Shown piece after piece: positions 1 through 64,000 of a stretch of DNA of 64,000 nucleotides; the first letter of the stretch is position 1; each line of letters opens with the position of its first letter. Source of the stretch: Sulfurovum sp. TSL1 (lineage in GTDB: Bacteria; Campylobacterota; Campylobacteria; Campylobacterales; Sulfurovaceae); the NCBI RefSeq assembly GCF_019972135.1, contig NZ_BPFI01000001.1, positions 169,106 through 233,105 of the forward strand, given 5' to 3'. A program made the translations under genes and the position numbers. A model generated the notes under the pieces. The model saw only the letters and a list, made by a program, of their open reading frames with translations. It was not told the origin of the DNA and made no database searches.

Positions 1-2
1 CT

Positions 3-641
3 GTTGAGGGGGTTATTTGTGTGGTCGATGCAAAAAACTTTGATTCCTATAAAGAGAATTCAACGGCTAAATATCAAATTGGCGGTTCTAATATCATCCT
101 CCTGAATAAGACCGATCTTGTGAATGAAGATGAATTGGAAGCTGTCAAGCAAGATGTCATTGAGATCAAAGAAAAGTACAATATCAAAAACACGCTTACA
201 GGCAAAAAGATATTCAATCACTATGTGATCAATTATGCCCAGCAGGGTATTGTCCATAAAGAAGTCTTTGAAGGTGTCTATAAGGTCGATGAGATCATCG
301 GAATGGCGAAAGAGTATGAACACCTTGATCATACGACACAAGATTCTATCACCCAAAAAGTGGTTTATCTTAAAGATGATGTTACATTTTCCGATGTCGA
401 TGAAGTGTTAAAAACGCTTCCAAAAAGTATTTACAGGGTCAAAGGTGTCGTAAGAACCAAAGATGTTCCCAACCCTATCGTGATAAATTACTCATTCGGT
501 AATGTCTCCTTTGAAGAGTTAGAGAACTATACTGAACGATCTATTATGATATTTATCGGTGAAGCCATAGATAATGATGTTAATCTGTTATGTGAAAAAT
601 TTGATTTTTTAAACCTGCCTAGATTTAGAATGGCCAAATAG
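3..641 (+). CDS. CobW/P47K-family GTP-binding metal chaperone, C-terminal part
   Basis: The gene is cut by the window start; the frame is open from base 3 and reads VEGVICVVDAKNF, the segment after the G3 motif in CobW-type G3E GTPases. The G4 motif NKTD lies at about bases 105-116. The last ~100 residues form a CobW C-terminal domain. Family members insert or traffic metals such as Zn or Co, or help metalloenzyme maturation; which metal is served cannot be seen. The P-loop and the CXCC-type metal motif lie outside the window. A strong hairpin follows at 661-695. Confidence 0.85.
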   Translation, partial: VEGVICVVDAKNFDSYKENSTAKYQIGGSNIILLNKTDLVNEDELEAVKQDVIEIKEKYNIKNTLTGKKIFNHYVINYAQQGIVHKEVFEGVYKVDEIIGMAKEYEHLDHTTQDSITQKVVYLKDDVTFSDVDEVLKTLPKSIYRVKGVVRTKDVPNPIVINYSFGNVSFEELENYTERSIMIFIGEAIDNDVNLLCEKFDFLNLPRFRMAK

Positions 642-660
642 CTTACGGTAGATCATTCTT

Positions 661-695
661 CGTATACATTTGGCAGATTCTGCCAAAAGTATACG
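661..695. terminator. Long hairpin after the CobW-type gene
   Basis: Arms CGTATAC (661-667) and GTATACG (689-695) pair, then an A/A mismatch, then TTTGGCAG (669-676) with CTGCCAAA (680-687) around an ATT loop. The 15 pairs sit 20 bases after the stop codon. No T-run follows, so this may be a terminator, an mRNA-stabilising end or a protein-binding palindrome. Confidence 0.55.
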
Positions 696-828
696 TAAAT
701 TCCCCTCAATACAGTCTCGTTCCCACGTTTTCAATCTAACTGTTTTTGGATATTCATACGGAACACCGGTTTGTAATTTGTGTCATAATACGCTAGAATG
801 AGCGATACATTACATATTTGGAGTCACT

Positions 829-996
829 ATGGACCTTTTGCCTGTTATAGCATTCTCTCTTATTATTTTGTTTGTCGTAGTAGGTGGATATGTCTTTATG
901 TTTCTTCATGTGATGAGATCTGATCCGAGAGAATTGGAGTTTAGAAGAGATGTGGGGCAAGACGGAAGACTGGTACCGCATACTTACAAAGAATAA
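829..996 (+). CDS. Small single-pass membrane protein (55 aa)
   Basis: ATG at 829 follows a TTTGGAG Shine-Dalgarno at 817-823. The product starts MDLLPVIAF and has one hydrophobic segment at about residues 4-28, then a charged cytoplasmic-looking tail ending HTYKE. I do not recognise the family. It resembles the small accessory subunits found near respiratory or transport complexes only in size and shape. It is separated by 38 bases from the lipoprotein gene that follows and may be cotranscribed with it. Confidence 0.6.
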   Translation: MDLLPVIAFSLIILFVVVGGYVFMFLHVMRSDPRELEFRRDVGQDGRLVPHTYKE

Positions 997-1034
997 ATCA
1001 TCCATAGATGAATTAATTTAGAAAGGAATAGGTC

Positions 1035-1418
1035 ATGAAATATGTTTTAAAACTCTCTCTTTTTATGACGGCACTCTTGTTCATGCAGGGGTGTGCAACA
1101 CATCAGAATTTTGTCAACAAGTATAATGCCTGGGTCGGACAGGATATCAATGATCTTATTAAGAAAATAGGATATCCGGACACTACCTATATACTGCCAA
1201 ATAAGAATAAAGTCTATGTGTATGAAAGATCCAGGATCTACAGTTATCCTTCAATGTCCATGGGGTATGGACATTGGCCATATTATCATGGTGGTTACGG
1301 TATGTTTGGTTATGGTACAGATGTTGTTCAACGAACCTGCAAACTCTATCTTGAGACCAACAAACACGGCATCATTGTCCAGTGGGGTTCAAGGGGCAAT
1401 GCCTGTGTCTCCAACTAG
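1035..1418 (+). CDS. Putative lipoprotein, Gly/Tyr/His-rich
   Basis: 127 residues with a type II signal peptide: basic start MKYVLK, hydrophobic core, and FMQGC with Cys20 as the likely lipidated residue, although the lipobox is not canonical. The mature part has a short folded region with VGQDINDLIKKIGYPD, similar in style to the small SmpA/OmlA-like lipoprotein fold, then a Tyr/Gly/His-rich stretch at about residues 70-95. Two cysteines near the C-terminus (in RTCKLY and GNACVSN) may form a disulfide. SD GAAAGG precedes the ATG. The specific function is unknown. Confidence 0.7.
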   Translation: MKYVLKLSLFMTALLFMQGCATHQNFVNKYNAWVGQDINDLIKKIGYPDTTYILPNKNKVYVYERSRIYSYPSMSMGYGHWPYYHGGYGMFGYGTDVVQRTCKLYLETNKHGIIVQWGSRGNACVSN

Positions 1419-1456
1419 TAGAACGATCTTGAAATTGATAGAGCAGGCAGCACTGT

Positions 1457-2056
1457 ATGTTTGAGATCGCAGAGTATATCGGTATTATCGCTTTTGCAAG
1501 TTCCGGTTTTTTTGTGGCTACACGGAATCAGCTTGATTTTCTGGGTACTTTGATCTCTGTGTTTCTTACTGCCCTGGGTGGAGGGATCATCAGAGATGTC
1601 GTTGTGGATAAAATGCCTTATACCTTTACCCACAATATACCTGCACTCACCATTCTTATCGTCATGATCTTACTGATCGTCTTTAGATTCAACACAAGAG
1701 ACAGTATAGAGAACAAATCATTTTTTATCCTGAGCGACTCGATAGGGCTTATCTCTTTTAGCATTACGGGTGCACTCATAGCCATAGAAGCAGGGCTTAA
1801 TCTTACAGGTGTTTTGGCTTTAGCCTTTGTAACGGCAGTTGGAGGAGGGATCATCAGGGATGTCATCATCAATGAGATCCCTTTTGTACTGAAAACAGGA
1901 TTTTATGGAACGATCGCACTTCTGATAGGCCTGACGCTCTATGTGTTGGATCTTTACGAATTGATCTCTTATTATACGATGATCATGGTGTTTATAGCGG
2001 GGATAGTGCTCAGGCTGGTCGCATACTACAAAAAATGGGCCATCCCGATGATCTAA
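1457..2056 (+). CDS. Trimeric intracellular cation (TRIC) channel family protein, YadS/YicG type
   Basis: 199 residues with about seven transmembrane segments and the internal duplication typical of UPF0126/TRIC proteins. The signature GGGIIRDVVVDKMP recurs as GGGIIRDVIINEIP in the second half. Prokaryotic members form trimeric K+/Na+-permeable channels; a physiological role in this organism is not evident. It starts 38 bases after the lipoprotein gene on the same strand. Confidence 0.85.
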   Translation: MFEIAEYIGIIAFASSGFFVATRNQLDFLGTLISVFLTALGGGIIRDVVVDKMPYTFTHNIPALTILIVMILLIVFRFNTRDSIENKSFFILSDSIGLISFSITGALIAIEAGLNLTGVLALAFVTAVGGGIIRDVIINEIPFVLKTGFYGTIALLIGLTLYVLDLYELISYYTMIMVFIAGIVLRLVAYYKKWAIPMI

Positions 2057-2063
2057 GTTTATT

Positions 2064-2549
2064 TTAGGAAATATATTTCTGTAGATACGTGTTAAGCTCT
2101 TTTTTCTCTATTTCACTCATAGCACGGACCGGAATCACATTGAATTGACGGGGATTGGTATAAAGAAGGTAAAACCTCTCGTCATTTTTCCACTGGGAAA
2201 ATGCACGCCACGGAATGGCAGCATGGTGACGCTTCTTATCTAATTTGATACCTTTTCCCGAAATATGCAGTGTGACCTCATTTGGCAGAGTCGTGCTTTT
2301 TTGATACACATTTTTGGCCTGATACGCAGAAAGCACACGTACAAAAAGCATATAAAAAGAGATAGAAAAAAATGCAGCGATAGTGTTGGTCATGATCTCA
2401 CGGGTATTGGAAAAGTCAGTTCCGACGATCACAATGAGGGTAGCCAACATGACATAGATAGCCAGTATGAAGGTTCTTTTCCCTTTTTTATGATGTAAAT
2501 TGACTGCCTGCAGGTATTCCTCTTGTGTGAGCTGGTAGGTGATATTCAT
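2064..2549 (-). CDS. YcxB-like membrane protein
   Basis: 161 residues with two transmembrane segments (about residues 25-45 and 53-75) followed by a soluble domain containing LHISGKGIKLDKKRHHAAIPWRAF and LLYTNPRQFNVIPVRAM. This is the pattern of the YcxB-like C-terminal domain, a PH-like fold. SD AAGG precedes the ATG. It converges on the TRIC gene with 7 bases between stops. Function is unknown in the family. Confidence 0.65.
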   Translation of the reverse strand: MNITYQLTQEEYLQAVNLHHKKGKRTFILAIYVMLATLIVIVGTDFSNTREIMTNTIAAFFSISFYMLFVRVLSAYQAKNVYQKSTTLPNEVTLHISGKGIKLDKKRHHAAIPWRAFSQWKNDERFYLLYTNPRQFNVIPVRAMSEIEKKELNTYLQKYIS

Positions 2550-2647
2550 GGTTTGCCTTAGGATGATGTGATGGCATTATACAATGATTACATATATAGT
2601 ACACAGTGCGCCTGATATGATACAGAATTCAGGTGAAAGGAGCTGAC

Positions 2648-2980
2648 ATGCTATACAAGGTCAAAGCGAAGATAGATAAACTGCAAATGAAGGCCTTTTT
2701 TACGGCACTCACAGATGGTAGCATCGCAGATGTAGAGCCTGAGGGGTTGTATATCGTCAATGCAATGCAAAGGGCATTGATGACAGGTCCTGAAACACTG
2801 GAATGGTATCAGAGATGTCACTGTGAGACACCGCTGAAGCATGAAAAAGAAATGGTCTATGATAAATACCTCAATGACATTGAAACCACTTTGGTTTATG
2901 AAGAAAAAAATGATATAAAAGGAAAATCATTCTGGGATCATTTAGAGGAGAGCTTTTTTGACGACTCATATAGCTACTGA
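2648..2980 (+). CDS. Conserved hypothetical protein (110 aa)
   Basis: The start is ATG at 2648 because AAAGGA at 2636-2641 is correctly spaced for it; an in-frame GTG at 2633 lies upstream of that site. The product begins MLYKVKAKID and contains IVNAMQRALMTGPETLEWYQRCHCETPLKHEKEMVYD. It has no signal peptide or membrane segment and an acidic C-terminus. I do not recognise a family. It overlaps the following pirin gene by 23 bases, so the two are probably translationally linked. Confidence 0.6.
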   Translation: MLYKVKAKIDKLQMKAFFTALTDGSIADVEPEGLYIVNAMQRALMTGPETLEWYQRCHCETPLKHEKEMVYDKYLNDIETTLVYEEKNDIKGKSFWDHLEESFFDDSYSY

Positions 2981-3656
2981 AAGACTTTATACAGCGGAGC
3001 ATGGCTGGCTGAAAAGCAGGTTCCATTTTTCATTTGCCGAATATTATGATCGTGATCATATGCATTATGGTGTACTGCGTGTGATGAATGATGACATTAT
3101 CCAACCCCATACAGGTTTTGGTACACATCCACACGAAGATATGGAGATCATCACGTATGTGATACGCGGAGAACTGACACATCAGGACAGCATGGGAAAT
3201 AAAGAGAGTTTGGGACGCGGATCTGTGCAGTATCTCAGTGCAGGTACGGGTATCACACACTCTGAAAAAAATGAAGGTGATGCAGAAGTGCATCTCATAC
3301 AAACGTGGATACTCCCACACACTAAAGGACTTCAACCCCAGTATGGTTCAAAAGTCTTTGACCCGGAAACACGTCATAATCAGTGGCTGCATCTTATAGC
3401 GCCGGAAGGTACACCTGACATTATCAATATCTATCAGGATGCAAACATGTATGTTTCGGAGTTGGATCAAAACAGAACGATTACCTTTGAACTGGGCAAA
3501 AATAGACAGCTCTATGTGAAACTGATGGAAGGTGACGCCAAGATCAACGGGTTGGACTTTAAAGGGGGAGATGCGGCCGAGGTTTCAGATGAAGATCTGC
3601 ATGTTGAAGCTCTGAGCGATGTACATATACTTTTAGTGGAGATGAAAAAAGCATAG
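2958..3656 (+). CDS. Pirin family protein (YhhW-like cupin)
   Basis: 232 residues. The N-terminal cupin has the pirin metal site: His57, His59 (in FGTHPHEDME), His101 and Glu103 (in GITHSEKN). Family members bind Fe or Cu and some degrade quercetin, as E. coli YhhW does in vitro; the natural substrate is unknown. The start appears to be TTG at 2958, seven bases after AGAGGAG (2944-2950). It overlaps the preceding hypothetical gene. Confidence 0.88.
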   Translation: MTTHIATERLYTAEHGWLKSRFHFSFAEYYDRDHMHYGVLRVMNDDIIQPHTGFGTHPHEDMEIITYVIRGELTHQDSMGNKESLGRGSVQYLSAGTGITHSEKNEGDAEVHLIQTWILPHTKGLQPQYGSKVFDPETRHNQWLHLIAPEGTPDIINIYQDANMYVSELDQNRTITFELGKNRQLYVKLMEGDAKINGLDFKGGDAAEVSDEDLHVEALSDVHILLVEMKKA

Positions 3657-3700
3657 CAGGCTTACATCCCAAAGAGATATAACCACAAATAAGAGACCTG

Positions 3701-4297
3701 TCAGCCGGTGATAAAATTTCTTTCCAGTGTATCTTTGAAGCGTTTGAGCTCAGTATCTACATCCAGATTCTCTTTAAATACATCATGTATCGCATACGTT
3801 TCCAGCGGTGCTGCACCGCAAAACTGAAAGAGTTTATGTGTGGCAATATTTGCTTCATCCAAAGAGAGACCGTCAAAGAAACCCTCCTTGTTGTCAAATT
3901 CACTTTCCGGACAGTTATAGGTGAGACTTAGCATATATTTTTTTCCTTGCATCAGTCCTCCGCTGCCATACTTTTTAGAAGGGTCATCTTTGCTTCTACC
4001 GTCACTGACATAGGTGACTGTATTCATACCTGCAGAGAAAACTTCATCGATGTATTTTTTAGTGATCCAGGGCACACCCATCCAAAAAACAGGGTACTGG
4101 AACAGAATATAATCCGCCCAGGCAAGTTTATCAAGCTCATCCTGGACATCATAGGCCCCTTCAACCATACTCTCTTTCACATGGAACCCATGTTGGGTAA
4201 AAAAATCGCCGGCAGTGTCTACAAAGAGTTTGGTTAGCCTCCCTTCTGCAATCTTGTCATATCTTTGATGTCCGTTGATAATCAGTACATTCTTCAT
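3701..4297 (-). CDS. mdaB: NAD(P)H quinone oxidoreductase, MdaB-like flavodoxin fold
   Basis: 198 residues. The start MKNVLIINGHQRYDKIAEGRL is the FMN/FAD-binding loop of the MdaB/YhdA group, and WADYILFQYPVFWMGVPWITKKYIDEVF is the conserved flavin-contact segment. The family carries out two-electron reduction of quinones, protecting against oxidative stress; Helicobacter MdaB is a close functional precedent. SD AGAAGGA precedes the ATG. The next gene upstream on this strand (4310-5008) ends 12 bases away, so they are likely cotranscribed. Confidence 0.85.
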   Translation of the reverse strand: MKNVLIINGHQRYDKIAEGRLTKLFVDTAGDFFTQHGFHVKESMVEGAYDVQDELDKLAWADYILFQYPVFWMGVPWITKKYIDEVFSAGMNTVTYVSDGRSKDDPSKKYGSGGLMQGKKYMLSLTYNCPESEFDNKEGFFDGLSLDEANIATHKLFQFCGAAPLETYAIHDVFKENLDVDTELKRFKDTLERNFITG

Positions 4298-4309
4298 CGT
4301 GCGGTCCTT

Positions 4310-5008
4310 CTATTTTTGTGTGAAATTCTTCATCATCTCTTGCATCTGCAGTATTTGTTCAGGGGTCATTTGTGGCATTGGTGAGGGCTCGCCCTGCTGC
4401 ATCGTCTTGATAGGAAAATCAGGTAATTTAAGATCTTCATCAGAGACAGAAACATTCATCTGAATATCCGTAGCTTCTATGCTATGTGTCAGGCCCATCA
4501 TATGGGTTATCGATCTCAGGATGATCCCTTTGTGGAGCCAGAGCTTTATCTGTTGTGTTTCCCATATTTCACAATCATAGCCAAACAAAGTCTCCTCACC
4601 GGTTTTTGTACCGCCCATGGAAAGTATCGTCTCTTTTGTATTTTTGGCAAGGTCTTTATATTCAGACTGCATTAAACTCTTGGAATCATACAGATGAATG
4701 CTCTTTTGTTCATAATCTACGATATAGACGTTATCATGGTCGATCTTTGTGGTTTGGCGGCTATGTGCCTCTTTTCCCATGATAACGGATCTTGTTCTCT
4801 CGTCATGCAGTTCTACCTTGCCCCACTCTTTAAAGAGTGTTTTGCTTTTGCCCTCTGTTTGGGTTTGTATCCCCATGACATTGCCACTGCTTTTGGTAGC
4901 ATATTCAATGATAGCTGACTGGATCTGATAACGTTTTGTCTCTGCATCAAGGGTGCTGGTAGCCACTACAAGCACAAATAATAGACCCCATAGTTTCATC
5001 TGCTTCAT
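4310..5008 (-). CDS. Secreted hypothetical protein (DUF4412-like)
   Basis: 232 residues. A signal peptide (MKQMKLWGLLFVLVVATSTLDA, cleavage near residue 22) precedes a periplasmic domain with alternating beta strands (YQIQSAIIEYATK, VYIVDYEQKSIHLYD, LFGYDCEIWE). This resembles DUF4412 or outer-membrane lipoprotein-sorting-like beta folds. The C-terminal tail is Met/Gln/Pro-rich (MQQGEPSPMPQMTPEQILQ). SD AAGGAGA precedes the ATG. Its substrate is unknown; it sits just upstream of mdaB. Confidence 0.6.
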   Translation of the reverse strand: MKQMKLWGLLFVLVVATSTLDAETKRYQIQSAIIEYATKSSGNVMGIQTQTEGKSKTLFKEWGKVELHDERTRSVIMGKEAHSRQTTKIDHDNVYIVDYEQKSIHLYDSKSLMQSEYKDLAKNTKETILSMGGTKTGEETLFGYDCEIWETQQIKLWLHKGIILRSITHMMGLTHSIEATDIQMNVSVSDEDLKLPDFPIKTMQQGEPSPMPQMTPEQILQMQEMMKNFTQK

Positions 5009-5176
5009 CCTGTCTCCTTTTTATCATTATAACTTATTCTGTCACATTTTTTAAGAAAAATAATCTTAGACCAGGGATACCATTTTCAGAAAGAAACGGA
5101 ACAGATCTCTTTGTACAGAAAATCATTTTATTCCCTGTTTTAACTCTCTCTCATGATGGTTGGTTACAATGGCGGT

Positions 5177-6175
5177 ATGAAGAAAAAGAAATTAGTGATC
5201 ATCGGTGCAGGGCTTAGCGGACTCTTTAGTGCCGTATTGCTTCAAGAGAGGTATGATGTGACGATCCTGGAAGCACGTGATCGTACAGGTGGACGTATCA
5301 TGGGGATAGAGGGGCATGATATGGGACCATCGTGGGTTTGGTCCCATCAAAAAAACATTTTAAATCTGATAGAGACTTTGGGTCTGGTACTTTTTTCACA
5401 ACATACAGAGGGACTTGCCACCTATGATGCACCTGAGGGGGTACAACACTTCAGACCTTCCCAAACACACCCTTCATTCCGTATTCAAGGCGGTATCAGT
5501 CAAATGGTCAAAGCGCTGGAAAAGAGACTTGAAAACCCTGTACATCTTCATGAAAAGGTATGCTCTTTAACACAGACAAATGAAGTGATCATGGTTCAAA
5601 CTGCAGATAAAACATATGAAGCAGAGAAGGTGATCTCGACGCTACCTCCGCGTTTAGCTCTAGAAAGCATAGAATATTCGCCTGTATTACCCGAAGCATT
5701 GCATGAGAAGCTGCAGAAGATACCTACATGGATGGGGTATGCTGCCAAGTGTGTGATAGTGTACCCTGATGCATTTTGGAGAGAAGAGGGCTTAAGCGGT
5801 TTTGCCATTTCGCACCTGGGACCTTTGAGTGAGATACATGATGCCTGCACACAAGACAAAGCAGCACTTTTCGGTTTTGTGCACAGCCATGCAAAGTATG
5901 AAAACCTGGAAGCCGAGATCATACATCAACTCACACGACTGTATGGAAGCAAAGCTGCCCATCCGTCCAACTTTTATCTTGTAGATTGGAAGAAAGAGCC
6001 TTATACTTCAACATCTCTTGATGCTATGCCTCTGCGTGAGCATCCCAAGTATGGATTCAGTGCAACAACCTTTGGCGGTCGGCTGATCTTTTCGGGTACA
6101 GAGAGTGCCTATAGAGAAGGCGGATATCTGGACGGGGCTGTCACTGCAGCGCTTGATCTAGTGAAACACTTTTAG
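5177..6175 (+). CDS. FAD-dependent flavin amine oxidase family protein
   Basis: About 332 residues. The Rossmann dinucleotide motif GAGLSGLFSAVLL is followed by the FAD ribose Glu in ILEARDRTGGRI, and the C-terminal FSGTESAYREGGYLDGAV closes the FAD site, as in monoamine oxidase-like enzymes. The protein is shorter than classical MAOs and lacks a membrane anchor. The substrate could be an amine or another CH-NH or CH-CH compound. I start at ATG 5177, next to the Lys-rich MKKKKLVIIGAG; an ATG at 5153 is in frame and neither has a clear SD. Confidence 0.78.
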   Translation: MKKKKLVIIGAGLSGLFSAVLLQERYDVTILEARDRTGGRIMGIEGHDMGPSWVWSHQKNILNLIETLGLVLFSQHTEGLATYDAPEGVQHFRPSQTHPSFRIQGGISQMVKALEKRLENPVHLHEKVCSLTQTNEVIMVQTADKTYEAEKVISTLPPRLALESIEYSPVLPEALHEKLQKIPTWMGYAAKCVIVYPDAFWREEGLSGFAISHLGPLSEIHDACTQDKAALFGFVHSHAKYENLEAEIIHQLTRLYGSKAAHPSNFYLVDWKKEPYTSTSLDAMPLREHPKYGFSATTFGGRLIFSGTESAYREGGYLDGAVTAALDLVKHF

Positions 6176-6193
6176 TATAGTACGTATCGGTAA

Positions 6194-6661
6194 TTATACT
6201 TTCATCACAAGCAGTCTGCCAAAGGCATCAAGGTTTTTTAACTCTTGAGCAGGATTCTCTTTCACATCCAAATAGACGAGCTCAGGCAATAATGCCAGGG
6301 GTTCGATGTTTTGTATATGATTGGTATGGGCAACCACTTTTTTGAGTGTCGTGAGGTGACCCAGAGGTGTGATATCAGCTATGAGGTTGTCCTGGATAAA
6401 AATGAATTTCATTTTTTCATTGGATATCAAAGGGCTGAGGTCAGAGATCTTATTATGGGAAAGCGACAGTTTATGCAATTTTGTCAGTGATGAAAGCAGT
6501 CTGATATCCGTAATATGGTTATGGGAGAGTGAAAGGCGTTCAAGCCAAGTGAGTGCAGCTATCTCTGAAGGAATTTCCGTGAGTCCAAGACCACTGAGAT
6601 CCAGGTATTTGAGTTTCTTTTTCTTACATAAAGCTATTTTTTCTAAAGCTTGCTTGTGCAT
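6194..6661 (-). CDS. Leucine-rich repeat protein
   Basis: 155 residues built almost entirely of about five 22-residue LRRs, for example LTWLERLSLSHNHITDIRLL and LTKLHKLSLSHNKISDLSPL, with the conserved LxxLxLxxNxIxD pattern. There is no signal peptide, so it is probably cytosolic and used for protein binding. The short N-terminus (MHKQALEKIALCKKKKL) is basic and helical. SD AGGA precedes the ATG. It stands alone between convergent and divergent neighbours; its partner is unknown. Confidence 0.8.
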   Translation of the reverse strand: MHKQALEKIALCKKKKLKYLDLSGLGLTEIPSEIAALTWLERLSLSHNHITDIRLLSSLTKLHKLSLSHNKISDLSPLISNEKMKFIFIQDNLIADITPLGHLTTLKKVVAHTNHIQNIEPLALLPELVYLDVKENPAQELKNLDAFGRLLVMKV

Positions 6662-6866
6662 TATGTGATCCTGTTTTATTTACTGGAGAGATAATAGCAT
6701 ATTTTTTAAGAGGAGTGATAGTAAAACAGAAGGAAGTGATGTCGATACCTTTTAGCCAAACTAAAGCGATGCCAAAGTAGTATGAAAATCGATACAACCG
6801 TACTTTTTTGATGGTGGTATGGAGAAAAGAAATTCAAACATTTATCGCAGCACTTAGAAGGAAATA

Positions 6867-7073
6867 ATGATGATAGATATAAACAAACCATGCATAAAAA
6901 AATGTTGTCTCAATGAAGATGAGGTCTGTCTAGGGTGTTTTCGTACTTTTGAGGATATGTGTCAATGGAACAAAGCAAATATAGAAGAAAAAACGCAGAT
7001 GCTCAAAGTAGCACAGAGAAGAAAAAAAGAACATATACTTAAGCATGCATCCTTACAAAAACCTCGTTCTTAA
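6867..7073 (+). CDS. DUF1289 family protein
   Basis: 68 residues with the DUF1289 cysteine pattern: CIKKCCLNEDEVCLGCFRTFEDMCQW. The cysteines probably bind a metal, Zn or Fe-S, but this is not proven in the family. SD AAGGAA precedes tandem ATGs (6867 and 6870). The last bases overlap the convergent esterase gene by 4. Confidence 0.85.
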   Translation: MMIDINKPCIKKCCLNEDEVCLGCFRTFEDMCQWNKANIEEKTQMLKVAQRRKKEHILKHASLQKPRS

Positions 7074-7702
7074 AGTTTGTTTTTTATCCACTTTTTTATC
7101 ATCATCAATTCATCTTCGGCAATAGTATGGTCTTTATCATAACTCTTAAATGTGATGTCAAACCCGCCATTTTGTAATGTTTCAATTTGTGCTTTTGAGG
7201 TATTAAATGGGAGTATACCATCATAAGTCCCATGCGTACATAACCAGTTTGAACTGTTGACATTCGGGTTCATCTCTTGTAAAAGCGTGTCGGCATCGTA
7301 GATATACCCGCTTACTGCGATGTACCCTGCAAGCACTTTGGCATATCTGGCTCCAAATTCAAAGGTCAGTAATGCCCCTTGGGAAAAGCCGAACAAAAAG
7401 CTTTCATGTGCGTTGAACTCTTCTTCAAACAGTGTATCAAAGATCTCTGTGAGTATGGCCCTTGAATGTGTAATACCTTCCAATTGGTTGGGCGGCAGAT
7501 CATACCATGAGAAGCCTCCGTAATAGCTATAGGGAGCATTCAGAAGAAGATAGTTCATATCGTCCATGTTGAGGTAAGGCGGCAAGAAGGTAAAGCCACG
7601 AGCTGAATCCCCACGGCCATGCAGAATGACCATAAGCTTTTTAGAAGGCACATTGGAAGGGATAAAGATATTGTTCAGAGGCAAATGTTTATTTCTTGGC
7701 AT
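7070..7702 (-). CDS. Alpha/beta hydrolase, phospholipase/carboxylesterase family (YpfH-like)
   Basis: 210 residues. The oxyanion-loop HGRGDSARGF follows the first strand, the nucleophile Ser lies in GFSQGALLTFEFG, the acid Asp in CTHGTYDGILPF, and the His in KDHTIAEDE. This order matches Abhydrolase_2 carboxylesterases. It is cytosolic with no signal peptide. Likely substrates are short acyl esters or thioesters; the native one is unknown. SD GGAGGA precedes the ATG. Confidence 0.85.
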   Translation of the reverse strand: MPRNKHLPLNNIFIPSNVPSKKLMVILHGRGDSARGFTFLPPYLNMDDMNYLLLNAPYSYYGGFSWYDLPPNQLEGITHSRAILTEIFDTLFEEEFNAHESFLFGFSQGALLTFEFGARYAKVLAGYIAVSGYIYDADTLLQEMNPNVNSSNWLCTHGTYDGILPFNTSKAQIETLQNGGFDITFKSYDKDHTIAEDELMMIKKWIKNKL

Positions 7703-7763
7703 TTTGGGGTTTCCTCCATTGAATTGTTGATTCCTGTCATGGTGTAGTATACTGAGTTTATAT

Positions 7764-7821
7764 TATAATATGCGTTTTATGGTATGATGCTGCCTCCTAT
7801 GGATCACGCTCAACGGTGATC
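7764..7821 (+). promoter_or_regulatory. Candidate promoter and inverted repeat upstream of ychJ
   Basis: A TATAAT -10 hexamer lies at 7764-7769, about 85 bases before the ychJ start. The leader holds GATCAC (7802-7807) and GTGATC (7816-7821), an inverted repeat with an 8-base spacer. It may be an operator or a leader hairpin. No clear -35 is visible. Confidence 0.35.
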
Positions 7822-7853
7822 GAGAGACAAAGAGAGGATTTAAGGTTAAGAGG

Positions 7854-8312
7854 ATGAAGTGTTATTGTAAAAGCGGATTGGATTTTTCAGAATGTTGTGA
7901 ACCTATTTTAAGGGTACAAAAGCCGGCAACTACTGCCCTTAGTCTTATGCGCTCACGTTACAGTGCCTACTGTCTGGGTGATGTGAACTATCTTCAGGCA
8001 ACAACACATGATCACACATGGAGTGATGAAGAACTTAAATTTATACAGGATTGGGCAGATAACAGTGTGTGGCAGCATTTGGAGATCATCGACTTTAGTG
8101 ATGATATCGTGGAGTTTAAAGCCTATTATATCTTCGATCATGTACAGCATGTCCATCATGAAAGGTCCACGTTTATCAAAATAAACGATATGTACAAATA
8201 TGTCGATGGTGAGATCTATGAAGACAAAGTAAAATTTACCAACAACCAAAAATGTATCTGTGGAAGCGGATTGAAGTATAAACGCTGCTGTCTGCCAAGA
8301 TTGAGAAAATAA
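7854..8312 (+). CDS. ychJ: YchJ family protein with two SEC-C zinc motifs
   Basis: 152 residues. An N-terminal SEC-C motif (MKCYCKSGLDFSECC) and a C-terminal one (KCICGSGLKYKRCC) flank a central NTF2-like domain that includes ALSLMRSRYSAYCLGDVNYL, the UPF0225/YchJ signature. The motif binds Zn as in SecA, but the cellular role of YchJ is not established. SD at AAGAGG-AUG spacing supports the ATG. Length matches the family (about 150). Confidence 0.9.
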   Translation: MKCYCKSGLDFSECCEPILRVQKPATTALSLMRSRYSAYCLGDVNYLQATTHDHTWSDEELKFIQDWADNSVWQHLEIIDFSDDIVEFKAYYIFDHVQHVHHERSTFIKINDMYKYVDGEIYEDKVKFTNNQKCICGSGLKYKRCCLPRLRK

Positions 8313-8672
8313 AGGGTCATTCTCTAAAAAAATGTCAATATTTTGCAGTCACTCTTCGATCAGATCATATTATCTATCATAGAGGTCTGTTTAAATACGC
8401 AGACTTCTGTATTTTAACTTCAAATGATGTTAGCGCCTTTCGCATTTCAAATTACTTTCAAGATAGCTCAGTACAATCCCGGATGCTAAAAAAATTATTT
8501 ATTCTTACCGGGTTATGTATCGTTGTGAATCCGTTCATCGTGCTGACCGTAGTGTCTTTTTTTTACCTCACAAAACAACAGTAAGACCCATTTTATAATT
8601 TTCTTATACTATACCAGTAAGAGAATATCGTTATTGGTTAAGTTATAAGATCATCTATGGAAAAGGATTGAT
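8313..8672. other. 360-base gap with only a weak small-ORF candidate
   Basis: This AT-rich stretch holds no recognisable RNA gene. The only coding candidate is a 33-residue hydrophobic frame at 8483-8584. TATAAT at 8594-8599 could be the -10 of the exported small protein at 8673. Confidence 0.5.
8483..8584 (+). CDS. Candidate 33-aa hydrophobic small protein
   Basis: The frame reads MLKKLFILTGLCIVVNPFIVLTVVSFFYLTKQQ when joined across MLKKLFILTG and the following hydrophobic run, giving one membrane helix with basic residues before it and KQQ after it. No convincing Shine-Dalgarno is present, so it could be chance. Conservation in related genomes would decide. Confidence 0.3.
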   Translation: MLKKLFILTGLCIVVNPFIVLTVVSFFYLTKQQ

Positions 8673-8852
8673 ATGCATCATTTTGTAGTACGTTTTTTGA
8701 AGTTCATAGTGTTGATAGGTATGGTTGGAAGTGTCATGTACGCGAAAGAAGCAGTTGTACCTGAAGCATTTGTCAAAAGTGCTGCAGATTTGATAGAAAA
8801 GAGCTGTAATAACCGATTTAGATGTACAATCGTGAAGATTACATTCCTTTGA
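8673..8852 (+). CDS. Small exported protein (59 aa)
   Basis: ATG at 8673 follows AAAAGGA (8661-8667) at good spacing. The N-terminus MHHFVVRFLKF then a hydrophobic core and MYAKEA looks like a type I signal peptide cut after Ala24. The remaining 35 residues include two cysteines (KSCNNRFRC), possibly a disulfide. I recognise no family. The abrupt hydrophobic end ITFL leaves open that it is a truncated gene. Confidence 0.5.
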   Translation: MHHFVVRFLKFIVLIGMVGSVMYAKEAVVPEAFVKSAADLIEKSCNNRFRCTIVKITFL

Positions 8853-8916
8853 ATCAATCTTCACTTTCCACTTCTTTGAAATAAAAGATTTTGAGCGATC
8901 TAGAGCGTTTTAACAG

Positions 8917-9357
8917 CTAGTCCTCATCATCTTCTTCTTCACCAAATGTTGCTACAAGGCCTTTCATGAATTCTTTTGTTTCACTCTCTGATAATTTGGC
9001 ATCAGGATGAGCAATCACATAGAACCAAGGTGGCATTTCACCTTTTTCAAACGTTTCTTTAGCTTCATTCCCCTCATTCTTTTTTTGGACACCCCACATG
9101 GAGACATTAAAGTGTTCCCGTCCTTCTTCTACATCATATTGGTTTAACCAAGATATCGGAGCGATATTGCTGTACCAAGGCCATTTTGTTTCATGACTAT
9201 GACAATCAGCGCAAGCACGAACAAACAACTCTTTTGTTTTGGGACTGTCCCATACAGGCTCCGCAACTACCGGTGGATTAGAATGGTCTTTACCGTAGGG
9301 TATAAATTGTATGGCTATTGCTACTAGTATAACAATGCCCAAGATTTTATATTTCAT
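8917..9357 (-). CDS. Haem-binding domain protein, membrane-anchored, CxxCH
   Basis: 146 residues. An N-terminal membrane anchor ([17 protein letters not shown]) is followed by a periplasmic domain with [20 protein letters not shown], the covalent haem site CxxCH of the Haem_bd family. The tail is acidic (EEEDDED). The start is the second ATG (9357), since AGGAG sits six bases before it and directly abuts the first. Role inferred: periplasmic electron carrier or haem sensor. Confidence 0.85.
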
Positions 9358-9458
9358 ATGCATCTCCTAGTTATGAAAGGAAGAAAATACCCTTCTTCTG
9401 TATTTAAAGTATATCATAACCTACAATGCTTTTTCAAGAATTCCTTTTAGCATTACCT

Positions 9459-10496
9459 TTATCCTACTAGAGAAAGGGTGATAAGCCCTCCGAAATACAG
9501 GACAAGTAAAACCACACTTTCCAAACCGATGTTCCCTGGGCCGTGGCGTTCTCGATATATCAGTCCCATAAGCAATACACCGGTCATTAGCATTGAGTTG
9601 GCAAGCCAGAACTGCTCAGCACTTGAGATATCAGCATAGATCGGTCCTTCCCGGTAAGCGATATCGGATGCGGCAATAAAAAGTGTGTCAAATGCATTGC
9701 CGCCGATAATGTCTCCCACTGCCAGGTTTAGGGCACCCATACGTACTGCTGTAATGGCGACTACGAGTTCAGGAATAGATGTCGAGACAGCTGTAAATAT
9801 ACCACCGACGATTCCATGAGGCAGACCTGCCTTTTCTCCAAGAGGTATAGCCAGCTGCGCAAGTGACCAACCTGCCAAAGCAACGATTGTTCCGTAGATC
9901 GTAAAGCGTATCCAGAGTTCTTGAAGGTATCGGCCATGACGACGACCTTGGTCTTCTGATTCTGATGAAGTATCTTTTGTCTTTCTTGGAAGCCACATCG
10001 GGGTTTCGTGTGTACGAGCCAGAAGATGTACCCCAAATATGTATATGATGATCAGAACAATGGTAGCCGGATGCACACCGAAGATACTGATCGTGGGGAC
10101 TGATAGCGCTAATGCATGTATGGCCAACAGTGTAAGAAGGAAGGCGGACATAAAGAGATTTTCGGCTGATGCAGCTGCATGTTCAAGGTTTGCACGTCTA
10201 TATGTTATGTCTGCCAGAGCAAGAAATGCAGTTTGCGCAGCAATGCCTCCCAATCCATTACTCACTGCCAGCTCTGCATAGCCTGAAGCCGCAGCGGAGA
10301 CAGAGGTTGTAATACCTGACAAGGATGTGGATGCACCAATAAAGACTGCACCCATCAGTACTTCACCCAGGCCGGTGCTTTGAGCAAGATCACGGGCTGT
10401 TTTGGTCATCTTGATACCGAACCATCCGATAATGAGTGTAACGATTATAAAGGCGGAAACGATCCATGGCAACGGCCAACTACCAAAATCTGTCAA
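9459..10496 (-). CDS. Sodium/calcium exchanger family (CaCA) antiporter
   Basis: 345 residues with about ten transmembrane helices in two inverted halves joined by a hydrophilic loop (residues about 160-190). The second alpha repeat is canonical: STSIPELVVAITAVRMGALNLAVGDIIGGNAFDTLF. The first is altered: GASTSLSGITTSVSAAASGYAELAVSN lacks the usual Pro-Glu. A Ca2+ or other cation/H+ or Na+ exchange role is inferred. The start is TTG at 10496, five bases after AGGAGA. Confidence 0.82.
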   Translation of the reverse strand: MTDFGSWPLPWIVSAFIIVTLIIGWFGIKMTKTARDLAQSTGLGEVLMGAVFIGASTSLSGITTSVSAAASGYAELAVSNGLGGIAAQTAFLALADITYRRANLEHAAASAENLFMSAFLLTLLAIHALALSVPTISIFGVHPATIVLIIIYIFGVHLLARTHETPMWLPRKTKDTSSESEDQGRRHGRYLQELWIRFTIYGTIVALAGWSLAQLAIPLGEKAGLPHGIVGGIFTAVSTSIPELVVAITAVRMGALNLAVGDIIGGNAFDTLFIAASDIAYREGPIYADISSAEQFWLANSMLMTGVLLMGLIYRERHGPGNIGLESVVLLVLYFGGLITLSLVG

Positions 10497-10560
10497 CTTA
10501 TTCTCCTGCGATAATGTGAGATATTCTCTTTAGGTATGAAGATGAATCATCACAAGAGAT

Positions 10561-11016
10561 CTATTCTTTAGTCTCTTTGATCACTTCAAATGCATCGATA
10601 GGCTCTTCAAATGCGATGAAGAGGACACATGGCTCCTCACCTTTTTCACAATAGGCAGTATGTGGACGTTTGGACGGACCATAGGCATACATCCCTTTTG
10701 TAAGCAGTTCACTCTCCTGATTGTCATAGGTCACCGTCATCTTCCCCGCTACCAGTATCATCCGTTCTGCTGAAGTATGCCAATGATGCGGGATAGCATA
10801 ATCCGCGGGGACTTTAAAGAAAATATCCAGGTTCTCTTTGGCAGGATCGCCATGAAGTACTGCAATCTGGCATGCTTCACCGAGAAATGCAGGACAGGGG
10901 CCCCACTCAAGGGATTTATCATTATATGAAAAGGCAAGTGCTTTATCACTTTCTACTACTTCACTGATACACAGTGATGACAAAACAGACAAACCTAACA
11001 GTATTTTTCCCAACAT
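10561..11016 (-). CDS. Exported cupin-domain protein
   Basis: 151 residues from the ATG at 11016, chosen because GGAGAG lies just upstream. A signal peptide (MLGKILLGLSVLSSLCISEVV) leads to a single cupin barrel with HHWHTSAERMILVAGKMTVTY and GPSKRPHTAYCEKGEEPCVLF; His residues in HHWH, Glu in SAER and His in RPH form the likely metal site. Periplasmic location is unusual for a cupin. The substrate is unknown. It lies between the antiporter and the aldehyde dehydrogenase on the same strand. Confidence 0.78.
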   Translation of the reverse strand: MLGKILLGLSVLSSLCISEVVESDKALAFSYNDKSLEWGPCPAFLGEACQIAVLHGDPAKENLDIFFKVPADYAIPHHWHTSAERMILVAGKMTVTYDNQESELLTKGMYAYGPSKRPHTAYCEKGEEPCVLFIAFEEPIDAFEVIKETKE

Positions 11017-11091
11017 GATAACTCTCCATTTATTTCTATGATTCACAGTACACAATCTACACATAATTTGTAGGTAAAAGTAAAATTGAAC

Positions 11092-12483
11092 TTATAAAAC
11101 TGAAGATTTTATTACCATCAATTTCTCCTTACTCATCTCTTCCATGGAATAAGAGATGCCACCCCGTCCCAAACCTGATGCTTTAGCCCCGCCAAACGGC
11201 ATCCAGTCAACCCTGAATGCCGTATGGTCATTTACCATCACCGTAGTGCCGTTGAGACGCTTAACCGCCAGCAAGGCTGTGTCAATATTTTTAGTAAATA
11301 CTGCCGCTTGAAAAGAGTACTCAAGGCTATTGGCGTCTTTAAAAGCATCTTCAATATCACTATAGGGGTAAATACAGACAACCGGACCAAAAATCTCTGA
11401 GGTACTTACCTTGGCATCCTGCGGCGGATCTAAAAGTACTGTGGGTTCAAAACAGCTTTCAGAAATACGTTGACCTCCGCAAAGTACTTTTGCTCCTCCC
11501 GAAATCGCCTCATTGACCCAAGACTCTATTCGGTTGACTTCTTGGTGTGAAATAAGTGGCCCCACCTCTGTTTTGGGATCCAGAGGATCACCCACAATCA
11601 GCTTTTGCGCTGCCTGTGCTAATTTGAAACCCACTTCATCACAAATATCTTCATGCACATAGATACGTTGCACGGAGACACAGACTTGGCCTGCATGATA
11701 AAATCCACCTTTGGCCAAAGCGGGGATCAATGCTTCCATATCGGCATCGGCTTCAACGATAACAGGTGCGACACCTCCATGTTCAAGGCCCACACGGGTA
11801 CCTGGAGAGACTTTTGAGTTCAGGTACCATCCAACAGCACCTGAACCAATAAAGGTCAAATAGTCTATTTTGGGGCTTGTAGCGAGATACTGCGCTGCTT
11901 CTCTGGGACAGATCACTACTTGACACCACGCTTCAGGCAATCCTGCTTCATATAAAATTTTGACAAAATTAATGGCGGACATAGGTGTAGACTCTGAAGG
12001 CTTAATTATTACAGGCGATCCCACTGCTATAGCCGGAACGGTTTGATGTACAGCAAGATTTAAAGGATGGTTAAATGCTGAAATTGCGGCAACCACGCCA
12101 ATAGGCTCTTTCATAGTATAGGCCATACGATTCACAGAACTTTCTGTATGACCCATGGCTATCTCTTTCCCCTCAAAAACACCCATATGTTCAATAGCAA
12201 GCTTTACACCATTGATGGCACGTTCTACTTCAACTTTTGAATCCATATAGGGTTTACCGCCTTCACTGGCTGCGATAAGAGTGAGTTCCTCTATACGGCT
12301 GCGCATGATCTCAACCGTTTTCTCTAAAATAGCGATACGTTCATATTTAGGCAACCACATCTCCTGGCTTTCATACACTTTTCTGGCACGATCCAAAGCC
12401 AGGTCAATATCTTGCTCATTTGAAAGGGGTATCTCATCCAATACCTTTCCGTTAAATGGTGACTTTACTTTAATGCTGTTCAT
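11092..12483 (-). CDS. NAD(P)-dependent aldehyde dehydrogenase
   Basis: 463 residues. Asn139 (FNHP), general base Glu234 (GLEHGG) and catalytic Cys268 (GQVCVS) are all present, and the C-terminal FGGAKASGLGRGG is intact. The closest style is the lactaldehyde/phosphonoacetaldehyde-type branch, oxidising a small aldehyde to the acid. The ATG at 12483 follows AGGAG; an upstream GTG falls inside that SD. The gene for a ThDP enzyme lies 44 bases upstream on the same strand, so the two may act in sequence. Confidence 0.87.
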   Translation of the reverse strand: MNSIKVKSPFNGKVLDEIPLSNEQDIDLALDRARKVYESQEMWLPKYERIAILEKTVEIMRSRIEELTLIAASEGGKPYMDSKVEVERAINGVKLAIEHMGVFEGKEIAMGHTESSVNRMAYTMKEPIGVVAAISAFNHPLNLAVHQTVPAIAVGSPVIIKPSESTPMSAINFVKILYEAGLPEAWCQVVICPREAAQYLATSPKIDYLTFIGSGAVGWYLNSKVSPGTRVGLEHGGVAPVIVEADADMEALIPALAKGGFYHAGQVCVSVQRIYVHEDICDEVGFKLAQAAQKLIVGDPLDPKTEVGPLISHQEVNRIESWVNEAISGGAKVLCGGQRISESCFEPTVLLDPPQDAKVSTSEIFGPVVCIYPYSDIEDAFKDANSLEYSFQAAVFTKNIDTALLAVKRLNGTTVMVNDHTAFRVDWMPFGGAKASGLGRGGISYSMEEMSKEKLMVIKSSVL

Positions 12484-12527
12484 ACTACCCACTCCTAAAA
12501 TTATTGATCTATTCTATGGTTTACGGC

Positions 12528-14168
12528 TTATGCCAAACACGTTTTATTTTTGAGTAACTCATTTAAAATGGCATGGTTTAAACTATAGTCTACTGCCAGA
12601 TCGATCAGATGTACACCTTTACGGTCGATCACCTCATTTAAAATGGAACCGAATTCATCGCAGGAGGCCGGTCTATAGCCCATGGCACCATAGGCTTTGG
12701 CATATTGGACAAAGTCCGGGTTTTTGAAATCCAATCCAAAATGATCAAATCCCATCCCTTCCTGTTTCCATTTGATCATACCGTAGGCACTGTCATTTAA
12801 AATGATGATGACAAGATCTAACTTCAGCCGTACTGCAGTTTCCAACTCCTGGGAATTCATCATAAAACCACCGTCTCCACACACAGAGATCACTTTTTTA
12901 TCGGGATGAACGATCTTGGCAGCCATCGCAGAAGCCAGACCTGCACCCATAGTGGCCAATGCATTATCGAGTAAAAGTGTATGCGGTAAAAAACATTTAT
13001 AATTACGTGCGAACCATATCTTGTAGATACCGTTGTCCAACGTCAAAATGCCATCTTTGGGGAGGACATCCCTAATGTCTTTGAGCGCTCTTTGCGGTAA
13101 GATCGGAAATCTTTCATCTTTGAAATATTTGACAATATGTGTCTGTGATTCTTCTTTGATGCGCATAAAGTATGTAAAATCCCAATGTGCCTGCTTTTGC
13201 GCAAGTTCTGTCAAAGCATTTAAATTACAAGCCACATCTCCGGTCACATCAAGCTGAGGGAAGTAGGTATCATCCACATTGGAAGGAGAAAAATTGATAT
13301 GGATGACCTTTGTACCTCCCTCTTTCATAAAAAATGGCGGTTTTTCGACGATATCATGTCCTACATTGATGATCAGGTCCGCCCTGTCTATCGCACAATG
13401 GAGATAATCGGTATCAGAGAGTGCTGCGGTTCCAAGGTATAAAGGATGGAACTCACTCACCACGCCTTTTCCCATTTGGGTCATAAAAAACGGTATACCG
13501 AGTTTGTCTATAAAATCTTTCATCGCAGAACCGATGCACCTTCGATTTGCTCCGGCTCCAATGAGGACCAGCGGCATTTTTGCCTCGTATAACATCTTTA
13601 AGGCATTTTGTAGACTTTCTTTTCTGGCAACCGGATAATAGGTTTTACGGACAGGGAACAGTTGCTCATCCACTTCTTCTCTTGCAATATCTTCAGGCAG
13701 TTCAATATGTACGGCACCGGGTCTCTCCTGTGAAGCCAGTTTAAAACTTTGACGTACCACGGCAGCTATGTTGTTACCATTGACCACTTGTTTTGTATAT
13801 TTTGTAATGGGTTCCATCATGTGCACCACATCGATGATCTGAAAACGCCCCTGTTTGCTTTTTTTGATCGGTTTCTGACCCGTGATCATCAGCATGGGGA
13901 TACCTCCCAGGTTGGCATATGCTGCCGGTGTCACAAGATTGGTCGCACCGGGTCCCAAAGTAGCCAAACATACACCGACTTTCCCCGTTAATCTTCCATA
14001 GGTTGCAGCCATAAAGCCTGCGCCCTGTTCATGACGGGTCAAAATAAATTGAATACTGGAGTTCTGCAAGGAGTTTAAAAGGTCCAAGTTTTCCTCACCG
14101 GGAATTCCGAATATATATTCAACACCTTCATTTTCCAATGCTTTTATAAATAGGTCTGATGCTTTCAT
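12528..14168 (-). CDS. ThDP-dependent enzyme, acetolactate synthase large-subunit type
   Basis: 546 residues with the three ThDP-enzyme domains. Glu47 (TRHEQGAGFMA) activates the cofactor and GDGG (431-434) to Asn458 is the Mg-ThDP motif. There is no ACT-domain small subunit next to it, so a catabolic acetolactate synthase or 2-oxoacid decarboxylase fits better than the biosynthetic IlvB. With the adjacent aldehyde dehydrogenase, decarboxylation of a 2-oxoacid followed by aldehyde oxidation is possible. SD AAGGA precedes the ATG. Confidence 0.82.
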   Translation of the reverse strand: MKASDLFIKALENEGVEYIFGIPGEENLDLLNSLQNSSIQFILTRHEQGAGFMAATYGRLTGKVGVCLATLGPGATNLVTPAAYANLGGIPMLMITGQKPIKKSKQGRFQIIDVVHMMEPITKYTKQVVNGNNIAAVVRQSFKLASQERPGAVHIELPEDIAREEVDEQLFPVRKTYYPVARKESLQNALKMLYEAKMPLVLIGAGANRRCIGSAMKDFIDKLGIPFFMTQMGKGVVSEFHPLYLGTAALSDTDYLHCAIDRADLIINVGHDIVEKPPFFMKEGGTKVIHINFSPSNVDDTYFPQLDVTGDVACNLNALTELAQKQAHWDFTYFMRIKEESQTHIVKYFKDERFPILPQRALKDIRDVLPKDGILTLDNGIYKIWFARNYKCFLPHTLLLDNALATMGAGLASAMAAKIVHPDKKVISVCGDGGFMMNSQELETAVRLKLDLVIIILNDSAYGMIKWKQEGMGFDHFGLDFKNPDFVQYAKAYGAMGYRPASCDEFGSILNEVIDRKGVHLIDLAVDYSLNHAILNELLKNKTCLA

Positions 14169-14409
14169 TACGTATGATCCTTGCCACTTTCATCAAAGAT
14201 TTTTTATTTTCTCTTTTCTCATTATGAAAGATTCTATTTGGAATAGTATAAAACGAATGTGTGTATTAGGTGTGGACTATAGATTATTCTCCCTATGTAA
14301 ATAGCAGGTTAAACTTGAAATAAAATCTTTTTTTAGCGTGTTAGGGGTGCGTTTAGAAGCTTATCTATGCAATAATTAGTATGAATTTTATGAAAGAAAG
14401 CAGGGTATT

Positions 14410-15513
14410 GTGTTTAAGAGGATCTTTTTAAAACATATGCAAGAGATTGGCGGTGAAACCGAAGAGATAGGCCGTTTCTTTGACATACTGAAACAGCTGA
14501 TACGTACCCCTTCTGTGGTAGGTGCGGAACACTCTTTTTTTCTTTACCTGAAAAGAGAACTGGAAGAGAGAGGGATCACTGCTACGCTTTATGAAGGCTT
14601 ACTTGTGGCAGAAGGCTCTGAACCTGATGCGGGTATGATCTCTGCACATATTGACCGTCATGGTCTTATCTGTACCGGTCCCAATGAATTCCAGTATGCT
14701 GCGTTCACAGCACAGAACAGAGGGGATCTGACAGGGGACTCTGTGGCTGAAAAAACCTATAAAGACATCATGGGACGTTTTATGAACCAGCGTGTACAAG
14801 CCTATGATCCATGGTCCGGGGCCTACCTCGGTCTGGGAGAGATAGACAGTGCCTATATGTGCGAACGCAGATTGAACCTTCTTTTCAAGGTCAAAGGGCT
14901 GGAACATTTGAATGCCGGTACACCTGTAGCCTATGTGGATACACTGACCTATGAGGATGGGTATCTCTCTGCACAACTGGATAACGTACTGAGTGCTGCG
15001 ATCATTGTTTTTTTATATGAGAGGGGATACCAGGGACGCGCTTTTTTTACGGCCCAAGAAGAGGTAGGAAAAAGCTGGCGCTATTTACTTGAGTGGTTCA
15101 GAGGACATGATCTCTCAACCGATTCTTTACTGGTACTTGATACCAGTCCCTATCCGGGGAGGGTCGCTGCTGAAGCACAGCACATCGTGTTGAGGAACAA
15201 AGATGCGAATGCCACCTTTGTCTCACCATTGACCAAGCAGATTGAATCCATTTGTGATGAATTCTCGATAAAATACGGATACAAAGATGCCTTTATAGAG
15301 GAGCTTAACAGAGAGTTCCTCTCTCAAGGGAAGCCCCTTTATTCTCTGGGAAGTACGGAGATGGGACGCTTGGCAAAAGCGAGTGACGGCTCCATACAGG
15401 GAACCACATTTCAGCTTCCTACGACGGGGTATCATACGACGGCAGAAACAGTTTCTCTGGAATCCATTGAGAAGGCACTGAAAATATTGCAAACACTTTA
15501 TTTGAAAGTATAA
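14410..15513 (+). CDS. M42-family (glutamyl) aminopeptidase-like metallopeptidase
   Basis: 367 residues. Metal and catalytic residues of the M42 fold are visible: His80 and Asp82 (ISAHIDRHG), Asp191 (QLDNVLSAA), Glu217-Glu218 (AQEEVG), Asp in LVLDTSPYPG and a late His in TTGYHTTAE. Family enzymes are dinuclear Zn/Co aminopeptidases, some specific for Glu/Asp. The start is GTG at 14410 after GCAGGG; an ATG at 14437 is an alternative. It lies 15 bases upstream of the retropepsin/RimK/deacylase genes, suggesting removal or recycling of glutamyl groups. Confidence 0.8.
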   Translation: MFKRIFLKHMQEIGGETEEIGRFFDILKQLIRTPSVVGAEHSFFLYLKRELEERGITATLYEGLLVAEGSEPDAGMISAHIDRHGLICTGPNEFQYAAFTAQNRGDLTGDSVAEKTYKDIMGRFMNQRVQAYDPWSGAYLGLGEIDSAYMCERRLNLLFKVKGLEHLNAGTPVAYVDTLTYEDGYLSAQLDNVLSAAIIVFLYERGYQGRAFFTAQEEVGKSWRYLLEWFRGHDLSTDSLLVLDTSPYPGRVAAEAQHIVLRNKDANATFVSPLTKQIESICDEFSIKYGYKDAFIEELNREFLSQGKPLYSLGSTEMGRLAKASDGSIQGTTFQLPTTGYHTTAETVSLESIEKALKILQTLYLKV

Positions 15514-15528
15514 AGAAAAGGAAAGAAG

Positions 15529-15939
15529 ATGGAAGTAATAGGATATATAGAAAGAGTGGATCTTCCCGGACTGGAACTTTTTGCTTTGGATGCCAAGATC
15601 GATACAGGCGCGGACTCTTGTTCTATGCACTGTGACGACATTGAAGTAGAGGGTGAGAAAGTTATTTTTACCCTGCATGATGAAGTGCATCCTGCCTATC
15701 ATGGTAAAAGGCTTACGCTGCCCATATCTAAGATCAAAAATGTGAAAAGTTCCAATGGCAGCATTGAAGAGAGAGTATTCGTCAAATCAATGTTGAAATT
15801 AGGTTGTAAAACATATGAAGCAGAGATCTCACTCACCAATCGAGAAAATATGAAGTATCCTATGCTTATAGGAAGACGTTTCCTATCACATCACTATTTG
15901 ATAGATGTTTCTCATAAATATATTACAAAGGAAAAATAA
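15529..15939 (+). CDS. RimB-like retropepsin-fold protease ('ATP-dependent zinc protease' family)
   Basis: 136 residues. The active-site-like [13 protein letters not shown] resembles the DTG of retropepsins and the C-terminal half has [18 protein letters not shown], both hallmarks of the family found beside RimK. In Pseudomonas the related RimB is a protease that removes RimK-added glutamate from ribosomal protein S6. AAGGAAAGAAG lies before the ATG. The stop overlaps the rimK start by one base. Confidence 0.87.
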
Positions 15940-16865
15940 TGACCGTTTACATACTTTCTAGAAATACAACACTCTATTCAACACAAAGATTGATAGAGGC
16001 AGCTGAGGCAAAAGGATGGAATGTACGTGTCATAGATTATCTGATGTGTACGATCGAGATCGTGAAGGGAGAATTGTTAGTGGTTTACGATGGTGAACTA
16101 CTGCCGGTACCTGATGCGATCATCCCTCGTATTGGTGCAAGCCGTACCTTTTACGGAACAGCAATGGTACGTCACTTTGAAATGATGGGAGCCTTCAGTG
16201 TCGCAGGAAACCTTGCGATCGCAAGATCCAGAGACAAACTGAGAAGTCTTCAGGTTTTATCTATTCATGATGTGGATATGCCAAAAACGGTGTTCGCATC
16301 CAATAAAGCCAACGCCAAAGATGTGATCAAACTCATCGGAGGGACACCGTTGGTGCTTAAGATCCTTGAAGGAACACAAGGAGTCGGTGTAGTACTTGCG
16401 GAGACACAAAAAGCAGCACAATCGGTCTTGGATGCTTTTTATGGCATGGACGTCAGTCTTTTGGTTCAGGAGTTTATCAAAGAGGCTGGTGGTGCCGATA
16501 TCCGTGCATTCGTCATCAACGGCCAAGTGGTCGGTGCAATGAAACGCCAAGGGGCAGAAGGTGATTTCCGCTCTAACCTTCATCAGGGGGGCAGTGCTTC
16601 CGCACATAAACTGAGCCGTAAGGAAAAATCTACGGCCATCGCTGCTGCCAAGGCAATGGGACTGGGTGTGTGCGGTGTAGATATGATCCCTTCAGATCGT
16701 GGTCCACTGGTGATGGAGGTGAACTCATCTCCTGGACTTGAAGGTATTGAGAAAGCGACCAATGCAAATATCGCAGGGAAGATCATGGATTATATTGAAG
16801 CCAGCCTCAAACCTACGGATAATAAAAAACCACCTCGTCGCAGGAAAGACAATATTGGGGCATAA
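15939..16865 (+). CDS. rimK: RimK-type ATP-grasp glutamate ligase
   Basis: 308 residues. The N-terminal domain reads [18 protein letters not shown]. The ATP-grasp core has [17 protein letters not shown], an [15 protein letters not shown]-like loop ([16 protein letters not shown]) and metal ligands in [14 protein letters not shown], the RimK signature. E. coli RimK adds glutamates to the C-terminus of ribosomal protein S6 and makes poly-Glu in vitro. The C-terminal tail here is Lys/Arg/Pro-rich. It abuts the deacylase gene without a gap. Confidence 0.9.
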
Positions 16866-17906
16866 ATGAGACACAATCCTTTTATCTTGGGCGGTGAGGA
16901 GATACCCAGAGGCACACAAAGACGTGTAGAGATAGAGTTGCCAAGTTTTTACGGTACACCTACGTCTCTTACGGCCTATGTGATACGTGGCAAAAAAGCG
17001 GGTCCTACGGTTTTCATCAGTGCAGCGATCCATGGAGACGAACTCAATGGTATAGAGATCATTCGTCGTCTTCGTCAGCTGCATCTGCTCACGAAACTCA
17101 AAGGTACATTGATACTCGTGCCTATCGTGAACATTTACGGCGCTATCAACCTTTCGAGGTATTTGCCTGACAGACGTGACCTGAACAGAAGTTTCCCGGG
17201 TCATTCCACGGGAGCACTTGCCTCACGTCTGGCAAAGACCTTTTTTGATGAGATCGTATCCAAATGCGATCTGGGGATCGACCTGCATACGGCGAGTATC
17301 CATAAGGACAATCTTCCCCAGGTGCGTACCAATATCAACAATGAACATACGTTGAGCCTTGCCTATGCATTCGAAGCACCGGTGATACTGCATTCGGAGT
17401 TAAGGGACGGATCTTTGCGTGCTGTGGCACAAGACAGAGGGATACCTATACTGCTGTATGAGGCAGGAGAAGCATTGAGACTGGATGAAAAGTCGATAAA
17501 GATCGGTGTCAAAGGCATTATTAATGTACTCAGAGCCAACGAGATGTTACCGGTGCGAGTCAAAAAAAGCAGTCGTATCAAGCCTGTCCTGACAAAAAAC
17601 AGCAAATGGATACGTGCGCACGAAAGTGGTATGATACAAACCATGAAACAATTAGGTACTGTAGTGGAAGAGGGTGATATCATTGCACGTATTCATTCAC
17701 TGTTTGATGATCAAAGCTATGAAGTGACAGCACCTTTTGATGGTATTATCATAGGGAAAACTCAAATTCCTCTTATTCATGAGGGAGATGCAGCTTTTCA
17801 TATCGCAGCACTGAAAGATATTCAAATCGCTGAAGAGCGCATGGAGCCTTTCCATCAGGATGAGACACTGATGGAAATTCCAATAGTAGATGAGAGGATC
17901 GTATAA
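16866..17906 (+). CDS. Succinylglutamate desuccinylase/aspartoacylase family deacylase
   Basis: 346 residues. Zn ligands His56 and Glu59 (AAIHGDELNG) and His141 (IDLHTAS) match the AspA/AstE carboxypeptidase fold, and a C-terminal beta-barrel lobe carries GTVVEEGDIIARIHSLFDD. Such enzymes cleave N-acyl amino acids. No astABD genes are nearby, so arginine succinyl catabolism is unlikely; its place after rimK instead suggests action on a RimK product. The start follows the rimK stop directly. Confidence 0.86.
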   Translation: MRHNPFILGGEEIPRGTQRRVEIELPSFYGTPTSLTAYVIRGKKAGPTVFISAAIHGDELNGIEIIRRLRQLHLLTKLKGTLILVPIVNIYGAINLSRYLPDRRDLNRSFPGHSTGALASRLAKTFFDEIVSKCDLGIDLHTASIHKDNLPQVRTNINNEHTLSLAYAFEAPVILHSELRDGSLRAVAQDRGIPILLYEAGEALRLDEKSIKIGVKGIINVLRANEMLPVRVKKSSRIKPVLTKNSKWIRAHESGMIQTMKQLGTVVEEGDIIARIHSLFDDQSYEVTAPFDGIIIGKTQIPLIHEGDAAFHIAALKDIQIAEERMEPFHQDETLMEIPIVDERIV

Positions 17907-17937
17907 AAATGACTATATTGAGACTTAGGAATGTGAG

Positions 17938-18750
17938 ATGCATGAAGAAATCATAGAAAAACTGCGTAAAGAGAATGCGCTTTTACGCCAAACTCATACG
18001 GAAGCCGATATATATTATACCAGGATGAAAGAGTTGGAGATATATCAGGCGCAATTGGTCAAACTGCTTACGCATATAGAAGAAAAGTCCCAGAAGGTGA
18101 TCGTACTCTTTGAAGGAAGAGATGCGGCAGGGAAAGGAAGTCTTATAGGCAGTATAGCCCAGTACCTGAATCCAAAGCACTGCCGTTCCGTGGCCCTTGG
18201 TAAACCTACGGATGAGGAGAGATCGCAATGGTATTTCCAAAAATATATCAAGCATTTCCCACGTGGGGGAGAGTTGGTACTTTTTGATCGCAGCTGGTAT
18301 AATCGTGCCATGGTTGAACCGGTCTTTGGATTTTGTACCCAGAATGAGTATGAACTTTTTTTAGACACGGTGACCAACTTTGAAGATTCCTTTACGAGGC
18401 ATGATACACGTTTGATCAAGATCTATCTGAGTGTTTCAAAAGAGATACAAAATGAACGTTTTGAAAAACGCCGGACCGATCCTTTGAGACAATGGAAACT
18501 GAGTGAAATAGATATGCAGGCACAGGCCATGTGGAATGAGTTCACGCATAAAAAGAGAATTATGCTCGAACGCACACATACACCCGAGTCTCCATGGCAT
18601 ATCATTCGTTCAAATGATAAACATAAAGCACGTATTGAAGCGATGAAGCTGATATTGAGAGAACTTGATTTTAAAGAACAGGATTCCACAGTTGATCTGA
18701 AAGCAGATGAGAATATTCTGGTCTCTGTCGAGGCTGAAATATTAGGTTGA
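17938..18750 (+). CDS. Polyphosphate kinase 2 family protein
   Basis: 270 residues. The Walker A loop FEGRDAAGKGS (Lys66), lid residues and Walker B-like FDRSWYNRA (Asp117) are intact, plus an N-terminal coiled segment rich in Glu/Lys. PPK2 enzymes phosphorylate NDPs or NMPs from polyphosphate. It starts 31 bases after the deacylase gene on the same strand, so it may supply nucleotide triphosphate locally to the ATP-grasp ligase; that link is inference. Confidence 0.9.
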   Translation: MHEEIIEKLRKENALLRQTHTEADIYYTRMKELEIYQAQLVKLLTHIEEKSQKVIVLFEGRDAAGKGSLIGSIAQYLNPKHCRSVALGKPTDEERSQWYFQKYIKHFPRGGELVLFDRSWYNRAMVEPVFGFCTQNEYELFLDTVTNFEDSFTRHDTRLIKIYLSVSKEIQNERFEKRRTDPLRQWKLSEIDMQAQAMWNEFTHKKRIMLERTHTPESPWHIIRSNDKHKARIEAMKLILRELDFKEQDSTVDLKADENILVSVEAEILG

Positions 18751-18786
18751 CAGTATGATCTGAAATGATATCTGAAAGGTAAAATC

Positions 18787-19584
18787 ATGGCACATGTAGA
18801 ACATCTGGTCGATACACTGCATCTGGAAGATTTGGATAACAGTCATCATCCTTCTATTTTTGATGAAAATGATGAATATGATATGCTTATTGTACGTCTT
18901 CCTGTCATTACTGAGAAGCTTGAAGCGGTCTCGTTGGGGTTTATTATTACGAAGGATACCAGTTATCTCTTCAATGCCAAAAAGGGTAGACTAGAAGCGT
19001 TGGAGAGTCGATTTGAAGGGCCGCATCAAAAAATAGATACCATGCTGGACCATTTACTTAAATCCTTTCACACCTATCAGGATCAGATCTCTGACATGGA
19101 AGAGACACTCTATGAAGGTACGGTAAAAACGAACTTTATGACACAGTGGCTCACTTTAAAAAGAGATATTTTACGGGTAGAACGTATCATGCACCGTACT
19201 TCAGCTGTCATGCAGGATATGATCCAGTATTATGAGACGGATGGGAGTTTTCCCTTGAACCATTATATAGATATTCACGAGCACTGTGAACGTATTTTAC
19301 GCTCTGCAACACTGCAGCTTTCAAAACTGGATTATCTCTATAATTTTTACAATACACGTACCAATGAAAAAATGAATCGTCTCATTTTTCTTCTTACTAT
19401 TATTTCAGCGGTTTTTCTTCCGCTTAATCTGATCGTTGGCTTTTTTGGTATGAATACGAGCGGTCTGCCATTCACAGAGGGTTCGAGTGGTACATTCAGC
19501 GTGATAGTGGGGTTGGTTTTCCTGGTGCTCACTACTTCATTAGGCGTGTTTGTGTGGAGACGTAAAATCGAGTATTCAGAATAA
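18787..19584 (+). CDS. CorA-like divalent cation channel
   Basis: 265 residues. A short N-terminal cytosolic domain and long helices precede two C-terminal transmembrane segments; the first ends in the gating motif GMN (GFFGMNTSGLP). This is smaller than E. coli CorA (316) and lacks part of the N-terminal alpha/beta domain. Mg2+, Co2+ or Ni2+/Zn2+ transport is possible; Mg2+ is the default inference. AAAGGTAAA lies before the ATG. It is the last gene of the run from 14.4 kb. Confidence 0.85.
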   Translation: MAHVEHLVDTLHLEDLDNSHHPSIFDENDEYDMLIVRLPVITEKLEAVSLGFIITKDTSYLFNAKKGRLEALESRFEGPHQKIDTMLDHLLKSFHTYQDQISDMEETLYEGTVKTNFMTQWLTLKRDILRVERIMHRTSAVMQDMIQYYETDGSFPLNHYIDIHEHCERILRSATLQLSKLDYLYNFYNTRTNEKMNRLIFLLTIISAVFLPLNLIVGFFGMNTSGLPFTEGSSGTFSVIVGLVFLVLTTSLGVFVWRRKIEYSE

Positions 19585-19587
19585 GTG

Positions 19588-19632
19588 ACAGGAGTATCCT
19601 GTTGCAGGGTACACTACAGCCTTGAGGGCTGT
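19588..19632. terminator. Two tandem hairpins between convergent corA-like and proA
   Basis: ACAGGA (19588-19593) pairs with TCCTGT (19597-19602) over a 3-base loop, and ACAGCC (19616-19621) pairs with GGCTGT (19627-19632) over TTGAG. They fill the 72-base gap between convergent genes. Neither has a T-run, but the position suits a bidirectional terminator. Confidence 0.5.
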
Positions 19633-19656
19633 ATTGTAGTAGACACAAGAAACAGA

Positions 19657-20892
19657 CTATTTACGTATCTGTCCGCTGCCGTAAATTTTAAATTTATAGG
19701 TGGTAAGCCCCTCTATCCCCATCGGTCCTCTGGCATGGAGTTTGTTGGTACTGATCCCCACTTCTGCACCAAATCCAAATGCGCCTCCATCTGTAAAGCG
19801 TGTCGAAGCATTGACATAGACCGCTGCAGCATCGATGGCATTCAAAAACAGTTCAGCCGTCGTGATATTTTCTGTGATAATGGCTTCAGAATGCCCCGAA
19901 GAAAATCTCACAATGTGTTCAATGGCACCTTCGACGCCATCTACGACCTTGATATTTAAAATATTCGCCAAATACTCCGTATCATAATCCTCATCGGTTG
20001 CATGTGCTACTTCTATGATATTTTGTGTTCTACTGTCACCTTTGAGCTCAGTGTGTGCTTTATCAAATGCAGCTTTGAGTTGAGGTAAGGCATTCTCTGC
20101 TATCGCAGCATCAACCAAGAGTGTCTCCATAGAATTACATACACCGGGACGTTGTACTTTTGCATTGAGTGCGATGGCTATGGCATTGTCCAGTTTTGCA
20201 TCTTTGTCGATGTAGGTATGGCACTGTCCTTTATCGTGTTTAACCACAGCGACAGTCGCATTTTCAGAGACATGCTTGATGAGTCCTGCCCCACCTCTTG
20301 GGATGATAAGATCCACATATTTGTCCATCTTGATAAGTTTGTCGACCCCCGCTCTTGATGCATCCGGGATGAGTGAGATCAAGGCGCGCGGAAGATTGTT
20401 CGCTTCTAAGACATCTTGAAGTATCTTTGCGATCTCTTCATTGGAGTTCTGCGCTTCTTTTCCCCCTTTGAGTACACAGACATTGGAGCTTTTAAAACAG
20501 AGTGCTGCAGTGTCTGAAGTGACATTGGGACGAGACTCGTAAATGATCCCTATCACACCGATAGGGATAGAAACCTTTTGCATATTTAATCCATCTTCAG
20601 TGATCCATCCATCCAAGATACGGCCTACAGGGTCTTTCAATGCTGCTATTTCTTCTATGGCTGTTGCCATAGCATCGATGCGGCTCTCATCTAACAAAAG
20701 CCTGTCCATCAGTGCAGAAGAGAGATTGCTCTTTTCTCCCTCTTCCATATCTTTTTTGTTTTGAGCGACTAGGTTACTGCTGTTATCTCTCAGTGCCTGG
20801 GCCATTTCATTCAGTATTCGGTTTTTTTCACGTCCACTGATGGTGGCCAGAACCCTGCTTGAACTTTTGGCTTCTTTTAAAAAATCTTCCAT
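19657..20892 (-). CDS. proA: Glutamate-5-semialdehyde dehydrogenase (gamma-glutamyl phosphate reductase)
   Basis: 411 residues, the usual ProA length. The aldehyde dehydrogenase fold contains the catalytic Cys in QRPGVCNSMETLLV and the NADP segment YESRPNVTSDTAALC. It reduces gamma-glutamyl phosphate to the semialdehyde in proline synthesis. It starts 2 bases after the ppnP stop and ends the proB-proC-ppnP-proA run. Confidence 0.95.
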   Translation of the reverse strand: MEDFLKEAKSSSRVLATISGREKNRILNEMAQALRDNSSNLVAQNKKDMEEGEKSNLSSALMDRLLLDESRIDAMATAIEEIAALKDPVGRILDGWITEDGLNMQKVSIPIGVIGIIYESRPNVTSDTAALCFKSSNVCVLKGGKEAQNSNEEIAKILQDVLEANNLPRALISLIPDASRAGVDKLIKMDKYVDLIIPRGGAGLIKHVSENATVAVVKHDKGQCHTYIDKDAKLDNAIAIALNAKVQRPGVCNSMETLLVDAAIAENALPQLKAAFDKAHTELKGDSRTQNIIEVAHATDEDYDTEYLANILNIKVVDGVEGAIEHIVRFSSGHSEAIITENITTAELFLNAIDAAAVYVNASTRFTDGGAFGFGAEVGISTNKLHARGPMGIEGLTTYKFKIYGSGQIRK

Positions 20893-20894
20893 GC

Positions 20895-21212
20895 TTATGC
20901 CTTTATGTAGCTGCAGCAGTAATCTGTCACCGTTTTGATCTTCAGATCAAAAGATGAGTTGGCCGGAACATTAAAGCTTTCAGGTGTATGCAGTGTTCTG
21001 AATTCTGTTTCACCTGGAAGTCTGATCTCCAATTCTCCACTCATCATCTCCATGATCTCTGCTTCATTCGTGTCAAATGTATATTCACCCGGCTGCATCA
21101 CACCCAAGGTCTGTCTCTCTCCATTGGGTAAAAAAATAGTTCTGCTGACCACTTTCCCATCGAAATATACATTGGCTTCTTTGATCATCGATATGTTTTC
21201 TAGTTTTGTCAT
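20895..21212 (-). CDS. ppnP: Pyrimidine/purine nucleoside phosphorylase PpnP (DUF1255)
   Basis: 105 residues, a single small cupin with GERQTLGVMQPGEYTF, EIMEMMSGELEIRLPG and ESFNVPANSSFDLKI, all typical of YaiE/PpnP. E. coli PpnP cleaves nucleosides with phosphate. It is nested between proC and proA with gaps of 17 and 2 bases, an unexpected neighbour for proline synthesis. SD AAGGAA precedes the ATG. Confidence 0.92.
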   Translation of the reverse strand: MTKLENISMIKEANVYFDGKVVSRTIFLPNGERQTLGVMQPGEYTFDTNEAEIMEMMSGELEIRLPGETEFRTLHTPESFNVPANSSFDLKIKTVTDYCCSYIKA

Positions 21213-21229
21213 TTTAATTTCCTTGTTTG

Positions 21230-21997
21230 TTAGTTTTTTTCTTTAAGTTCTTTGGCTTTTGCATAGGCATCACTGACCGCTTCCATCATCCCGTTACGTA
21301 CGTTACAACGCTCCAATGCTGCATATCCGGCAGCAGTGGTTCCTCCCGGGCTCATCACACCGTCTTTGATGATCGCCGGGTTCTCATGTGCAAGGAGGGA
21401 TGCAAATCCTTCAAATAGACCTTGTACCAGTACCTGGGCATCCGCACGCTTCAGTCCCTGATTGACCGCACCATCGGCCAGACTCTCAGCGATCAGAGCC
21501 AGGTATGCAGGTCCGCTGCCTGCGACACCTGTTGCGATATCCAGCTCGTTTTCGCTGTTGAGCCATAAACTCCTGCCAATAGAATTAAAGATACCTAATG
21601 CACTCTCTTTTAGTTCTTCATCTCCTGTGATCGTTGTCATAGATTTAAGATGACTCGCACCCAAGTTCGGCATCGTTCTGATATATTTTTTTGCTTTGAT
21701 CTGTGCGCTGAGACTCTCTATGGACGTACCTGCCAAAACGGAATAAACAGCTTCTGCTTCACCCGTCAATTTGGGAGCCAGATCGGGAAGAGAGTAGGGT
21801 TTGACACACAGTACTATATGTTTACCAGACATATCTTCTTTTTCTTCCATCACTTTGGTCGAAACTTGGGGGATCTGTTCTTGAAGCGCTTGCAAAGAGT
21901 GTTTATTCCTTCCAAGCACCTCTATCTCATATTTTTCTACTAACCCCTCGATCAGCGCTTTAGCCATATTGCCATTGCCAATAAATGTTAGCTTCAT
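21230..21997 (-). CDS. proC: Pyrroline-5-carboxylate reductase
   Basis: 255 residues. The Rossmann start KLTFIGNGNMAKALIEGL and the C-terminal signature PGGTTAAGYAALE mark ProC, which makes proline from P5C with NAD(P)H. VAGSGPAYLALIAESLADGA is the conserved dimer/substrate segment. Its ATG overlaps the proB stop by one base. Confidence 0.95.
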   Translation of the reverse strand: MKLTFIGNGNMAKALIEGLVEKYEIEVLGRNKHSLQALQEQIPQVSTKVMEEKEDMSGKHIVLCVKPYSLPDLAPKLTGEAEAVYSVLAGTSIESLSAQIKAKKYIRTMPNLGASHLKSMTTITGDEELKESALGIFNSIGRSLWLNSENELDIATGVAGSGPAYLALIAESLADGAVNQGLKRADAQVLVQGLFEGFASLLAHENPAIIKDGVMSPGGTTAAGYAALERCNVRNGMMEAVSDAYAKAKELKEKN

Positions 21998-22776
21998 TAT
22001 TTCTCTTTCTTCTCTTTTTTCGTTGTGAACAGCGTCCCTTTATTATGGACACCCTCTATTAAAAACTCTCTAGCCGCTGTCAGATCATACCCATTGCATA
22101 AAAACATCTCTCTTTTTTTACCGATAATATAATCAGCTGCTTTGAGTTTGGTCACGATGCCGCCAGTCGCAAACTGTGAGTTCGGCGTATGCTCCTGTGC
22201 GAGTTCTTCTTTTTTGATCTCCGTGACCACTTTTCTGATCTTTGCATTTGGATTTTCTTTGGGGTTATCATCATAATAACCATCAATGTCACTGAGGATC
22301 ACAAGCAGATCAGCACCGGTATAATAGGTGATATGAGCAGAGAGTTGGTCATTATCCCCAAAAAGTTGATCCGGTGTTGTGGAGATATCATTCTCATTGA
22401 CTATAGGTAAAATATCATTTTTCAGTGTTCTGTCTATAATGTCCTGAAAGATCTTTGTATGTACTCTTGAATCAAAATCCTCTTCTGTTAAAAGTATCTG
22501 GGAAATAGGCACATCATATATATCAAACTTGTTTTTATAAGAGCTCATAAGGATAGGCTGTCCGACAGAGGCTAAAACTTTTTTGCTTGTGGGAACACTT
22601 CGGTTTAATTTAACTGCTGTATAGCCTGCAGCGACTGCTCCTGACGTCACAAGAATGACCTCATATTTTTTTCTGGCTTCAGCAATTAAAGAGGCCAGGT
22701 TCAGCATCCTCTCTTTTGCAATTGTTGTTGTCTCTGTCAAGACACTGCTTCCTACTTTGATCACTATCCTTTTCAC
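21997..22776 (-). CDS. proB: Glutamate 5-kinase without PUA domain
   Basis: 259 residues. The amino acid kinase fold has VIKVGSSVLT, ILVTSGAVAAG, PIVNENDIS, and FGDNDQLSAHI. At this length it lacks the C-terminal PUA domain of E. coli ProB (367), as in other Campylobacterota-type and many short ProBs. It makes gamma-glutamyl phosphate, normally the proline-feedback step. The start is GTG after AAGGA. It is 118 bases downstream of putP. Confidence 0.94.
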   Translation of the reverse strand: MKRIVIKVGSSVLTETTTIAKERMLNLASLIAEARKKYEVILVTSGAVAAGYTAVKLNRSVPTSKKVLASVGQPILMSSYKNKFDIYDVPISQILLTEEDFDSRVHTKIFQDIIDRTLKNDILPIVNENDISTTPDQLFGDNDQLSAHITYYTGADLLVILSDIDGYYDDNPKENPNAKIRKVVTEIKKEELAQEHTPNSQFATGGIVTKLKAADYIIGKKREMFLCNGYDLTAAREFLIEGVHNKGTLFTTKKEKKEK

Positions 22777-22894
22777 TTTTTTATTCCTTTTTTTATTTAT
22801 TATTATGGTTTTTACTCTTATTGTACTGAAAGATTGACCATTTTGTAAAATTTTTATGTTTTTAAAGATCTATTGTAAGCATCTTTATGGGTTA

Positions 22895-24367
22895 TTATTC
22901 ATCTTTTAATCGACTTTGCACTTCATCAAACTTCTTAGCGATAGAATCCGGGTTCGGTGCTCCATATCGACTAAAGAACAGGATGGCTATCCATGAAAAA
23001 ACAAACCCGGGGAGCAATTCGAATATTTCAAATATCCCGCCCTGAAGCTCTTTCCAGACTATGACAGTCAGAGCACCCACTACCATACCTGCTATGGCAC
23101 CGAACTTCGTGATGTTACGACTATAGAGACTCAATATGATAAGCGGCCCGAAAGCCGCACCGAATCCTGCCCAGGCATACGATACAAGTTTAAGTACACT
23201 GGAGTTCTCATCTGCAGATAGATACCATGCGATAAGAGCGATCAGGATCACTGTGGCACGCCCGATCCAGACAAGTTCTTTGTCACTGGCCTCTTTATGT
23301 ATGATCGCATGGTATACATCTCTTGTCAATACAGAAGAAGATACAAGCAGTTGTGAGTCGATCGTACTCATAATGGCCGCAAGTATCGCCGCAAGTAAAA
23401 AACCTGCGATCCAAGGATTAAAAACAAGCTGTGAGAGTATGATAAAGATCTTTTCACTGTCAGCCAGATCGATGCCGTTCGCTGCAACATAGGCAAACCC
23501 GAAAAAACCGACGCTCAAAGAACCCAGAATGGATAAGATCATCCAGCTCATTCCGATGGTTTTGGCTTTATGTGTTTCATTTTCATCTCTGATCGACATA
23601 AATCTCACAAGAATATGAGGTTGTCCAAAATAGCCCAGTCCCCATGCAAGCAATGATATCACAGAGATAAGCGAGGCACCACTGACCAGGTTGAGATGTG
23701 ATGGCTCTATAGATTCTATCGCTGTGACGGCACTTGTGATCCCGCCAAGTTCAGAAACTACCACAATGGGTGTGATCACAAGAGCCAGCATCATCAAAAT
23801 ACCCTGAATAAAATCTGTCCAGCTTACGGCATTGTACCCTCCCAGGAAAGTATAGGAGACTATTACAAAACTTCCTATAAGCAGTGCATCTGAATAGGCG
23901 ATGTTGAAGGTTGCCTCAAAAAGTTTCGCTCCCCCCACAAGCCCGGATGAAGTATACAGCGTATAAAAGATCAAGATCACGACTGCAGTGACCACCCTGA
24001 GCATATGCCCCTTGTCTTCAAAACGGTTTGCCAGATAATCCGGGATCGTAATGGAATCATTGAGATGATGCGTATAGACTCTAAGCGGCTTTGCCACATA
24101 GTGCCAATTGAGATAGGCACCTGTGATAAGCCCCACTGCGATCCAACTGCCGACTATCCCGTCACTGTACATCATACCCGGAAGCCCAAGAAGCAGCCAT
24201 CCGCTCATATCTGATGCACCGGCACTCAGCGCAGTCACACTAGGGTTGAGACCGCGTCCTCCTAAAACATAGTCACTCAGATCATTGGTTTTAAAATAAA
24301 AATAGAACCCTATTGCCAGCATCACCAGCATATAACCTATAAATGAGATGATAATCTCTATTTGCAT
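22895..24367 (-). CDS. putP: Sodium/proline symporter
   Basis: 490 residues with about 13 transmembrane helices. The Na+/proline site segment SAGASDMSGWLLLGLPG and the second signature AILAAIMSTIDSQLLVSSS match PutP. The start is ATG after GAGGAG, 2 bases after the putA stop, so uptake and catabolism are one transcript. Confidence 0.94.
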   Translation of the reverse strand: MQIEIIISFIGYMLVMLAIGFYFYFKTNDLSDYVLGGRGLNPSVTALSAGASDMSGWLLLGLPGMMYSDGIVGSWIAVGLITGAYLNWHYVAKPLRVYTHHLNDSITIPDYLANRFEDKGHMLRVVTAVVILIFYTLYTSSGLVGGAKLFEATFNIAYSDALLIGSFVIVSYTFLGGYNAVSWTDFIQGILMMLALVITPIVVVSELGGITSAVTAIESIEPSHLNLVSGASLISVISLLAWGLGYFGQPHILVRFMSIRDENETHKAKTIGMSWMILSILGSLSVGFFGFAYVAANGIDLADSEKIFIILSQLVFNPWIAGFLLAAILAAIMSTIDSQLLVSSSVLTRDVYHAIIHKEASDKELVWIGRATVILIALIAWYLSADENSSVLKLVSYAWAGFGAAFGPLIILSLYSRNITKFGAIAGMVVGALTVIVWKELQGGIFEIFELLPGFVFSWIAILFFSRYGAPNPDSIAKKFDEVQSRLKDE

Positions 24368-24369
24368 AT

Positions 24370-27300
24370 TTAAATCTCCTCGAATTTGATACTTTGTATA
24401 CCAAGATTTCCGTATCTGTGGTAAGAGTTTGAGATACTCTGCTCTATGAAGTAGTGCATGAGTTCCAGTCTGCCGTGCGATACAAAGTTCTCACTGGCTA
24501 TATAGATCGCTTTATCGGCGATCGCATTGTAGATATTCTGGCTTACATTGTCCGGATGCAGGAATCTTACTCTTTGTACTTCGGGTATTTTTCCGATCAG
24601 TGCATCTTCATCATCTCGGGCAAAACTGTCCTCCTGCCCGATAAAAGAGTTCTGTTTGGACTCAAGCCAGATCAGTTCGGCTTTACGGGATCTTTCCGGT
24701 ATAGAGATATGAAGCTGCGCACCTATCATCTTGACGGCCATGATCGTTGTCAGAATCTCATCAAGCGCATCATTCTCTTCGATCCTGAGAAGTACACTTT
24801 TCACAGGAAGATAACGGATAATATTGCTCTCACCCCTGATATGCGCATAGTCATGCTCTTTTAAAAACTCAACTTCGTACCAGTGTGTAAAGTGACACAT
24901 ATGTCTCAGTGCCGCTTCACACTCATCATTAAATACCGTATCTCTTGTGAGGAGCACTCTCATTTGATCTAAAAACCGGCTTGAACATGATTCATAAAGA
25001 TTGGTCTCTTGATAGGTAAGATTCATAAACTGACTGACATAGTTAAATCCGCCTGCTTTTTTACCGCTTCCTATGGCAGATTTTCTCATGCCGCCAAAAG
25101 GCTGACGTGTGACTATCGCACCTGTCGTGACACGATTGATATAGAGGTTTCCTGCAATGATATGTTCTTTCCAGTAATCCTGTTCTCTTTTATCCAAAGA
25201 TTCTATACCGGAGGTCAAACCGTAACCGGTGGCATTGACTATATCGATGGCATCATCCAGATCTTCTGCACACATGACACTGAGAACCGGACCGAAAAGC
25301 TCATTCATATGACAGAAATCATCTCTTTTGGTTCCCCATCTGACTGACGGCGTAAGCATGTACGGATTACCTTTGTCAGCGAAACCTGGTTTGACCAGCC
25401 ACGCTTCACCCTCATCAAGATAGGTGAGTGCTTTTTTAAGTTCTCCTGAGGGAAGATTTGACAAAGTTCCGATCCGGTTGGAAAAATCCCAAACAGAGCC
25501 CGTTTGAAGCGATTCGACCGCTTCTTTGATCGTCTGCTTGAACGCTTCATCTTCAAATAGCTCCTTTTCAAGTACCAGCAGTGAGGTGGCTGAACACTTT
25601 TGTCCTGAGTTGTGAAAGGCAGATACGATCACATTTTTAATCGCCTGATCACGATCGGCCAAAGCAGTGACGATCGTCGCATCTTTACCACCGGTCTCAG
25701 CACTCAGTGCTATATCCGGACGGGATTTAATGATGCTGTAAGCCGTCTTCTCACCCCCTGTAAAGATGGTAAAATCGATATCTCTGCTAGGGATCATATG
25801 CTCTCCTACTACAGAACCGCGACCCGGGATGAACTGCAGTGTGTTTTTACTGATGCCTGCATCCCAAAAACACTGACACAACCGATACCCGCAAAGGATA
25901 GAGTCTTCCGCCGGTTTTAATATGACTGTATTTCCTGCGGCTAGAGATGCGGCGACCCCACCCACCGGAATAGCGATAGGAAAGTTCCACGGGCTGATAA
26001 CCAGACCCACCCCTTTGCCTGTTGCTTCCACACCTGTAAGGGCCGATATCTTTGCCACGCTGTAAGGGTAAAAGTTTGCAAAGTCTATCGCTTCACTGAC
26101 CTCTACGTCCGTTTCGGTAAAGACTTTACCCACTTCTGCAGCAGCCACACCTATAAGGTCCGCTCTTGCGACTCTTATCTCATGGGCTACATCCATCAGG
26201 ATCTCTTGTCTTTGTTCCACTGTCAGCTTTCTCCAGCCATCCGGGTCTTCTTTTGCTGTTGCAATGGCTCTTTTCATATCTTCGGGTGTCGCTTCAGCAT
26301 AGCGTCCTGCCAGTTTCTTCTCATGGTACTGGCTTTTGTCTATCACATCCACATGCAGATCTCTTTGAACGATCTCTCCGCCTACGACCGGATAGGCGTT
26401 GAATCCGCCCATTTCCCCGATGTTCTGCCACTTATCACGGATCTTTTCTGCCCACTCTCTGTTTGGCTCCAAGACAAAGTCGGTATCTGGCTCATTCTCA
26501 AAATGGTAGCGTTTCACATCAATTGTTTCTTTGACGATCTCCCTGTTTCTGTCTTGTGTTCTGTAAGGCTCCTGATCCACAGTGGGCATAAGTGCAAGCG
26601 CATCATCATAGCTTTTAACCAATATATCCCATGCCGGGGTATCGACCTCAAGGCCAAAACTGTGTCGTAAAAAGTTCTGTTCGGCAGTGTTTTCATCAAA
26701 TCTTCTGACCAGATAGGCTATGGCATTGGTAAAGGTCTCTTTTGTCGCAGTCGGCGCATACAGGATCACATTCAAGCCTTGGTCTTTGAGTACCTGGTAG
26801 GCTGCTTCACTCATCCCTTCAAGCATTTCTGCAGTGACATATTTTTCTACTTTTCTCTCTTTTGCCAAAAGCATTGCCAGTGCATGGTCAAACAGATTGT
26901 GCGAAGCGACACCGGTATGTACATAAGGTGCCACTTCCGGGTCAAGTAAAAAGTTCATCGCTATTTTATAGTTTGCATCCGTTTCTGCTTTGGAGGAGTA
27001 GGTGACATTCGGCCAGCCCCTGAGAGATGCTTCTGTCAGTTCCATCTCTTGGTTCGCACCTTTGACGATACGGATCTTGATAGGCGCACCCCCGCTTTGC
27101 ACTCTTTTTTTAGCCCAAGCGTATAGCTCTTTGATATGTATCATAGCATCGGGCAGATAGGTCTGGATCACGATGCCGGCATGAAGGTTCTTGTACGCAT
27201 CCATTTCTAAAACGGTTTTGAATGAATCAATGGTCATCTGTATATCTCTGTACTCTTCCATATCAAGATTGACAAACTTATGGTGTACATTGCCGTCTTT

Positions 27301-27954
27301 ATCCAGATAGGTGTTTTCCATGGCTGCACTGTAGACCTTTTTTAACTGTTCGGATATGTGACGAATATTGTTCTCATAGGCATGCGGGATGATCTGTGAA
27401 AAAAGGTTCGATATTTTAATAGAGAGATAATCCACATCAGGATTTTGCAAGAGTTTGATATATTTTCCCACTCTTTTGTCCGCTTCTTCTCTGCTTAGAA
27501 CGATCTCTCCGATCACATTGATGTTGACCCTGGTACCCTCTTTTTTTCTTTTGTGTATATGCTTTGAGAGCACAGGGTCTTCTCCCTGGATAACAATGGC
27601 ACTGATATCGTTTCTGAGATATTTGACAAAAAGAGGAATGGAGATGGAGGTAAGATAGATACCGACATCGCGAAAGAGCCAGATCAGGATCTGCTCAAAC
27701 TGAGAAAAGAAGTCTGTGCTTTTGTATTTTTCAAAGATGTACTCCAATTGATCAGCAACCCTGTCGGGGTTGCTGGAGCGAAAGCTTTGGTCCAATAATT
27801 CGATAAGAAAAATTTTGTTGACCGGGTTTTTCAGCATTTTTAACATCATATCGTGAAAATCCTGCTCCTGACCCTTGCGTGAAACCTGTATCTTCTTTTG
27901 CCATTGATAGGCAACTTCTTTTACATCCTGTGCTATGTTTTCTGGTATAGTCAA
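24370..27954 (-). CDS. putA: Bifunctional proline dehydrogenase / P5C dehydrogenase
   Basis: 1194 residues. The N-terminal half is the FAD-dependent proline dehydrogenase barrel (RIVKGANQEMELTE, LRRFDENTAEQNFLR-like segment). The middle is the P5C dehydrogenase with SPWNFPIAIP and catalytic Cys in HNSGQKCSATS. About 200 extra C-terminal residues resemble the CTD of longer PutAs. There is no N-terminal ribbon-helix-helix, so it is not expected to repress its own gene. The start appears to be TTG, six bases after GAGGGA. Confidence 0.93.
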   Translation of the reverse strand: MTIPENIAQDVKEVAYQWQKKIQVSRKGQEQDFHDMMLKMLKNPVNKIFLIELLDQSFRSSNPDRVADQLEYIFEKYKSTDFFSQFEQILIWLFRDVGIYLTSISIPLFVKYLRNDISAIVIQGEDPVLSKHIHKRKKEGTRVNINVIGEIVLSREEADKRVGKYIKLLQNPDVDYLSIKISNLFSQIIPHAYENNIRHISEQLKKVYSAAMENTYLDKDGNVHHKFVNLDMEEYRDIQMTIDSFKTVLEMDAYKNLHAGIVIQTYLPDAMIHIKELYAWAKKRVQSGGAPIKIRIVKGANQEMELTEASLRGWPNVTYSSKAETDANYKIAMNFLLDPEVAPYVHTGVASHNLFDHALAMLLAKERKVEKYVTAEMLEGMSEAAYQVLKDQGLNVILYAPTATKETFTNAIAYLVRRFDENTAEQNFLRHSFGLEVDTPAWDILVKSYDDALALMPTVDQEPYRTQDRNREIVKETIDVKRYHFENEPDTDFVLEPNREWAEKIRDKWQNIGEMGGFNAYPVVGGEIVQRDLHVDVIDKSQYHEKKLAGRYAEATPEDMKRAIATAKEDPDGWRKLTVEQRQEILMDVAHEIRVARADLIGVAAAEVGKVFTETDVEVSEAIDFANFYPYSVAKISALTGVEATGKGVGLVISPWNFPIAIPVGGVAASLAAGNTVILKPAEDSILCGYRLCQCFWDAGISKNTLQFIPGRGSVVGEHMIPSRDIDFTIFTGGEKTAYSIIKSRPDIALSAETGGKDATIVTALADRDQAIKNVIVSAFHNSGQKCSATSLLVLEKELFEDEAFKQTIKEAVESLQTGSVWDFSNRIGTLSNLPSGELKKALTYLDEGEAWLVKPGFADKGNPYMLTPSVRWGTKRDDFCHMNELFGPVLSVMCAEDLDDAIDIVNATGYGLTSGIESLDKREQDYWKEHIIAGNLYINRVTTGAIVTRQPFGGMRKSAIGSGKKAGGFNYVSQFMNLTYQETNLYESCSSRFLDQMRVLLTRDTVFNDECEAALRHMCHFTHWYEVEFLKEHDYAHIRGESNIIRYLPVKSVLLRIEENDALDEILTTIMAVKMIGAQLHISIPERSRKAELIWLESKQNSFIGQEDSFARDDEDALIGKIPEVQRVRFLHPDNVSQNIYNAIADKAIYIASENFVSHGRLELMHYFIEQSISNSYHRYGNLGIQSIKFEEI

Positions 27955-28213
27955 GTCGTTTCCCTCTCTTTTGATATCATTACGATAGCATTAATAGACC
28001 TACATTGTAACGTATCTATAGCATTTATGCGAACTTTTACAGTCTGGTATTTTCTCCAAAGACTACCTTTTGATGCGATATACTCAGGTTATCTGCATTG
28101 CCAAGGAGCTTAAAAAATCGAATTTCTCTTCTCTAGACAGAGCTAAACAGTTTTTTAGATAAATAAATTTTATTTTTAATTTCCATATAATTGTGTATAT
28201 TTTGAACATATAG

Positions 28214-28254
28214 TATGTTAAATATTTACACCAAGTTGGTATCATTTTAACATA
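28214..28254. promoter_or_regulatory. Nested palindrome, candidate operator
   Basis: Outer arms TATGTTAAA (28214-28222) and TTTAACATA (28246-28254) share almost the same centre as an inner ACCAA-G-TTGGT (28230-28240). The site lies about 104 bases before the MerR-type gene and 260 bases before putA. Confidence 0.5.
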
Positions 28255-28266
28255 TTTAAATTACTC

Positions 28267-28297
28267 ATGACTTAAATAAAATGTCATAACATATAAT
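28267..28297 (+). promoter_or_regulatory. Candidate MerR-type promoter/operator
   Basis: ATGAC (28267-28271) and GTCAT (28283-28287) form a dyad with an 11-base spacer that ends five bases before a TATAAT (28292-28297). A dyad just upstream of the -10 is the usual layout of MerR-family operators, here upstream of a MerR-type gene. It is a positional inference. Confidence 0.4.
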
Positions 28298-28357
28298 ATA
28301 AGTATGCTGTTTAATTCTAAGTAGTGTAAAATATGACAAAGAAAATAAGGGGAAACA

Positions 28358-28696
28358 TTGGCATTGGTAGATAATAAAAAAGATATATTGCCATTGAGCA
28401 GTATTGCAGAACTCCTGACCACAAAAATAAGAACCCTGAAGATGTACGAAGAGAAAGGTTTGCTTCCTCCTAAAGAGGAGAATAAAAAGCTCTATTCTAT
28501 AGATGATGTCAAACTGATTGCTTTTACGCACTATTTGGCCAGTGTTAAAAAAATCAATGCAAACGGTATCAAATATATATTGGAAATGCTTCACAGCAAT
28601 ATGGATGAACAGAACAGAGAAACCTTTTTAACCCTGGTTGAAAAAAAGATGGAACAACTATCGGGTATCGACATCAAAGATGTGGAGACGATGTAG
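28358..28696 (+). CDS. MerR-family transcriptional regulator (HspR-like size)
   Basis: 112 residues. The winged-helix start SSIAELLTTKIRTLKMYEEKGLLPP and YSIDDVKLIAFTHYL are the MerR HTH and wing, followed by a short helical C-terminus with no cysteine-based metal site or ligand domain. The small size resembles HspR-like or YfmP-like members. The start is TTG at 28358, after AAGGGGA at 28348-28354. Candidate self-operator dyads lie upstream. Its targets are unknown; putA on the other strand is a possible one. Confidence 0.78.
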   Translation: MALVDNKKDILPLSSIAELLTTKIRTLKMYEEKGLLPPKEENKKLYSIDDVKLIAFTHYLASVKKINANGIKYILEMLHSNMDEQNRETFLTLVEKKMEQLSGIDIKDVETM

Positions 28697-28732
28697 GGCC
28701 ATAATGAACCGCGTTTTATTTTGGATAGGGGA

Positions 28733-28750
28733 CCACTCTAAAGAGAGTGG
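28733..28750. terminator. Hairpin between convergent regulator and nitroreductase
   Basis: CCACTCT (28733-28739) pairs perfectly with AGAGTGG (28744-28750) over the AAAG loop. It lies between two convergent stops and probably serves as a terminator, though no T-run follows on either side. Confidence 0.5.
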
Positions 28751-28768
28751 CTAAAGCAGGGTACTTAT

Positions 28769-29398
28769 TTACTTTATAAACTCAACGACTTCATCAAAAG
28801 GAAGTCTCAGCTGTGTGGATTGTGCATTGAGCCTATAGCCAAACGGTACGATCACAGCGACCTGGTACTTGCTTGTATCAAGCCCTAAGACCTCTTCGAC
28901 ATTTTCTTTTTCAAAACCCTCTATAGGACAGGAATCTATCCCTATAAAAGCAGCCGCAGTCATCATGTTCCCTAAAGCGATGTAGCTTTGTTTGGATGTC
29001 CATGCATAGATGTTCTCATCAGAACTCAGTGTTTTTTCCAAGTGTTTGGCATAGATATCCATATAAAAATCCAATTGTTCTTGAGGCATTTCACGTCGCA
29101 TAAATCTCTTTTTGGGCATACCGCTCTCTACTTTAACATTTTCTATACCGGCAAGTACAATGACCAGGTGTGAACAGGAAGTGACCTGCACCTGACCCCA
29201 GCAGAAAGGTCTTAGTTTCGCTTTTAGATCTTCATTGGTGATGACAAGGAACTTCCATGCCTCCATACCAAAGGAAGAGGGTGACTTTCTTCCTGCTTCC
29301 AGGATGTAATGCATCTCTTCATCACTGATCTTTTTGGTTTCATCAAATATTTTGCAGGCGTGCCTGAAATCCATTGCTTTGGTAAAATCATTTTGCAT
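28769..29398 (-). CDS. NAD(P)H-dependent nitroreductase family oxidoreductase
   Basis: 209 residues. The FMN phosphate loop FRHACKIFDE, the signature GRKSPSSFGMEAWKFLVI and the late SCPIEGFEKENVEEVLGL match NfsB/YfkO-type flavoproteins. Activity on quinones, nitro compounds or flavins is expected; the natural substrate is unknown. SD AAGGA precedes the ATG. It is a single gene with its own promoter region. Confidence 0.87.
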   Translation of the reverse strand: MQNDFTKAMDFRHACKIFDETKKISDEEMHYILEAGRKSPSSFGMEAWKFLVITNEDLKAKLRPFCWGQVQVTSCSHLVIVLAGIENVKVESGMPKKRFMRREMPQEQLDFYMDIYAKHLEKTLSSDENIYAWTSKQSYIALGNMMTAAAFIGIDSCPIEGFEKENVEEVLGLDTSKYQVAVIVPFGYRLNAQSTQLRLPFDEVVEFIK

Positions 29399-29528
29399 TG
29401 TTTATCCTTTTTTTATCTAGGGTGATAGGCTATCATATATGTCATAGGGTGTCAAGATGTATCTTGAAAAAGATAAATAATATTCTAATGTAAATTACCC
29501 TATGATACATAAAAAACAAGGAGAAAAG

Positions 29529-30059
29529 ATGCGATATATTTGGATAGTCATGATCATAGGTTCACTTTTACAGGCTGAGAGTTTTACGTTGGAAAGCGAG
29601 ACACTCCAAGGACAGATGGTGAAAGCTCAGGAGTTTGATGGTTTTGGATGTAACGGAAAAAATATCTCCCCGGAACTGCACTGGGATCACGCACCAAAGG
29701 GTACAAAAAGTTTTGCTGTCACCGTGTATGATCCTGACGCACCGACAGGCAGCGGATGGTGGCACTGGTTGATCGTGAACATTCCGGTTGATACCCATAA
29801 GATAGCAGCAGATGCTTCAGCGAAAAAAACACTGCCAAAAGGTGCGCTGGAAACCACGACTGATTATGGGCATGCAGGTTTTGGCGGAGCCTGTCCTCCA
29901 CAGGGAGACAAAGCACACCGTTATATCTTTACCGTACATGCACTGGATGTTGAGAGTTTACCTGTCAATGCGGAGAGCAAAAGTGCGGTGGTAGGCTTTA
30001 TGATCAACAAACATACGATCCAAAAAGCGTCAATGATCTCTTATTATCAAAGAGATTAA
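29529..30059 (+). CDS. Exported YbhB/YbcL family (PEBP/Raf kinase inhibitor-like) protein
   Basis: 176 residues from the ATG at 29529, after AAGGAGA; an earlier ATG at 29502 lies upstream of that site. A signal peptide (MRYIWIVMIIGSLLQAES) precedes the PEBP fold with ISPELHWDHAPKGTKSFAVT, YDPDAPTGSGWWHWLIVNIP and YGHAGFGGACPPQGDKAHRYIFTVHAL. Ligands may be anionic phosphates; the function in bacteria is unclear. It overlaps the convergent cutA gene by 4 bases. Confidence 0.88.
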   Translation: MRYIWIVMIIGSLLQAESFTLESETLQGQMVKAQEFDGFGCNGKNISPELHWDHAPKGTKSFAVTVYDPDAPTGSGWWHWLIVNIPVDTHKIAADASAKKTLPKGALETTTDYGHAGFGGACPPQGDKAHRYIFTVHALDVESLPVNAESKSAVVGFMINKHTIQKASMISYYQRD

Positions 30060-30382
30060 GTTTTTGTGGTCTCTTCATCTATCCATTGAAGGTACTCCGG
30101 ATTTGCACCTGAGAGGGGTACCATGATGATCTCAGGCAGATCATAGGTATGCAGGTGCCCGATCTCTGTTTGAATCGTTTCAAAGAGCGATCTTTTGGTT
30201 TTCATCTGAAGGCGTATCTCTTCAGAGTGTATGATCTTTTCTTGCCAGTGATACGCACTTTGTATGGTGGTAGACTGTACGCAGGCAACCAGTTTCTTTT
30301 CCAAGAGAACCTGAGTGATGAGATCGGCATTTTCTTTTGTATCAGTGGTGGTAGCGATGATACCGTAATCAGAGGCTTCCAT
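30056..30382 (-). CDS. cutA: CutA divalent cation tolerance protein
   Basis: 108 residues, ferredoxin-like trimer fold with the signature KLVACVQSTTIQSAYHWQEKI and ETIQTEIGHLHTYDLPEIIMVPL. The role in metal tolerance is from E. coli and is not well defined mechanistically. SD AAAGG precedes the ATG. It overlaps the upstream phosphatase gene by 14 bases, so they are translated together. Confidence 0.92.
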   Translation of the reverse strand: MEASDYGIIATTTDTKENADLITQVLLEKKLVACVQSTTIQSAYHWQEKIIHSEEIRLQMKTKRSLFETIQTEIGHLHTYDLPEIIMVPLSGANPEYLQWIDEETTKT

Positions 30383-30824
30383 GTTTTACCTTTTCCATAA
30401 AATCTTCTACACAGTGTGAGATCATCGTATAGACTTTGTCAAATCCTTCAAAGCCATCAAAGAAGTAAGGGTCAGGGACATCTTCCCCCATATAGTCTCC
30501 AAAATCACCTATAAGATAGACGTGTTCAAATCCGAAAGCTTCCAGATCTGCTTTATTTTGCCGGTCCATGGCTATCACATATTTAAATAGCGAAATATCT
30601 TCTTTGGAAACAGGGCGAGAGCGTTGTTGAGAGATGTCGATATGATATCTGTTCGCGATCTCGATAGAGTGTTGACAGGGTGTTTCACCCTTGTGCCAAT
30701 CACTTGTCCCGGCCGAATCGATGAAAAGTTCGAGTTTGTTAGTGTTGACGATACGCTCTGCAACACCATGGGCCAGAGGACTGCGACAGATGTTTCCTAA
30801 GCATACAAATAATATACGATCCAT
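30369..30824 (-). CDS. Low-molecular-weight protein tyrosine phosphatase
   Basis: 151 residues from ATG 30824, after AAGGGG. The P-loop CLGNICRSPLA contains the CX5R nucleophile, and the general acid loop has VPDPYFFDGFEGFDKVY. This is the ArsC/Wzb-like LMW-PTP group; SAGTSDWHKGE is the family segment after the P-loop. Its substrates are unknown, with no capsule locus nearby. The next gene downstream is cutA, overlapping. Confidence 0.9.
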   Translation of the reverse strand: MDRILFVCLGNICRSPLAHGVAERIVNTNKLELFIDSAGTSDWHKGETPCQHSIEIANRYHIDISQQRSRPVSKEDISLFKYVIAMDRQNKADLEAFGFEHVYLIGDFGDYMGEDVPDPYFFDGFEGFDKVYTMISHCVEDFMEKVKHGSL

Positions 30825-30900
30825 AGTTCCCCTTTTATTTCTATAGTGTACAATACCAAAAATATTATGAAAGATACAGCTAAAATGAAAGAGTATTCGT

Positions 30901-31362
30901 ATGAAGATCAATGTAATCATTATTGATAAAAAAGGGAAAGATAACTTATATGCCGGGTTGATAGAGCATTATAAGAAGATAGCGAAACCTTTTGCAAAAG
31001 TGGAGATCATCGAAGTTTTTGACAAAGAGATAGCCAAAGCTCAGGATATCTCAGCGGAAGCTGCTCAAAAATCATACACCAAGGCATTAGAAAAGTATTT
31101 GGATTCAGGTATAAATATAGCGCTGGATCCTTCATCTAAAGAAGTAGACAGTCATGAATTTGCAAATTTGCTTAAGGATAGCGTTCAGATAAATCTCTTT
31201 ATTGGCGGTGCATACGGCTTTGAGAGGGATTTTTTAACTAAATGTAATAATGCAATATCATTTGGTAAAATTACGCTGTCACATAAACTTGTGAAAGTTG
31301 TATTGATGGAACAGATCTTTAGAGGTTTGACCATTAATCATAATCACCCATATCATAAATAG
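30901..31362 (+). CDS. rlmH: 23S rRNA (pseudouridine1915-N3)-methyltransferase
   Basis: 153 residues, the normal RlmH length. The SPOUT knot is shown by NIALDPSSKEVDSHEFANLL, LFIGGAYGFERDF and the C-terminal ISFGKITLSHKLVKVVLMEQIFRG. It methylates Psi1915 in helix 69 of 23S rRNA. It is followed 11 bases later by the dksA-type gene. Confidence 0.93.
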   Translation: MKINVIIIDKKGKDNLYAGLIEHYKKIAKPFAKVEIIEVFDKEIAKAQDISAEAAQKSYTKALEKYLDSGINIALDPSSKEVDSHEFANLLKDSVQINLFIGGAYGFERDFLTKCNNAISFGKITLSHKLVKVVLMEQIFRGLTINHNHPYHK

Positions 31363-31373
31363 GAAAACATGAA

Positions 31374-31730
31374 ATGTTAACAGAAACAGAGTTAAATGAA
31401 TTTCAAAACAAATTACTGGACAGAAGAGTTCAGATAGAAAAGAACCTTAGAGGTACAAGCCTTGAATTAGAGGGAATGAGAGAACTTGAGTTGAATGATG
31501 AAGGTGATTTTGCCGCTGCCTCAGCAGAAGCTGTGATAGATAGTGCAATTTTAGTACAACAGCGTAAAGAATTAAACGAAATTGAACTTGCTTTAGATAA
31601 AATAAAGGGAGGAGTTTTCGGTATATGTGAAATGTGTGAGGAAGCTATAGGCAGACGACGTCTAGAAGTGAAGAACTTTGCACGTTTTTGTATCACATGT
31701 CGTGAGATCAACGAAAAAGCGACCAAATAG
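31374..31730 (+). CDS. dksA: DksA/TraR-family RNA polymerase-binding zinc finger protein
   Basis: 118 residues. The coiled-coil tip has the DksA-like DxxDxA (Asp42, Asp45, Ala47), and the Zn finger uses Cys85, Cys88, Cys106 and Cys109 (CEMC and CITC). Binding in the RNA polymerase secondary channel with ppGpp is inferred from the family. An ATG four bases upstream opens only a two-codon frame. It follows rlmH. Confidence 0.9.
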   Translation: MLTETELNEFQNKLLDRRVQIEKNLRGTSLELEGMRELELNDEGDFAAASAEAVIDSAILVQQRKELNEIELALDKIKGGVFGICEMCEEAIGRRRLEVKNFARFCITCREINEKATK

Positions 31731-31844
31731 ATTTTCTATATTTAATGCAACAGCTTAGGTGAACTCTCTGATAAAGGGAATAGAGTGTTTACGTAGATAT
31801 ATAGCTTCATTCTATTTGCGTCGCTTACACAATAAGGGGATAAA

Positions 31845-32891
31845 ATGAGACTTGCTCTGTATATTTTTGTTACTTTTGCACTTATGGCAGTGATCGCTGC
31901 GTTTACCTATACGGTGAATCCGGACCATTACGCGATAGAGTTGATGGGGATTACTTTTAATTTCCCTGTAGCGGTATGGATGGTTCTGCCTATGCTGCTT
32001 TTATTGATCTTTACCTTGCTGCATATGCTTATTTATGGTTTAAAAAATTATTTTATACTCAAAAAATGGCAAAAAGATGCCAGTACTTTAGAAGACGCAT
32101 TGTACTGGTCACTGATCAATGAGCCAAAAGAACAAAAGTATGGATTGGATGCAGTGAGAAGCTCTGCATCACTTTTAGGCAAAGCATCCCTAATCATTAC
32201 TGATACGATGGAAGGTTTAACACCAAGACTCACACGTGTAGTCAATATCTTACAGAAAATAAAAAATGGTGAGTATGTTGACTTTAAAGAAGAAAAAATG
32301 AGTAAGGTCTTTCATGCAAATAACCCGATCTTGACACAGAACAATCTGAACCGTCTTCAATCTGATGAGAAATTCATTGAAGAGGTACTAAAGTCTACAT
32401 CAGAATACTCTGAGGTCGTAAAGGCAGAAGCACTTGACCGTTTTGCCCGTAAAGAGAACTTTGTAAAAGCCCGAAAATATGTTAAGGTCTTTGATACGAA
32501 AAGCTTTTTCACCATGCTTGAGAGAGTGACTGAAGAAAATAAACTTGAACTGACACCAGAGATAGTTTCAGAATTTGTACAGGTACTTGATATGGGATGT
32601 CAAGATTTTATCAAAATCGCTTCGGTGACGAAGAAATATTTTAATCCAGATGAGAACCTGGCACTCTTCAGAAGTTATCAGATTGAAAACCCTAAGGCAC
32701 AAAATGCCTATCTTTATCTTTTGTTTGAATATGAGTTGTTGGAGCAAGTCGCAATCTACTTGAGCGAACAGGAAGAGAATGAATTTATAAAGTTCAGAGC
32801 ACTTTGGGAATTAAAACAAGAACATACCAAATATACATTAGAAGATATTATCGATATACAAACCATTTGTAATGAAACTAGATTTTACTAA
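31845..32891 (+). CDS. Conserved two-TM membrane protein of unknown function
   Basis: 348 residues. Two N-terminal membrane helices (residues about 5-22 and 44-68) precede a mostly helical cytosolic region with no recognised motif (DAVRSSASLLGKASLI, RFARKENFVKARKYVKVFD). Similar proteins are found next to dusB in this phylum as far as I recall. AAGGGGATAAA precedes the ATG. It overlaps the dusB start by 20 bases. Confidence 0.65.
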   Translation: MRLALYIFVTFALMAVIAAFTYTVNPDHYAIELMGITFNFPVAVWMVLPMLLLLIFTLLHMLIYGLKNYFILKKWQKDASTLEDALYWSLINEPKEQKYGLDAVRSSASLLGKASLIITDTMEGLTPRLTRVVNILQKIKNGEYVDFKEEKMSKVFHANNPILTQNNLNRLQSDEKFIEEVLKSTSEYSEVVKAEALDRFARKENFVKARKYVKVFDTKSFFTMLERVTEENKLELTPEIVSEFVQVLDMGCQDFIKIASVTKKYFNPDENLALFRSYQIENPKAQNAYLYLLFEYELLEQVAIYLSEQEENEFIKFRALWELKQEHTKYTLEDIIDIQTICNETRFY

Positions 32892-33825
32892 ACCCCTTTA
32901 CGTCTTAGCCCCTCTTGCGGGCTTTACCGATCTCCCTTTTCGTTCCGTAGTGAAGAAATTTGGTGTTGACCTGACCATTTCAGAAATGATAAGTTCCAAT
33001 GCATTGGTCCACAATTCCAAGAAAACATTTCGTATGCTGGAGAAAAGCCCTATAGAGGACCCCTATGCTATCCAGATAGCGGGTTCTGACCTGGATGTCA
33101 TTAAGCGTGCAGTTGAAATCATCAATGAGATAGACGGTATTACGGCGATAGATCTCAATTGCGGCTGTCCCGCACCAAAGGTAGTGAACAACCTTCAGGG
33201 GTCCTCGTTACTTACAGATCTGCCTCAAATGGGTAAAGTGATCGAAACGATCAAAAAATACTCCAACAAAGAATATACTTCAGTCAAATTCCGTTTGGGG
33301 TTTAACGAAAAGAACCATGAAGAGATAGCACGTATATGCGAAGGGTCCGGAGCAGACTACATCGCTGTACACGGAAGAACAAGAGCAGGAAGATACAAGG
33401 CTGCTGTGGATTATGATGCAATAGCACAGGTCAAGCAGACCGTATCCATACCGGTCATTGCCAACGGCGATATAGACTCTCCTGCCAAAGCGAAATGGGT
33501 ACTGGAACATACAGGTGCAGATGGCATCATGATAGGACGTGCAGCAGTAGGTAAACCATGGATATTTAAACAGATCAAAGAGGGTATGGAAGAACCCACT
33601 TCCGAACTCATTAAAGAAGTTGTTCTGGAACATTTTGACCAGATGATCAAACATTATGACAAGTATGGAGCGATCATTTTTAGAAAAAATCTTCACTCCT
33701 ACTCTAAAGCGGGTTACCAAGGCGCTTCTGCATTTAGAAATGATGTCAACGGCATAGAAGATCCCGAAGAGATGAGAGCAGTAATAGAAGCATTTTTTTC
33801 TCAGCCTCTGATTTCTGCACCTTGA
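32872..33825 (+). CDS. dusB: tRNA-dihydrouridine synthase
   Basis: 317 residues. The FMN-dependent Dus fold has APLAGFTDLPFRSV, catalytic Cys in DLNCGCPAPKVV, HGRTRAGRYKAAVDYDAI and VIANGDIDSPAKAKWVL with GADGIMIGRAAVGKPWIF. It reduces specific uridines in tRNA D-loops. Its last ~100 bases recur in altered form after the next gene (35980-36053), see findings. Confidence 0.93.
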   Translation: MKLDFTKPLYVLAPLAGFTDLPFRSVVKKFGVDLTISEMISSNALVHNSKKTFRMLEKSPIEDPYAIQIAGSDLDVIKRAVEIINEIDGITAIDLNCGCPAPKVVNNLQGSSLLTDLPQMGKVIETIKKYSNKEYTSVKFRLGFNEKNHEEIARICEGSGADYIAVHGRTRAGRYKAAVDYDAIAQVKQTVSIPVIANGDIDSPAKAKWVLEHTGADGIMIGRAAVGKPWIFKQIKEGMEEPTSELIKEVVLEHFDQMIKHYDKYGAIIFRKNLHSYSKAGYQGASAFRNDVNGIEDPEEMRAVIEAFFSQPLISAP

Positions 33826-33880
33826 TAATCATTCAATCATTTTTGTATTAAATTTCTCATATTTTTTCATCAACTTGACT

Positions 33881-33910
33881 AAAAAACACCGTCAATATGT
33901 GTTGTTTTTT
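33881..33910 (+). terminator. Terminator-like hairpin after dusB
   Basis: AAAAAACAC faces GTGTTGTTTTTT; ACAC/GTGT and the A/T runs pair with a two-base bulge. The right arm ends in a T-run, as expected for intrinsic termination of dusB. Confidence 0.45.
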
Positions 33911-33922
33911 ATCTAAACGGGC

Positions 33923-33956
33923 TTTACACATTGTTTCTATTTAATATACTTATAAT
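33923..33956 (+). promoter_or_regulatory. Candidate sigma-70 promoter for the diguanylate cyclase gene
   Basis: TTTACA (33923-33928) and TATACT (33945-33950) are spaced by 16 bases; two further TATAAT hexamers follow (33951 and 33961). It lies in a strongly AT-rich gap, so chance matches are possible. Confidence 0.35.
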
Positions 33957-34048
33957 ATACTATAATTTTAATTTTGTATATAGTTTCTCTATGATGGAGA
34001 ATATGGAAGTAAGAGCCATTTTACAGCGTATCGGTACTGGAGGCAAAG

Positions 34049-35965
34049 ATGGGGGAAAGTAAATCTTATCAGAAACTGCTAAAAGCTCCTTACCATCTTA
34101 TTGCTATTATGACTTTAATAGTTATTTTCATTATAAGCATGGCTCTTTATCGATTATATTCAGTTGGATTTGAAGAGCAAAAAAACCGTTTAACAGAACT
34201 TGTCCAAAGCAAGGCTGTCATGATAAATATACTGGCAGAATATACGATACATGGTCATCAGGAAAAGGAAAAAAAAGATATAGAAAAAGAAGTTTTATCA
34301 ACGCTAATGTCTGCACATAAAAAATTTAAAGGCTTTGGTAAAACAGGAGAATTTACACTGGCCAAGCTTGATAAAGATAATATACATTTTTTACTTAGTC
34401 ATAGACATGGTGCAGTTGATGATATGAAGTCTGTATCTAAAAAAAACTCCAATTTAGCAGAGCCTATGCGACATGCATTAAGTGGTAAATCAGGATATAT
34501 AGTGGGATCAGATTATCGTGGTGCTACGGTATTGGCAGCATATACACCTATTAAGATGCTCGACTGGGGCGTAGTTGCCAAAATTGACCTCTCGGAAATT
34601 CAGGCTCCATATATTCAAGAGGCAATATATGGGTTCATTGGAAGTATTATATTGATTATGCTTGGAAGTCTCTCTGTGATACGGTTTATTCAGCCGCTTA
34701 CAGATGAGATAGAGAGTAGTAGACAATACAATCGTATGTTATTCAATAAATCTCTAGTAGGATTTTCGCTTACAGATATAAACGGAAAAATAATTGATGC
34801 CAATCCGGCTTTCTTGGAATTGCTTGGTTACACGAAAGAAGAACTTGTAAATTTAAGCTATTGGGATATTACGCCTGAGAAATACAAACCTCAAGTAGAT
34901 CAACAGTTAAAAAAACTTTTGAAAAAAAGTGCTTATGGTCCTTACGAAAAGAAGTATGTACATAAAGATGGGCATCTATTGGATGTGCGTTTATCTGGAT
35001 GTATATTAAAAAAAGATGGAAAAAGTTTTATTTGGTCAAGTATTGAAAATATCACGGAACAAAAAAAGAGTGATAAGTCTATAAAAGAAGCTTCTCTTGT
35101 TTTTGGGCATACCCATGAAGGAATTATGATAACAGATGCTGATGCTCACATTACTAGAGTCAATAGTATGTTTACAGAGATCACCGGCTTTACTTTTGAG
35201 GAGATAAAAGGTAAAAACCCAAGAGTTTTACAATCTGGAAGCCACGATAAACAGTTTTACAAAAATATATGGGAACAAATAATCAATACTGGTTCATGGT
35301 ATGGAGAAATTAATAACAGACGTAAAAACGGTGAATATTTTACTTCACTGCAAAGTATCACAGCTGTTAAAAATAAAGATGGATCAGTCAGCGGATATGT
35401 CTCTGTATTTTCAGATATAAGTGAACGTAAAAACTATGAAAAGAAATTAGCCCATATGGCAATGCATGATGGATTAACATCTTTACCAAATAGAATGCAT
35501 TTTCAGAATAATCTTAATCAAGCTATTCATATTGCTAAACGTCATAAGTATAAAATTGCTGTACTTTTTTTGGATCTGAACAAGTTTAAAGAGATTAATG
35601 ATACATTGGGACATGAAGCAGGTGATCAGCTCTTAAAAGAAACAGCAAAGCGTTTAAAAGAGTGTATTAGAGAAGAGGATACTGTAGCCAGACTTGGGGG
35701 AGATGAATTTGCAATCCTATTGCCTGAAATTAAAAACAGTGAAGATGCACTCAATATTGTTAGAAAAATATTAGACAAAACCAGTGAACAATTTTCTATA
35801 GGAAAAAAAACCATCATGCCATCAATGAGTATTGGAATCAGTATATATCCTGATCATGGTGAAGATGGTGATACTCTTCTGAAACTTGCAGATAAGGCAA
35901 TGTATAGTGCCAAACAAAAAGAAAAAGATAGATATGAATTTTATAATCAGAATAAAAATTATTGA
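34049..35965 (+). CDS. Membrane-anchored Cache-PAS-PAS diguanylate cyclase
   Basis: 638 residues. Two membrane helices (about 16-42 and 195-215) enclose a periplasmic Cache-like sensor domain. Two PAS domains follow (about 225-340 and 345-460), then a GGDEF domain with intact GGDEF (RLGGDEFAIL) and an inhibitory RxxD site (REED) five residues before it. It should make c-di-GMP in response to an unknown signal. GGAGG lies six bases before the ATG. The gene is visibly AT-rich and is flanked by copies of the dusB 3' end. Confidence 0.9.
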   Translation: MGESKSYQKLLKAPYHLIAIMTLIVIFIISMALYRLYSVGFEEQKNRLTELVQSKAVMINILAEYTIHGHQEKEKKDIEKEVLSTLMSAHKKFKGFGKTGEFTLAKLDKDNIHFLLSHRHGAVDDMKSVSKKNSNLAEPMRHALSGKSGYIVGSDYRGATVLAAYTPIKMLDWGVVAKIDLSEIQAPYIQEAIYGFIGSIILIMLGSLSVIRFIQPLTDEIESSRQYNRMLFNKSLVGFSLTDINGKIIDANPAFLELLGYTKEELVNLSYWDITPEKYKPQVDQQLKKLLKKSAYGPYEKKYVHKDGHLLDVRLSGCILKKDGKSFIWSSIENITEQKKSDKSIKEASLVFGHTHEGIMITDADAHITRVNSMFTEITGFTFEEIKGKNPRVLQSGSHDKQFYKNIWEQIINTGSWYGEINNRRKNGEYFTSLQSITAVKNKDGSVSGYVSVFSDISERKNYEKKLAHMAMHDGLTSLPNRMHFQNNLNQAIHIAKRHKYKIAVLFLDLNKFKEINDTLGHEAGDQLLKETAKRLKECIREEDTVARLGGDEFAILLPEIKNSEDALNIVRKILDKTSEQFSIGKKTIMPSMSIGISIYPDHGEDGDTLLKLADKAMYSAKQKEKDRYEFYNQNKNY

Positions 35966-35973
35966 AAACCACC

Positions 35974-36070
35974 ACTGCGTAGAAATGATGTGAACCGCAT
36001 AGAAGATCCAAAATATGAGAGCAGTGACAGAAGCATTTTTTTTCTCAGACTCTTTTGCATGAATTTGATA
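35974..36070 (+). pseudogene. Degenerate copy of the dusB 3' end
   Basis: Bases 35980-36053 match 33735-33809: TAGAAATGATGT, GCATAGAAGATCC, ATGAGAGCAGT and AGAAGCATTTTTTT all recur in the same order. Three ungapped blocks agree at 63 of 68 positions, with small gaps between them. The reading frame is broken. The copy sits directly after the diguanylate cyclase stop. Confidence 0.8.
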
Positions 36071-36178
36071 GATAGTCAAGTATCTGTATGTGTCGTTAGT
36101 ATATTTTAACTATAGCTAAATTAGTGTAAACATAGAGAAAGATGTTATACTTCCAACTTAATTTTTGGAGCAGTGGAA

Positions 36179-36919
36179 ATGATAATAGAACTCATACTTG
36201 TTGGTATCTTTATTGGAAGTATGTCAGGTTTTTTTGGTATAGGTGGCGGTATGATTCTTGTACCTATACTTTTGGTACTTGGCTTTGACACGAAAGATGC
36301 TATTGGTATTTCCATCATTCAAATGGTATTCAGCTCTATTTATGGCTCCTATTTAAATCACAAGAAAGGGTCTCTCATCATCGGTGAAGGGATCTTTGTC
36401 GGATTCGGCGGCTTTATAGGTGGATACATTGGTGGATATGTCACACAGTATATCTCAGATACGGTGCTACAGTTTCTCTTTCTAGGCTTATTGATATTTG
36501 CACTTTTCAGACTTTTTTTCTCTCAACATCATGAGGATGAGGAAAAGACTAAAACACTGAATAAAGCATTACTATTCGGGATTGGGCTGGGTATTGGTAT
36601 CTTCTCTATTACATTAGGTATCGGAGGATCCATTATTCTTACTCCGCTATTAGTGGGATTATTACATTACCCTATAAAAAAAGCAGTGAGTGCAGGGTTG
36701 TTTTTTGTGGTTTTCTCTTCCGTCGCGGGAATGATCAGCCGACTCAGCACTGGAACCATAGACTTTAACAATGGTTTCATAGTCGCGGTATCTTCACTGG
36801 CAGGTGTGGCATTGGGTATCTGGCTTAAAGATCATGTCACCTCCAAAAATCATAAGATGGCACTTTTAGCACTTTATATGTTTGCTTTGGTTATCTTAAT
36901 AAAAAAAATGTGGTTTTAA
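36179..36919 (+). CDS. TauE/SafE family sulfite/anion exporter-like permease
   Basis: 246 residues with about eight transmembrane segments and two glycine-rich repeats: GSMSGFFGIGGGMILVPILL and SITLGIGGSIILTPLLVGLL. This is the TauE/SafE (DUF81) duplication. Substrates in the family include sulfite, sulfoacetate and other anions; none can be assigned here. The ATG at 36179 is preferred over a GTG at 36173 because TTTGGAG (36164-36170) is correctly spaced. Confidence 0.87.
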   Translation: MIIELILVGIFIGSMSGFFGIGGGMILVPILLVLGFDTKDAIGISIIQMVFSSIYGSYLNHKKGSLIIGEGIFVGFGGFIGGYIGGYVTQYISDTVLQFLFLGLLIFALFRLFFSQHHEDEEKTKTLNKALLFGIGLGIGIFSITLGIGGSIILTPLLVGLLHYPIKKAVSAGLFFVVFSSVAGMISRLSTGTIDFNNGFIVAVSSLAGVALGIWLKDHVTSKNHKMALLALYMFALVILIKKMWF

Positions 36920-36935
36920 TACCTAGGATAAAAGA

Positions 36936-39764
36936 ATGAAGAATGATATGATAAAAGTCTATGGCGCAAAAGAAAATAACTTAAAAAATATAAATATAGA
37001 CATCCCTAAAAATAAATTGGTCGTAGTGACCGGTATCTCTGGAAGTGGTAAGTCCACTTTGGCCTTTTCCACCTTATATGCGGAAGGTCAAAGACGTTAT
37101 ATCGAGTCACTCTCCTCGTATGCACGACAGTTTTTGGGACGCGTAGGAAAACCCGATGTAGATAAGATCGAGGGGTTGACACCTGCGATTGCCATAGACC
37201 AGAAAACGACATCTAAAAACCCGCGTTCTACGGTTGGAACGATCACGGAGATCTACGACTACCTGAGACTGCTTTTTTCCCGTGTAGGTGAGCAGCATTG
37301 TCATGAGTGCGGAAAGCCTATCTCTTCGATGTCCGCTTCTGACATTATAGAAGAGGTTTTGAAACTGCCTGATGGGGCAAAACTTGTGATCATGGCTCCA
37401 CTGGTCAAAGAGAAAAAGGGTACCTTCGCAGATATGCTGGAGTCCCTCCGCCATAAAGGATACGTTCGTGCGATGATCGATGGTGTCATGGTTCGTCTCG
37501 ATGACGAGATAGAGCTTTCCAAAACAAAAAAACACACCATTAAAGTGGTCATTGACAGAGTGGTTGTCAAAGAGGAGAGCCGTGACCGTATAGGGCAGGA
37601 TGTGGAAAAAGCGCTCAAAGAGAGCTACGGTGAGATGGAGATAGAAGTACTCAACTATGAAGAGTTGGAACTCGATAGACAGCATATTCACTACTCTGAG
37701 CACCTGGCCTGTTTTGACTGTAAACTAAGTTTCGAGCCTTTGGAACCCGTCAGTTTTTCTTTTAACTCACCTAAGGGTGCGTGTCCAGCCTGTGACGGCC
37801 TTGGGATCCGTTATGCGATAGATCTTAAGAAAGTCATAGACTCTGGGCTGAGTATTGACAAGGGTGCCGTGAAGATCATGTATGGTTTTAACAAGAGTTA
37901 TTATACCAAATTCCTCAATGCATTCTGTGAACAAAATGACATAGACATCCACCTCCCTTATGGTGAACTGGAACCACACCAGCAAAAAGCCATACTCTAC
38001 GGAAATGGAAGTACGGTCGATTTTGTATGGAAACGCCATAATCTCAAACGTGAGTGGCCTGGTGTGGTCAAATTCGCACATGATATGTTCAAAGAGGAGA
38101 AAGACCTTTCTGAATATATGACCGAAAAGGTGTGCGACAAATGTCATGGACATAGACTCAGACCCCGCTCTTTAGCGGTAAAGATAGAGGGAAAAAATAT
38201 CGCAGATATCATCGATATGCCTATCGAAAGATCCTATGCCTATTTCGCAGATGAAAAGAGTTTTTCCCACTTGAATGAGCAGCAGAAGATGATAGCAGAA
38301 TCTATACTTAAAGAGTTGTATGAAAGACTCTATTTCCTGTATGATGTGGGGCTTGGCTATATTACCCTGAGCCGTGATGCAAGAAGTATCTCGGGTGGTG
38401 AAGCACAACGTATACGTATCGCATCCCAGATAGGTTCCGGACTGACGGGCGTTATGTATGTACTGGATGAACCAAGCATTGGACTGCATGAGCGTGATAC
38501 GATGAAGCTCATACGTACACTGAACTCTCTGCGTGACAAAGGAAATTCAGTGATCGTTGTCGAACATGATAAAGAGACCATCCATGCAGCAGACTATATT
38601 ATAGATATCGGTCCTGGAGCAGGAGCTTATGGCGGTGAAGTGGTATTTGCCGGTGATGCAAAGAAGTTGGCCAAAGCCAAGACCCTGACTGCAGACTATA
38701 TGTATGGAAAGAAAGATATCTCCTATTCGCATGACAAGCCTCAAAATGAGTGGTTGGAGATCAAAAATGTGACGATCAATAATATTGAAAAACTTGATGC
38801 GAAGATCCCATTACAAAATTTTGTATGTATCACGGGTGTCAGCGGGAGCGGTAAGAGTTCATTGATCCTTCAAACGTTATTGCCTGTGGCAAGAGAGATA
38901 CTCAACCATGCCAAAAAGGTCAATAAAGTCGATGGTGTAGAGATCACAGGACTGGACAAACTGGATAAAGTGATCTATCTGGATCAAAGCCCGATAGGAA
39001 GAACACCTCGTTCAAATCCTGCAACCTATACAGGCATCATGGACGAGATCCGTAAACTTTTCGCTCAAACCAAAGAGGCAGAACTTCGGGGGTACAAGAT
39101 AGGGCGTTTTTCCTTCAACGTCAAAGGCGGACGCTGTGAGAAGTGCCAGGGAGACGGACAGATCAAGATAGAGATGCACTTTTTACCTGATGTTCTGGTC
39201 ACTTGTGATGCCTGTGACGGGACACGATACAATGCTCAGACACGTGAAGTGCTGTATAAGGGGAAGTCTATCTCAGATGTACTTGGTATGAGTGTCAGTG
39301 AAGCCCTGGAATTCTTTAAAGCGATTCCGGCTATTGCTACCAAGCTTAAGACATTGGGGGATGTTGGTCTTGGCTATATTACACTGGGACAAAATGCCAC
39401 CACACTTTCAGGAGGAGAGGCGCAGCGTATCAAGCTGAGTAAAGAGCTGAGCCGTAAAGATACGGGTCAAACCCTCTATGTATTGGATGAGCCTACGACG
39501 GGGCTTCACTTTGCGGATGTGGACAGACTTACAGGTGTAGTGCACCACCTGGTGGATTTGGGTAATTCAGTGGTCGTCATCGAACACAATCTGGATATGA
39601 TCAAAAATGCAGATTACATTATAGACATGGGACCTGAAGGGGGAAATAAAGGCGGGATGATCATCGCTACAGGATCACCTGAAGAGGTGGCAAAAGAGTA
39701 TAAAAAAACAGGGTCTTATACCGGTGAGTATTTGGCTAAAGAATTGGAAGGGAAAACAGTATGA
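36936..39764 (+). CDS. uvrA: Excinuclease ABC subunit A
   Basis: 942 residues, full length. Two ATPase modules (GISGSGKSTLAF near residue 33; GVSGSGKSSLIL near 634), two zinc modules (HCHECGKPIS... region and CEKCQGDGQIKIEMHFL), and two ABC signatures (ISGGEAQRIRIA, LSGGEAQRIKLS) are present. It recognises lesions in nucleotide excision repair with UvrB. Its stop overlaps polA by 4 bases. Confidence 0.97.
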   Translation: MKNDMIKVYGAKENNLKNINIDIPKNKLVVVTGISGSGKSTLAFSTLYAEGQRRYIESLSSYARQFLGRVGKPDVDKIEGLTPAIAIDQKTTSKNPRSTVGTITEIYDYLRLLFSRVGEQHCHECGKPISSMSASDIIEEVLKLPDGAKLVIMAPLVKEKKGTFADMLESLRHKGYVRAMIDGVMVRLDDEIELSKTKKHTIKVVIDRVVVKEESRDRIGQDVEKALKESYGEMEIEVLNYEELELDRQHIHYSEHLACFDCKLSFEPLEPVSFSFNSPKGACPACDGLGIRYAIDLKKVIDSGLSIDKGAVKIMYGFNKSYYTKFLNAFCEQNDIDIHLPYGELEPHQQKAILYGNGSTVDFVWKRHNLKREWPGVVKFAHDMFKEEKDLSEYMTEKVCDKCHGHRLRPRSLAVKIEGKNIADIIDMPIERSYAYFADEKSFSHLNEQQKMIAESILKELYERLYFLYDVGLGYITLSRDARSISGGEAQRIRIASQIGSGLTGVMYVLDEPSIGLHERDTMKLIRTLNSLRDKGNSVIVVEHDKETIHAADYIIDIGPGAGAYGGEVVFAGDAKKLAKAKTLTADYMYGKKDISYSHDKPQNEWLEIKNVTINNIEKLDAKIPLQNFVCITGVSGSGKSSLILQTLLPVAREILNHAKKVNKVDGVEITGLDKLDKVIYLDQSPIGRTPRSNPATYTGIMDEIRKLFAQTKEAELRGYKIGRFSFNVKGGRCEKCQGDGQIKIEMHFLPDVLVTCDACDGTRYNAQTREVLYKGKSISDVLGMSVSEALEFFKAIPAIATKLKTLGDVGLGYITLGQNATTLSGGEAQRIKLSKELSRKDTGQTLYVLDEPTTGLHFADVDRLTGVVHHLVDLGNSVVVIEHNLDMIKNADYIIDMGPEGGNKGGMIIATGSPEEVAKEYKKTGSYTGEYLAKELEGKTV

Positions 39765-42451
39765 AAACGATCACGATCATAGACACATTCGGATTTTTCT
39801 TTCGTTCCTATTTTGCACTTCCTCCTCTGCGTAACTCGGAGGGATTCCCCACAGGTCTATTGACCGGTTTTGCCAACCTTGTGGACTCTTTACATCGTGA
39901 CCACAGTACCGATTACCTGGTGTTTGCTCTGGATGCAAAAGGCAGAACATTCAGGAATGATCTCTATCCGGACTACAAAGCCCACCGTGAGGCTGCACCG
40001 GATGATCTTCTCAAGCAGCTCCCTGTTGCTATCGAGTGGATAGAACAAATGGGGTTTGCCAACCTTTCTCGTGATGGATTTGAAGCAGATGATGTCATCA
40101 CGACGGTCACAAAATTTGCCAGAGAAAAAGGGTTGAAAGTACGTATCGTGTCGCATGATAAAGATCTCTATCAGATGATCGATGACGGCGTGGTGGTCAT
40201 GTATGATTCTGTTAAAAAACAGGAAGTGGATGAACAGGCGTGTGTGGATAAATTTGGCGTACGCCCTAAGGACTTTATCAACTTTCAAGCCATACTGGGG
40301 GACAGTTCTGACAATATCCCCGGTGTCAAAGGTATAGGGAAAGTAGGTGCAGCAAAACTGATCAATGAGTATTATACACTCGAAGCGATCTATGACGACA
40401 TTGAAAACTGCGGTACGCCGCGTATACAGAAACTGCTTTTGGAAAATAAAGAGAATGCTTTCATGTCTCGTGAACTGGTGACCATGCGGACTGATGTCTT
40501 TAAAGAGCTGGATGTAGAGAGTTTTGTCTTTGAAGACAAGAACTATCTTTCATGCCTGCTCGAAGAGTTTGAAAAGTATGAGATGAAGCAAGCCATCAAA
40601 AAGGCAAAAGTTGGGCTTGAAGAGACGGATTGTCCTGTAGTGGAAAAACCAAAGAGTGCAGCACTTAGTTTTGAAGCGGTCACGTTAGACAGTAAAGAGA
40701 AGTTGAACAGTGTGATCGATAGTATAGAGAAAGATGCGATCGTCGCTTTTGATACGGAAACCACTGGGCTGGATACCAAAACAGCAAACATGGTAGGGTT
40801 CAGCTTCTGTTTTGATGCGCAAAAAGCCTATTATGTTCCTGTGGGTCATAATTACCTGGGTGTAGAAGCGCAAGTAGATCTCCAAGATGCGATCAGTGCA
40901 CTGAAAAAGCTCATGACATTTCAGGTCGTGGGACAAAATCTAAAATTTGACTTTTCGCTACTCTATAACCGGTTTGAGATCGAGCCGGTCATACCCCATG
41001 CCGATACTATGATCATGGCATGGCTTTCCAATCCCGGAACCAAAGTGGGGCTTGACACACTTGCCAAGACCTATTTTAAGTATGAGATGAAGCCCTTTAA
41101 AGAGATGGTAAAGAAAGGTGAGGACTTTTCCGCTGTAGACATCGAGGACGCTACGTTTTATGCGGCTGAAGATGCCTGGATGACCTATCTGCTCTATGGT
41201 GCCATCAAAAAGAAAATGGAACTCTCTTCACTGACGCATCTTCTGAAAGAAGCTAAAAATGTAGAGTATCCGTTTATGAATGTACTGATACGTATGGAAA
41301 ATCTGGGTATCAAGATCGATCCTTCCAAACTGGAAGCGCTCCAGAAAAAGCTCAGTGAAGATCTGGCCACGCTCACTTCTGAGATCTACGCACTCAGCGG
41401 TTCTGAGTTCAACATCAAATCCACACAACAGTTAGGTGTCGTACTCTTTCAGCAGCTCGGACTCAAAGGCGGGAAGAGAACCAAAACAGGATACAGTACC
41501 AATGAAGCAGTCCTGAGTGCACTGGTAGGGGAGCATCCTATTATTGAGAAGATCCTGGAGTACCGTGAATACCAGAAGATACTCTCTACCTATGTAGAGC
41601 CTTTACTGAAATTGGCAAAGGCGGATGAAGCCTCCCGTATCTACACCTCTTTTGGTCAAACAGGTACAGCGACAGGGCGTTTGAGTTCACGTGATCCTAA
41701 CCTGCAGAACATCCCTGTGCGTTCAGCACTCGGGCGTTCGGTAAGAGAAGCTTTTGTGGCTAAAGAGGGGTATAAACTGGTCAGTATCGACTACTCCCAG
41801 ATAGAACTCCGACTGCTTGCACACTTTTCCAAAGATGCCGCTCTAATGGATGCCTTCAATCAGGGAACGGATATTCACCTGGCGACCGCCATCAAACTGT
41901 TCGGAGAAGGGGAAGCCAAAGAAAAACGTAACTTGGCAAAATCGGTGAACTTTGGGCTTCTTTACGGTATGGGACCCAAAAAACTCTCTGAGGATGTCGG
42001 TATCCCGCAAGCAGAAGCCAAGGAGATCATCAAGAACTATTTTGCATCATTCCCCACAGTGAAAAGCTTTCTTGAAGGGATCCAGGAACGTGTCAAGATA
42101 GACGGTTATGTGGAAACCATACTGAAAAGAAGACGTATCTTTGACTATGAAAATGCCAACGGCATGCAAAAAGCAGCCTACATGCGTGAATCGGTCAATA
42201 CCGTTTTCCAAGGAAGTGCCGCTGACCTGATCAAACTCTCTATGAATCAGATAGATACGATGATACGGGAAGAGAAGCTGGATGCCTTTATGCTTTTACA
42301 GATACACGATGAACTCATCTTTGAAGTGAAGGAAGAAAAAGTAGAAGAGATCTCTCAACGTTTTGTCCATACGATGGAGAATATCTTGGAGTTGGATGTG
42401 CCATTGGAGTGTTCAGTCAGTGTAGGCGACAGCTGGGGAGAGTTAAAATAA
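39761..42451 (+). CDS. polA: DNA polymerase I
   Basis: 896 residues. The 5' nuclease domain (about 1-290), an intact 3'-5' exonuclease DxE site (AFDTETTGLD) and a family A polymerase with SIDYSQIELRLLAH and QIHDELIFEV are all visible. It fills repair gaps and removes RNA primers. Coupling with uvrA by a 4-base overlap fits excision-repair resynthesis. Confidence 0.96.
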   Translation: MKTITIIDTFGFFFRSYFALPPLRNSEGFPTGLLTGFANLVDSLHRDHSTDYLVFALDAKGRTFRNDLYPDYKAHREAAPDDLLKQLPVAIEWIEQMGFANLSRDGFEADDVITTVTKFAREKGLKVRIVSHDKDLYQMIDDGVVVMYDSVKKQEVDEQACVDKFGVRPKDFINFQAILGDSSDNIPGVKGIGKVGAAKLINEYYTLEAIYDDIENCGTPRIQKLLLENKENAFMSRELVTMRTDVFKELDVESFVFEDKNYLSCLLEEFEKYEMKQAIKKAKVGLEETDCPVVEKPKSAALSFEAVTLDSKEKLNSVIDSIEKDAIVAFDTETTGLDTKTANMVGFSFCFDAQKAYYVPVGHNYLGVEAQVDLQDAISALKKLMTFQVVGQNLKFDFSLLYNRFEIEPVIPHADTMIMAWLSNPGTKVGLDTLAKTYFKYEMKPFKEMVKKGEDFSAVDIEDATFYAAEDAWMTYLLYGAIKKKMELSSLTHLLKEAKNVEYPFMNVLIRMENLGIKIDPSKLEALQKKLSEDLATLTSEIYALSGSEFNIKSTQQLGVVLFQQLGLKGGKRTKTGYSTNEAVLSALVGEHPIIEKILEYREYQKILSTYVEPLLKLAKADEASRIYTSFGQTGTATGRLSSRDPNLQNIPVRSALGRSVREAFVAKEGYKLVSIDYSQIELRLLAHFSKDAALMDAFNQGTDIHLATAIKLFGEGEAKEKRNLAKSVNFGLLYGMGPKKLSEDVGIPQAEAKEIIKNYFASFPTVKSFLEGIQERVKIDGYVETILKRRRIFDYENANGMQKAAYMRESVNTVFQGSAADLIKLSMNQIDTMIREEKLDAFMLLQIHDELIFEVKEEKVEEISQRFVHTMENILELDVPLECSVSVGDSWGELK

Positions 42452-42452
42452 C

Positions 42453-43160
42453 ATGATGCAATCATACTTTGATGAGAATTTTGTACGGTTGCCTCGAGGC
42501 TCTTTTCTTATGGGTTCTGATGACGTACTTGCCAAAGAGAGAGAAAAACCTGTACATGAAGTACATATCAACTATGAGATCGCTATGGCCAAGCGACAGG
42601 TGACCGTGGAAGAGTATATGCTCTTTGCACAGGCCACAGGTGCAGAAGTACCTGAAGAGAGGCATGAACATCTTGGTTTGGATGTACCTGTAAGACGTGT
42701 GCGTTATCATGATGCCAAGGCGTATTGTGCATGGAAAACACAAAGAGAGGGTGTGACCTACCGTCTTCCTACCGAAGCTGAATGGGAATATGCCTGCCGG
42801 GCGGGAAGTACCGGAAAGTACTGTTACGGTGATGATGAGAGAGATTTTGGTGCGTATGCCTGGTATGCGGACAACGCTGAAGGTGTGACCCATGATGTCG
42901 GTACCAAAAAACCCAATGCATGGGGACTGTATGATATGCACGGAAATGTGTGGGAATGGTGTGCAGACTGGTACAGTGAAACCTATGACAATACACCTAC
43001 AGACGGATCAGCCTATAAAGTACCCAATGAGAAGGGCAGGGTTCTGCGTGGCGGTTCCTGGAACGGGAGTGCTGAGAACAGTCGTTGTTCTTCACGTATC
43101 AATTTGGGTTCTGGCGGACGCAACTATTTTATAGGATTTCGTGTAGTGATAGAACTATAG
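42453..43160 (+). CDS. SUMF1/FGE-fold protein, apparently without the FGE cysteine pair
   Basis: 235 residues. The formylglycine-generating-enzyme fold is shown by RLPRGSFLMGSDD, RLPTEAEWEYACRAGS, GLYDMHGNVWEWCADWY and RVLRGGSWN, ending GFRVV. The active-site region reads SRCSSRINLGSG, with one Cys where true FGEs carry two in CxxxxC, so cofactor-free or other chemistry is likely. No sulfatase gene is nearby. It starts one base after the polA stop. Confidence 0.8.
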   Translation: MMQSYFDENFVRLPRGSFLMGSDDVLAKEREKPVHEVHINYEIAMAKRQVTVEEYMLFAQATGAEVPEERHEHLGLDVPVRRVRYHDAKAYCAWKTQREGVTYRLPTEAEWEYACRAGSTGKYCYGDDERDFGAYAWYADNAEGVTHDVGTKKPNAWGLYDMHGNVWEWCADWYSETYDNTPTDGSAYKVPNEKGRVLRGGSWNGSAENSRCSSRINLGSGGRNYFIGFRVVIEL

Positions 43161-43250
43161 TTTCGGTCTCTTAATGCAACAATAACCATATATGGCTCTA
43201 ATAATAAGAGTAAAATTATATTAATTAACAAATGGTTAACAAACATCCGT

Positions 43251-43256
43251 TATAAT
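43251..43256 (+). promoter_or_regulatory. Candidate -10 element of ccsBA
   Basis: TATAAT lies 33 bases before the ccsBA start in an AT-rich leader. No matching -35 at 16-18 bases is seen, as is common in this phylum. Confidence 0.4.
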
Positions 43257-43288
43257 CTTTTTACTTAATTGACAAGGGGATATAAGAG

Positions 43289-46200
43289 ATGAAGTATATT
43301 TTTTCCATGAAAATGGCTGTGTTTATGTTGTTTGCTTTCGGTGCGCTGATCGGTACTGCAACATTTATTGAAAATGATTATGGTACGCAAACGGCAAAAG
43401 CACTGATCTACAAAACACAATGGTTTGAAGTGTTTTTGGGCTATTTTATCGCTATACTCATCTACAATATCATCAAATATAAAAGCTACAAAACAAAACC
43501 TGCTGTTTTTCTTTTCCACTTCTCTTTCCTCGTTATCGCGATGGGTGCAGTTGTTACACGTTACATAGGCTATGAAGGTATCATGCACATACGTGAAGGT
43601 GAAGCAAGCCATACCATGGTTTCAGATGCTAAGGTACTACAACTCCATGCTACAGAGGGTGAGAAGAGCGCTACGCTTGAAAAAGAGCTTTACTTCTCGA
43701 CGATGACGGAGAATACGTTAACCGAGAGTTTAAATGTCGGAGATAAAAAAGTAACAGTCGAACTTCTCAAGTATATGCCAACAGCCCAAGAAAAAGCGGT
43801 ACCGTCTGAAAAAGGAAAAAAACTTTTAGAACTTAAGATCTCAACAGGTCAAAAAGGTGAGATCTACTATATCGCCAAAGGTGAAAGAAAGGATTTTGGC
43901 GGTTTTTATCTGGGATATGATATCGAACCTACGACCGATAAACCTACATTCCTTATCAAGGAAGATGGTGCAGGGTATAAAGTAGATTTTCCTTTTCTAC
44001 TGCAAACACTCAACATGAACGATAGAAGCTCTGGGGAATTAAAAGCAGGAGAAAATGAGTTTAAGAACAGAATGTTGTATAGATTCGGATCCAATGCGAT
44101 CGTTTTGAAAGATGTACATGAAAAAGCGATCGTGGAGTTGGAGTCTCACGATCTTAAAACGAAGAAAGGTCAAGCAGAGTACATACAATGGAAAGTCAGT
44201 GTAGGGGATAAAAGCAAGATCATTACCACACGCCCATATCAGGGGCAAATGGGAAAAATAAAGCAGATGGATCTCAATGGCGTACACATCGATATGCGTG
44301 TCGGGGCAAAACTGATCGACCTGCCGTTTTCCATCAAACTTGAAAACTTTGAGCTGGAACGTTATCCGGGTTCTATGACACCTGCATCATACTCCAGTGA
44401 CGTCGTACTGATAGACAAAGAACAGAATATCAATATGCCGTATAAAATCTATATGAACCATGTGCTTGACCATAGAAACTACCGTTTCTTCCAGTCTTCC
44501 TATGACCAGGATGAAAAAGGTACAGTACTCTCTGTGAACCACGATCCGGGAACTTTGCCTACCTACATCGGGTATATCCTGCTGACGATCGGAATGATAT
44601 GGTCACTCTTCGCACCTAGCGGAAGATTTCAAAAGCTACTTAAGGGAGCAAGAAAACTACAGACATCTGCAGCAGCAGTGGCTTATGTGGCACTGTTGGC
44701 ACTGAATCCGCAGAACTTGAATGCCGCAGCACCGACCGTTGATGATGAAATGCTAAAAACGATGAAGTCCTATGATGCTGATCATGCAAAGAATTTTGGG
44801 AAATTAGCAGTACAGGACCATCAGGGACGTATGAAACCTATGGATACGGTTGCCCATGATGTGATCGCTAAGATCACAGGAAGATCACTTCTTTTTGATC
44901 TGGAACCTACACAAATGCTGCTGGGAATGATCATGCAGCCGGACCTGTACCAGAATGTGCCGATGATCAAAGTCGGGCACAAAAAGATCGCGGTAACACT
45001 GGGGCTGCCTGAGGATACAAAATATGCAAGATTTACAGATTTCTTTTCAGAGGAAGATAACAGCTATAAGATCTTTTCAGCAGTGACAGAGGCCAGTCAA
45101 AAGAAGCCACTGGAAAAATCACAGTATGATAAAGAACTCATTAAGATAGATGAAAGGGTCAATGTTGCATTTATGGCATACCAGGGGTCACTCTTACGTA
45201 TTTTCCCAAAACCAGATGATGCCAATAACAAATGGATGGCACCTCTGGATGCGATCAAAGCATTTCCTAAAGAGCAGGCTGATGCTGTCAGAATGAGTAT
45301 TGCCGCCTATTTCCAAATGGTAGCACAGGGGCTTAAAACAGGTGATTGGTCAAGAGCAGATCTTGCACTTACAGGGATACGTCAGTATCAGGAAAAATAC
45401 GGATCTGCAGTGATACCGAGTAAAACACATATAGATATGGAGATCAAATACAATAAATTCGGTCTGTTTGGCAAGCTTGTGCCACTCTATCTTTTATTGG
45501 GTATCGTACTTCTGATCTTTGCATTTATCAATGTACTTAAACCTGCATTCTCTATGAAATGGATCATGCGTATAGCATTGGCCATTCTTATCGTCGGATT
45601 TTTTCTGCACATTGTGGGATTGGGTATCAGATGGTATATTTCAGGACATGCACCTTGGTCCAATGCCTATGAATCCATCGTATTCATAGCTGCATCTACT
45701 GTATTGGCAGGTATTATCCTGGCCAGACGTTCTCCTTTTGCTTTGGCAGGTACGGCAATCTTGGCAGGTGTGACGATGGGAGTAGCCCATATGAACTTCA
45801 TCAATCCGGAGATCACCAACCTTGTACCGGTGCTTAAGTCTTACTGGCTCATGATACATGTGGCAACCATTATCTCGGGTGACGGTTTCTTTGGATTGGG
45901 TTCTATCTTATCTCTTTTAGTTCTGATACTCTATATCATGCGGGGTAAGAATGGCAATGAAAATATAGACCGCTCGATCAAAGAGTTGACAAACCTTTCG
46001 GAAATGGGACTGATCATAGGTCTCTTCTTACTGACCATAGGTAACTTTCTTGGTGGTGTCTGGGCCAATGAAAGCTGGGGGCGTTACTGGGGCTGGGATC
46101 CTAAAGAGACTTGGGCAGCTGTGACGATACTCATCTATGCAACCGTCTTGCACTTAAGATTCATCCCGGCATTGAAGTCAAACTTCATCTATAATGTCAC

Positions 46201-46378
46201 TGCCACATGGGCATACTCTACAGTATTGATGACCTACTTTGGTGTAAACTATTATCTCTCAGGTCTACACTCTTATGCAGCCGGCGATCCGGTGCCTATT
46301 CCTATGTGGGTCTATTATGCCGTTGCAGGATTGTTTGTATTGACAGTTCTGGCTGCCAGAAATAGAAAGTTAAGCTAA
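43289..46378 (+). CDS. ccsBA: Fused ResB-CcsA cytochrome c synthetase (system II)
   Basis: 1029 residues. The N-terminal half is CcsB/ResB-like, with four membrane helices and a large periplasmic loop; the C-terminal half is CcsA with the tryptophan-rich haem loop WGRYWGWDPKETWA and His-bearing helices (in LMIHVATII). It moves haem out and attaches it to apocytochrome CxxCH. The single-chain form is typical of Campylobacterota. A long gap of soluble sequence links the two halves (about 460-720). It can serve the CxxCH protein at 8.9 kb. Confidence 0.95.
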   Translation: MKYIFSMKMAVFMLFAFGALIGTATFIENDYGTQTAKALIYKTQWFEVFLGYFIAILIYNIIKYKSYKTKPAVFLFHFSFLVIAMGAVVTRYIGYEGIMHIREGEASHTMVSDAKVLQLHATEGEKSATLEKELYFSTMTENTLTESLNVGDKKVTVELLKYMPTAQEKAVPSEKGKKLLELKISTGQKGEIYYIAKGERKDFGGFYLGYDIEPTTDKPTFLIKEDGAGYKVDFPFLLQTLNMNDRSSGELKAGENEFKNRMLYRFGSNAIVLKDVHEKAIVELESHDLKTKKGQAEYIQWKVSVGDKSKIITTRPYQGQMGKIKQMDLNGVHIDMRVGAKLIDLPFSIKLENFELERYPGSMTPASYSSDVVLIDKEQNINMPYKIYMNHVLDHRNYRFFQSSYDQDEKGTVLSVNHDPGTLPTYIGYILLTIGMIWSLFAPSGRFQKLLKGARKLQTSAAAVAYVALLALNPQNLNAAAPTVDDEMLKTMKSYDADHAKNFGKLAVQDHQGRMKPMDTVAHDVIAKITGRSLLFDLEPTQMLLGMIMQPDLYQNVPMIKVGHKKIAVTLGLPEDTKYARFTDFFSEEDNSYKIFSAVTEASQKKPLEKSQYDKELIKIDERVNVAFMAYQGSLLRIFPKPDDANNKWMAPLDAIKAFPKEQADAVRMSIAAYFQMVAQGLKTGDWSRADLALTGIRQYQEKYGSAVIPSKTHIDMEIKYNKFGLFGKLVPLYLLLGIVLLIFAFINVLKPAFSMKWIMRIALAILIVGFFLHIVGLGIRWYISGHAPWSNAYESIVFIAASTVLAGIILARRSPFALAGTAILAGVTMGVAHMNFINPEITNLVPVLKSYWLMIHVATIISGDGFFGLGSILSLLVLILYIMRGKNGNENIDRSIKELTNLSEMGLIIGLFLLTIGNFLGGVWANESWGRYWGWDPKETWAAVTILIYATVLHLRFIPALKSNFIYNVTATWAYSTVLMTYFGVNYYLSGLHSYAAGDPVPIPMWVYYAVAGLFVLTVLAARNRKLS

Positions 46379-46381
46379 CTT

Positions 46382-46798
46382 CTAGCCATATAATGTCACT
46401 ACGATACGGCGGCTCCCGCCGTGATCTCTGTGTTCTCCAAGATAGATCCCCTGCCACGTACCAAGATTCATTCTGCCATTTGTGATAGGGATGGTCAATG
46501 CACTTCCAAGCATGGAAGCTTTGATGTGTGCAGGCATATCATCTGCACCTTCGTACGTGTGGATATAGTAGGGCTTGTCATCAGCAATGTCAGTATAAAA
46601 GTTTTCCATATCCTCACGTACAGTCGGATCGGCATTCTCATTGATGCTCAGAGATGCACTGGTGTGTTGGATAAAAAGGTGTAAAAGTCCGGTCTCAACA
46701 GAGGGCATGGAAAGCAGTGCTTTTTCTATCTCATAGGTAATGAGGTGAAAACCTCTGGACTTTGGTGATAGTGTGATCGTCTCTTGATATACAGCCAT
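46382..46798 (-). CDS. YjbQ/UPF0047 family protein (secondary thiamine-phosphate synthase enzyme)
   Basis: 138 residues with [23 protein letters not shown] and [23 protein letters not shown], the family signatures. E. coli YjbQ has weak thiamine phosphate synthase activity; the true role is uncertain. It converges on ccsBA with a 3-base gap. Confidence 0.9.
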
Positions 46799-46894
46799 AG
46801 TGAAGTATACACTATTTCACTCTTTTTTTATACTTATCCCATGCGATGAAGGCATTGACTGATACTTTTCAGAGAATTTTCTTCTTCTTTGTAT

Positions 46895-46900
46895 TATAAT
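46895..46900 (+). promoter_or_regulatory. Candidate -10 element of mscL
   Basis: TATAAT lies 31 bases before the mscL ATG. Downstream AAAAGGA provides its SD. Confidence 0.35.
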
Positions 46901-46930
46901 TTATGATCTTATTACATAAAAAGGACAAAC

Positions 46931-47362
46931 ATGTTAGAAGAGTTTAAAAAGTTTCTGATCAATGGAAATATGGTAGATATGGCAGTGGGCTTTATCTTTG
47001 GTGGGGCTTTTGCGACAGTGGTGAAGTCAATGGTAGCTAATGTAGTGATGCCTCCGGTCGGACTGCTTATGGGACGGGTGGATTTTTCCCAACTCTTTAT
47101 TGCACTTGACGGGAACACTTATGAAAGCATGGCTGCATTGGATAAAGCAGGTGCACCGGCTATCAAATACGGTATGTTCATCAACGATGTGATCTCATTT
47201 GTGATCCTGGGATTGGTTGTATTTATGTTCATCAAAGCGTATAACAGACTCAAAGAGCCTGAAGTGTCTAAGTCCCCTACAACAAAAGTATGTAGTGAAT
47301 GTGCTGAGACTATCCCGGTTGCGGCTAAAAAATGCGGACACTGCGGGAATACGGACGTTTAA
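46931..47362 (+). CDS. mscL: Large-conductance mechanosensitive channel with C-terminal zinc ribbon
   Basis: 143 residues. Residues 1-103 are MscL: FKKFLINGNMVDMAVGFIFGGAFATVV and the second helix FVILGLVVFMFIKAYNRL. The usual helical bundle at the C-terminus is replaced by a short linker and CSECAETIPVAAKKCGHCG, a four-Cys zinc ribbon. It releases osmolytes on hypo-osmotic shock. The ribbon may assemble or regulate the pentamer. AAAAGGA precedes the ATG. Confidence 0.93.
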   Translation: MLEEFKKFLINGNMVDMAVGFIFGGAFATVVKSMVANVVMPPVGLLMGRVDFSQLFIALDGNTYESMAALDKAGAPAIKYGMFINDVISFVILGLVVFMFIKAYNRLKEPEVSKSPTTKVCSECAETIPVAAKKCGHCGNTDV

Positions 47363-47370
47363 TGTATATT

Positions 47371-47403
47371 TCATAAGGGCAAGACAATGCCTTGTCTTTA
47401 TGA
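47371..47403 (+). terminator. Hairpin after mscL
   Basis: TCATAAGGGCAAG (47371-47383) faces CTTGTCTTTATGA (47391-47403) over a 7-base loop; all 13 positions pair if two G-U are allowed. It lies 8 bases after the stop. Confidence 0.55.
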
Positions 47404-47621
47404 TTCTGAACTTAAGCATAAAATGCTGATCTCTAACATAATCTCCACTACTTCAAGTAAGTATGCCGTTTGATACTTCTAATATATTGTTATTTGCATG
47501 AGGTTTTAGGTCTACGTTGACATATTTTGATAATTTTAATGTATACTCTATTTATGCATAATTTTTTATTATGAAATCACTTACATCATTGCCGATATCA
47601 CATATGCCAAAGGATCATGAC

Positions 47622-49169
47622 ATGTCTACTTATCCAAATCAAGCTCAATATGAACAGTTGAAACAGTATTTGGATGACTCCAAAGTTGATACTGTCAATA
47701 TTGAATATCAACAGTTTCTTGATGCGGGGAGCAAACTCTATCTTATTATTCTTGGAAATATCATTATTGGTTTGCTCGCACTGGTTTTACTATGGAGTGA
47801 TGTACCAGGTATCATACTCACAGGATGGATAGTGCTACTTTGTATTTCTATTTTGATGAGAATTCTGCTGTTGTTGAATTATCAAAAAATAGAGATGGGG
47901 ACATTAGGCCGTTGGAAAGGCTATTTCATTACTTCATCTTTTTTCTCCGGTGTCATTTGGGGTATTGGGGGGCTTTTAATTGAAATATATATGGAGGAGA
48001 TGCATCACGGGCTTGAAGTGTTCATTCTCGGTGGAATGGCAGTTGCTGCTATTCCTTCAAACACGCCAATACGCTGGAACTACCCGGCATTTATTGTACC
48101 GATGCTTTCTATAGTGACCATTTATTTCTTTTTACAAAACGATATCTCCCACTTTCTCCTGGCTATAATGACTATTTCCTTCATGATAATTATGAGTATT
48201 TTTTCAGTGAATTTCAGACAACTTCAGTTTGATAAGGATATCTTGATCTCATTAGCTAAACAGGCTCTGGATCAATTGTATAGTTCTGAACAACGTTTGA
48301 AAGACATAGCATCCAGTATGGGGGAAGGGTTGTTTGTTGTGGATGGTAATGGAAAATTGCGTATGCTGAATCCGGCAGGGGAACGACTGTTGGGGTGGAG
48401 TTTTGATGAATTGAAAAAGGTAGATATGCATCATGAAATTCACCATCATGTAGCAGACACATCTAATGATTGTCTTGTTAAAAAAGCGTATCTATATGGG
48501 GAATCCTGTCATTCGGATGAGGACTTTTTTAAACGTAAGAACGGTGAGATATTTCCTGTTTCCTTGACAGCTACTCCTATTCTTACTGAAGAGGGAAGAA
48601 GTGGAGCGGTCATTGTTTTTAGAGATATTACGGTGCAAAAAAAGATGCAAGAAGAGTTGACTTCTTTGGCACTTCATGATGCGTTGACAGGATTGTATAA
48701 TCGTGGAAGCTTTGATGAAAAATTGGAAAATGAACTCAAACGTTCTCAACGTTATCATAGAAATATATCTCTGATGATGCTTGATATAGATTTTTTCAAA
48801 AAAGTTAACGATACCTACGGTCATCAGGCCGGTGATGAAATATTGAAAAGTGTTGCAGAAATTATCTCGGATTCAGTACGAAACAGTGATTACACTGCAC
48901 GCTATGGTGGTGAAGAGTTTGTTGTGATATTGCCTGAGACCGCAGCAGAGGAAGCCATTGAATTGGCTGAAAGAATACGAATGATCATCAAAGAAAAAGA
49001 GTTTAAAGTATCTGAAAACGATACGATCCATTTAACGATAAGTATAGGCATAGGAAGTGGTTTACAAGGGATATCAGCAGAGCATTTAATCAAGGCTGCG
49101 GACACTGCGGTATATGAGGCAAAAGAGCATGGACGTAATCAAGTGAGATATAGTGAAATAGTTAAATAA
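47622..49169 (+). CDS. Membrane PAS-GGDEF diguanylate cyclase
   Basis: 515 residues from the ATG at 47622, seven bases after AAAGGA (47609-47614); an ATG at 47571 is in frame but lacks an SD. About six N-terminal membrane helices (residues about 35-195) are followed by a PAS domain (about 220-340) and a GGDEF domain with GGEEF (ARYGGEEFVVIL) and an upstream RxxD site (RNSD). It should make c-di-GMP. The membrane sensor resembles a MASE-like domain; its signal is unknown. Confidence 0.9.
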   Translation: MSTYPNQAQYEQLKQYLDDSKVDTVNIEYQQFLDAGSKLYLIILGNIIIGLLALVLLWSDVPGIILTGWIVLLCISILMRILLLLNYQKIEMGTLGRWKGYFITSSFFSGVIWGIGGLLIEIYMEEMHHGLEVFILGGMAVAAIPSNTPIRWNYPAFIVPMLSIVTIYFFLQNDISHFLLAIMTISFMIIMSIFSVNFRQLQFDKDILISLAKQALDQLYSSEQRLKDIASSMGEGLFVVDGNGKLRMLNPAGERLLGWSFDELKKVDMHHEIHHHVADTSNDCLVKKAYLYGESCHSDEDFFKRKNGEIFPVSLTATPILTEEGRSGAVIVFRDITVQKKMQEELTSLALHDALTGLYNRGSFDEKLENELKRSQRYHRNISLMMLDIDFFKKVNDTYGHQAGDEILKSVAEIISDSVRNSDYTARYGGEEFVVILPETAAEEAIELAERIRMIIKEKEFKVSENDTIHLTISIGIGSGLQGISAEHLIKAADTAVYEAKEHGRNQVRYSEIVK

Positions 49170-49268
49170 TTCAAAGGATATTACTATTTGATGGGCTCAA
49201 TATGACATAAAAATGACCAAACTCTATTATATAAAATATTAAACTGTTTTAGTTAGATGCCAAAAGTT

Positions 49269-49521
49269 ATGAATAAAAAACTATTATTTATGATAAGCCG
49301 TAAAACATCTATTCTTCTTTCAACGGGAAATAATTGTGATTGTTTTTATTTCAGCTATGCTTATATCCATCAGGAAAAAATGTATAATCAAAAATATATA
49401 TGGTAATCAGTTTCTATCCGCTAAATGTACCTTAGATATTTCTATACAAATAGAAAGAATCAAAGCACTTATAACAAAGATATATAGTGAATGTGCTCAA
49501 GTTTTAATGAAAAACCTATAA
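49269..49521 (+). pseudogene. Frameshifted relic of a membrane sensor-type gene
   Basis: ATG at 49269 opens MNKKLLFMISRKTSILLSTG, then the frame is lost. Removing one A near 49332 joins this to IIVIVFISAMLISIRKK and on to QVLMKNL at 49521. The joined product would have a textbook N-terminal membrane helix and basic flank, like a chemoreceptor or sensor kinase start, but stops after about 83 residues. It sits 99 bases after the diguanylate cyclase stop, with no SD. Confidence 0.55.
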
Positions 49522-49544
49522 AGTTATATATCTTTTATAAGGTT
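49513..49544. terminator. A/T-rich hairpin before DUF3050
   Basis: AACC-TATAAA (49513-49522) pairs with TTTATA-AGGTT (ending 49544) with one bulged base. It lies between the relic and the convergent DUF3050 gene. Confidence 0.4.
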
Positions 49545-49550
49545 TATATT

Positions 49551-50342
49551 TTAGGCTGATTGCTTTTTACTCTCTTCGATCGCCAGTAAAACACCATCCC
49601 AAAACTTTATTCTGGCTTTGATGGCAAGGAGTGCAGCTTCTTCGGCTTCTGCAATTTTTTCTTCATCTCCTTCACATAACAGGTCCAGCATACGTAAAGA
49701 CATGGGTCCGTGATGATCTCCGTCAAGTTCTATATGACGATCCAGATAATAGTGAAATACTGCTGCTTCTTCTCGTGAAATTTGCATTTTATCAAGCAGT
49801 GCACGGAACATTTCGGGGATAATATGTTCTCTACCCAAAGCAAAGGCCGCAGCGATCACATGAGGTTTATCGCTGTGGATGAAGTCAAATGTTGTTTCCA
49901 TGAATGTTTTGGCAGGAGAGGGTATTTCAATGGTGTTTAGTGCAGTTTCCAAAGAGTCTGATGTGACTTTGTCTATAAACGCGTTAATACGTGCACTGCT
50001 TCCTTTTTTTACCTCTTCCATGGCCGATCTGTAAAGATTAAAATGACTGGTGTAAGTGGGGGTGCCATCTTCTAAAGGTATACCCTCATCTGATTCTTCT
50101 TCGAGCACAATGTCATTGATAAAACGCTGTACCTGTGCATCACCTTGAGGAAGCCATGGTGTGCGTGCCGGTGCAATCTCGTTTTGCAGGTATTTAACCA
50201 AGGACATAAAATCCCAAACCGAATAGATATGATGTTGCATGAAGATCGTGAGATCATCCATATCTGTAACTGCTGCATACACCGGGTGGGTGGCAAGCTC
50301 TTTTCTTAGGCGTTTTACATTGTCAAGTGGGAAAGTTGTCAT
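49551..50342 (-). CDS. DUF3050 protein, haem-oxygenase-like fold with probable diiron site
   Basis: 263 residues of helical sequence. His203, Asp207 and His210 (DRHIELDGDHHG) follow the H-x3-D-x2-H spacing of haem-oxygenase-like diiron oxidases; Glu172 and Glu177 (GREHIIPEMF) and His37-His38 (MQHHIY) could supply the rest. I infer an iron- or metal-dependent oxidase or oxygenase of unknown substrate. It is a single gene with a weak SD (AAGAG). Confidence 0.75.
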   Translation of the reverse strand: MTTFPLDNVKRLRKELATHPVYAAVTDMDDLTIFMQHHIYSVWDFMSLVKYLQNEIAPARTPWLPQGDAQVQRFINDIVLEEESDEGIPLEDGTPTYTSHFNLYRSAMEEVKKGSSARINAFIDKVTSDSLETALNTIEIPSPAKTFMETTFDFIHSDKPHVIAAAFALGREHIIPEMFRALLDKMQISREEAAVFHYYLDRHIELDGDHHGPMSLRMLDLLCEGDEEKIAEAEEAALLAIKARIKFWDGVLLAIEESKKQSA

Positions 50343-50401
50343 AGGTTATACTCTTTGTTTTTTTCTTAAAAGTAGTCTAACCAAAATATATAAATTTTGC
50401 T

Positions 50402-50452
50402 AGTCTTATCCCAAAGTCACAGCATACGTGAAGGATATGCTACTTTAAGACT
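50402..50452. other. 51-base nested stem-loop between tcdA and DUF3050
   Basis: AGTCTTA (50402-50408) pairs with TAAGACT (50446-50452); inside it AAGT (50414-50417) faces ACTT (50442-50445) and AGCATA (50421-50426) pairs with TATGCT (50436-50441). It starts 60 bases before the DUF3050 start and ends seven bases from the tcdA stop. It could end tcdA transcripts, or be a leader or repeat element. Confidence 0.5.
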
Positions 50453-50458
50453 CGAAAA

Positions 50459-51094
50459 TTACTTAATGATCCTTTTTATCGCTTCAGAGCAAACGGTCAG
50501 ACCGACAGCCCCAGTAACAGCTACACACGAACCTTTCTCTTTACACTTATCTTCTTCGGGAGAAAATACGACAGTAAAGTTTCGGTCAAATTTGACTTTT
50601 TTGAGTTCGTTGCGTATTTTTCTTGCAAGTGCATCACCATGGGTTTTCCAAATGGAAGTGACTTCGATCTTGTTGGTATCGTAACGTTTGGCTGAACCCA
50701 GTGCCATGATGAGCTTTTTGTAACATTTTTTGGCTACTTCTATCTTGACCTTGGTCGTATCTGCAGCATCTATGACAATGTCATAAGGTTCAAAATCAAA
50801 TTCTTTGACCCAGGCTACGGTCATATGTTGATGGATGGTCTTGATACCGGGGTAGAGATCTTTCAAGCGGTCCACTTTTATCATTCCTACAGCTTCTGAG
50901 CCTATCTGTCTGTTCTGGTTGGTCTCATCATAGACATCATAGTCCAAGATCGTAATGTCACTGACACCTGAACGGTAGAGACAGTCAAGTGCATAAGAAC
51001 CTACACCGCCAACACCCAGAATAAGGATCTTTGCTTCTTGTAACTTTTCAAAGTCCTCATCTCCAAAGAGCATACGGCAACGTTGGAATCTCAT
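50459..51094 (-). CDS. tcdA: tRNA threonylcarbamoyladenosine dehydratase (ThiF/E1 superfamily)
   Basis: 211 residues. The E1-like nucleotide site ILGVGGVGSYALDCLYRSG and LDYDVYDETNQNRQIG match TcdA/CsdL, which cyclises t6A to ct6A in tRNA. It is shorter than E. coli TcdA (268) at the C-terminus. The ATG at 51094 overlaps the surE stop by 4 bases (ATGA). Confidence 0.88.
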   Translation of the reverse strand: MRFQRCRMLFGDEDFEKLQEAKILILGVGGVGSYALDCLYRSGVSDITILDYDVYDETNQNRQIGSEAVGMIKVDRLKDLYPGIKTIHQHMTVAWVKEFDFEPYDIVIDAADTTKVKIEVAKKCYKKLIMALGSAKRYDTNKIEVTSIWKTHGDALARKIRNELKKVKFDRNFTVVFSPEEDKCKEKGSCVAVTGAVGLTVCSEAIKRIIK

Positions 51095-51870
51095 AGCCAC
51101 GCATCCAAAGAATGGATATCGTCATAGCTTGTCATGTCCAGTTGTACAGGCGTGATAGAAACATACCCATCGTTGATCGCTTCAAAATCCGTGACATGAC
51201 CTTGTGTTTCCATCCAGCCTAAAGCAGGCAGACCTATCCAGTAGTACTCTTTACCCCGTGGGTTATGATGCACTTCGGCATGATGTGTATAGAGACGGTT
51301 TCCTGCACGTGTCACTTTGAAACCTTTACATTCGGAGCTTGGGATAGAGGGAATGTTGACATTTAAAAATCTGCGAGAAGGCAGGGGAAACTCATCGGCA
51401 AATATTTTTTTAACAAGGGTGACAATACTCTCTTTTGCAAGCTCATACCCAAGTTCATTAATGCTTGCACCACGATCTCTGTAGACCTGTGAGACGGCAA
51501 TCGCAGGAATACCTTGAAGTACGGCTTCCATTGCACCGGATGCTGTACCGGAGTATGTAATGTCTTCACCCATATTTGCACCTATATTGATACCTGAGAT
51601 GACTATATCAGGCCGTTTCTCTTTCGTAAAAACCTTATTGAGTGCGAGAAACACACAGTCCGTAGGTGTCCCGTCATCCAGCTTGTAAAAATCCTCTTCG
51701 ATCTCTACAAAATTGAGAGGTCTGGTCAATGTCAGTGAGTGTCCGCATGCTGATTTCTCTGTGGTGGGTGCTACAACGATGACATGACCCAAAGGTTTGA
51801 GTGCTTCAACCAGTGCCAAAAGTCCTTCAGATTCGAATCCGTCATCATTGGTGACTAATATTTGTTTCAT
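51091..51870 (-). CDS. surE: 5'/3'-nucleotidase SurE
   Basis: 259 residues. Metal ligands lie in ILVTNDDGFESEGLLAL and VISGINIGANMGEDITYSGTASGAMEA; both are SurE hallmarks. It removes phosphate from nucleoside monophosphates. It is cotranscribed with tcdA by a 4-base overlap. Confidence 0.95.
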   Translation of the reverse strand: MKQILVTNDDGFESEGLLALVEALKPLGHVIVVAPTTEKSACGHSLTLTRPLNFVEIEEDFYKLDDGTPTDCVFLALNKVFTKEKRPDIVISGINIGANMGEDITYSGTASGAMEAVLQGIPAIAVSQVYRDRGASINELGYELAKESIVTLVKKIFADEFPLPSRRFLNVNIPSIPSSECKGFKVTRAGNRLYTHHAEVHHNPRGKEYYWIGLPALGWMETQGHVTDFEAINDGYVSITPVQLDMTSYDDIHSLDAWL

Positions 51871-51917
51871 ACTACATACTTTATTGGATTATTTTACCGC
51901 TATTATAACCTTTTTGG

Positions 51918-51923
51918 TATAAT
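51918..51923 (+). promoter_or_regulatory. Candidate -10 element of greA
   Basis: TATAAT preceded by TTTTTGG lies 44 bases before the greA GTG and divergent to surE. Confidence 0.4.
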
Positions 51924-51966
51924 ACCTACAATTATAAATCAATTCATGATAAAAAAAGGACCATGC

Positions 51967-52455
51967 GTGCAAAAAGAGCCGATGTTAAAAGTAACGTACA
52001 ACAAACTTTCAGAAGAACTTGAACAGTTGAAATCTGTAGAGAGAGGCACTATAGCCAAAGTGATAGATGAAGCAAGAGAACTCGGTGATCTTAAGGAAAA
52101 TGCGGAGTATCATGCTGCCAAAGACAAACAAGGTTTGATGGAAGCACGTATTGCAGAACTCACAGATATCGTAGGCCGTGCACAGGTTGTTGATCCTTCT
52201 ACATTAGCTCATACCAGAGTGAGTTTTGGATCAACCGTAGAATTGACAGATCAAGATACAGGTGAAGAGATACACTATACTATAGTGGGGGGTACAGAAT
52301 CAAACCCTGCTAAAGGCTTGATCTCTTTTCAGTCTCCTATGGCTCGTGCACTGATAGGAAAAGAGGAGGGGGATGAAGTTTCTCTTGTACTTCCTAGCGG
52401 TAAAAAAACATATGATATCGAAGAGATCTCTTATAAAGAGATCAACCTTGATTAA
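51967..52455 (+). CDS. greA: Transcription elongation factor GreA
   Basis: 162 residues. The N-terminal coiled coil has the acidic tip with RELGDLKENAEYHAAKDKQG, and the C-terminal FKBP-like domain ends PSGKKTYDIEEISY. It rescues backtracked RNA polymerase. The start is GTG at 51967, six bases after AAAGGA; an out-of-frame ATG at 51963 lies between them. Confidence 0.93.
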   Translation: MQKEPMLKVTYNKLSEELEQLKSVERGTIAKVIDEARELGDLKENAEYHAAKDKQGLMEARIAELTDIVGRAQVVDPSTLAHTRVSFGSTVELTDQDTGEEIHYTIVGGTESNPAKGLISFQSPMARALIGKEEGDEVSLVLPSGKKTYDIEEISYKEINLD

Positions 52456-52467
52456 GAAGGTAGAGAT

Positions 52468-53475
52468 ATGGTAAAAGTCGGTGTTGTAGGAGCCAGTGGA
52501 TATACAGGGCTGGAACTGGTGAAAATGTTGGTGACCCATAATGGGTTTCAGCTGACCTATCTTGCCACAACCCAGGGAGATACGATGATAGAAACACTGC
52601 ATCCCTCTCTGGTAGATGTAATCAGTTTGCCTGTAGAAAAGGCAGATGTAGCCTCTGTGGCTGAACGCTGTGAACTTGTTTTTCTTGCCCTTCCTCACAA
52701 AGCCTCTATGGGCTTTGCAAAAGCGCTTTTGGATAAAGGGGTAAAAGTCGTTGATCTCTCTGCTGATTATCGTTTAGAGCTTGATACGTATGAAGCACAC
52801 TACTGTGCTCATGAAGATAAAGAGCATTTAGGTGATGCTACCTATGCACTGATCGAATACTATAGAGAAGAGTTGAAGGGAACGAACCTTGCTGCCGGAC
52901 CAGGCTGTTATCCTACTGCAACACTGCTTGGTATTTTACCGTTCATACCGTATCTTGATACTTCTGCGCCTCTTTTTGTCGATGCAAAGTCCGGTGTGAG
53001 CGGTGCAGGTAAAACATTGAGTGAGACTGCACATTTTGTGACGATCAACGATAATATCTTTGCCTACAATCCACTTAAACACCGTCATGCACCCGAAATC
53101 GCAGAGAAGATAGAGAAGGTACACGGTGCTAAAATAAATGTCAATTTTGTGCCTCATCTTATCCCTGCGACACGGGGTGAGTTGGTCTCTGTTTATGCAA
53201 CGTTAAAAGAAGATATTGATCCGCTTGAAGTGTTGAAAAAACATTATACGAATGACCCGTTCATCCGCATCAGAGAGACACCGGTCGATATTAAAAGTAC
53301 GGCGGGGACACATTTTTGTGACATCTTTGCAGCCAAAAACGGCAATGCACTTTTTGTCTCTTCTGCCATAGACAACCTCTTGCGTGGTGCAAGTTCTCAG
53401 GCACTTGTGGCTGCGAACCTGATGTGCGGATATGATGAAGGTATGGGGATACCAACGATCGCCTATATCCCATAG
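52468..53475 (+). CDS. argC: N-acetyl-gamma-glutamyl-phosphate reductase
   Basis: 335 residues. The NADP site VGVVGASGYTGLELVKML and catalytic Cys in AAGPGCYPTATLLGILP identify ArgC, third step of arginine synthesis. It lies 12 bases after greA on the same strand. No other arg gene is in the window. Confidence 0.96.
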   Translation: MVKVGVVGASGYTGLELVKMLVTHNGFQLTYLATTQGDTMIETLHPSLVDVISLPVEKADVASVAERCELVFLALPHKASMGFAKALLDKGVKVVDLSADYRLELDTYEAHYCAHEDKEHLGDATYALIEYYREELKGTNLAAGPGCYPTATLLGILPFIPYLDTSAPLFVDAKSGVSGAGKTLSETAHFVTINDNIFAYNPLKHRHAPEIAEKIEKVHGAKINVNFVPHLIPATRGELVSVYATLKEDIDPLEVLKKHYTNDPFIRIRETPVDIKSTAGTHFCDIFAAKNGNALFVSSAIDNLLRGASSQALVAANLMCGYDEGMGIPTIAYIP

Positions 53476-53501
53476 AAATTATTATTTTATTATAGTTTAG
53501 A

Positions 53502-53590
53502 TTTCTTTCCTACTTTTCTAGAAAAGTAGGCAAAAGTCGTCACGGTTCTCGAATCGCTTCGCTTGCAAGGGCGTTCACCGTGACAAGAAA
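53502..53590. repeat. Compact palindromic element, MITE/REP-like
   Basis: The ends TTTCTT (53502-53507) and AAGAAA (53585-53590) are inverted. Inside are a perfect 22-base palindrome with arms CCTACTTTTC and GAAAAGTAGG (53509-53530), and GTCACGGT (53539-53546) paired with ACCGTGAC (53577-53584). It fills the argC to lpxH-like gap and is GC-richer than its surroundings. Confidence 0.5.
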
Positions 53591-53610
53591 GAGCGATGAT
53601 TGGAGAATAG

Positions 53611-54294
53611 ATGTTTGAGATCAAAGAGCAGGCAATTTTTATTGCCGACTCACATTACCCTCATCATGGAGATGAATTTTTAGTTTTACTGAAGAAGCTG
53701 GAGGGCGGAGAAGTGCAAACGCCTCAGCTCTTTTTGATGGGTGACAACTTTGATCTGCTCTTTGGACATAATGACTACATACAGACTTTTTCAAAAGAAG
53801 CCATAGTTCTTTTACAGACGCTTTCACAAAAACTTGACATACACTACTTTGAAGGAAACCATGATTTTTGCCTCAAAGATGTTTTCCCTGATATCCATGT
53901 GTACAGTAGAGAAGAACAGCCTGTAATGTTTCATCTGGACGAAAAAAAGATTGCGGTCTCTCATGGTGACAAATATGCTACAGGATTTGGTTATGATCTC
54001 TATTGTCAAATTTTACGTAATGAAAAGACACTGAGGATCCTGAAACCTTTTGAAAAGGCTATCATCGATCATCGTATGAAAAAGTTGTCAAAAAAACATA
54101 TCTGTTTTCACTTTGAGGGCTTTGAAAAAAGGGTGGAAGAGATATTGGCACACTACAGTGAAGCAGACCTTGTGATCGAAGGCCATTTTCATCAGTGTAA
54201 GACCGTAGGTAAATATATCTCGTTGCCCTCATTGGCATGCCAGGGTATGGTAGGTGTCATAGAAGAGGGAGACATGCACTTTAAGACACTTTAA
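53611..54294 (+). CDS. LpxH-like UDP-2,3-diacylglucosamine hydrolase / metallophosphoesterase
   Basis: 227 residues. Calcineurin-type metal ligands are in order: IADSHYPHH (Asp13, His15), LMGDNFDLLFG, FEGNHDFC, VSHGDKYATG and IEGHFHQC. The spacing fits the LpxH group, which makes lipid X in lipid A synthesis; other epsilonproteobacteria use similar proteins for this. It overlaps yqaA by one base. Confidence 0.82.
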   Translation: MFEIKEQAIFIADSHYPHHGDEFLVLLKKLEGGEVQTPQLFLMGDNFDLLFGHNDYIQTFSKEAIVLLQTLSQKLDIHYFEGNHDFCLKDVFPDIHVYSREEQPVMFHLDEKKIAVSHGDKYATGFGYDLYCQILRNEKTLRILKPFEKAIIDHRMKKLSKKHICFHFEGFEKRVEEILAHYSEADLVIEGHFHQCKTVGKYISLPSLACQGMVGVIEEGDMHFKTL

Positions 54295-54716
54295 TGGTTT
54301 ATATTGCACTTTTTACTGTGGCCTTTCTCTCTGCTACACTGCTTCCGTTGGGAAGTGAAGGATTACTTCTTTACGATATCTCTCAAAACAACTCACTGAT
54401 ACTCTTATGGATCTTTGCAACACTGGGCAATACACTAGGATCTATGGTGAACTATTGGTTAGGTTTGAAAGGTGAAACCTACCTTGAAAAAAAAGGACAC
54501 CTTTCAGCCGATAAAATGAAAAAAGCAAGAGGTTTTTTTGACAGGTATGGAGGTTGGACCCTCCTGTTGTCATGGATGCCCATTATCGGGGACCCGTTGA
54601 CTTTTATCGCGGGGGTTCTACGCTATCAATTCAAGTGGTTTGCGACTATTGTAGCGGTAGCTAAAGGAACACGTTATGCCATCGTCATCTTTTTAGCAAG
54701 CAGTTTGTCTGTATAG
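54294..54716 (+). CDS. DedA-family membrane protein YqaA
   Basis: 140 residues with about four membrane segments. The SNARE-associated/DedA pattern is in ATLGNTLGSMVNYWLGLKG, GFFDRYGGWTLLLSWMPIIGDPLTFIAGVLRY. DedA proteins flip lipids or maintain membrane potential. It starts at the last base of the lpxH-like stop. Its 3' end overlaps the convergent DUF3817 gene by 43 bases. Confidence 0.85.
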   Translation: MVYIALFTVAFLSATLLPLGSEGLLLYDISQNNSLILLWIFATLGNTLGSMVNYWLGLKGETYLEKKGHLSADKMKKARGFFDRYGGWTLLLSWMPIIGDPLTFIAGVLRYQFKWFATIVAVAKGTRYAIVIFLASSLSV

Positions 54717-54967
54717 AAAGAACCGAACGGGATCAGTGACAAGATGGAATAGAGTGCCGTCTCTTTAAAAGTAAATCCAGTTTCTTTTTTTGCTTCAATG
54801 ATCTGGTAGATGAAAGCAAACACAAGCAGACCATGCAGCATACCTACGACTTTCGTGGCAATGGGATAGCCAAAACTATATTTCATTGGCATAGCGATGA
54901 AGATCAGGATGATAAATGATATTCCTTCTATTTTGTTGACCCAACGAAACTTTTGTAATTCAGACAT
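54674..54967 (-). CDS. DUF3817 membrane protein
   Basis: 97 residues with three hydrophobic segments; the family segment is RWVNKIEGISFIILIFIAMPMKY and GMLHGLLVFAFIYQI. The role is unknown. SD AGGAGA precedes the ATG. It overlaps the yqaA end on the other strand by 43 bases, so the two mRNAs can pair. Confidence 0.8.
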   Translation of the reverse strand: MSELQKFRWVNKIEGISFIILIFIAMPMKYSFGYPIATKVVGMLHGLLVFAFIYQIIEAKKETGFTFKETALYSILSLIPFGSFYTDKLLAKKMTMA

Positions 54968-55032
54968 ATCGTCTCCTAATTAATATTTTTGTGAGTATAT
55001 CAGAAGAAGTTTAACAATAATCGTTTTTAAGC

Positions 55033-55038
55033 TATAAT
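55033..55038 (+). promoter_or_regulatory. Candidate -10 element of the membrane protein at 55065
   Basis: TATAAT lies 27 bases before the ATG; AAAAAGGGATAAG provides the SD. Confidence 0.35.
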
Positions 55039-55064
55039 GATTTATCTACAGAAAAAGGGATAAG

Positions 55065-55745
55065 ATGAAAAATGAAGAGAGAAATGTCCAAAACATACCG
55101 GAGTATGATTTTGATATCATAGAAATGATCAAAACAGGTTTTAATCGTATAGAAGGTGTCAAAGGAATATTCTTAGCTGCCTTTGTTGTCTATGTTGTTA
55201 TTGCTGTGGTCGTACAGGTCATATTGGGTACTTTTTTTCCTTCTCCGCCACCGCCTGCAGAACCCAATTATCTGAACCAGATGATCGTTACTATCTTAAG
55301 TTACCCGATACTTATGCCGCTTATCGTAGGCGTTATCATGCTTGCCATCCGTTATTCACGCGGAGAGCGTCTGGCGTTTCAATCCATATTTCATTACTAT
55401 CACCTTACGGGTAGGCTGTCATTGGCTGCGCTGTTCATCTATATTATGACGGTGATAGGTTTTGTATTGCTTATTATTCCTGGGATCTATCTGAGTGTTG
55501 CGTACATTTTTACACTGCCGCTTATTGCCGATAAAGGAATGGATATCTGGGAGGCAATGGAGACTTCGCGAAAAGCTGTCACGAAACACTGGTTCAAAGT
55601 GTTTGGTCTCTTTTTGTTGCTCAGTATCATCATGACACTGGGTGCATTGGCACTGGGAATCGGCCTTATCTGGGCAGTCCCATTGTTATTTGTGACACTG
55701 TATGGATTACTTTATCCCCTGATCTTTGACGGGGTAGAGATCTAA
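55065..55745 (+). CDS. Polytopic membrane protein of unknown function (DUF975/GpdPDE-membrane-like)
   Basis: 226 residues with about five membrane helices and internal amphipathic segments. The run FVLLIIPGIYLSVAYIFTLPLIADKGMDIWEAMETSRKAV and the later WFKVFGLFLL resemble the YciC or DUF975 pattern (IPG...Y...PLI..K...A...S). A Pro-rich loop (PSPPPPAEP) follows the first helix. No partner gene is evident. Confidence 0.65.
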   Translation: MKNEERNVQNIPEYDFDIIEMIKTGFNRIEGVKGIFLAAFVVYVVIAVVVQVILGTFFPSPPPPAEPNYLNQMIVTILSYPILMPLIVGVIMLAIRYSRGERLAFQSIFHYYHLTGRLSLAALFIYIMTVIGFVLLIIPGIYLSVAYIFTLPLIADKGMDIWEAMETSRKAVTKHWFKVFGLFLLLSIIMTLGALALGIGLIWAVPLLFVTLYGLLYPLIFDGVEI

Positions 55746-55789
55746 GCGCTGGAACCCTGTTTGAGGCATAAGGATTTTGCAGGGTGTGA

Positions 55790-56707
55790 TCAGCCTATCA
55801 GCTGACTACACAGATCAAAACGATTGTGCGTCATCAAATGCACTTTTCCATGGATATCCATCATTTCATCAAAGATGCGTTTCGAAAGTGCAAATCCTAC
55901 TTCCTGTTCTCTCTCTTCTCCGTCCATCGCTGCAAGGTTCATTTCGTCTATAATGTCTTTCGGTACAGAGATACCGGGGACTTTGTCATCAATGAAGTTG
56001 GCTGTTTTGGCCCTTACGATAGGGAACTGGCCCAAGACAAGCTGGGCTTCTTTTGCAGTATCTCGTATGCTCAACGCCTTGGCTTCTTCAAAAAGTGCTA
56101 AGAGCTCTTTGGCATTCTCCAGGGTATATACCGGCTGGGTGATGATGGCACGTGCACCGTAATTGAGTTTCTTGATCATACGTTTTTTCAGGCTGTTCAT
56201 ATCTTTCGCGGTCGCATTGCTCACAGCAAACGGATAGATGGGTTTAGGTGCGGGGTTTAACGGCTTATTACTGTAGTCGACCCCTTTGTTGAGGTGGTAG
56301 ATGATACTCAAAAGCAGGGTTGAGTCACGCTCCAAGACACCTTTCACCTCAGGTTGGTCTGAAAATTTTGCAGGATCTCCGGTCAGTGCGAGTATGCAGC
56401 GCAAATCAAAGTCATTGGCTCCAAGAAGCGTGGACTGCAGAGAGAGCTTGTTTTTGTCTCTCATACTCATTGTGGCTATGACAGGCTTTCCAAATGTCTG
56501 CTGTACCTTTATGGCAGAGAGTACACCTGACATCTTGAGTTTTGCCAAAGGATTGTCTGTACATGAAAACCCTGTGACCTTGTTTTGCAGATCGTGTTTT
56601 TGAATGTCAGCGATGATCCCATCTATGGACGCTCCGTGAGGAGGGTTAATCTCAACCGTGATGAATTTCTTATCGTTACATAGAATGTCGCAAAATTTTT
56701 CAAACAT
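55790..56707 (-). CDS. metF: Methylenetetrahydrofolate reductase family protein
   Basis: 305 residues. The FAD TIM barrel is shown by FITVEINPPHGASIDGI, RCILALTGDPAKFSDQ, and GARAIITQPVYTLENAKELL. It is more divergent from E. coli MetF than the epsilon enzymes usually are, so a related corrinoid/folate reductase cannot be excluded. The expected product is 5-methyl-THF for methionine synthesis. Confidence 0.78.
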   Translation of the reverse strand: MFEKFCDILCNDKKFITVEINPPHGASIDGIIADIQKHDLQNKVTGFSCTDNPLAKLKMSGVLSAIKVQQTFGKPVIATMSMRDKNKLSLQSTLLGANDFDLRCILALTGDPAKFSDQPEVKGVLERDSTLLLSIIYHLNKGVDYSNKPLNPAPKPIYPFAVSNATAKDMNSLKKRMIKKLNYGARAIITQPVYTLENAKELLALFEEAKALSIRDTAKEAQLVLGQFPIVRAKTANFIDDKVPGISVPKDIIDEMNLAAMDGEEREQEVGFALSKRIFDEMMDIHGKVHLMTHNRFDLCSQLIG

Positions 56708-56825
56708 GAATATACTCTTTATAGTTATAGTTTAATTAGTTATAATTCTACCTAAATAATGCATAGAGGGTTATTACACAATGACCAAAGCATAATATAT
56801 TAACAAATATTAATTAGGGATTATG

Positions 56826-57458
56826 ATGAGTAAACTAGCCGTATTTGACTTTGATTCAACACTGATGGATGGCGAGACCATCGACTTTTTGGCTGAACCA
56901 CTTGGACTTGAAAAGTCTGTAGCAGAGATCACTGAAAGAGCGATGGCAGGGGAGTTGGATTTTTTCAAGTCTCTTGTAGCCAGAGTCTCACTTATAGAAG
57001 GTTTGGAAGAAGAGAGAGTAAATGCTATCTGTTCAGAACTTCCTATGATGCCTGGTGCGTTTGAAGTGGTGGCTGGTCTTAAAGAGCGTGGTTATACGGT
57101 AGTTTGTTTCTCCGGTGGCTTTAGAAATGCTACAAAGCCTGCTTGTGAGAAACTAGGCATTGACGCAGACTTCTCAAACTTCTTACATTCTGAAAGAGGC
57201 ATACTTACCGGACAGGTTGGTGGAGAGATGATGCATTCTGATGCCAAAGGTGAAATGATCATACGACTACAAAATCTTTTGGGTGTAAACAGAAAAGATA
57301 CACTTGTCGTAGGTGACGGGGCCAATGATCTCAGTATGTTCGCCCATGCAGATACACGTGTGGCATTTTGTGCAAAACCTGTACTGAAAAAGGCTGCAAC
57401 CCATTGTGTAGAGGAGAAAGACCTCACCCAAATACTTCAGATAGTAGACGCGCTGTAA
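56826..57458 (+). CDS. serB: Phosphoserine phosphatase
   Basis: 210 residues. HAD motif I is FDFDSTLMDGE (Asp8, Asp10), motif II CFSGGFRNA, and motif III/IV VGDGANDLSMF. The cap helices match SerB, last step of serine synthesis. An ATG at 56823 is an alternative; AGGGA spacing favours 56826. The stop overlaps the ABC gene start. Confidence 0.92.
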   Translation: MSKLAVFDFDSTLMDGETIDFLAEPLGLEKSVAEITERAMAGELDFFKSLVARVSLIEGLEEERVNAICSELPMMPGAFEVVAGLKERGYTVVCFSGGFRNATKPACEKLGIDADFSNFLHSERGILTGQVGGEMMHSDAKGEMIIRLQNLLGVNRKDTLVVGDGANDLSMFAHADTRVAFCAKPVLKKAATHCVEEKDLTQILQIVDAL

Positions 57459-59224
57459 TGCAAGACAACAGTTGTAGTATCAAAGGCATTGTACGACAAC
57501 TGTTCGACCATAGAAAAGCTGTCCTATTAGGGAATGTTCTCGCACTGCTTTCTACGCTGCTTGTGGTTATTATCCCGCTTTTTATCCCTATCCTGGTAGA
57601 TGAACTTTTATTGGGACAGGATCATGGATTCATTGCCTGGATATCTGCACATCTCTTCACTTCGGACACCAAAGGGTATGTACTCTTTGTATTAGCTCTT
57701 ATTATCTTTCTTCGTGTTTCCAGTGTACTGCTCAGTATTATGCAAAGTAGAATATTTACGATCATATCAAAAAATATTACATACAAGATGAGAGCATCTT
57801 TACTCAATCACCTCAGAGATGTTTCACTCAAAGAGTATGAGACGATGCGTGTCGGAGCAGTGACCTCCAAACTGGTCACGGATGTAGAGACGATAGACGG
57901 ATTTGTAAGCAGTACCATCTCTAAATTCATTATTGCTTCTTTTGTACTTCTTTTTTCCGCAGTGGTACTCTTGTGGATTCATTGGCAGCTTGCCCTGTTC
58001 ATTCTTATTACAAACCCCATTGTTGTCTTCTTTACTGCAAAACTGGCACGAAATATCGGTAAGCTCAAAAAAGAGGAAAACAAAGCGGTGGAACTCTTTC
58101 AGTCCGCACTGAATGAAACGTTGGAGCTTTTTCATCAGATCCGTGCGGCAAACAAAGAAGCGTACTTCTTTGACAAGAGTGAAGTAAAGGCCAGGGAACT
58201 GAAAGAACACGCTATCGCATACGGCTATAAAAGTGAAGTAGCGATGAAGTACTCTTATCTGGTATTTCTGAGCGGCTATGAGGTCTTCAGGGCAGTGAGT
58301 ATCCTGGCTGTAGCATACTCTGATCTCTCTGTGGGGTTGATGCTCGCTATTTTTTCATACCTGTGGGTGATGGTAACACCTACACAGGACATTATTAATT
58401 TTCAGTATGCACTCTCTACGGCCAAGGCAGCCTGTGCACGTATAAACAGTATCTATGTAATGGAACAGGAACCGCAAAGAGAAGAATCACACGATCCTTT
58501 TGCTTCTCAACAGGCTATTGACATAGAGGTGAAGGATCTTTCGTTCGCCTACCAGAAAAATAAAAGAATATTAACTAATATCAATATGCATATCCCAAGA
58601 GGTTCAAAGGTCGCAATTGTCGGTGCCAGCGGCTCTGGAAAAACGACACTGGCTAACATACTTGTAGGTTTCTACCCTTTGGAGGAGGGAGAGGTTATCT
58701 ATGGGGGAGTATCCAACAAAGTACTGAAACTTTCCACGATAAGAGAAAATATTCATCTCATCTTGCAACATCCTAAACTCTTTAATGATACAATGCTGTT
58801 CAATCTAACTCTGGGCAAATCGTACAGTGCGGATGCAGTGCAAAAAGCACTCGATATCGCACAGCTTACCAATGTCATAGAGCGTTTAGATCTGGGACTT
58901 GATACGCTGGTCGGGAAAGACGGTATCAAGCTCAGTGGAGGGCAGCGACAAAGAGTAGCAATAGCAAGGATGATCTTGGCTGATCCCAAAGTGGTGATCT
59001 TTGATGAATCAACCTCGGCTTTAGATATTCATACAGAAGTGAAACTGTTTGATGCACTGCATGACTTTTTGTCCCAAAAGACAGTGATCACCATCGCACA
59101 CAGGCTCAGTACCATCAAAAGTGCAGAGTTCATTTATGTGTTGGAAGATGGTGAAGTAGTTGATAGTGGTACACCCAAGGCACTATTGGCAAAAGACGAG
59201 AGTTATTTTTCCAGCATGGTTTAA
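57458..59224 (+). CDS. ABC exporter, fused permease-ATPase (MsbA-like type IV)
   Basis: 588 residues. Six membrane helices (residues about 1-300) precede an ATPase with Walker A GASGSGKTT, signature LSGGQRQR, Walker B VVIFDEST and H-loop ITIAHRLST. A lipid or peptide export role is possible; with uppP next downstream a cell-envelope substrate is plausible but unproven. The ATG shares a base with the serB stop. Confidence 0.85.
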   Translation: MQDNSCSIKGIVRQLFDHRKAVLLGNVLALLSTLLVVIIPLFIPILVDELLLGQDHGFIAWISAHLFTSDTKGYVLFVLALIIFLRVSSVLLSIMQSRIFTIISKNITYKMRASLLNHLRDVSLKEYETMRVGAVTSKLVTDVETIDGFVSSTISKFIIASFVLLFSAVVLLWIHWQLALFILITNPIVVFFTAKLARNIGKLKKEENKAVELFQSALNETLELFHQIRAANKEAYFFDKSEVKARELKEHAIAYGYKSEVAMKYSYLVFLSGYEVFRAVSILAVAYSDLSVGLMLAIFSYLWVMVTPTQDIINFQYALSTAKAACARINSIYVMEQEPQREESHDPFASQQAIDIEVKDLSFAYQKNKRILTNINMHIPRGSKVAIVGASGSGKTTLANILVGFYPLEEGEVIYGGVSNKVLKLSTIRENIHLILQHPKLFNDTMLFNLTLGKSYSADAVQKALDIAQLTNVIERLDLGLDTLVGKDGIKLSGGQRQRVAIARMILADPKVVIFDESTSALDIHTEVKLFDALHDFLSQKTVITIAHRLSTIKSAEFIYVLEDGEVVDSGTPKALLAKDESYFSSMV

Positions 59225-59236
59225 AAAAGGTATACA

Positions 59237-60001
59237 TTGGATATTTTTCAAGCGATAATCATAGGTATTATCGAAGGTTTTACAGAGTTTCTGCCCATTT
59301 CATCAACAGGGCATATGATAGTCGCCAGCAAATTCCTGGGTGTGTCCCAGGATGCGTTGACCAAAGCGTATGAAGTCATTATCCAGTTTGCTGCGATCAT
59401 GGCTGTGATGCTTATCTATAAAGAAAAGTTCACCTTCAAAAAAATAGCACTTTGGCAAAAACTTTTTGTTGCTTTTTTACCTTTGGCCATCGTCGGCTAC
59501 CTCTTCAAAGATCAGATCAAAACACTTTTTACTGTTGAAGTTGTAGCATGGATGTTCATCATCGGTGGGCTTATTTTTCTGCTATTGGAATATTTTTACA
59601 AAGAAAAAGAGTGGCATGTCTCTGACGTGGAAGCGGTCAGTTACACACAGGCACTATGGGTAGGTATCGCCCAGATATTTTCACTCATTCCCGGTACAAG
59701 CAGAGCAGGGGCCACCATTGTGGGTGGTTTATTGGTAGGTATGGACAGAAAAGCATCTGCAGAGTTCTCTTTTTTACTTGCTATCCCGGTCATGGCAGCG
59801 GTGACAGGGTATGACTTACTGAAACACTATCAGGATTTTGCAGATGCCAACTGGGGAGCATTTCTTGCCGGATTCCTTACAGCATTTATCGTGGCCTATC
59901 TGACGATCAAGCTTTTTCTGGCATTTATTCAACGTTTTACATTTGTAGCGTTCGGTATCTATAGAATAGTATTTGGAGTGATTTTGCTAATGATGATATG
60001 A
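59237..60001 (+). CDS. uppP: Undecaprenyl-diphosphatase UppP/BacA
   Basis: 254 residues with eight membrane helices. The catalytic segments [14 protein letters not shown] and [35 protein letters not shown] are exact UppP motifs. It recycles undecaprenyl pyrophosphate for peptidoglycan and LPS synthesis. The start is TTG at 59237, six bases after AAAAAGG, and 12 bases after the ABC gene. Confidence 0.95.
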
Positions 60002-60117
60002 CATTGACCTGCATATGACGATTGAATTTATAGAACCTCCTGCGGGAGTTTCGCTTAAGTTCAAAAAAGATCTTTTGGACATGAATGAGGGTGTACCTCA
60101 TATTTTAAAGGTAAATA

Positions 60118-61500
60118 ATGAAATTTAATGAATTTGATTTTCATGCTGATCTGGCAAAGGGTGTGAAAATAGCGGGCTTTAAAGAGCCTAGTCCTATCCA
60201 GAAGATGGCTATTCCTATCATTATGAATGGTAGTGATATGGTAGGTCAAGCCCATACGGGTACAGGGAAGACAGCAGCGTTTGGTCTGCCTATCATGGAT
60301 AAACTTGCCAAAGGTGAGATAGAGAGAGCCTTGGTCATCACACCTACAAGAGAGTTGGCTACACAGGTCGCTGATGAACTCTACCATTTAGGACGTTTTG
60401 CAGGTATCAGAACATTGACCGTCTATGGCGGTGTAGGATATGGACGTCAGATAGCGCTGATACATAAAGGTGTACAGATCGTTGTAGCGACGCCAGGACG
60501 ACTTAAAGATCTTTACAGAAAAGGAAAGATCGATGTTTTGAACCCGGAGATCGTTGTTCTCGATGAAGCAGATGAAATGCTTGATATGGGTTTCCTAGAA
60601 GAGATCAAAGAGATATTCGAGTACATTCCCCAGAACAGGCAAACACTGCTTTTCTCTGCAACGATGCCTGAACCGATCAAAGAGTTGGCAAACAATATCC
60701 TCTATCAACCGGAGTATATCTCTGTGGTAGGTGATGAAGAGACTACAAACAATATCATTGACCAACGTTATTACGTGATCCATGAAAACCAGAGAGATGA
60801 AGCGATCGTAAAACTGCTTGAAACAGAAAAGACCAATAAATGTATCATCTTCTGCCGTATGAAAAGGGAAGTGGACAGACTGACCGAACATTTACAGGCA
60901 TTAGGATTTAATGCCAGCGGTTTACACGGTGACCTGGAACAGATGGACAGGGAAGTGGTCATTAAAGCCTACAGAAGAGGCGAAACGAAGATCATGGTGG
61001 CTACAGATGTTGCTGCACGTGGCTTGGATGTGAAAGATGTCACGCATGTTTTTAATTACCATATACCTTTTGATCCGCAAAGTTATGTACACCGTATAGG
61101 TCGTACAGGGCGTGCAGGAAGAAGTGGTCAGGCCATCACTTTGGTGACGACTGAAGAGTTTAAAGAACTTCAACGTATCCAAAAAGAAGTAGGTGCAGAG
61201 ATGCGTTTGGCCACCATCCAGGGTGGCTCTGGACTGGATGATGCAAGTTGTGAATATTTGGCTGAACAGATCAGAAATATACCGGTACATAAGGATGCGG
61301 AAGCATTGTTAGCCTGTATGAGTGAAATGGATAAAGAGGTCCTTTTAACCAAACTGCTCTCACGTGTGCTGGAAGCAGAACAGCACAACATAGGCACACA
61401 AATAGGTTTCGATCAAAATACGGTAGATGAGATGCTACAAGAGTATGTAGAGGAACAAAAAGTTACGCGAAATAACAATCGTAGAAAAAAGAGAAGATAA
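60118..61500 (+). CDS. DEAD-box ATP-dependent RNA helicase
   Basis: 460 residues. All motifs are present: Q-motif SPIQKMAIP, I AHTGTGKT, II VLDEADEM, III SAT, and VI HRIGRTGRAGRSG. The C-terminus is basic (NNNRRKKRR), useful for RNA binding. It resembles CshA/DeaD-like helicases in ribosome assembly or mRNA decay. AAAGG lies before the ATG. Confidence 0.92.
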   Translation: MKFNEFDFHADLAKGVKIAGFKEPSPIQKMAIPIIMNGSDMVGQAHTGTGKTAAFGLPIMDKLAKGEIERALVITPTRELATQVADELYHLGRFAGIRTLTVYGGVGYGRQIALIHKGVQIVVATPGRLKDLYRKGKIDVLNPEIVVLDEADEMLDMGFLEEIKEIFEYIPQNRQTLLFSATMPEPIKELANNILYQPEYISVVGDEETTNNIIDQRYYVIHENQRDEAIVKLLETEKTNKCIIFCRMKREVDRLTEHLQALGFNASGLHGDLEQMDREVVIKAYRRGETKIMVATDVAARGLDVKDVTHVFNYHIPFDPQSYVHRIGRTGRAGRSGQAITLVTTEEFKELQRIQKEVGAEMRLATIQGGSGLDDASCEYLAEQIRNIPVHKDAEALLACMSEMDKEVLLTKLLSRVLEAEQHNIGTQIGFDQNTVDEMLQEYVEEQKVTRNNNRRKKRR

Positions 61501-61571
61501 TTCTTTTTTTTTACCTAATAGCAAGCAAAACTGTTTTAAAATCTGTAAACTTATAAAGTGAGGTTAATCAC

Positions 61572-61817
61572 ATGGAAATAAATTTAGTAAGCGAAGGCTT
61601 AAAATTTATGGTGCTAGGTATGCTGATCGTATTCATATTTCTAGTTATCCTGGTTCAGATAATGAAGCTCCAAGCTAAAATTATCAATAAATACTTCCCA
61701 GAGAAAGCACCTGAGGCAGCCCCTTCTTCTGCCAATGCTGCACAGGAAGCTGAACAAGAAGCACATCATGTTGCAGCTATTATTGCAGCTGTCACAGAAT
61801 TTCGTAAACAATCATAA
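61572..61817 (+). CDS. oadG: Oxaloacetate decarboxylase gamma subunit
   Basis: 81 residues. One membrane helix (LKFMVLGMLIVFIFLVILVQIMKL) is followed by an Ala/Glu/Pro-rich linker (PEAAPSSANAAQ) and a short helical tail, as in OadG. It anchors the alpha subunit to the Na+ pump. It is 15 bases upstream of oadA. Confidence 0.85.
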   Translation: MEINLVSEGLKFMVLGMLIVFIFLVILVQIMKLQAKIINKYFPEKAPEAAPSSANAAQEAEQEAHHVAAIIAAVTEFRKQS

Positions 61818-61832
61818 AACAAGGTATCGTAA

Positions 61833-63638
61833 ATGGCTAAAAAATATATTGATGTAATGGACACAACTTTTAGAGACGGATTCCAGTCTGTCTTTGGCGG
61901 TCGTGTACTTATGGATGATTTCTTCCCTGCCGTAGAAGCAGCGAAGAATGCAGGTATTAATCACTTCGAATTTGGTGGAGGAGCAAGATTCCAATCACTC
62001 TTCTTCTATTTACAGGAAAATGCATTTGATATGATGGACGGTTTCAGAGAGATCGTAGGACGGGATGCAAACCTCCAGGTACTTTCACGTGGTATCAACA
62101 CAGTTATGCTTGATACTGGTAGCCGTGAAATGATAGAACTTTTTGCAAAAATGTTTAAAAAGCACGGTACAACGACCGTACGTAACTTTGATGCACTGAA
62201 TGATGTGAACAACCTTGCATTTTCTGCAGAAATGATCAAAAAACATGGCCTTGACCATGAAGTAGTGGTAACAATGATGGACCTTCCTCCGGGATGTAAG
62301 GGTGCACATGACGTTGCTTTCTACGAAAAAACATTGAGAAATATTTTAGATTCCGGTATCTCTTTTGACAGCGTTTGTTTTAAAGATGCTTCAGGTACAG
62401 CAAACCCTCACAAAGTATATGAGACTATCACCATGGCGAGAAAGCTTCTTGGTGACAGTGTACACCTGAGACTTCATACACATGAAACAGCAGGTGTTTC
62501 AGTGGCATCATACCTTGCAGCGCTAGATGCAGGAGCAAATGGTATCGATATGGCAGCATCACCGGTAAGTGGTGGTACCAGCCAACCGGATATCCTTACG
62601 ATGCTTCATGCGACCAAAGGAACAGATTACAATCTTGGTGATCTACAGTTAGATAAGATCCTGAAGTATGAAGAGAGACTTAAAGAGTGTCTTTCTGACT
62701 ACATGATACCGCCTGAAGCAACACAGGTATCACCGCTTATTCCATTCTCACCTATGCCTGGTGGTGCATTGACAGCCAACACACAGATGATGAGAGATGC
62801 GGGAGATCTTGAAAAATTTGATCAAGTGATCGCTGCTATGAAAGAGGTCGTAGAACGTGGCGGTTACGGTACATCAGTCACACCTGTAAGCCAATTCTAC
62901 TGGCAGCAGGCATATGCGAACGTGATGTTCGGACCATGGAAACAGATAGCTCCGGGATACGGACGTATGGTACTTGGGTATTTTGGTAAAACACCGGTAC
63001 AAGCCGATGAGGAGATCATCAAACTTGCATCTGAGAAGTTAGGTCTGGAACCAACAACAGAAAATCCTTTGGATATTGCAGATAAAGATGAAACGAAATC
63101 TATCGCACATTGGACAAAAGTGCTTGAAGATGAGGGATTGGATACTTCAGATGAAAATATTTTCATCGCAGGTGCATGTGCAGAAAAAGGTATTGCGTTC
63201 TTGAAAGGTGAAAGTCCTCTCATGGTAAGAAAAGGTCAAGAAAATAATTGTAATGGAGAAAAAGAGATGGCAGGAAATTATACAGTAGTTGTAGACGGTA
63301 AACAATATAGCGTACAAGTGGCAGAGGGTGAGGGAGATATCCAAATAGCACCTGCGGCACCAGCAGCACAGGTCAATGCAGTGGCAGAATCTGCAACACC
63401 GGCATTGGTACCGGGGGCAAAAGGAAGTGTGGAAATACACTCACAAACTCCAGGTAATGTATGGAAGGTCGTGAAGAACCCGGGCGACACTGTTGCTGAA
63501 GGCGATGTGATCATGATCCTTGAAGCTATGAAGATGGAAATTGATATTACTGCACCAAAAGCGGGTAAAATTGCCTCAATTAATGTCAATGTCAACGATT
63601 CAGTCGCAGACGGACAACTTCTCGCCACAATGGAGTAA
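61833..63638 (+). CDS. oadA: Oxaloacetate decarboxylase alpha subunit (carboxyltransferase + biotin carrier)
   Basis: 601 residues. The carboxyltransferase barrel starts [14 protein letters not shown] and has [17 protein letters not shown] and [21 protein letters not shown] flexible linker leads to a biotinyl domain whose EAMKMEI carries the biotinylated Lys567. It moves CO2 from oxaloacetate (or a related acid) to biotin. An internal ATG at 63267 has an SD-like upstream GGAG, see findings. The downstream oadB is 2 bases away. Confidence 0.92.
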
Positions 63639-63640
63639 GC

Positions 63641-64000
63641 ATGAAGTTCAAACATCTTTTACTTTCGATGATGTTCGCTTTTACAGCACTGACATCAACC
63701 GTGCAGGCCAGTGTGCATGAAGCACCTGCTGCCCCTGTGCAAGAAGAACAAGCCTATGAACCCAAATCTATCACCAAACTTCTTGTAAGCTTTTTTGAAA
63801 CTACAGGTCTCAATGCAATGGTAAACCCGGAAGAGGGTGTGAAGAATGGCCATGGGGATGAGATGAGTTTATTTGCCCAAAGTTGGGGTAAACTTATTAT
63901 GTTTACCATTATCTTCTTACTTTTCTATTTAGCTATTGCTAAAGGATTTGAACCACTTCTCCTTCTACCTATCGCCTTTGGTGGACTTCTCGCCAACATA
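63641..64000 (+). CDS. oadB: Oxaloacetate decarboxylase beta subunit, N-terminal part
   Basis: The gene is cut by the window end after 120 codons. An N-terminal signal-like segment ([24 protein letters not shown]) and an Ala/Pro/Glu-rich region precede the first OadB-like helices ([38 protein letters not shown]). The beta subunit decarboxylates carboxybiotin and pumps Na+. GGAG is in the oadA end. Confidence 0.88.

Follow-up and report, generated by a model that had tools for sequence, protein, structure and literature searches.

A dispersed, structure-conserved, REP-like repeat downstream of argC in Sulfurovum

What kind of element is the compact palindromic stretch that follows argC in Sulfurovum sp. 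TSL1? The window (the whole stretch of DNA analysed, 64,000 nucleotides, contig positions 169106–233105) carries on its + strand an argC-like gene with semialdehyde dehydrogenase domains (52468–53475), then the element and, on its 3′ side, a calcineurin-like phosphoesterase gene (53611–54294). The original prediction, which proposed a MITE or a REP, described the locus accurately: the element lies 3′ of argC, which ends at 53475, TTTCTT and AAGAAA are present at 53502–53507 and 53585–53590, and both a perfect 22-base palindrome (53509–53530) and an 8-base inverted pair (53539–53546 and 53577–53584) were confirmed. The element is also GC-richer than its surroundings, as predicted, with 44.9% GC; its 500-base flanks have 40.4% and the remainder of the intergenic gap 23.9%. 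The palindrome, which we call H1 (CCTACTTTTCTAGAAAAGTAGG), is the only perfect one of at least 20 bases in the window, and 40 simulations of the window under a first-order Markov model yielded none of at least 22 bases; other copies have similar palindromes in which the changes are paired. H1 is followed by an A-rich linker (53531–53541, + strand) that is conserved in the copy alignment and ends in a CGTC tag (53538–53541, + strand), the GTC of which doubles as the base of the stem of a second hairpin, H2. On the + strand, H2 consists of a 5′ stem arm (GTCACGGT, 53539–53546), a conserved loop (TCTCGAATCGCTTCGCTTGCAAGGGCGTTC, 53547–53576) holding an inner helix, GAA-t-CGC / GCG-TTC, and a 3′ stem arm (ACCGTGAC, 53577–53584) that covaries with the 5′ arm. 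The 3′ tail (AAGAAAGAGC.., 53585–53605, + strand) sits where other copies have a further hairpin, H3, and has AAGAAAGAGCRAT in common with locus L032. Compared with shuffles, the element folds more stably on both strands (z −3.0 on the + strand and, more strongly, −3.5 on the − strand).

The element is repeated throughout the genome. R1, a covariance model trained on 36 copies from several genomes, scored the repeat core (H1, linker and H2) at 53503–53585 on the + strand (contig positions 222608–222690) with 102.8 bits, a score to be read with the window copy itself among those 36. R1 found 14 copies in this genome at E ≤ 0.001 and a fifteenth at 0.027, and blastn against the same genome located the repeat at over a dozen scattered positions. 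By the original prediction's own test, one conserved copy per genome would have pointed to a terminator or regulatory element; instead there are 14–15 copies in this genome and up to 25 in its relatives, a copy number that rules out a single-copy terminator.

To define the range of the element, we used both R1 and blastn. At E ≤ 0.01, R1 found at least one copy in 50 of 61 genomes of the GTDB genus, with a maximum of 25 per genome, and in 24 of the 32 high-quality genomes of the genus; one relative, G024, has 8 copies. By blastn, 30 of 37 genus genomes were matched and none of 23 genomes from other families of the order. The model search revealed relatives of the element elsewhere in the family, in other genera, and in one additional family (f16), with matches in 10 of 199 genomes at the level of the order and 20 of 397 at the level of the phylum; the phylum-level search scored 11 candidates per genome, and its counts are not copy numbers. 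The exact loop pattern was found in at least 120 stretches of GTDB contigs, and the 80 listed titles were all Sulfurovum, Epsilonproteobacteria or Campylobacterota. The element was not matched in the near-complete genomes G019 and G072 or in G011 (94% complete). G009 and G016 gave no model match, but had two blastn matches and one, respectively, and were therefore not counted as element-free. We also considered carriage by phages or plasmids and rejected it: the exact loop pattern had no match in viral contigs, blastn found no match to the element in phages, and the sole match in the plasmid collection was a 395-kb replicon of Sulfurovum mangrovi.

For comparison between copies we assembled an alignment of 108 rows from 100 of 230 loci, taken for the most part from the top-scoring places listed (E ≤ 1e-6), which leaves weak copies under-represented. 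Counts of H3 and of terminal repeats use 105 of these rows, three having been set aside because they were repeats or had short flanks. In window orientation, the unit runs from a 5′ tract through H1, the linker CAAAAA.CGTC and H2 to the tail, often with H3. The 5′ tract, with a consensus near TTGAGGCGTTGTTTCTC, is worn down in the window copy. H1 comes in two types, CTACTTTTCTAGAAAAGTAG-like or CTTCATTTTTTTAGAAAAAACGAAG, and the type with an A.C mismatch on the + strand makes up 59 of 105 copies; because the two types align poorly, H1 was left outside the model and checked copy by copy only. H2 has an 8-pair stem and a 4-base bulge, with the inner helix lying in the 30-base loop. Among 100 distinct copies, CGTC is exact at the join of linker and stem in 80 and CGTT stands there in 16, and the GTC of the tag pairs with GAC in the H2 stem. 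In most copies read, the H2 stem is followed by A and then by AG, TTATT or the run-up to H3, which mostly has CACAC or CACGC arms and was found in 64 of 105 copies versus 13.5% of shuffled tails. The TTTCTT/AAGAAA pair occurs in 1 of 105 copies, that of the window, and therefore does not represent the ends of the repeat family. Consistent with this, the 5′ tract of a copy shows no better pairing with its own tail than with a swapped one (139 of 200 swaps reach the observed value).

Some copies depart from this plan. Extra hairpins lie within the H2 loop in L005, L012, L018 and L035, and within H1 or the linker in L010, L013 and L014; an extra segment (around GTGAAGTGAAG/GTGAAGCGAAG..) is inserted within H1 in L010, L013 and L049. 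A different H2 stands behind the same H1 and linker in L021, L052, L055, L056, L060 and L190, and at the L021 site G027 and G004 bear the usual H2 instead. In L058 (1499–1590), H2 is flipped relative to H1. Copies in genus g26 (L367–L380; G141, G154) have a more regular, CGTCATTGCGA-like and CGTC-REP-like shell around the core, and an outer inverted repeat, GTCATTGCGA / TCGCAATGAC (at most 2 mismatches), encloses 10 of the 12 with enough flank. In genus g70, which belongs to another family (L397, L398, L400–L407; G247, G490), most of the element's copies form inverted dimers that end in hairpins, with 18 and 13 matches (E ≤ 0.1) in two 20-kb stretches. No match was found in 160 kb of G247 sampled outside its clustered stretch; the g70 copies are therefore strongly clustered.

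We found that the H2 stem changes in letters while remaining paired. The 100 distinct copies, drawn from the better-scoring ones, contain 49 distinct stem pairs, and 97.6% of stem cells are paired. For the whole H2 structure, 95.9% of cells are paired versus 82.4% in shuffles, cells changed on both sides number 196 versus 53 (none of 500 shuffles reaches this), and the covariation score is 0.404 versus 0.140 in shuffles and at most 0.109 when the structure is slid. Of the five covariation measures, two fail to beat the shuffles: the number of pairs with two-sided change (7 versus 6.5; 210 of 500 shuffles reach it) and the number of further pair types (17 versus 19.5; 495 of 500). In other genera and families, outside the model, there were 18 two-sided cells versus 3 in shuffles (0 of 500 reach this), in 22 rows that come in many cases from one genome and in an alignment fitted to the model. 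The same turnover is visible at single sites. Across 82 pairs of copies at the same site in the same orientation, 218 of 656 stem pairs differ, with both sides changed in 183, and loop letters differ at 166 of 2,460 positions; these pairs are not independent, and a few cross-pairings at two-copy sites remain among them (L003/L134, L004/L156/L163). For example, L013 and L126, with flanks 89.7% identical, differ on both sides in 5 of 8 stem pairs. L002 has unmatched arms resembling the arms that two relatives have at this site, and looks like an intermediate of such a change. Recombination between copies, instead of drift, could also be the source of the same-site stem changes.

The few mismatched cells give a hint of which strand folds. 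Read on the + strand, the H2 stem has G.U in 3 of 800 cells and A.C in 16 of 800, such that 16 of the 19 wobble-type cells are G.U on the − strand (binomial p 0.004, for cells that are not independent). Divergent gene pairs contribute one cell of each kind; every other gene context shows the excess. As far as few cells can tell, the excess is unrelated to which way the neighbouring genes point, and H3 has no strand excess (3 versus 1). The − strand is thus a weak favourite as the folded strand, weak because the excess ignores gene direction and is absent in H3; the signal comes from 19 cells, and biased mutation could produce the same pattern.

The element is placed non-randomly with respect to genes. 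For this count, rows with the same letters for 60 bases on either side (L114 = L036; L194 = L190) were removed to leave 106 copies, and neighbouring ORFs were called mechanically, 15 of the 106 lacking a neighbour call. The 91 with both neighbours comprise 35 (+,+), 32 convergent (+,−), 21 (−,−) and 3 divergent (−,+) contexts. On a circular chromosome convergent and divergent gaps are expected in equal frequency, so 32 versus 3 is a strong bias, counted over copies that are less than independent because sites are common to several species. There are two inverted pairs in this genome by blastn, and among seven close pairs in the alignment five lie between convergent genes (L003, L004, L134, L158, L163) and one in a tandem context (L032), while the seventh, L156, gave no clear context.

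Individual sites record presence, absence and either orientation. At argC, where the original prediction had pointed to such a comparison, 51 genomes had a match and 30 loci were read. ArgC lies upstream in 24, counting the locus of this genome, and in two of the 24 a further ORF intervenes. Of the 24, 7 carry a forward element, 3 a reversed one and 1 a partial one; 4 have another palindrome and 9 have neither. The other palindrome has the form GTAGGGTG.. / ..CACCCTAC (L065, L072, L080, L084). The gap downstream of argC looks, from these arrangements, like a repeat hot spot. At a second site, N, G003 and G027 carry the element, about 109 bases that correspond to 16 in G000 (this genome); flank identity is 92% and 84%. 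At this one resolved empty site, with its diverged flanks, we saw no target duplication, which the original prediction had proposed looking for. A comparison of L361 with L230 at this site shows that the gene downstream has an ATG start codon where the element is absent and apparently a GTG start beside the element. At the L006 site, the element is present in G000 and absent from G027, and G003 has a different insert. Many sites are common to species with 10–30% flank divergence, and movement is therefore not frequent.

These observations establish a real, dispersed, structure-conserved repeat, and of the known kinds REPs, especially CGTC-tagged ones, are the closest. REPs tagged with GTAG or CGTC are described by Di Nocera et al. 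(2013; PMC3733652), who name Sulfurovum sp. NBC37-1 as a carrier of the latter. There, the CGTC-tagged REP has a terminal unpaired CGTC (or TGTC, CCTC) tag, an 8–9 bp stem with complementary A-T at the first and second positions, a loop of 4–5 bases and a short unpaired CCA tail; it lies between tandem or convergent genes, forms inverted dimers and has no dedicated transposase, its mover being not known (PMC3733652). Measured against that description, our element is alike in that CGTC adjoins the hairpin, in its inverted dimers, and in its intergenic position between tandem or convergent genes (3 of 91 divergent) with no correlation to Y1_Tnp genes. The tag itself compares both ways, CGTC standing at the join of linker and stem but with its GTC paired to GAC. 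The element differs in that, after CGTC, the first stem pair is A-T/T-A in 41 of 100 copies, the second in 62 and both in 11, the loop is a conserved 30 bases rather than 4–5, there is no CCA tail, and the palindrome H1 and often H3 are added. A pattern for the usual CGTC form, CGTCATT..AATCCA, had no match in G000 or G024. The Sulfurovum family of that paper may or may not be this one; Di Nocera et al. may have counted it under CGTC. GTAG REPs, or REPtrons with their RAYT, are alike as dispersed intergenic hairpins with inverted pairs, but the element has neither linkage to a RAYT nor a correlation with one; the separate GTAGGGTG palindrome at the argC site of four relatives, which is not the element, is noted beside this kind. 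In the 2025 RepRanger paper (PMC12306157), a word search of the main text did not find Sulfurovum, and among the literature matches listed there was no description of an element with these features. As far as we have seen, the element is thus REP-like in behaviour and new in build.

A resemblance to two other classes is looser. ERIC and BOX intergenic repeats are structured, about 100–150 bases long and not known to have a transposase; in general terms, the element is similar in size, structure, intergenic position and want of a known transposase. Integron attC sites are recognised as a folded single strand, with free stem letters and conserved bulges and structure. Recognition of a folded single strand and free stem letters are the likeness we propose, whereas no gene cassettes were seen near the element and its stem base (GTC/GAC in 80 of 100 copies) is not the attC core.

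Taken together, we consider it probable, with some reserve, that in Sulfurovum and its relatives the element is a REP-like, dispersed repeat that is non-autonomous and mobilised in trans as a folded single strand. In that form H2 and its conserved loop, beside the CGTC tag, would be recognised, perhaps preferentially on the − strand, and an enzyme acting in trans would copy or move the element into the 3′ flanks of genes, leaving the H2 stem free to drift as long as it can still fold. Putative effects on transcripts, through 3′ hairpins or pairing of inverted copies, would be secondary. We infer the step from an element that is kept as a hairpin and dispersed to one that is mobilised in trans as a folded single strand. 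A broader reading, which we regard as possible rather than likely, describes an element that is structured and present in at least two families of Campylobacterota, with a conserved internal-loop core, hypervariable, near-perfectly paired helices and the same site across species, which might be a folded, attC-like single-stranded DNA substrate of a recombinase or transposase, or else a multi-copy RNA. Within that reading, the form differs by family, with mostly monomers in Sulfurovum and clustered inverted dimers in another family.

A functional RNA, either a structured 3′-UTR RNA or an independent small RNA, selected at many genes and dispersed incidentally, would account for the strong covariation and conserved loop, the scarcity of copies between divergent genes and the many sites common to diverged species. 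It is unlikely, as the element stands in either orientation at the same site and in tandem contexts (35 versus 21), is unmatched in G019, G072 and G011, has wobble pairs that ignore the strand transcribed with the neighbours (in few cells) and matches no Rfam family over the gathering score. A classical MITE derived from a DDE-type insertion sequence is less likely still. A length of about 130 bases, intergenic position, presence or absence at sites and the outer inverted repeat around g26 copies are all consistent with it, but the genus of the window has no common terminal inverted repeats and no target duplication is visible at the one resolved empty site. From the original proposal of a MITE or a REP, the dispersed, REP-like repeat thus stands, and a MITE in the strict sense is not supported.

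Mobilisation of a REP by a RAYT-like (Y1) transposase of the same genome is very improbable. The layout of hairpin and tag is REP-like and this genome has one gene of the Y1_Tnp family, to which RAYTs belong, but no copy of the element lies near it, Y1_Tnp count and copy number are uncorrelated (rho 0.008, n = 61 genomes), and eight genomes with 9–25 copies, two of them less than 80% complete, have no Y1 match. Given this absence of linkage and correlation in a parent-transposon search that covered Y1_Tnp genes, we rejected a RAYT as the mover. The Y1_Tnp gene of this genome is a lone, RAYT-like gene of 177 amino acids in L031 (1429–1962). Ordinary intrinsic terminators of similar look are just as improbable: the − strand has a T run in the linker after H2 and copies lie downstream of genes, but termination does not need a 30-base loop conserved in the genus and partly in other genera, either orientation occurs, and a terminator scan made no call on the element, a scan that detects only 3–8-base loops and therefore could not call H2.

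For Sulfurovum and its relatives, a larger relative of the CGTC REPs, with a conserved loop, paired turnover of its stem and sites at which it is present or absent, would supply defined baits and strains for finding the mover. It would also be a natural data set for separating selection at the RNA level from palindrome maintenance at the DNA level.
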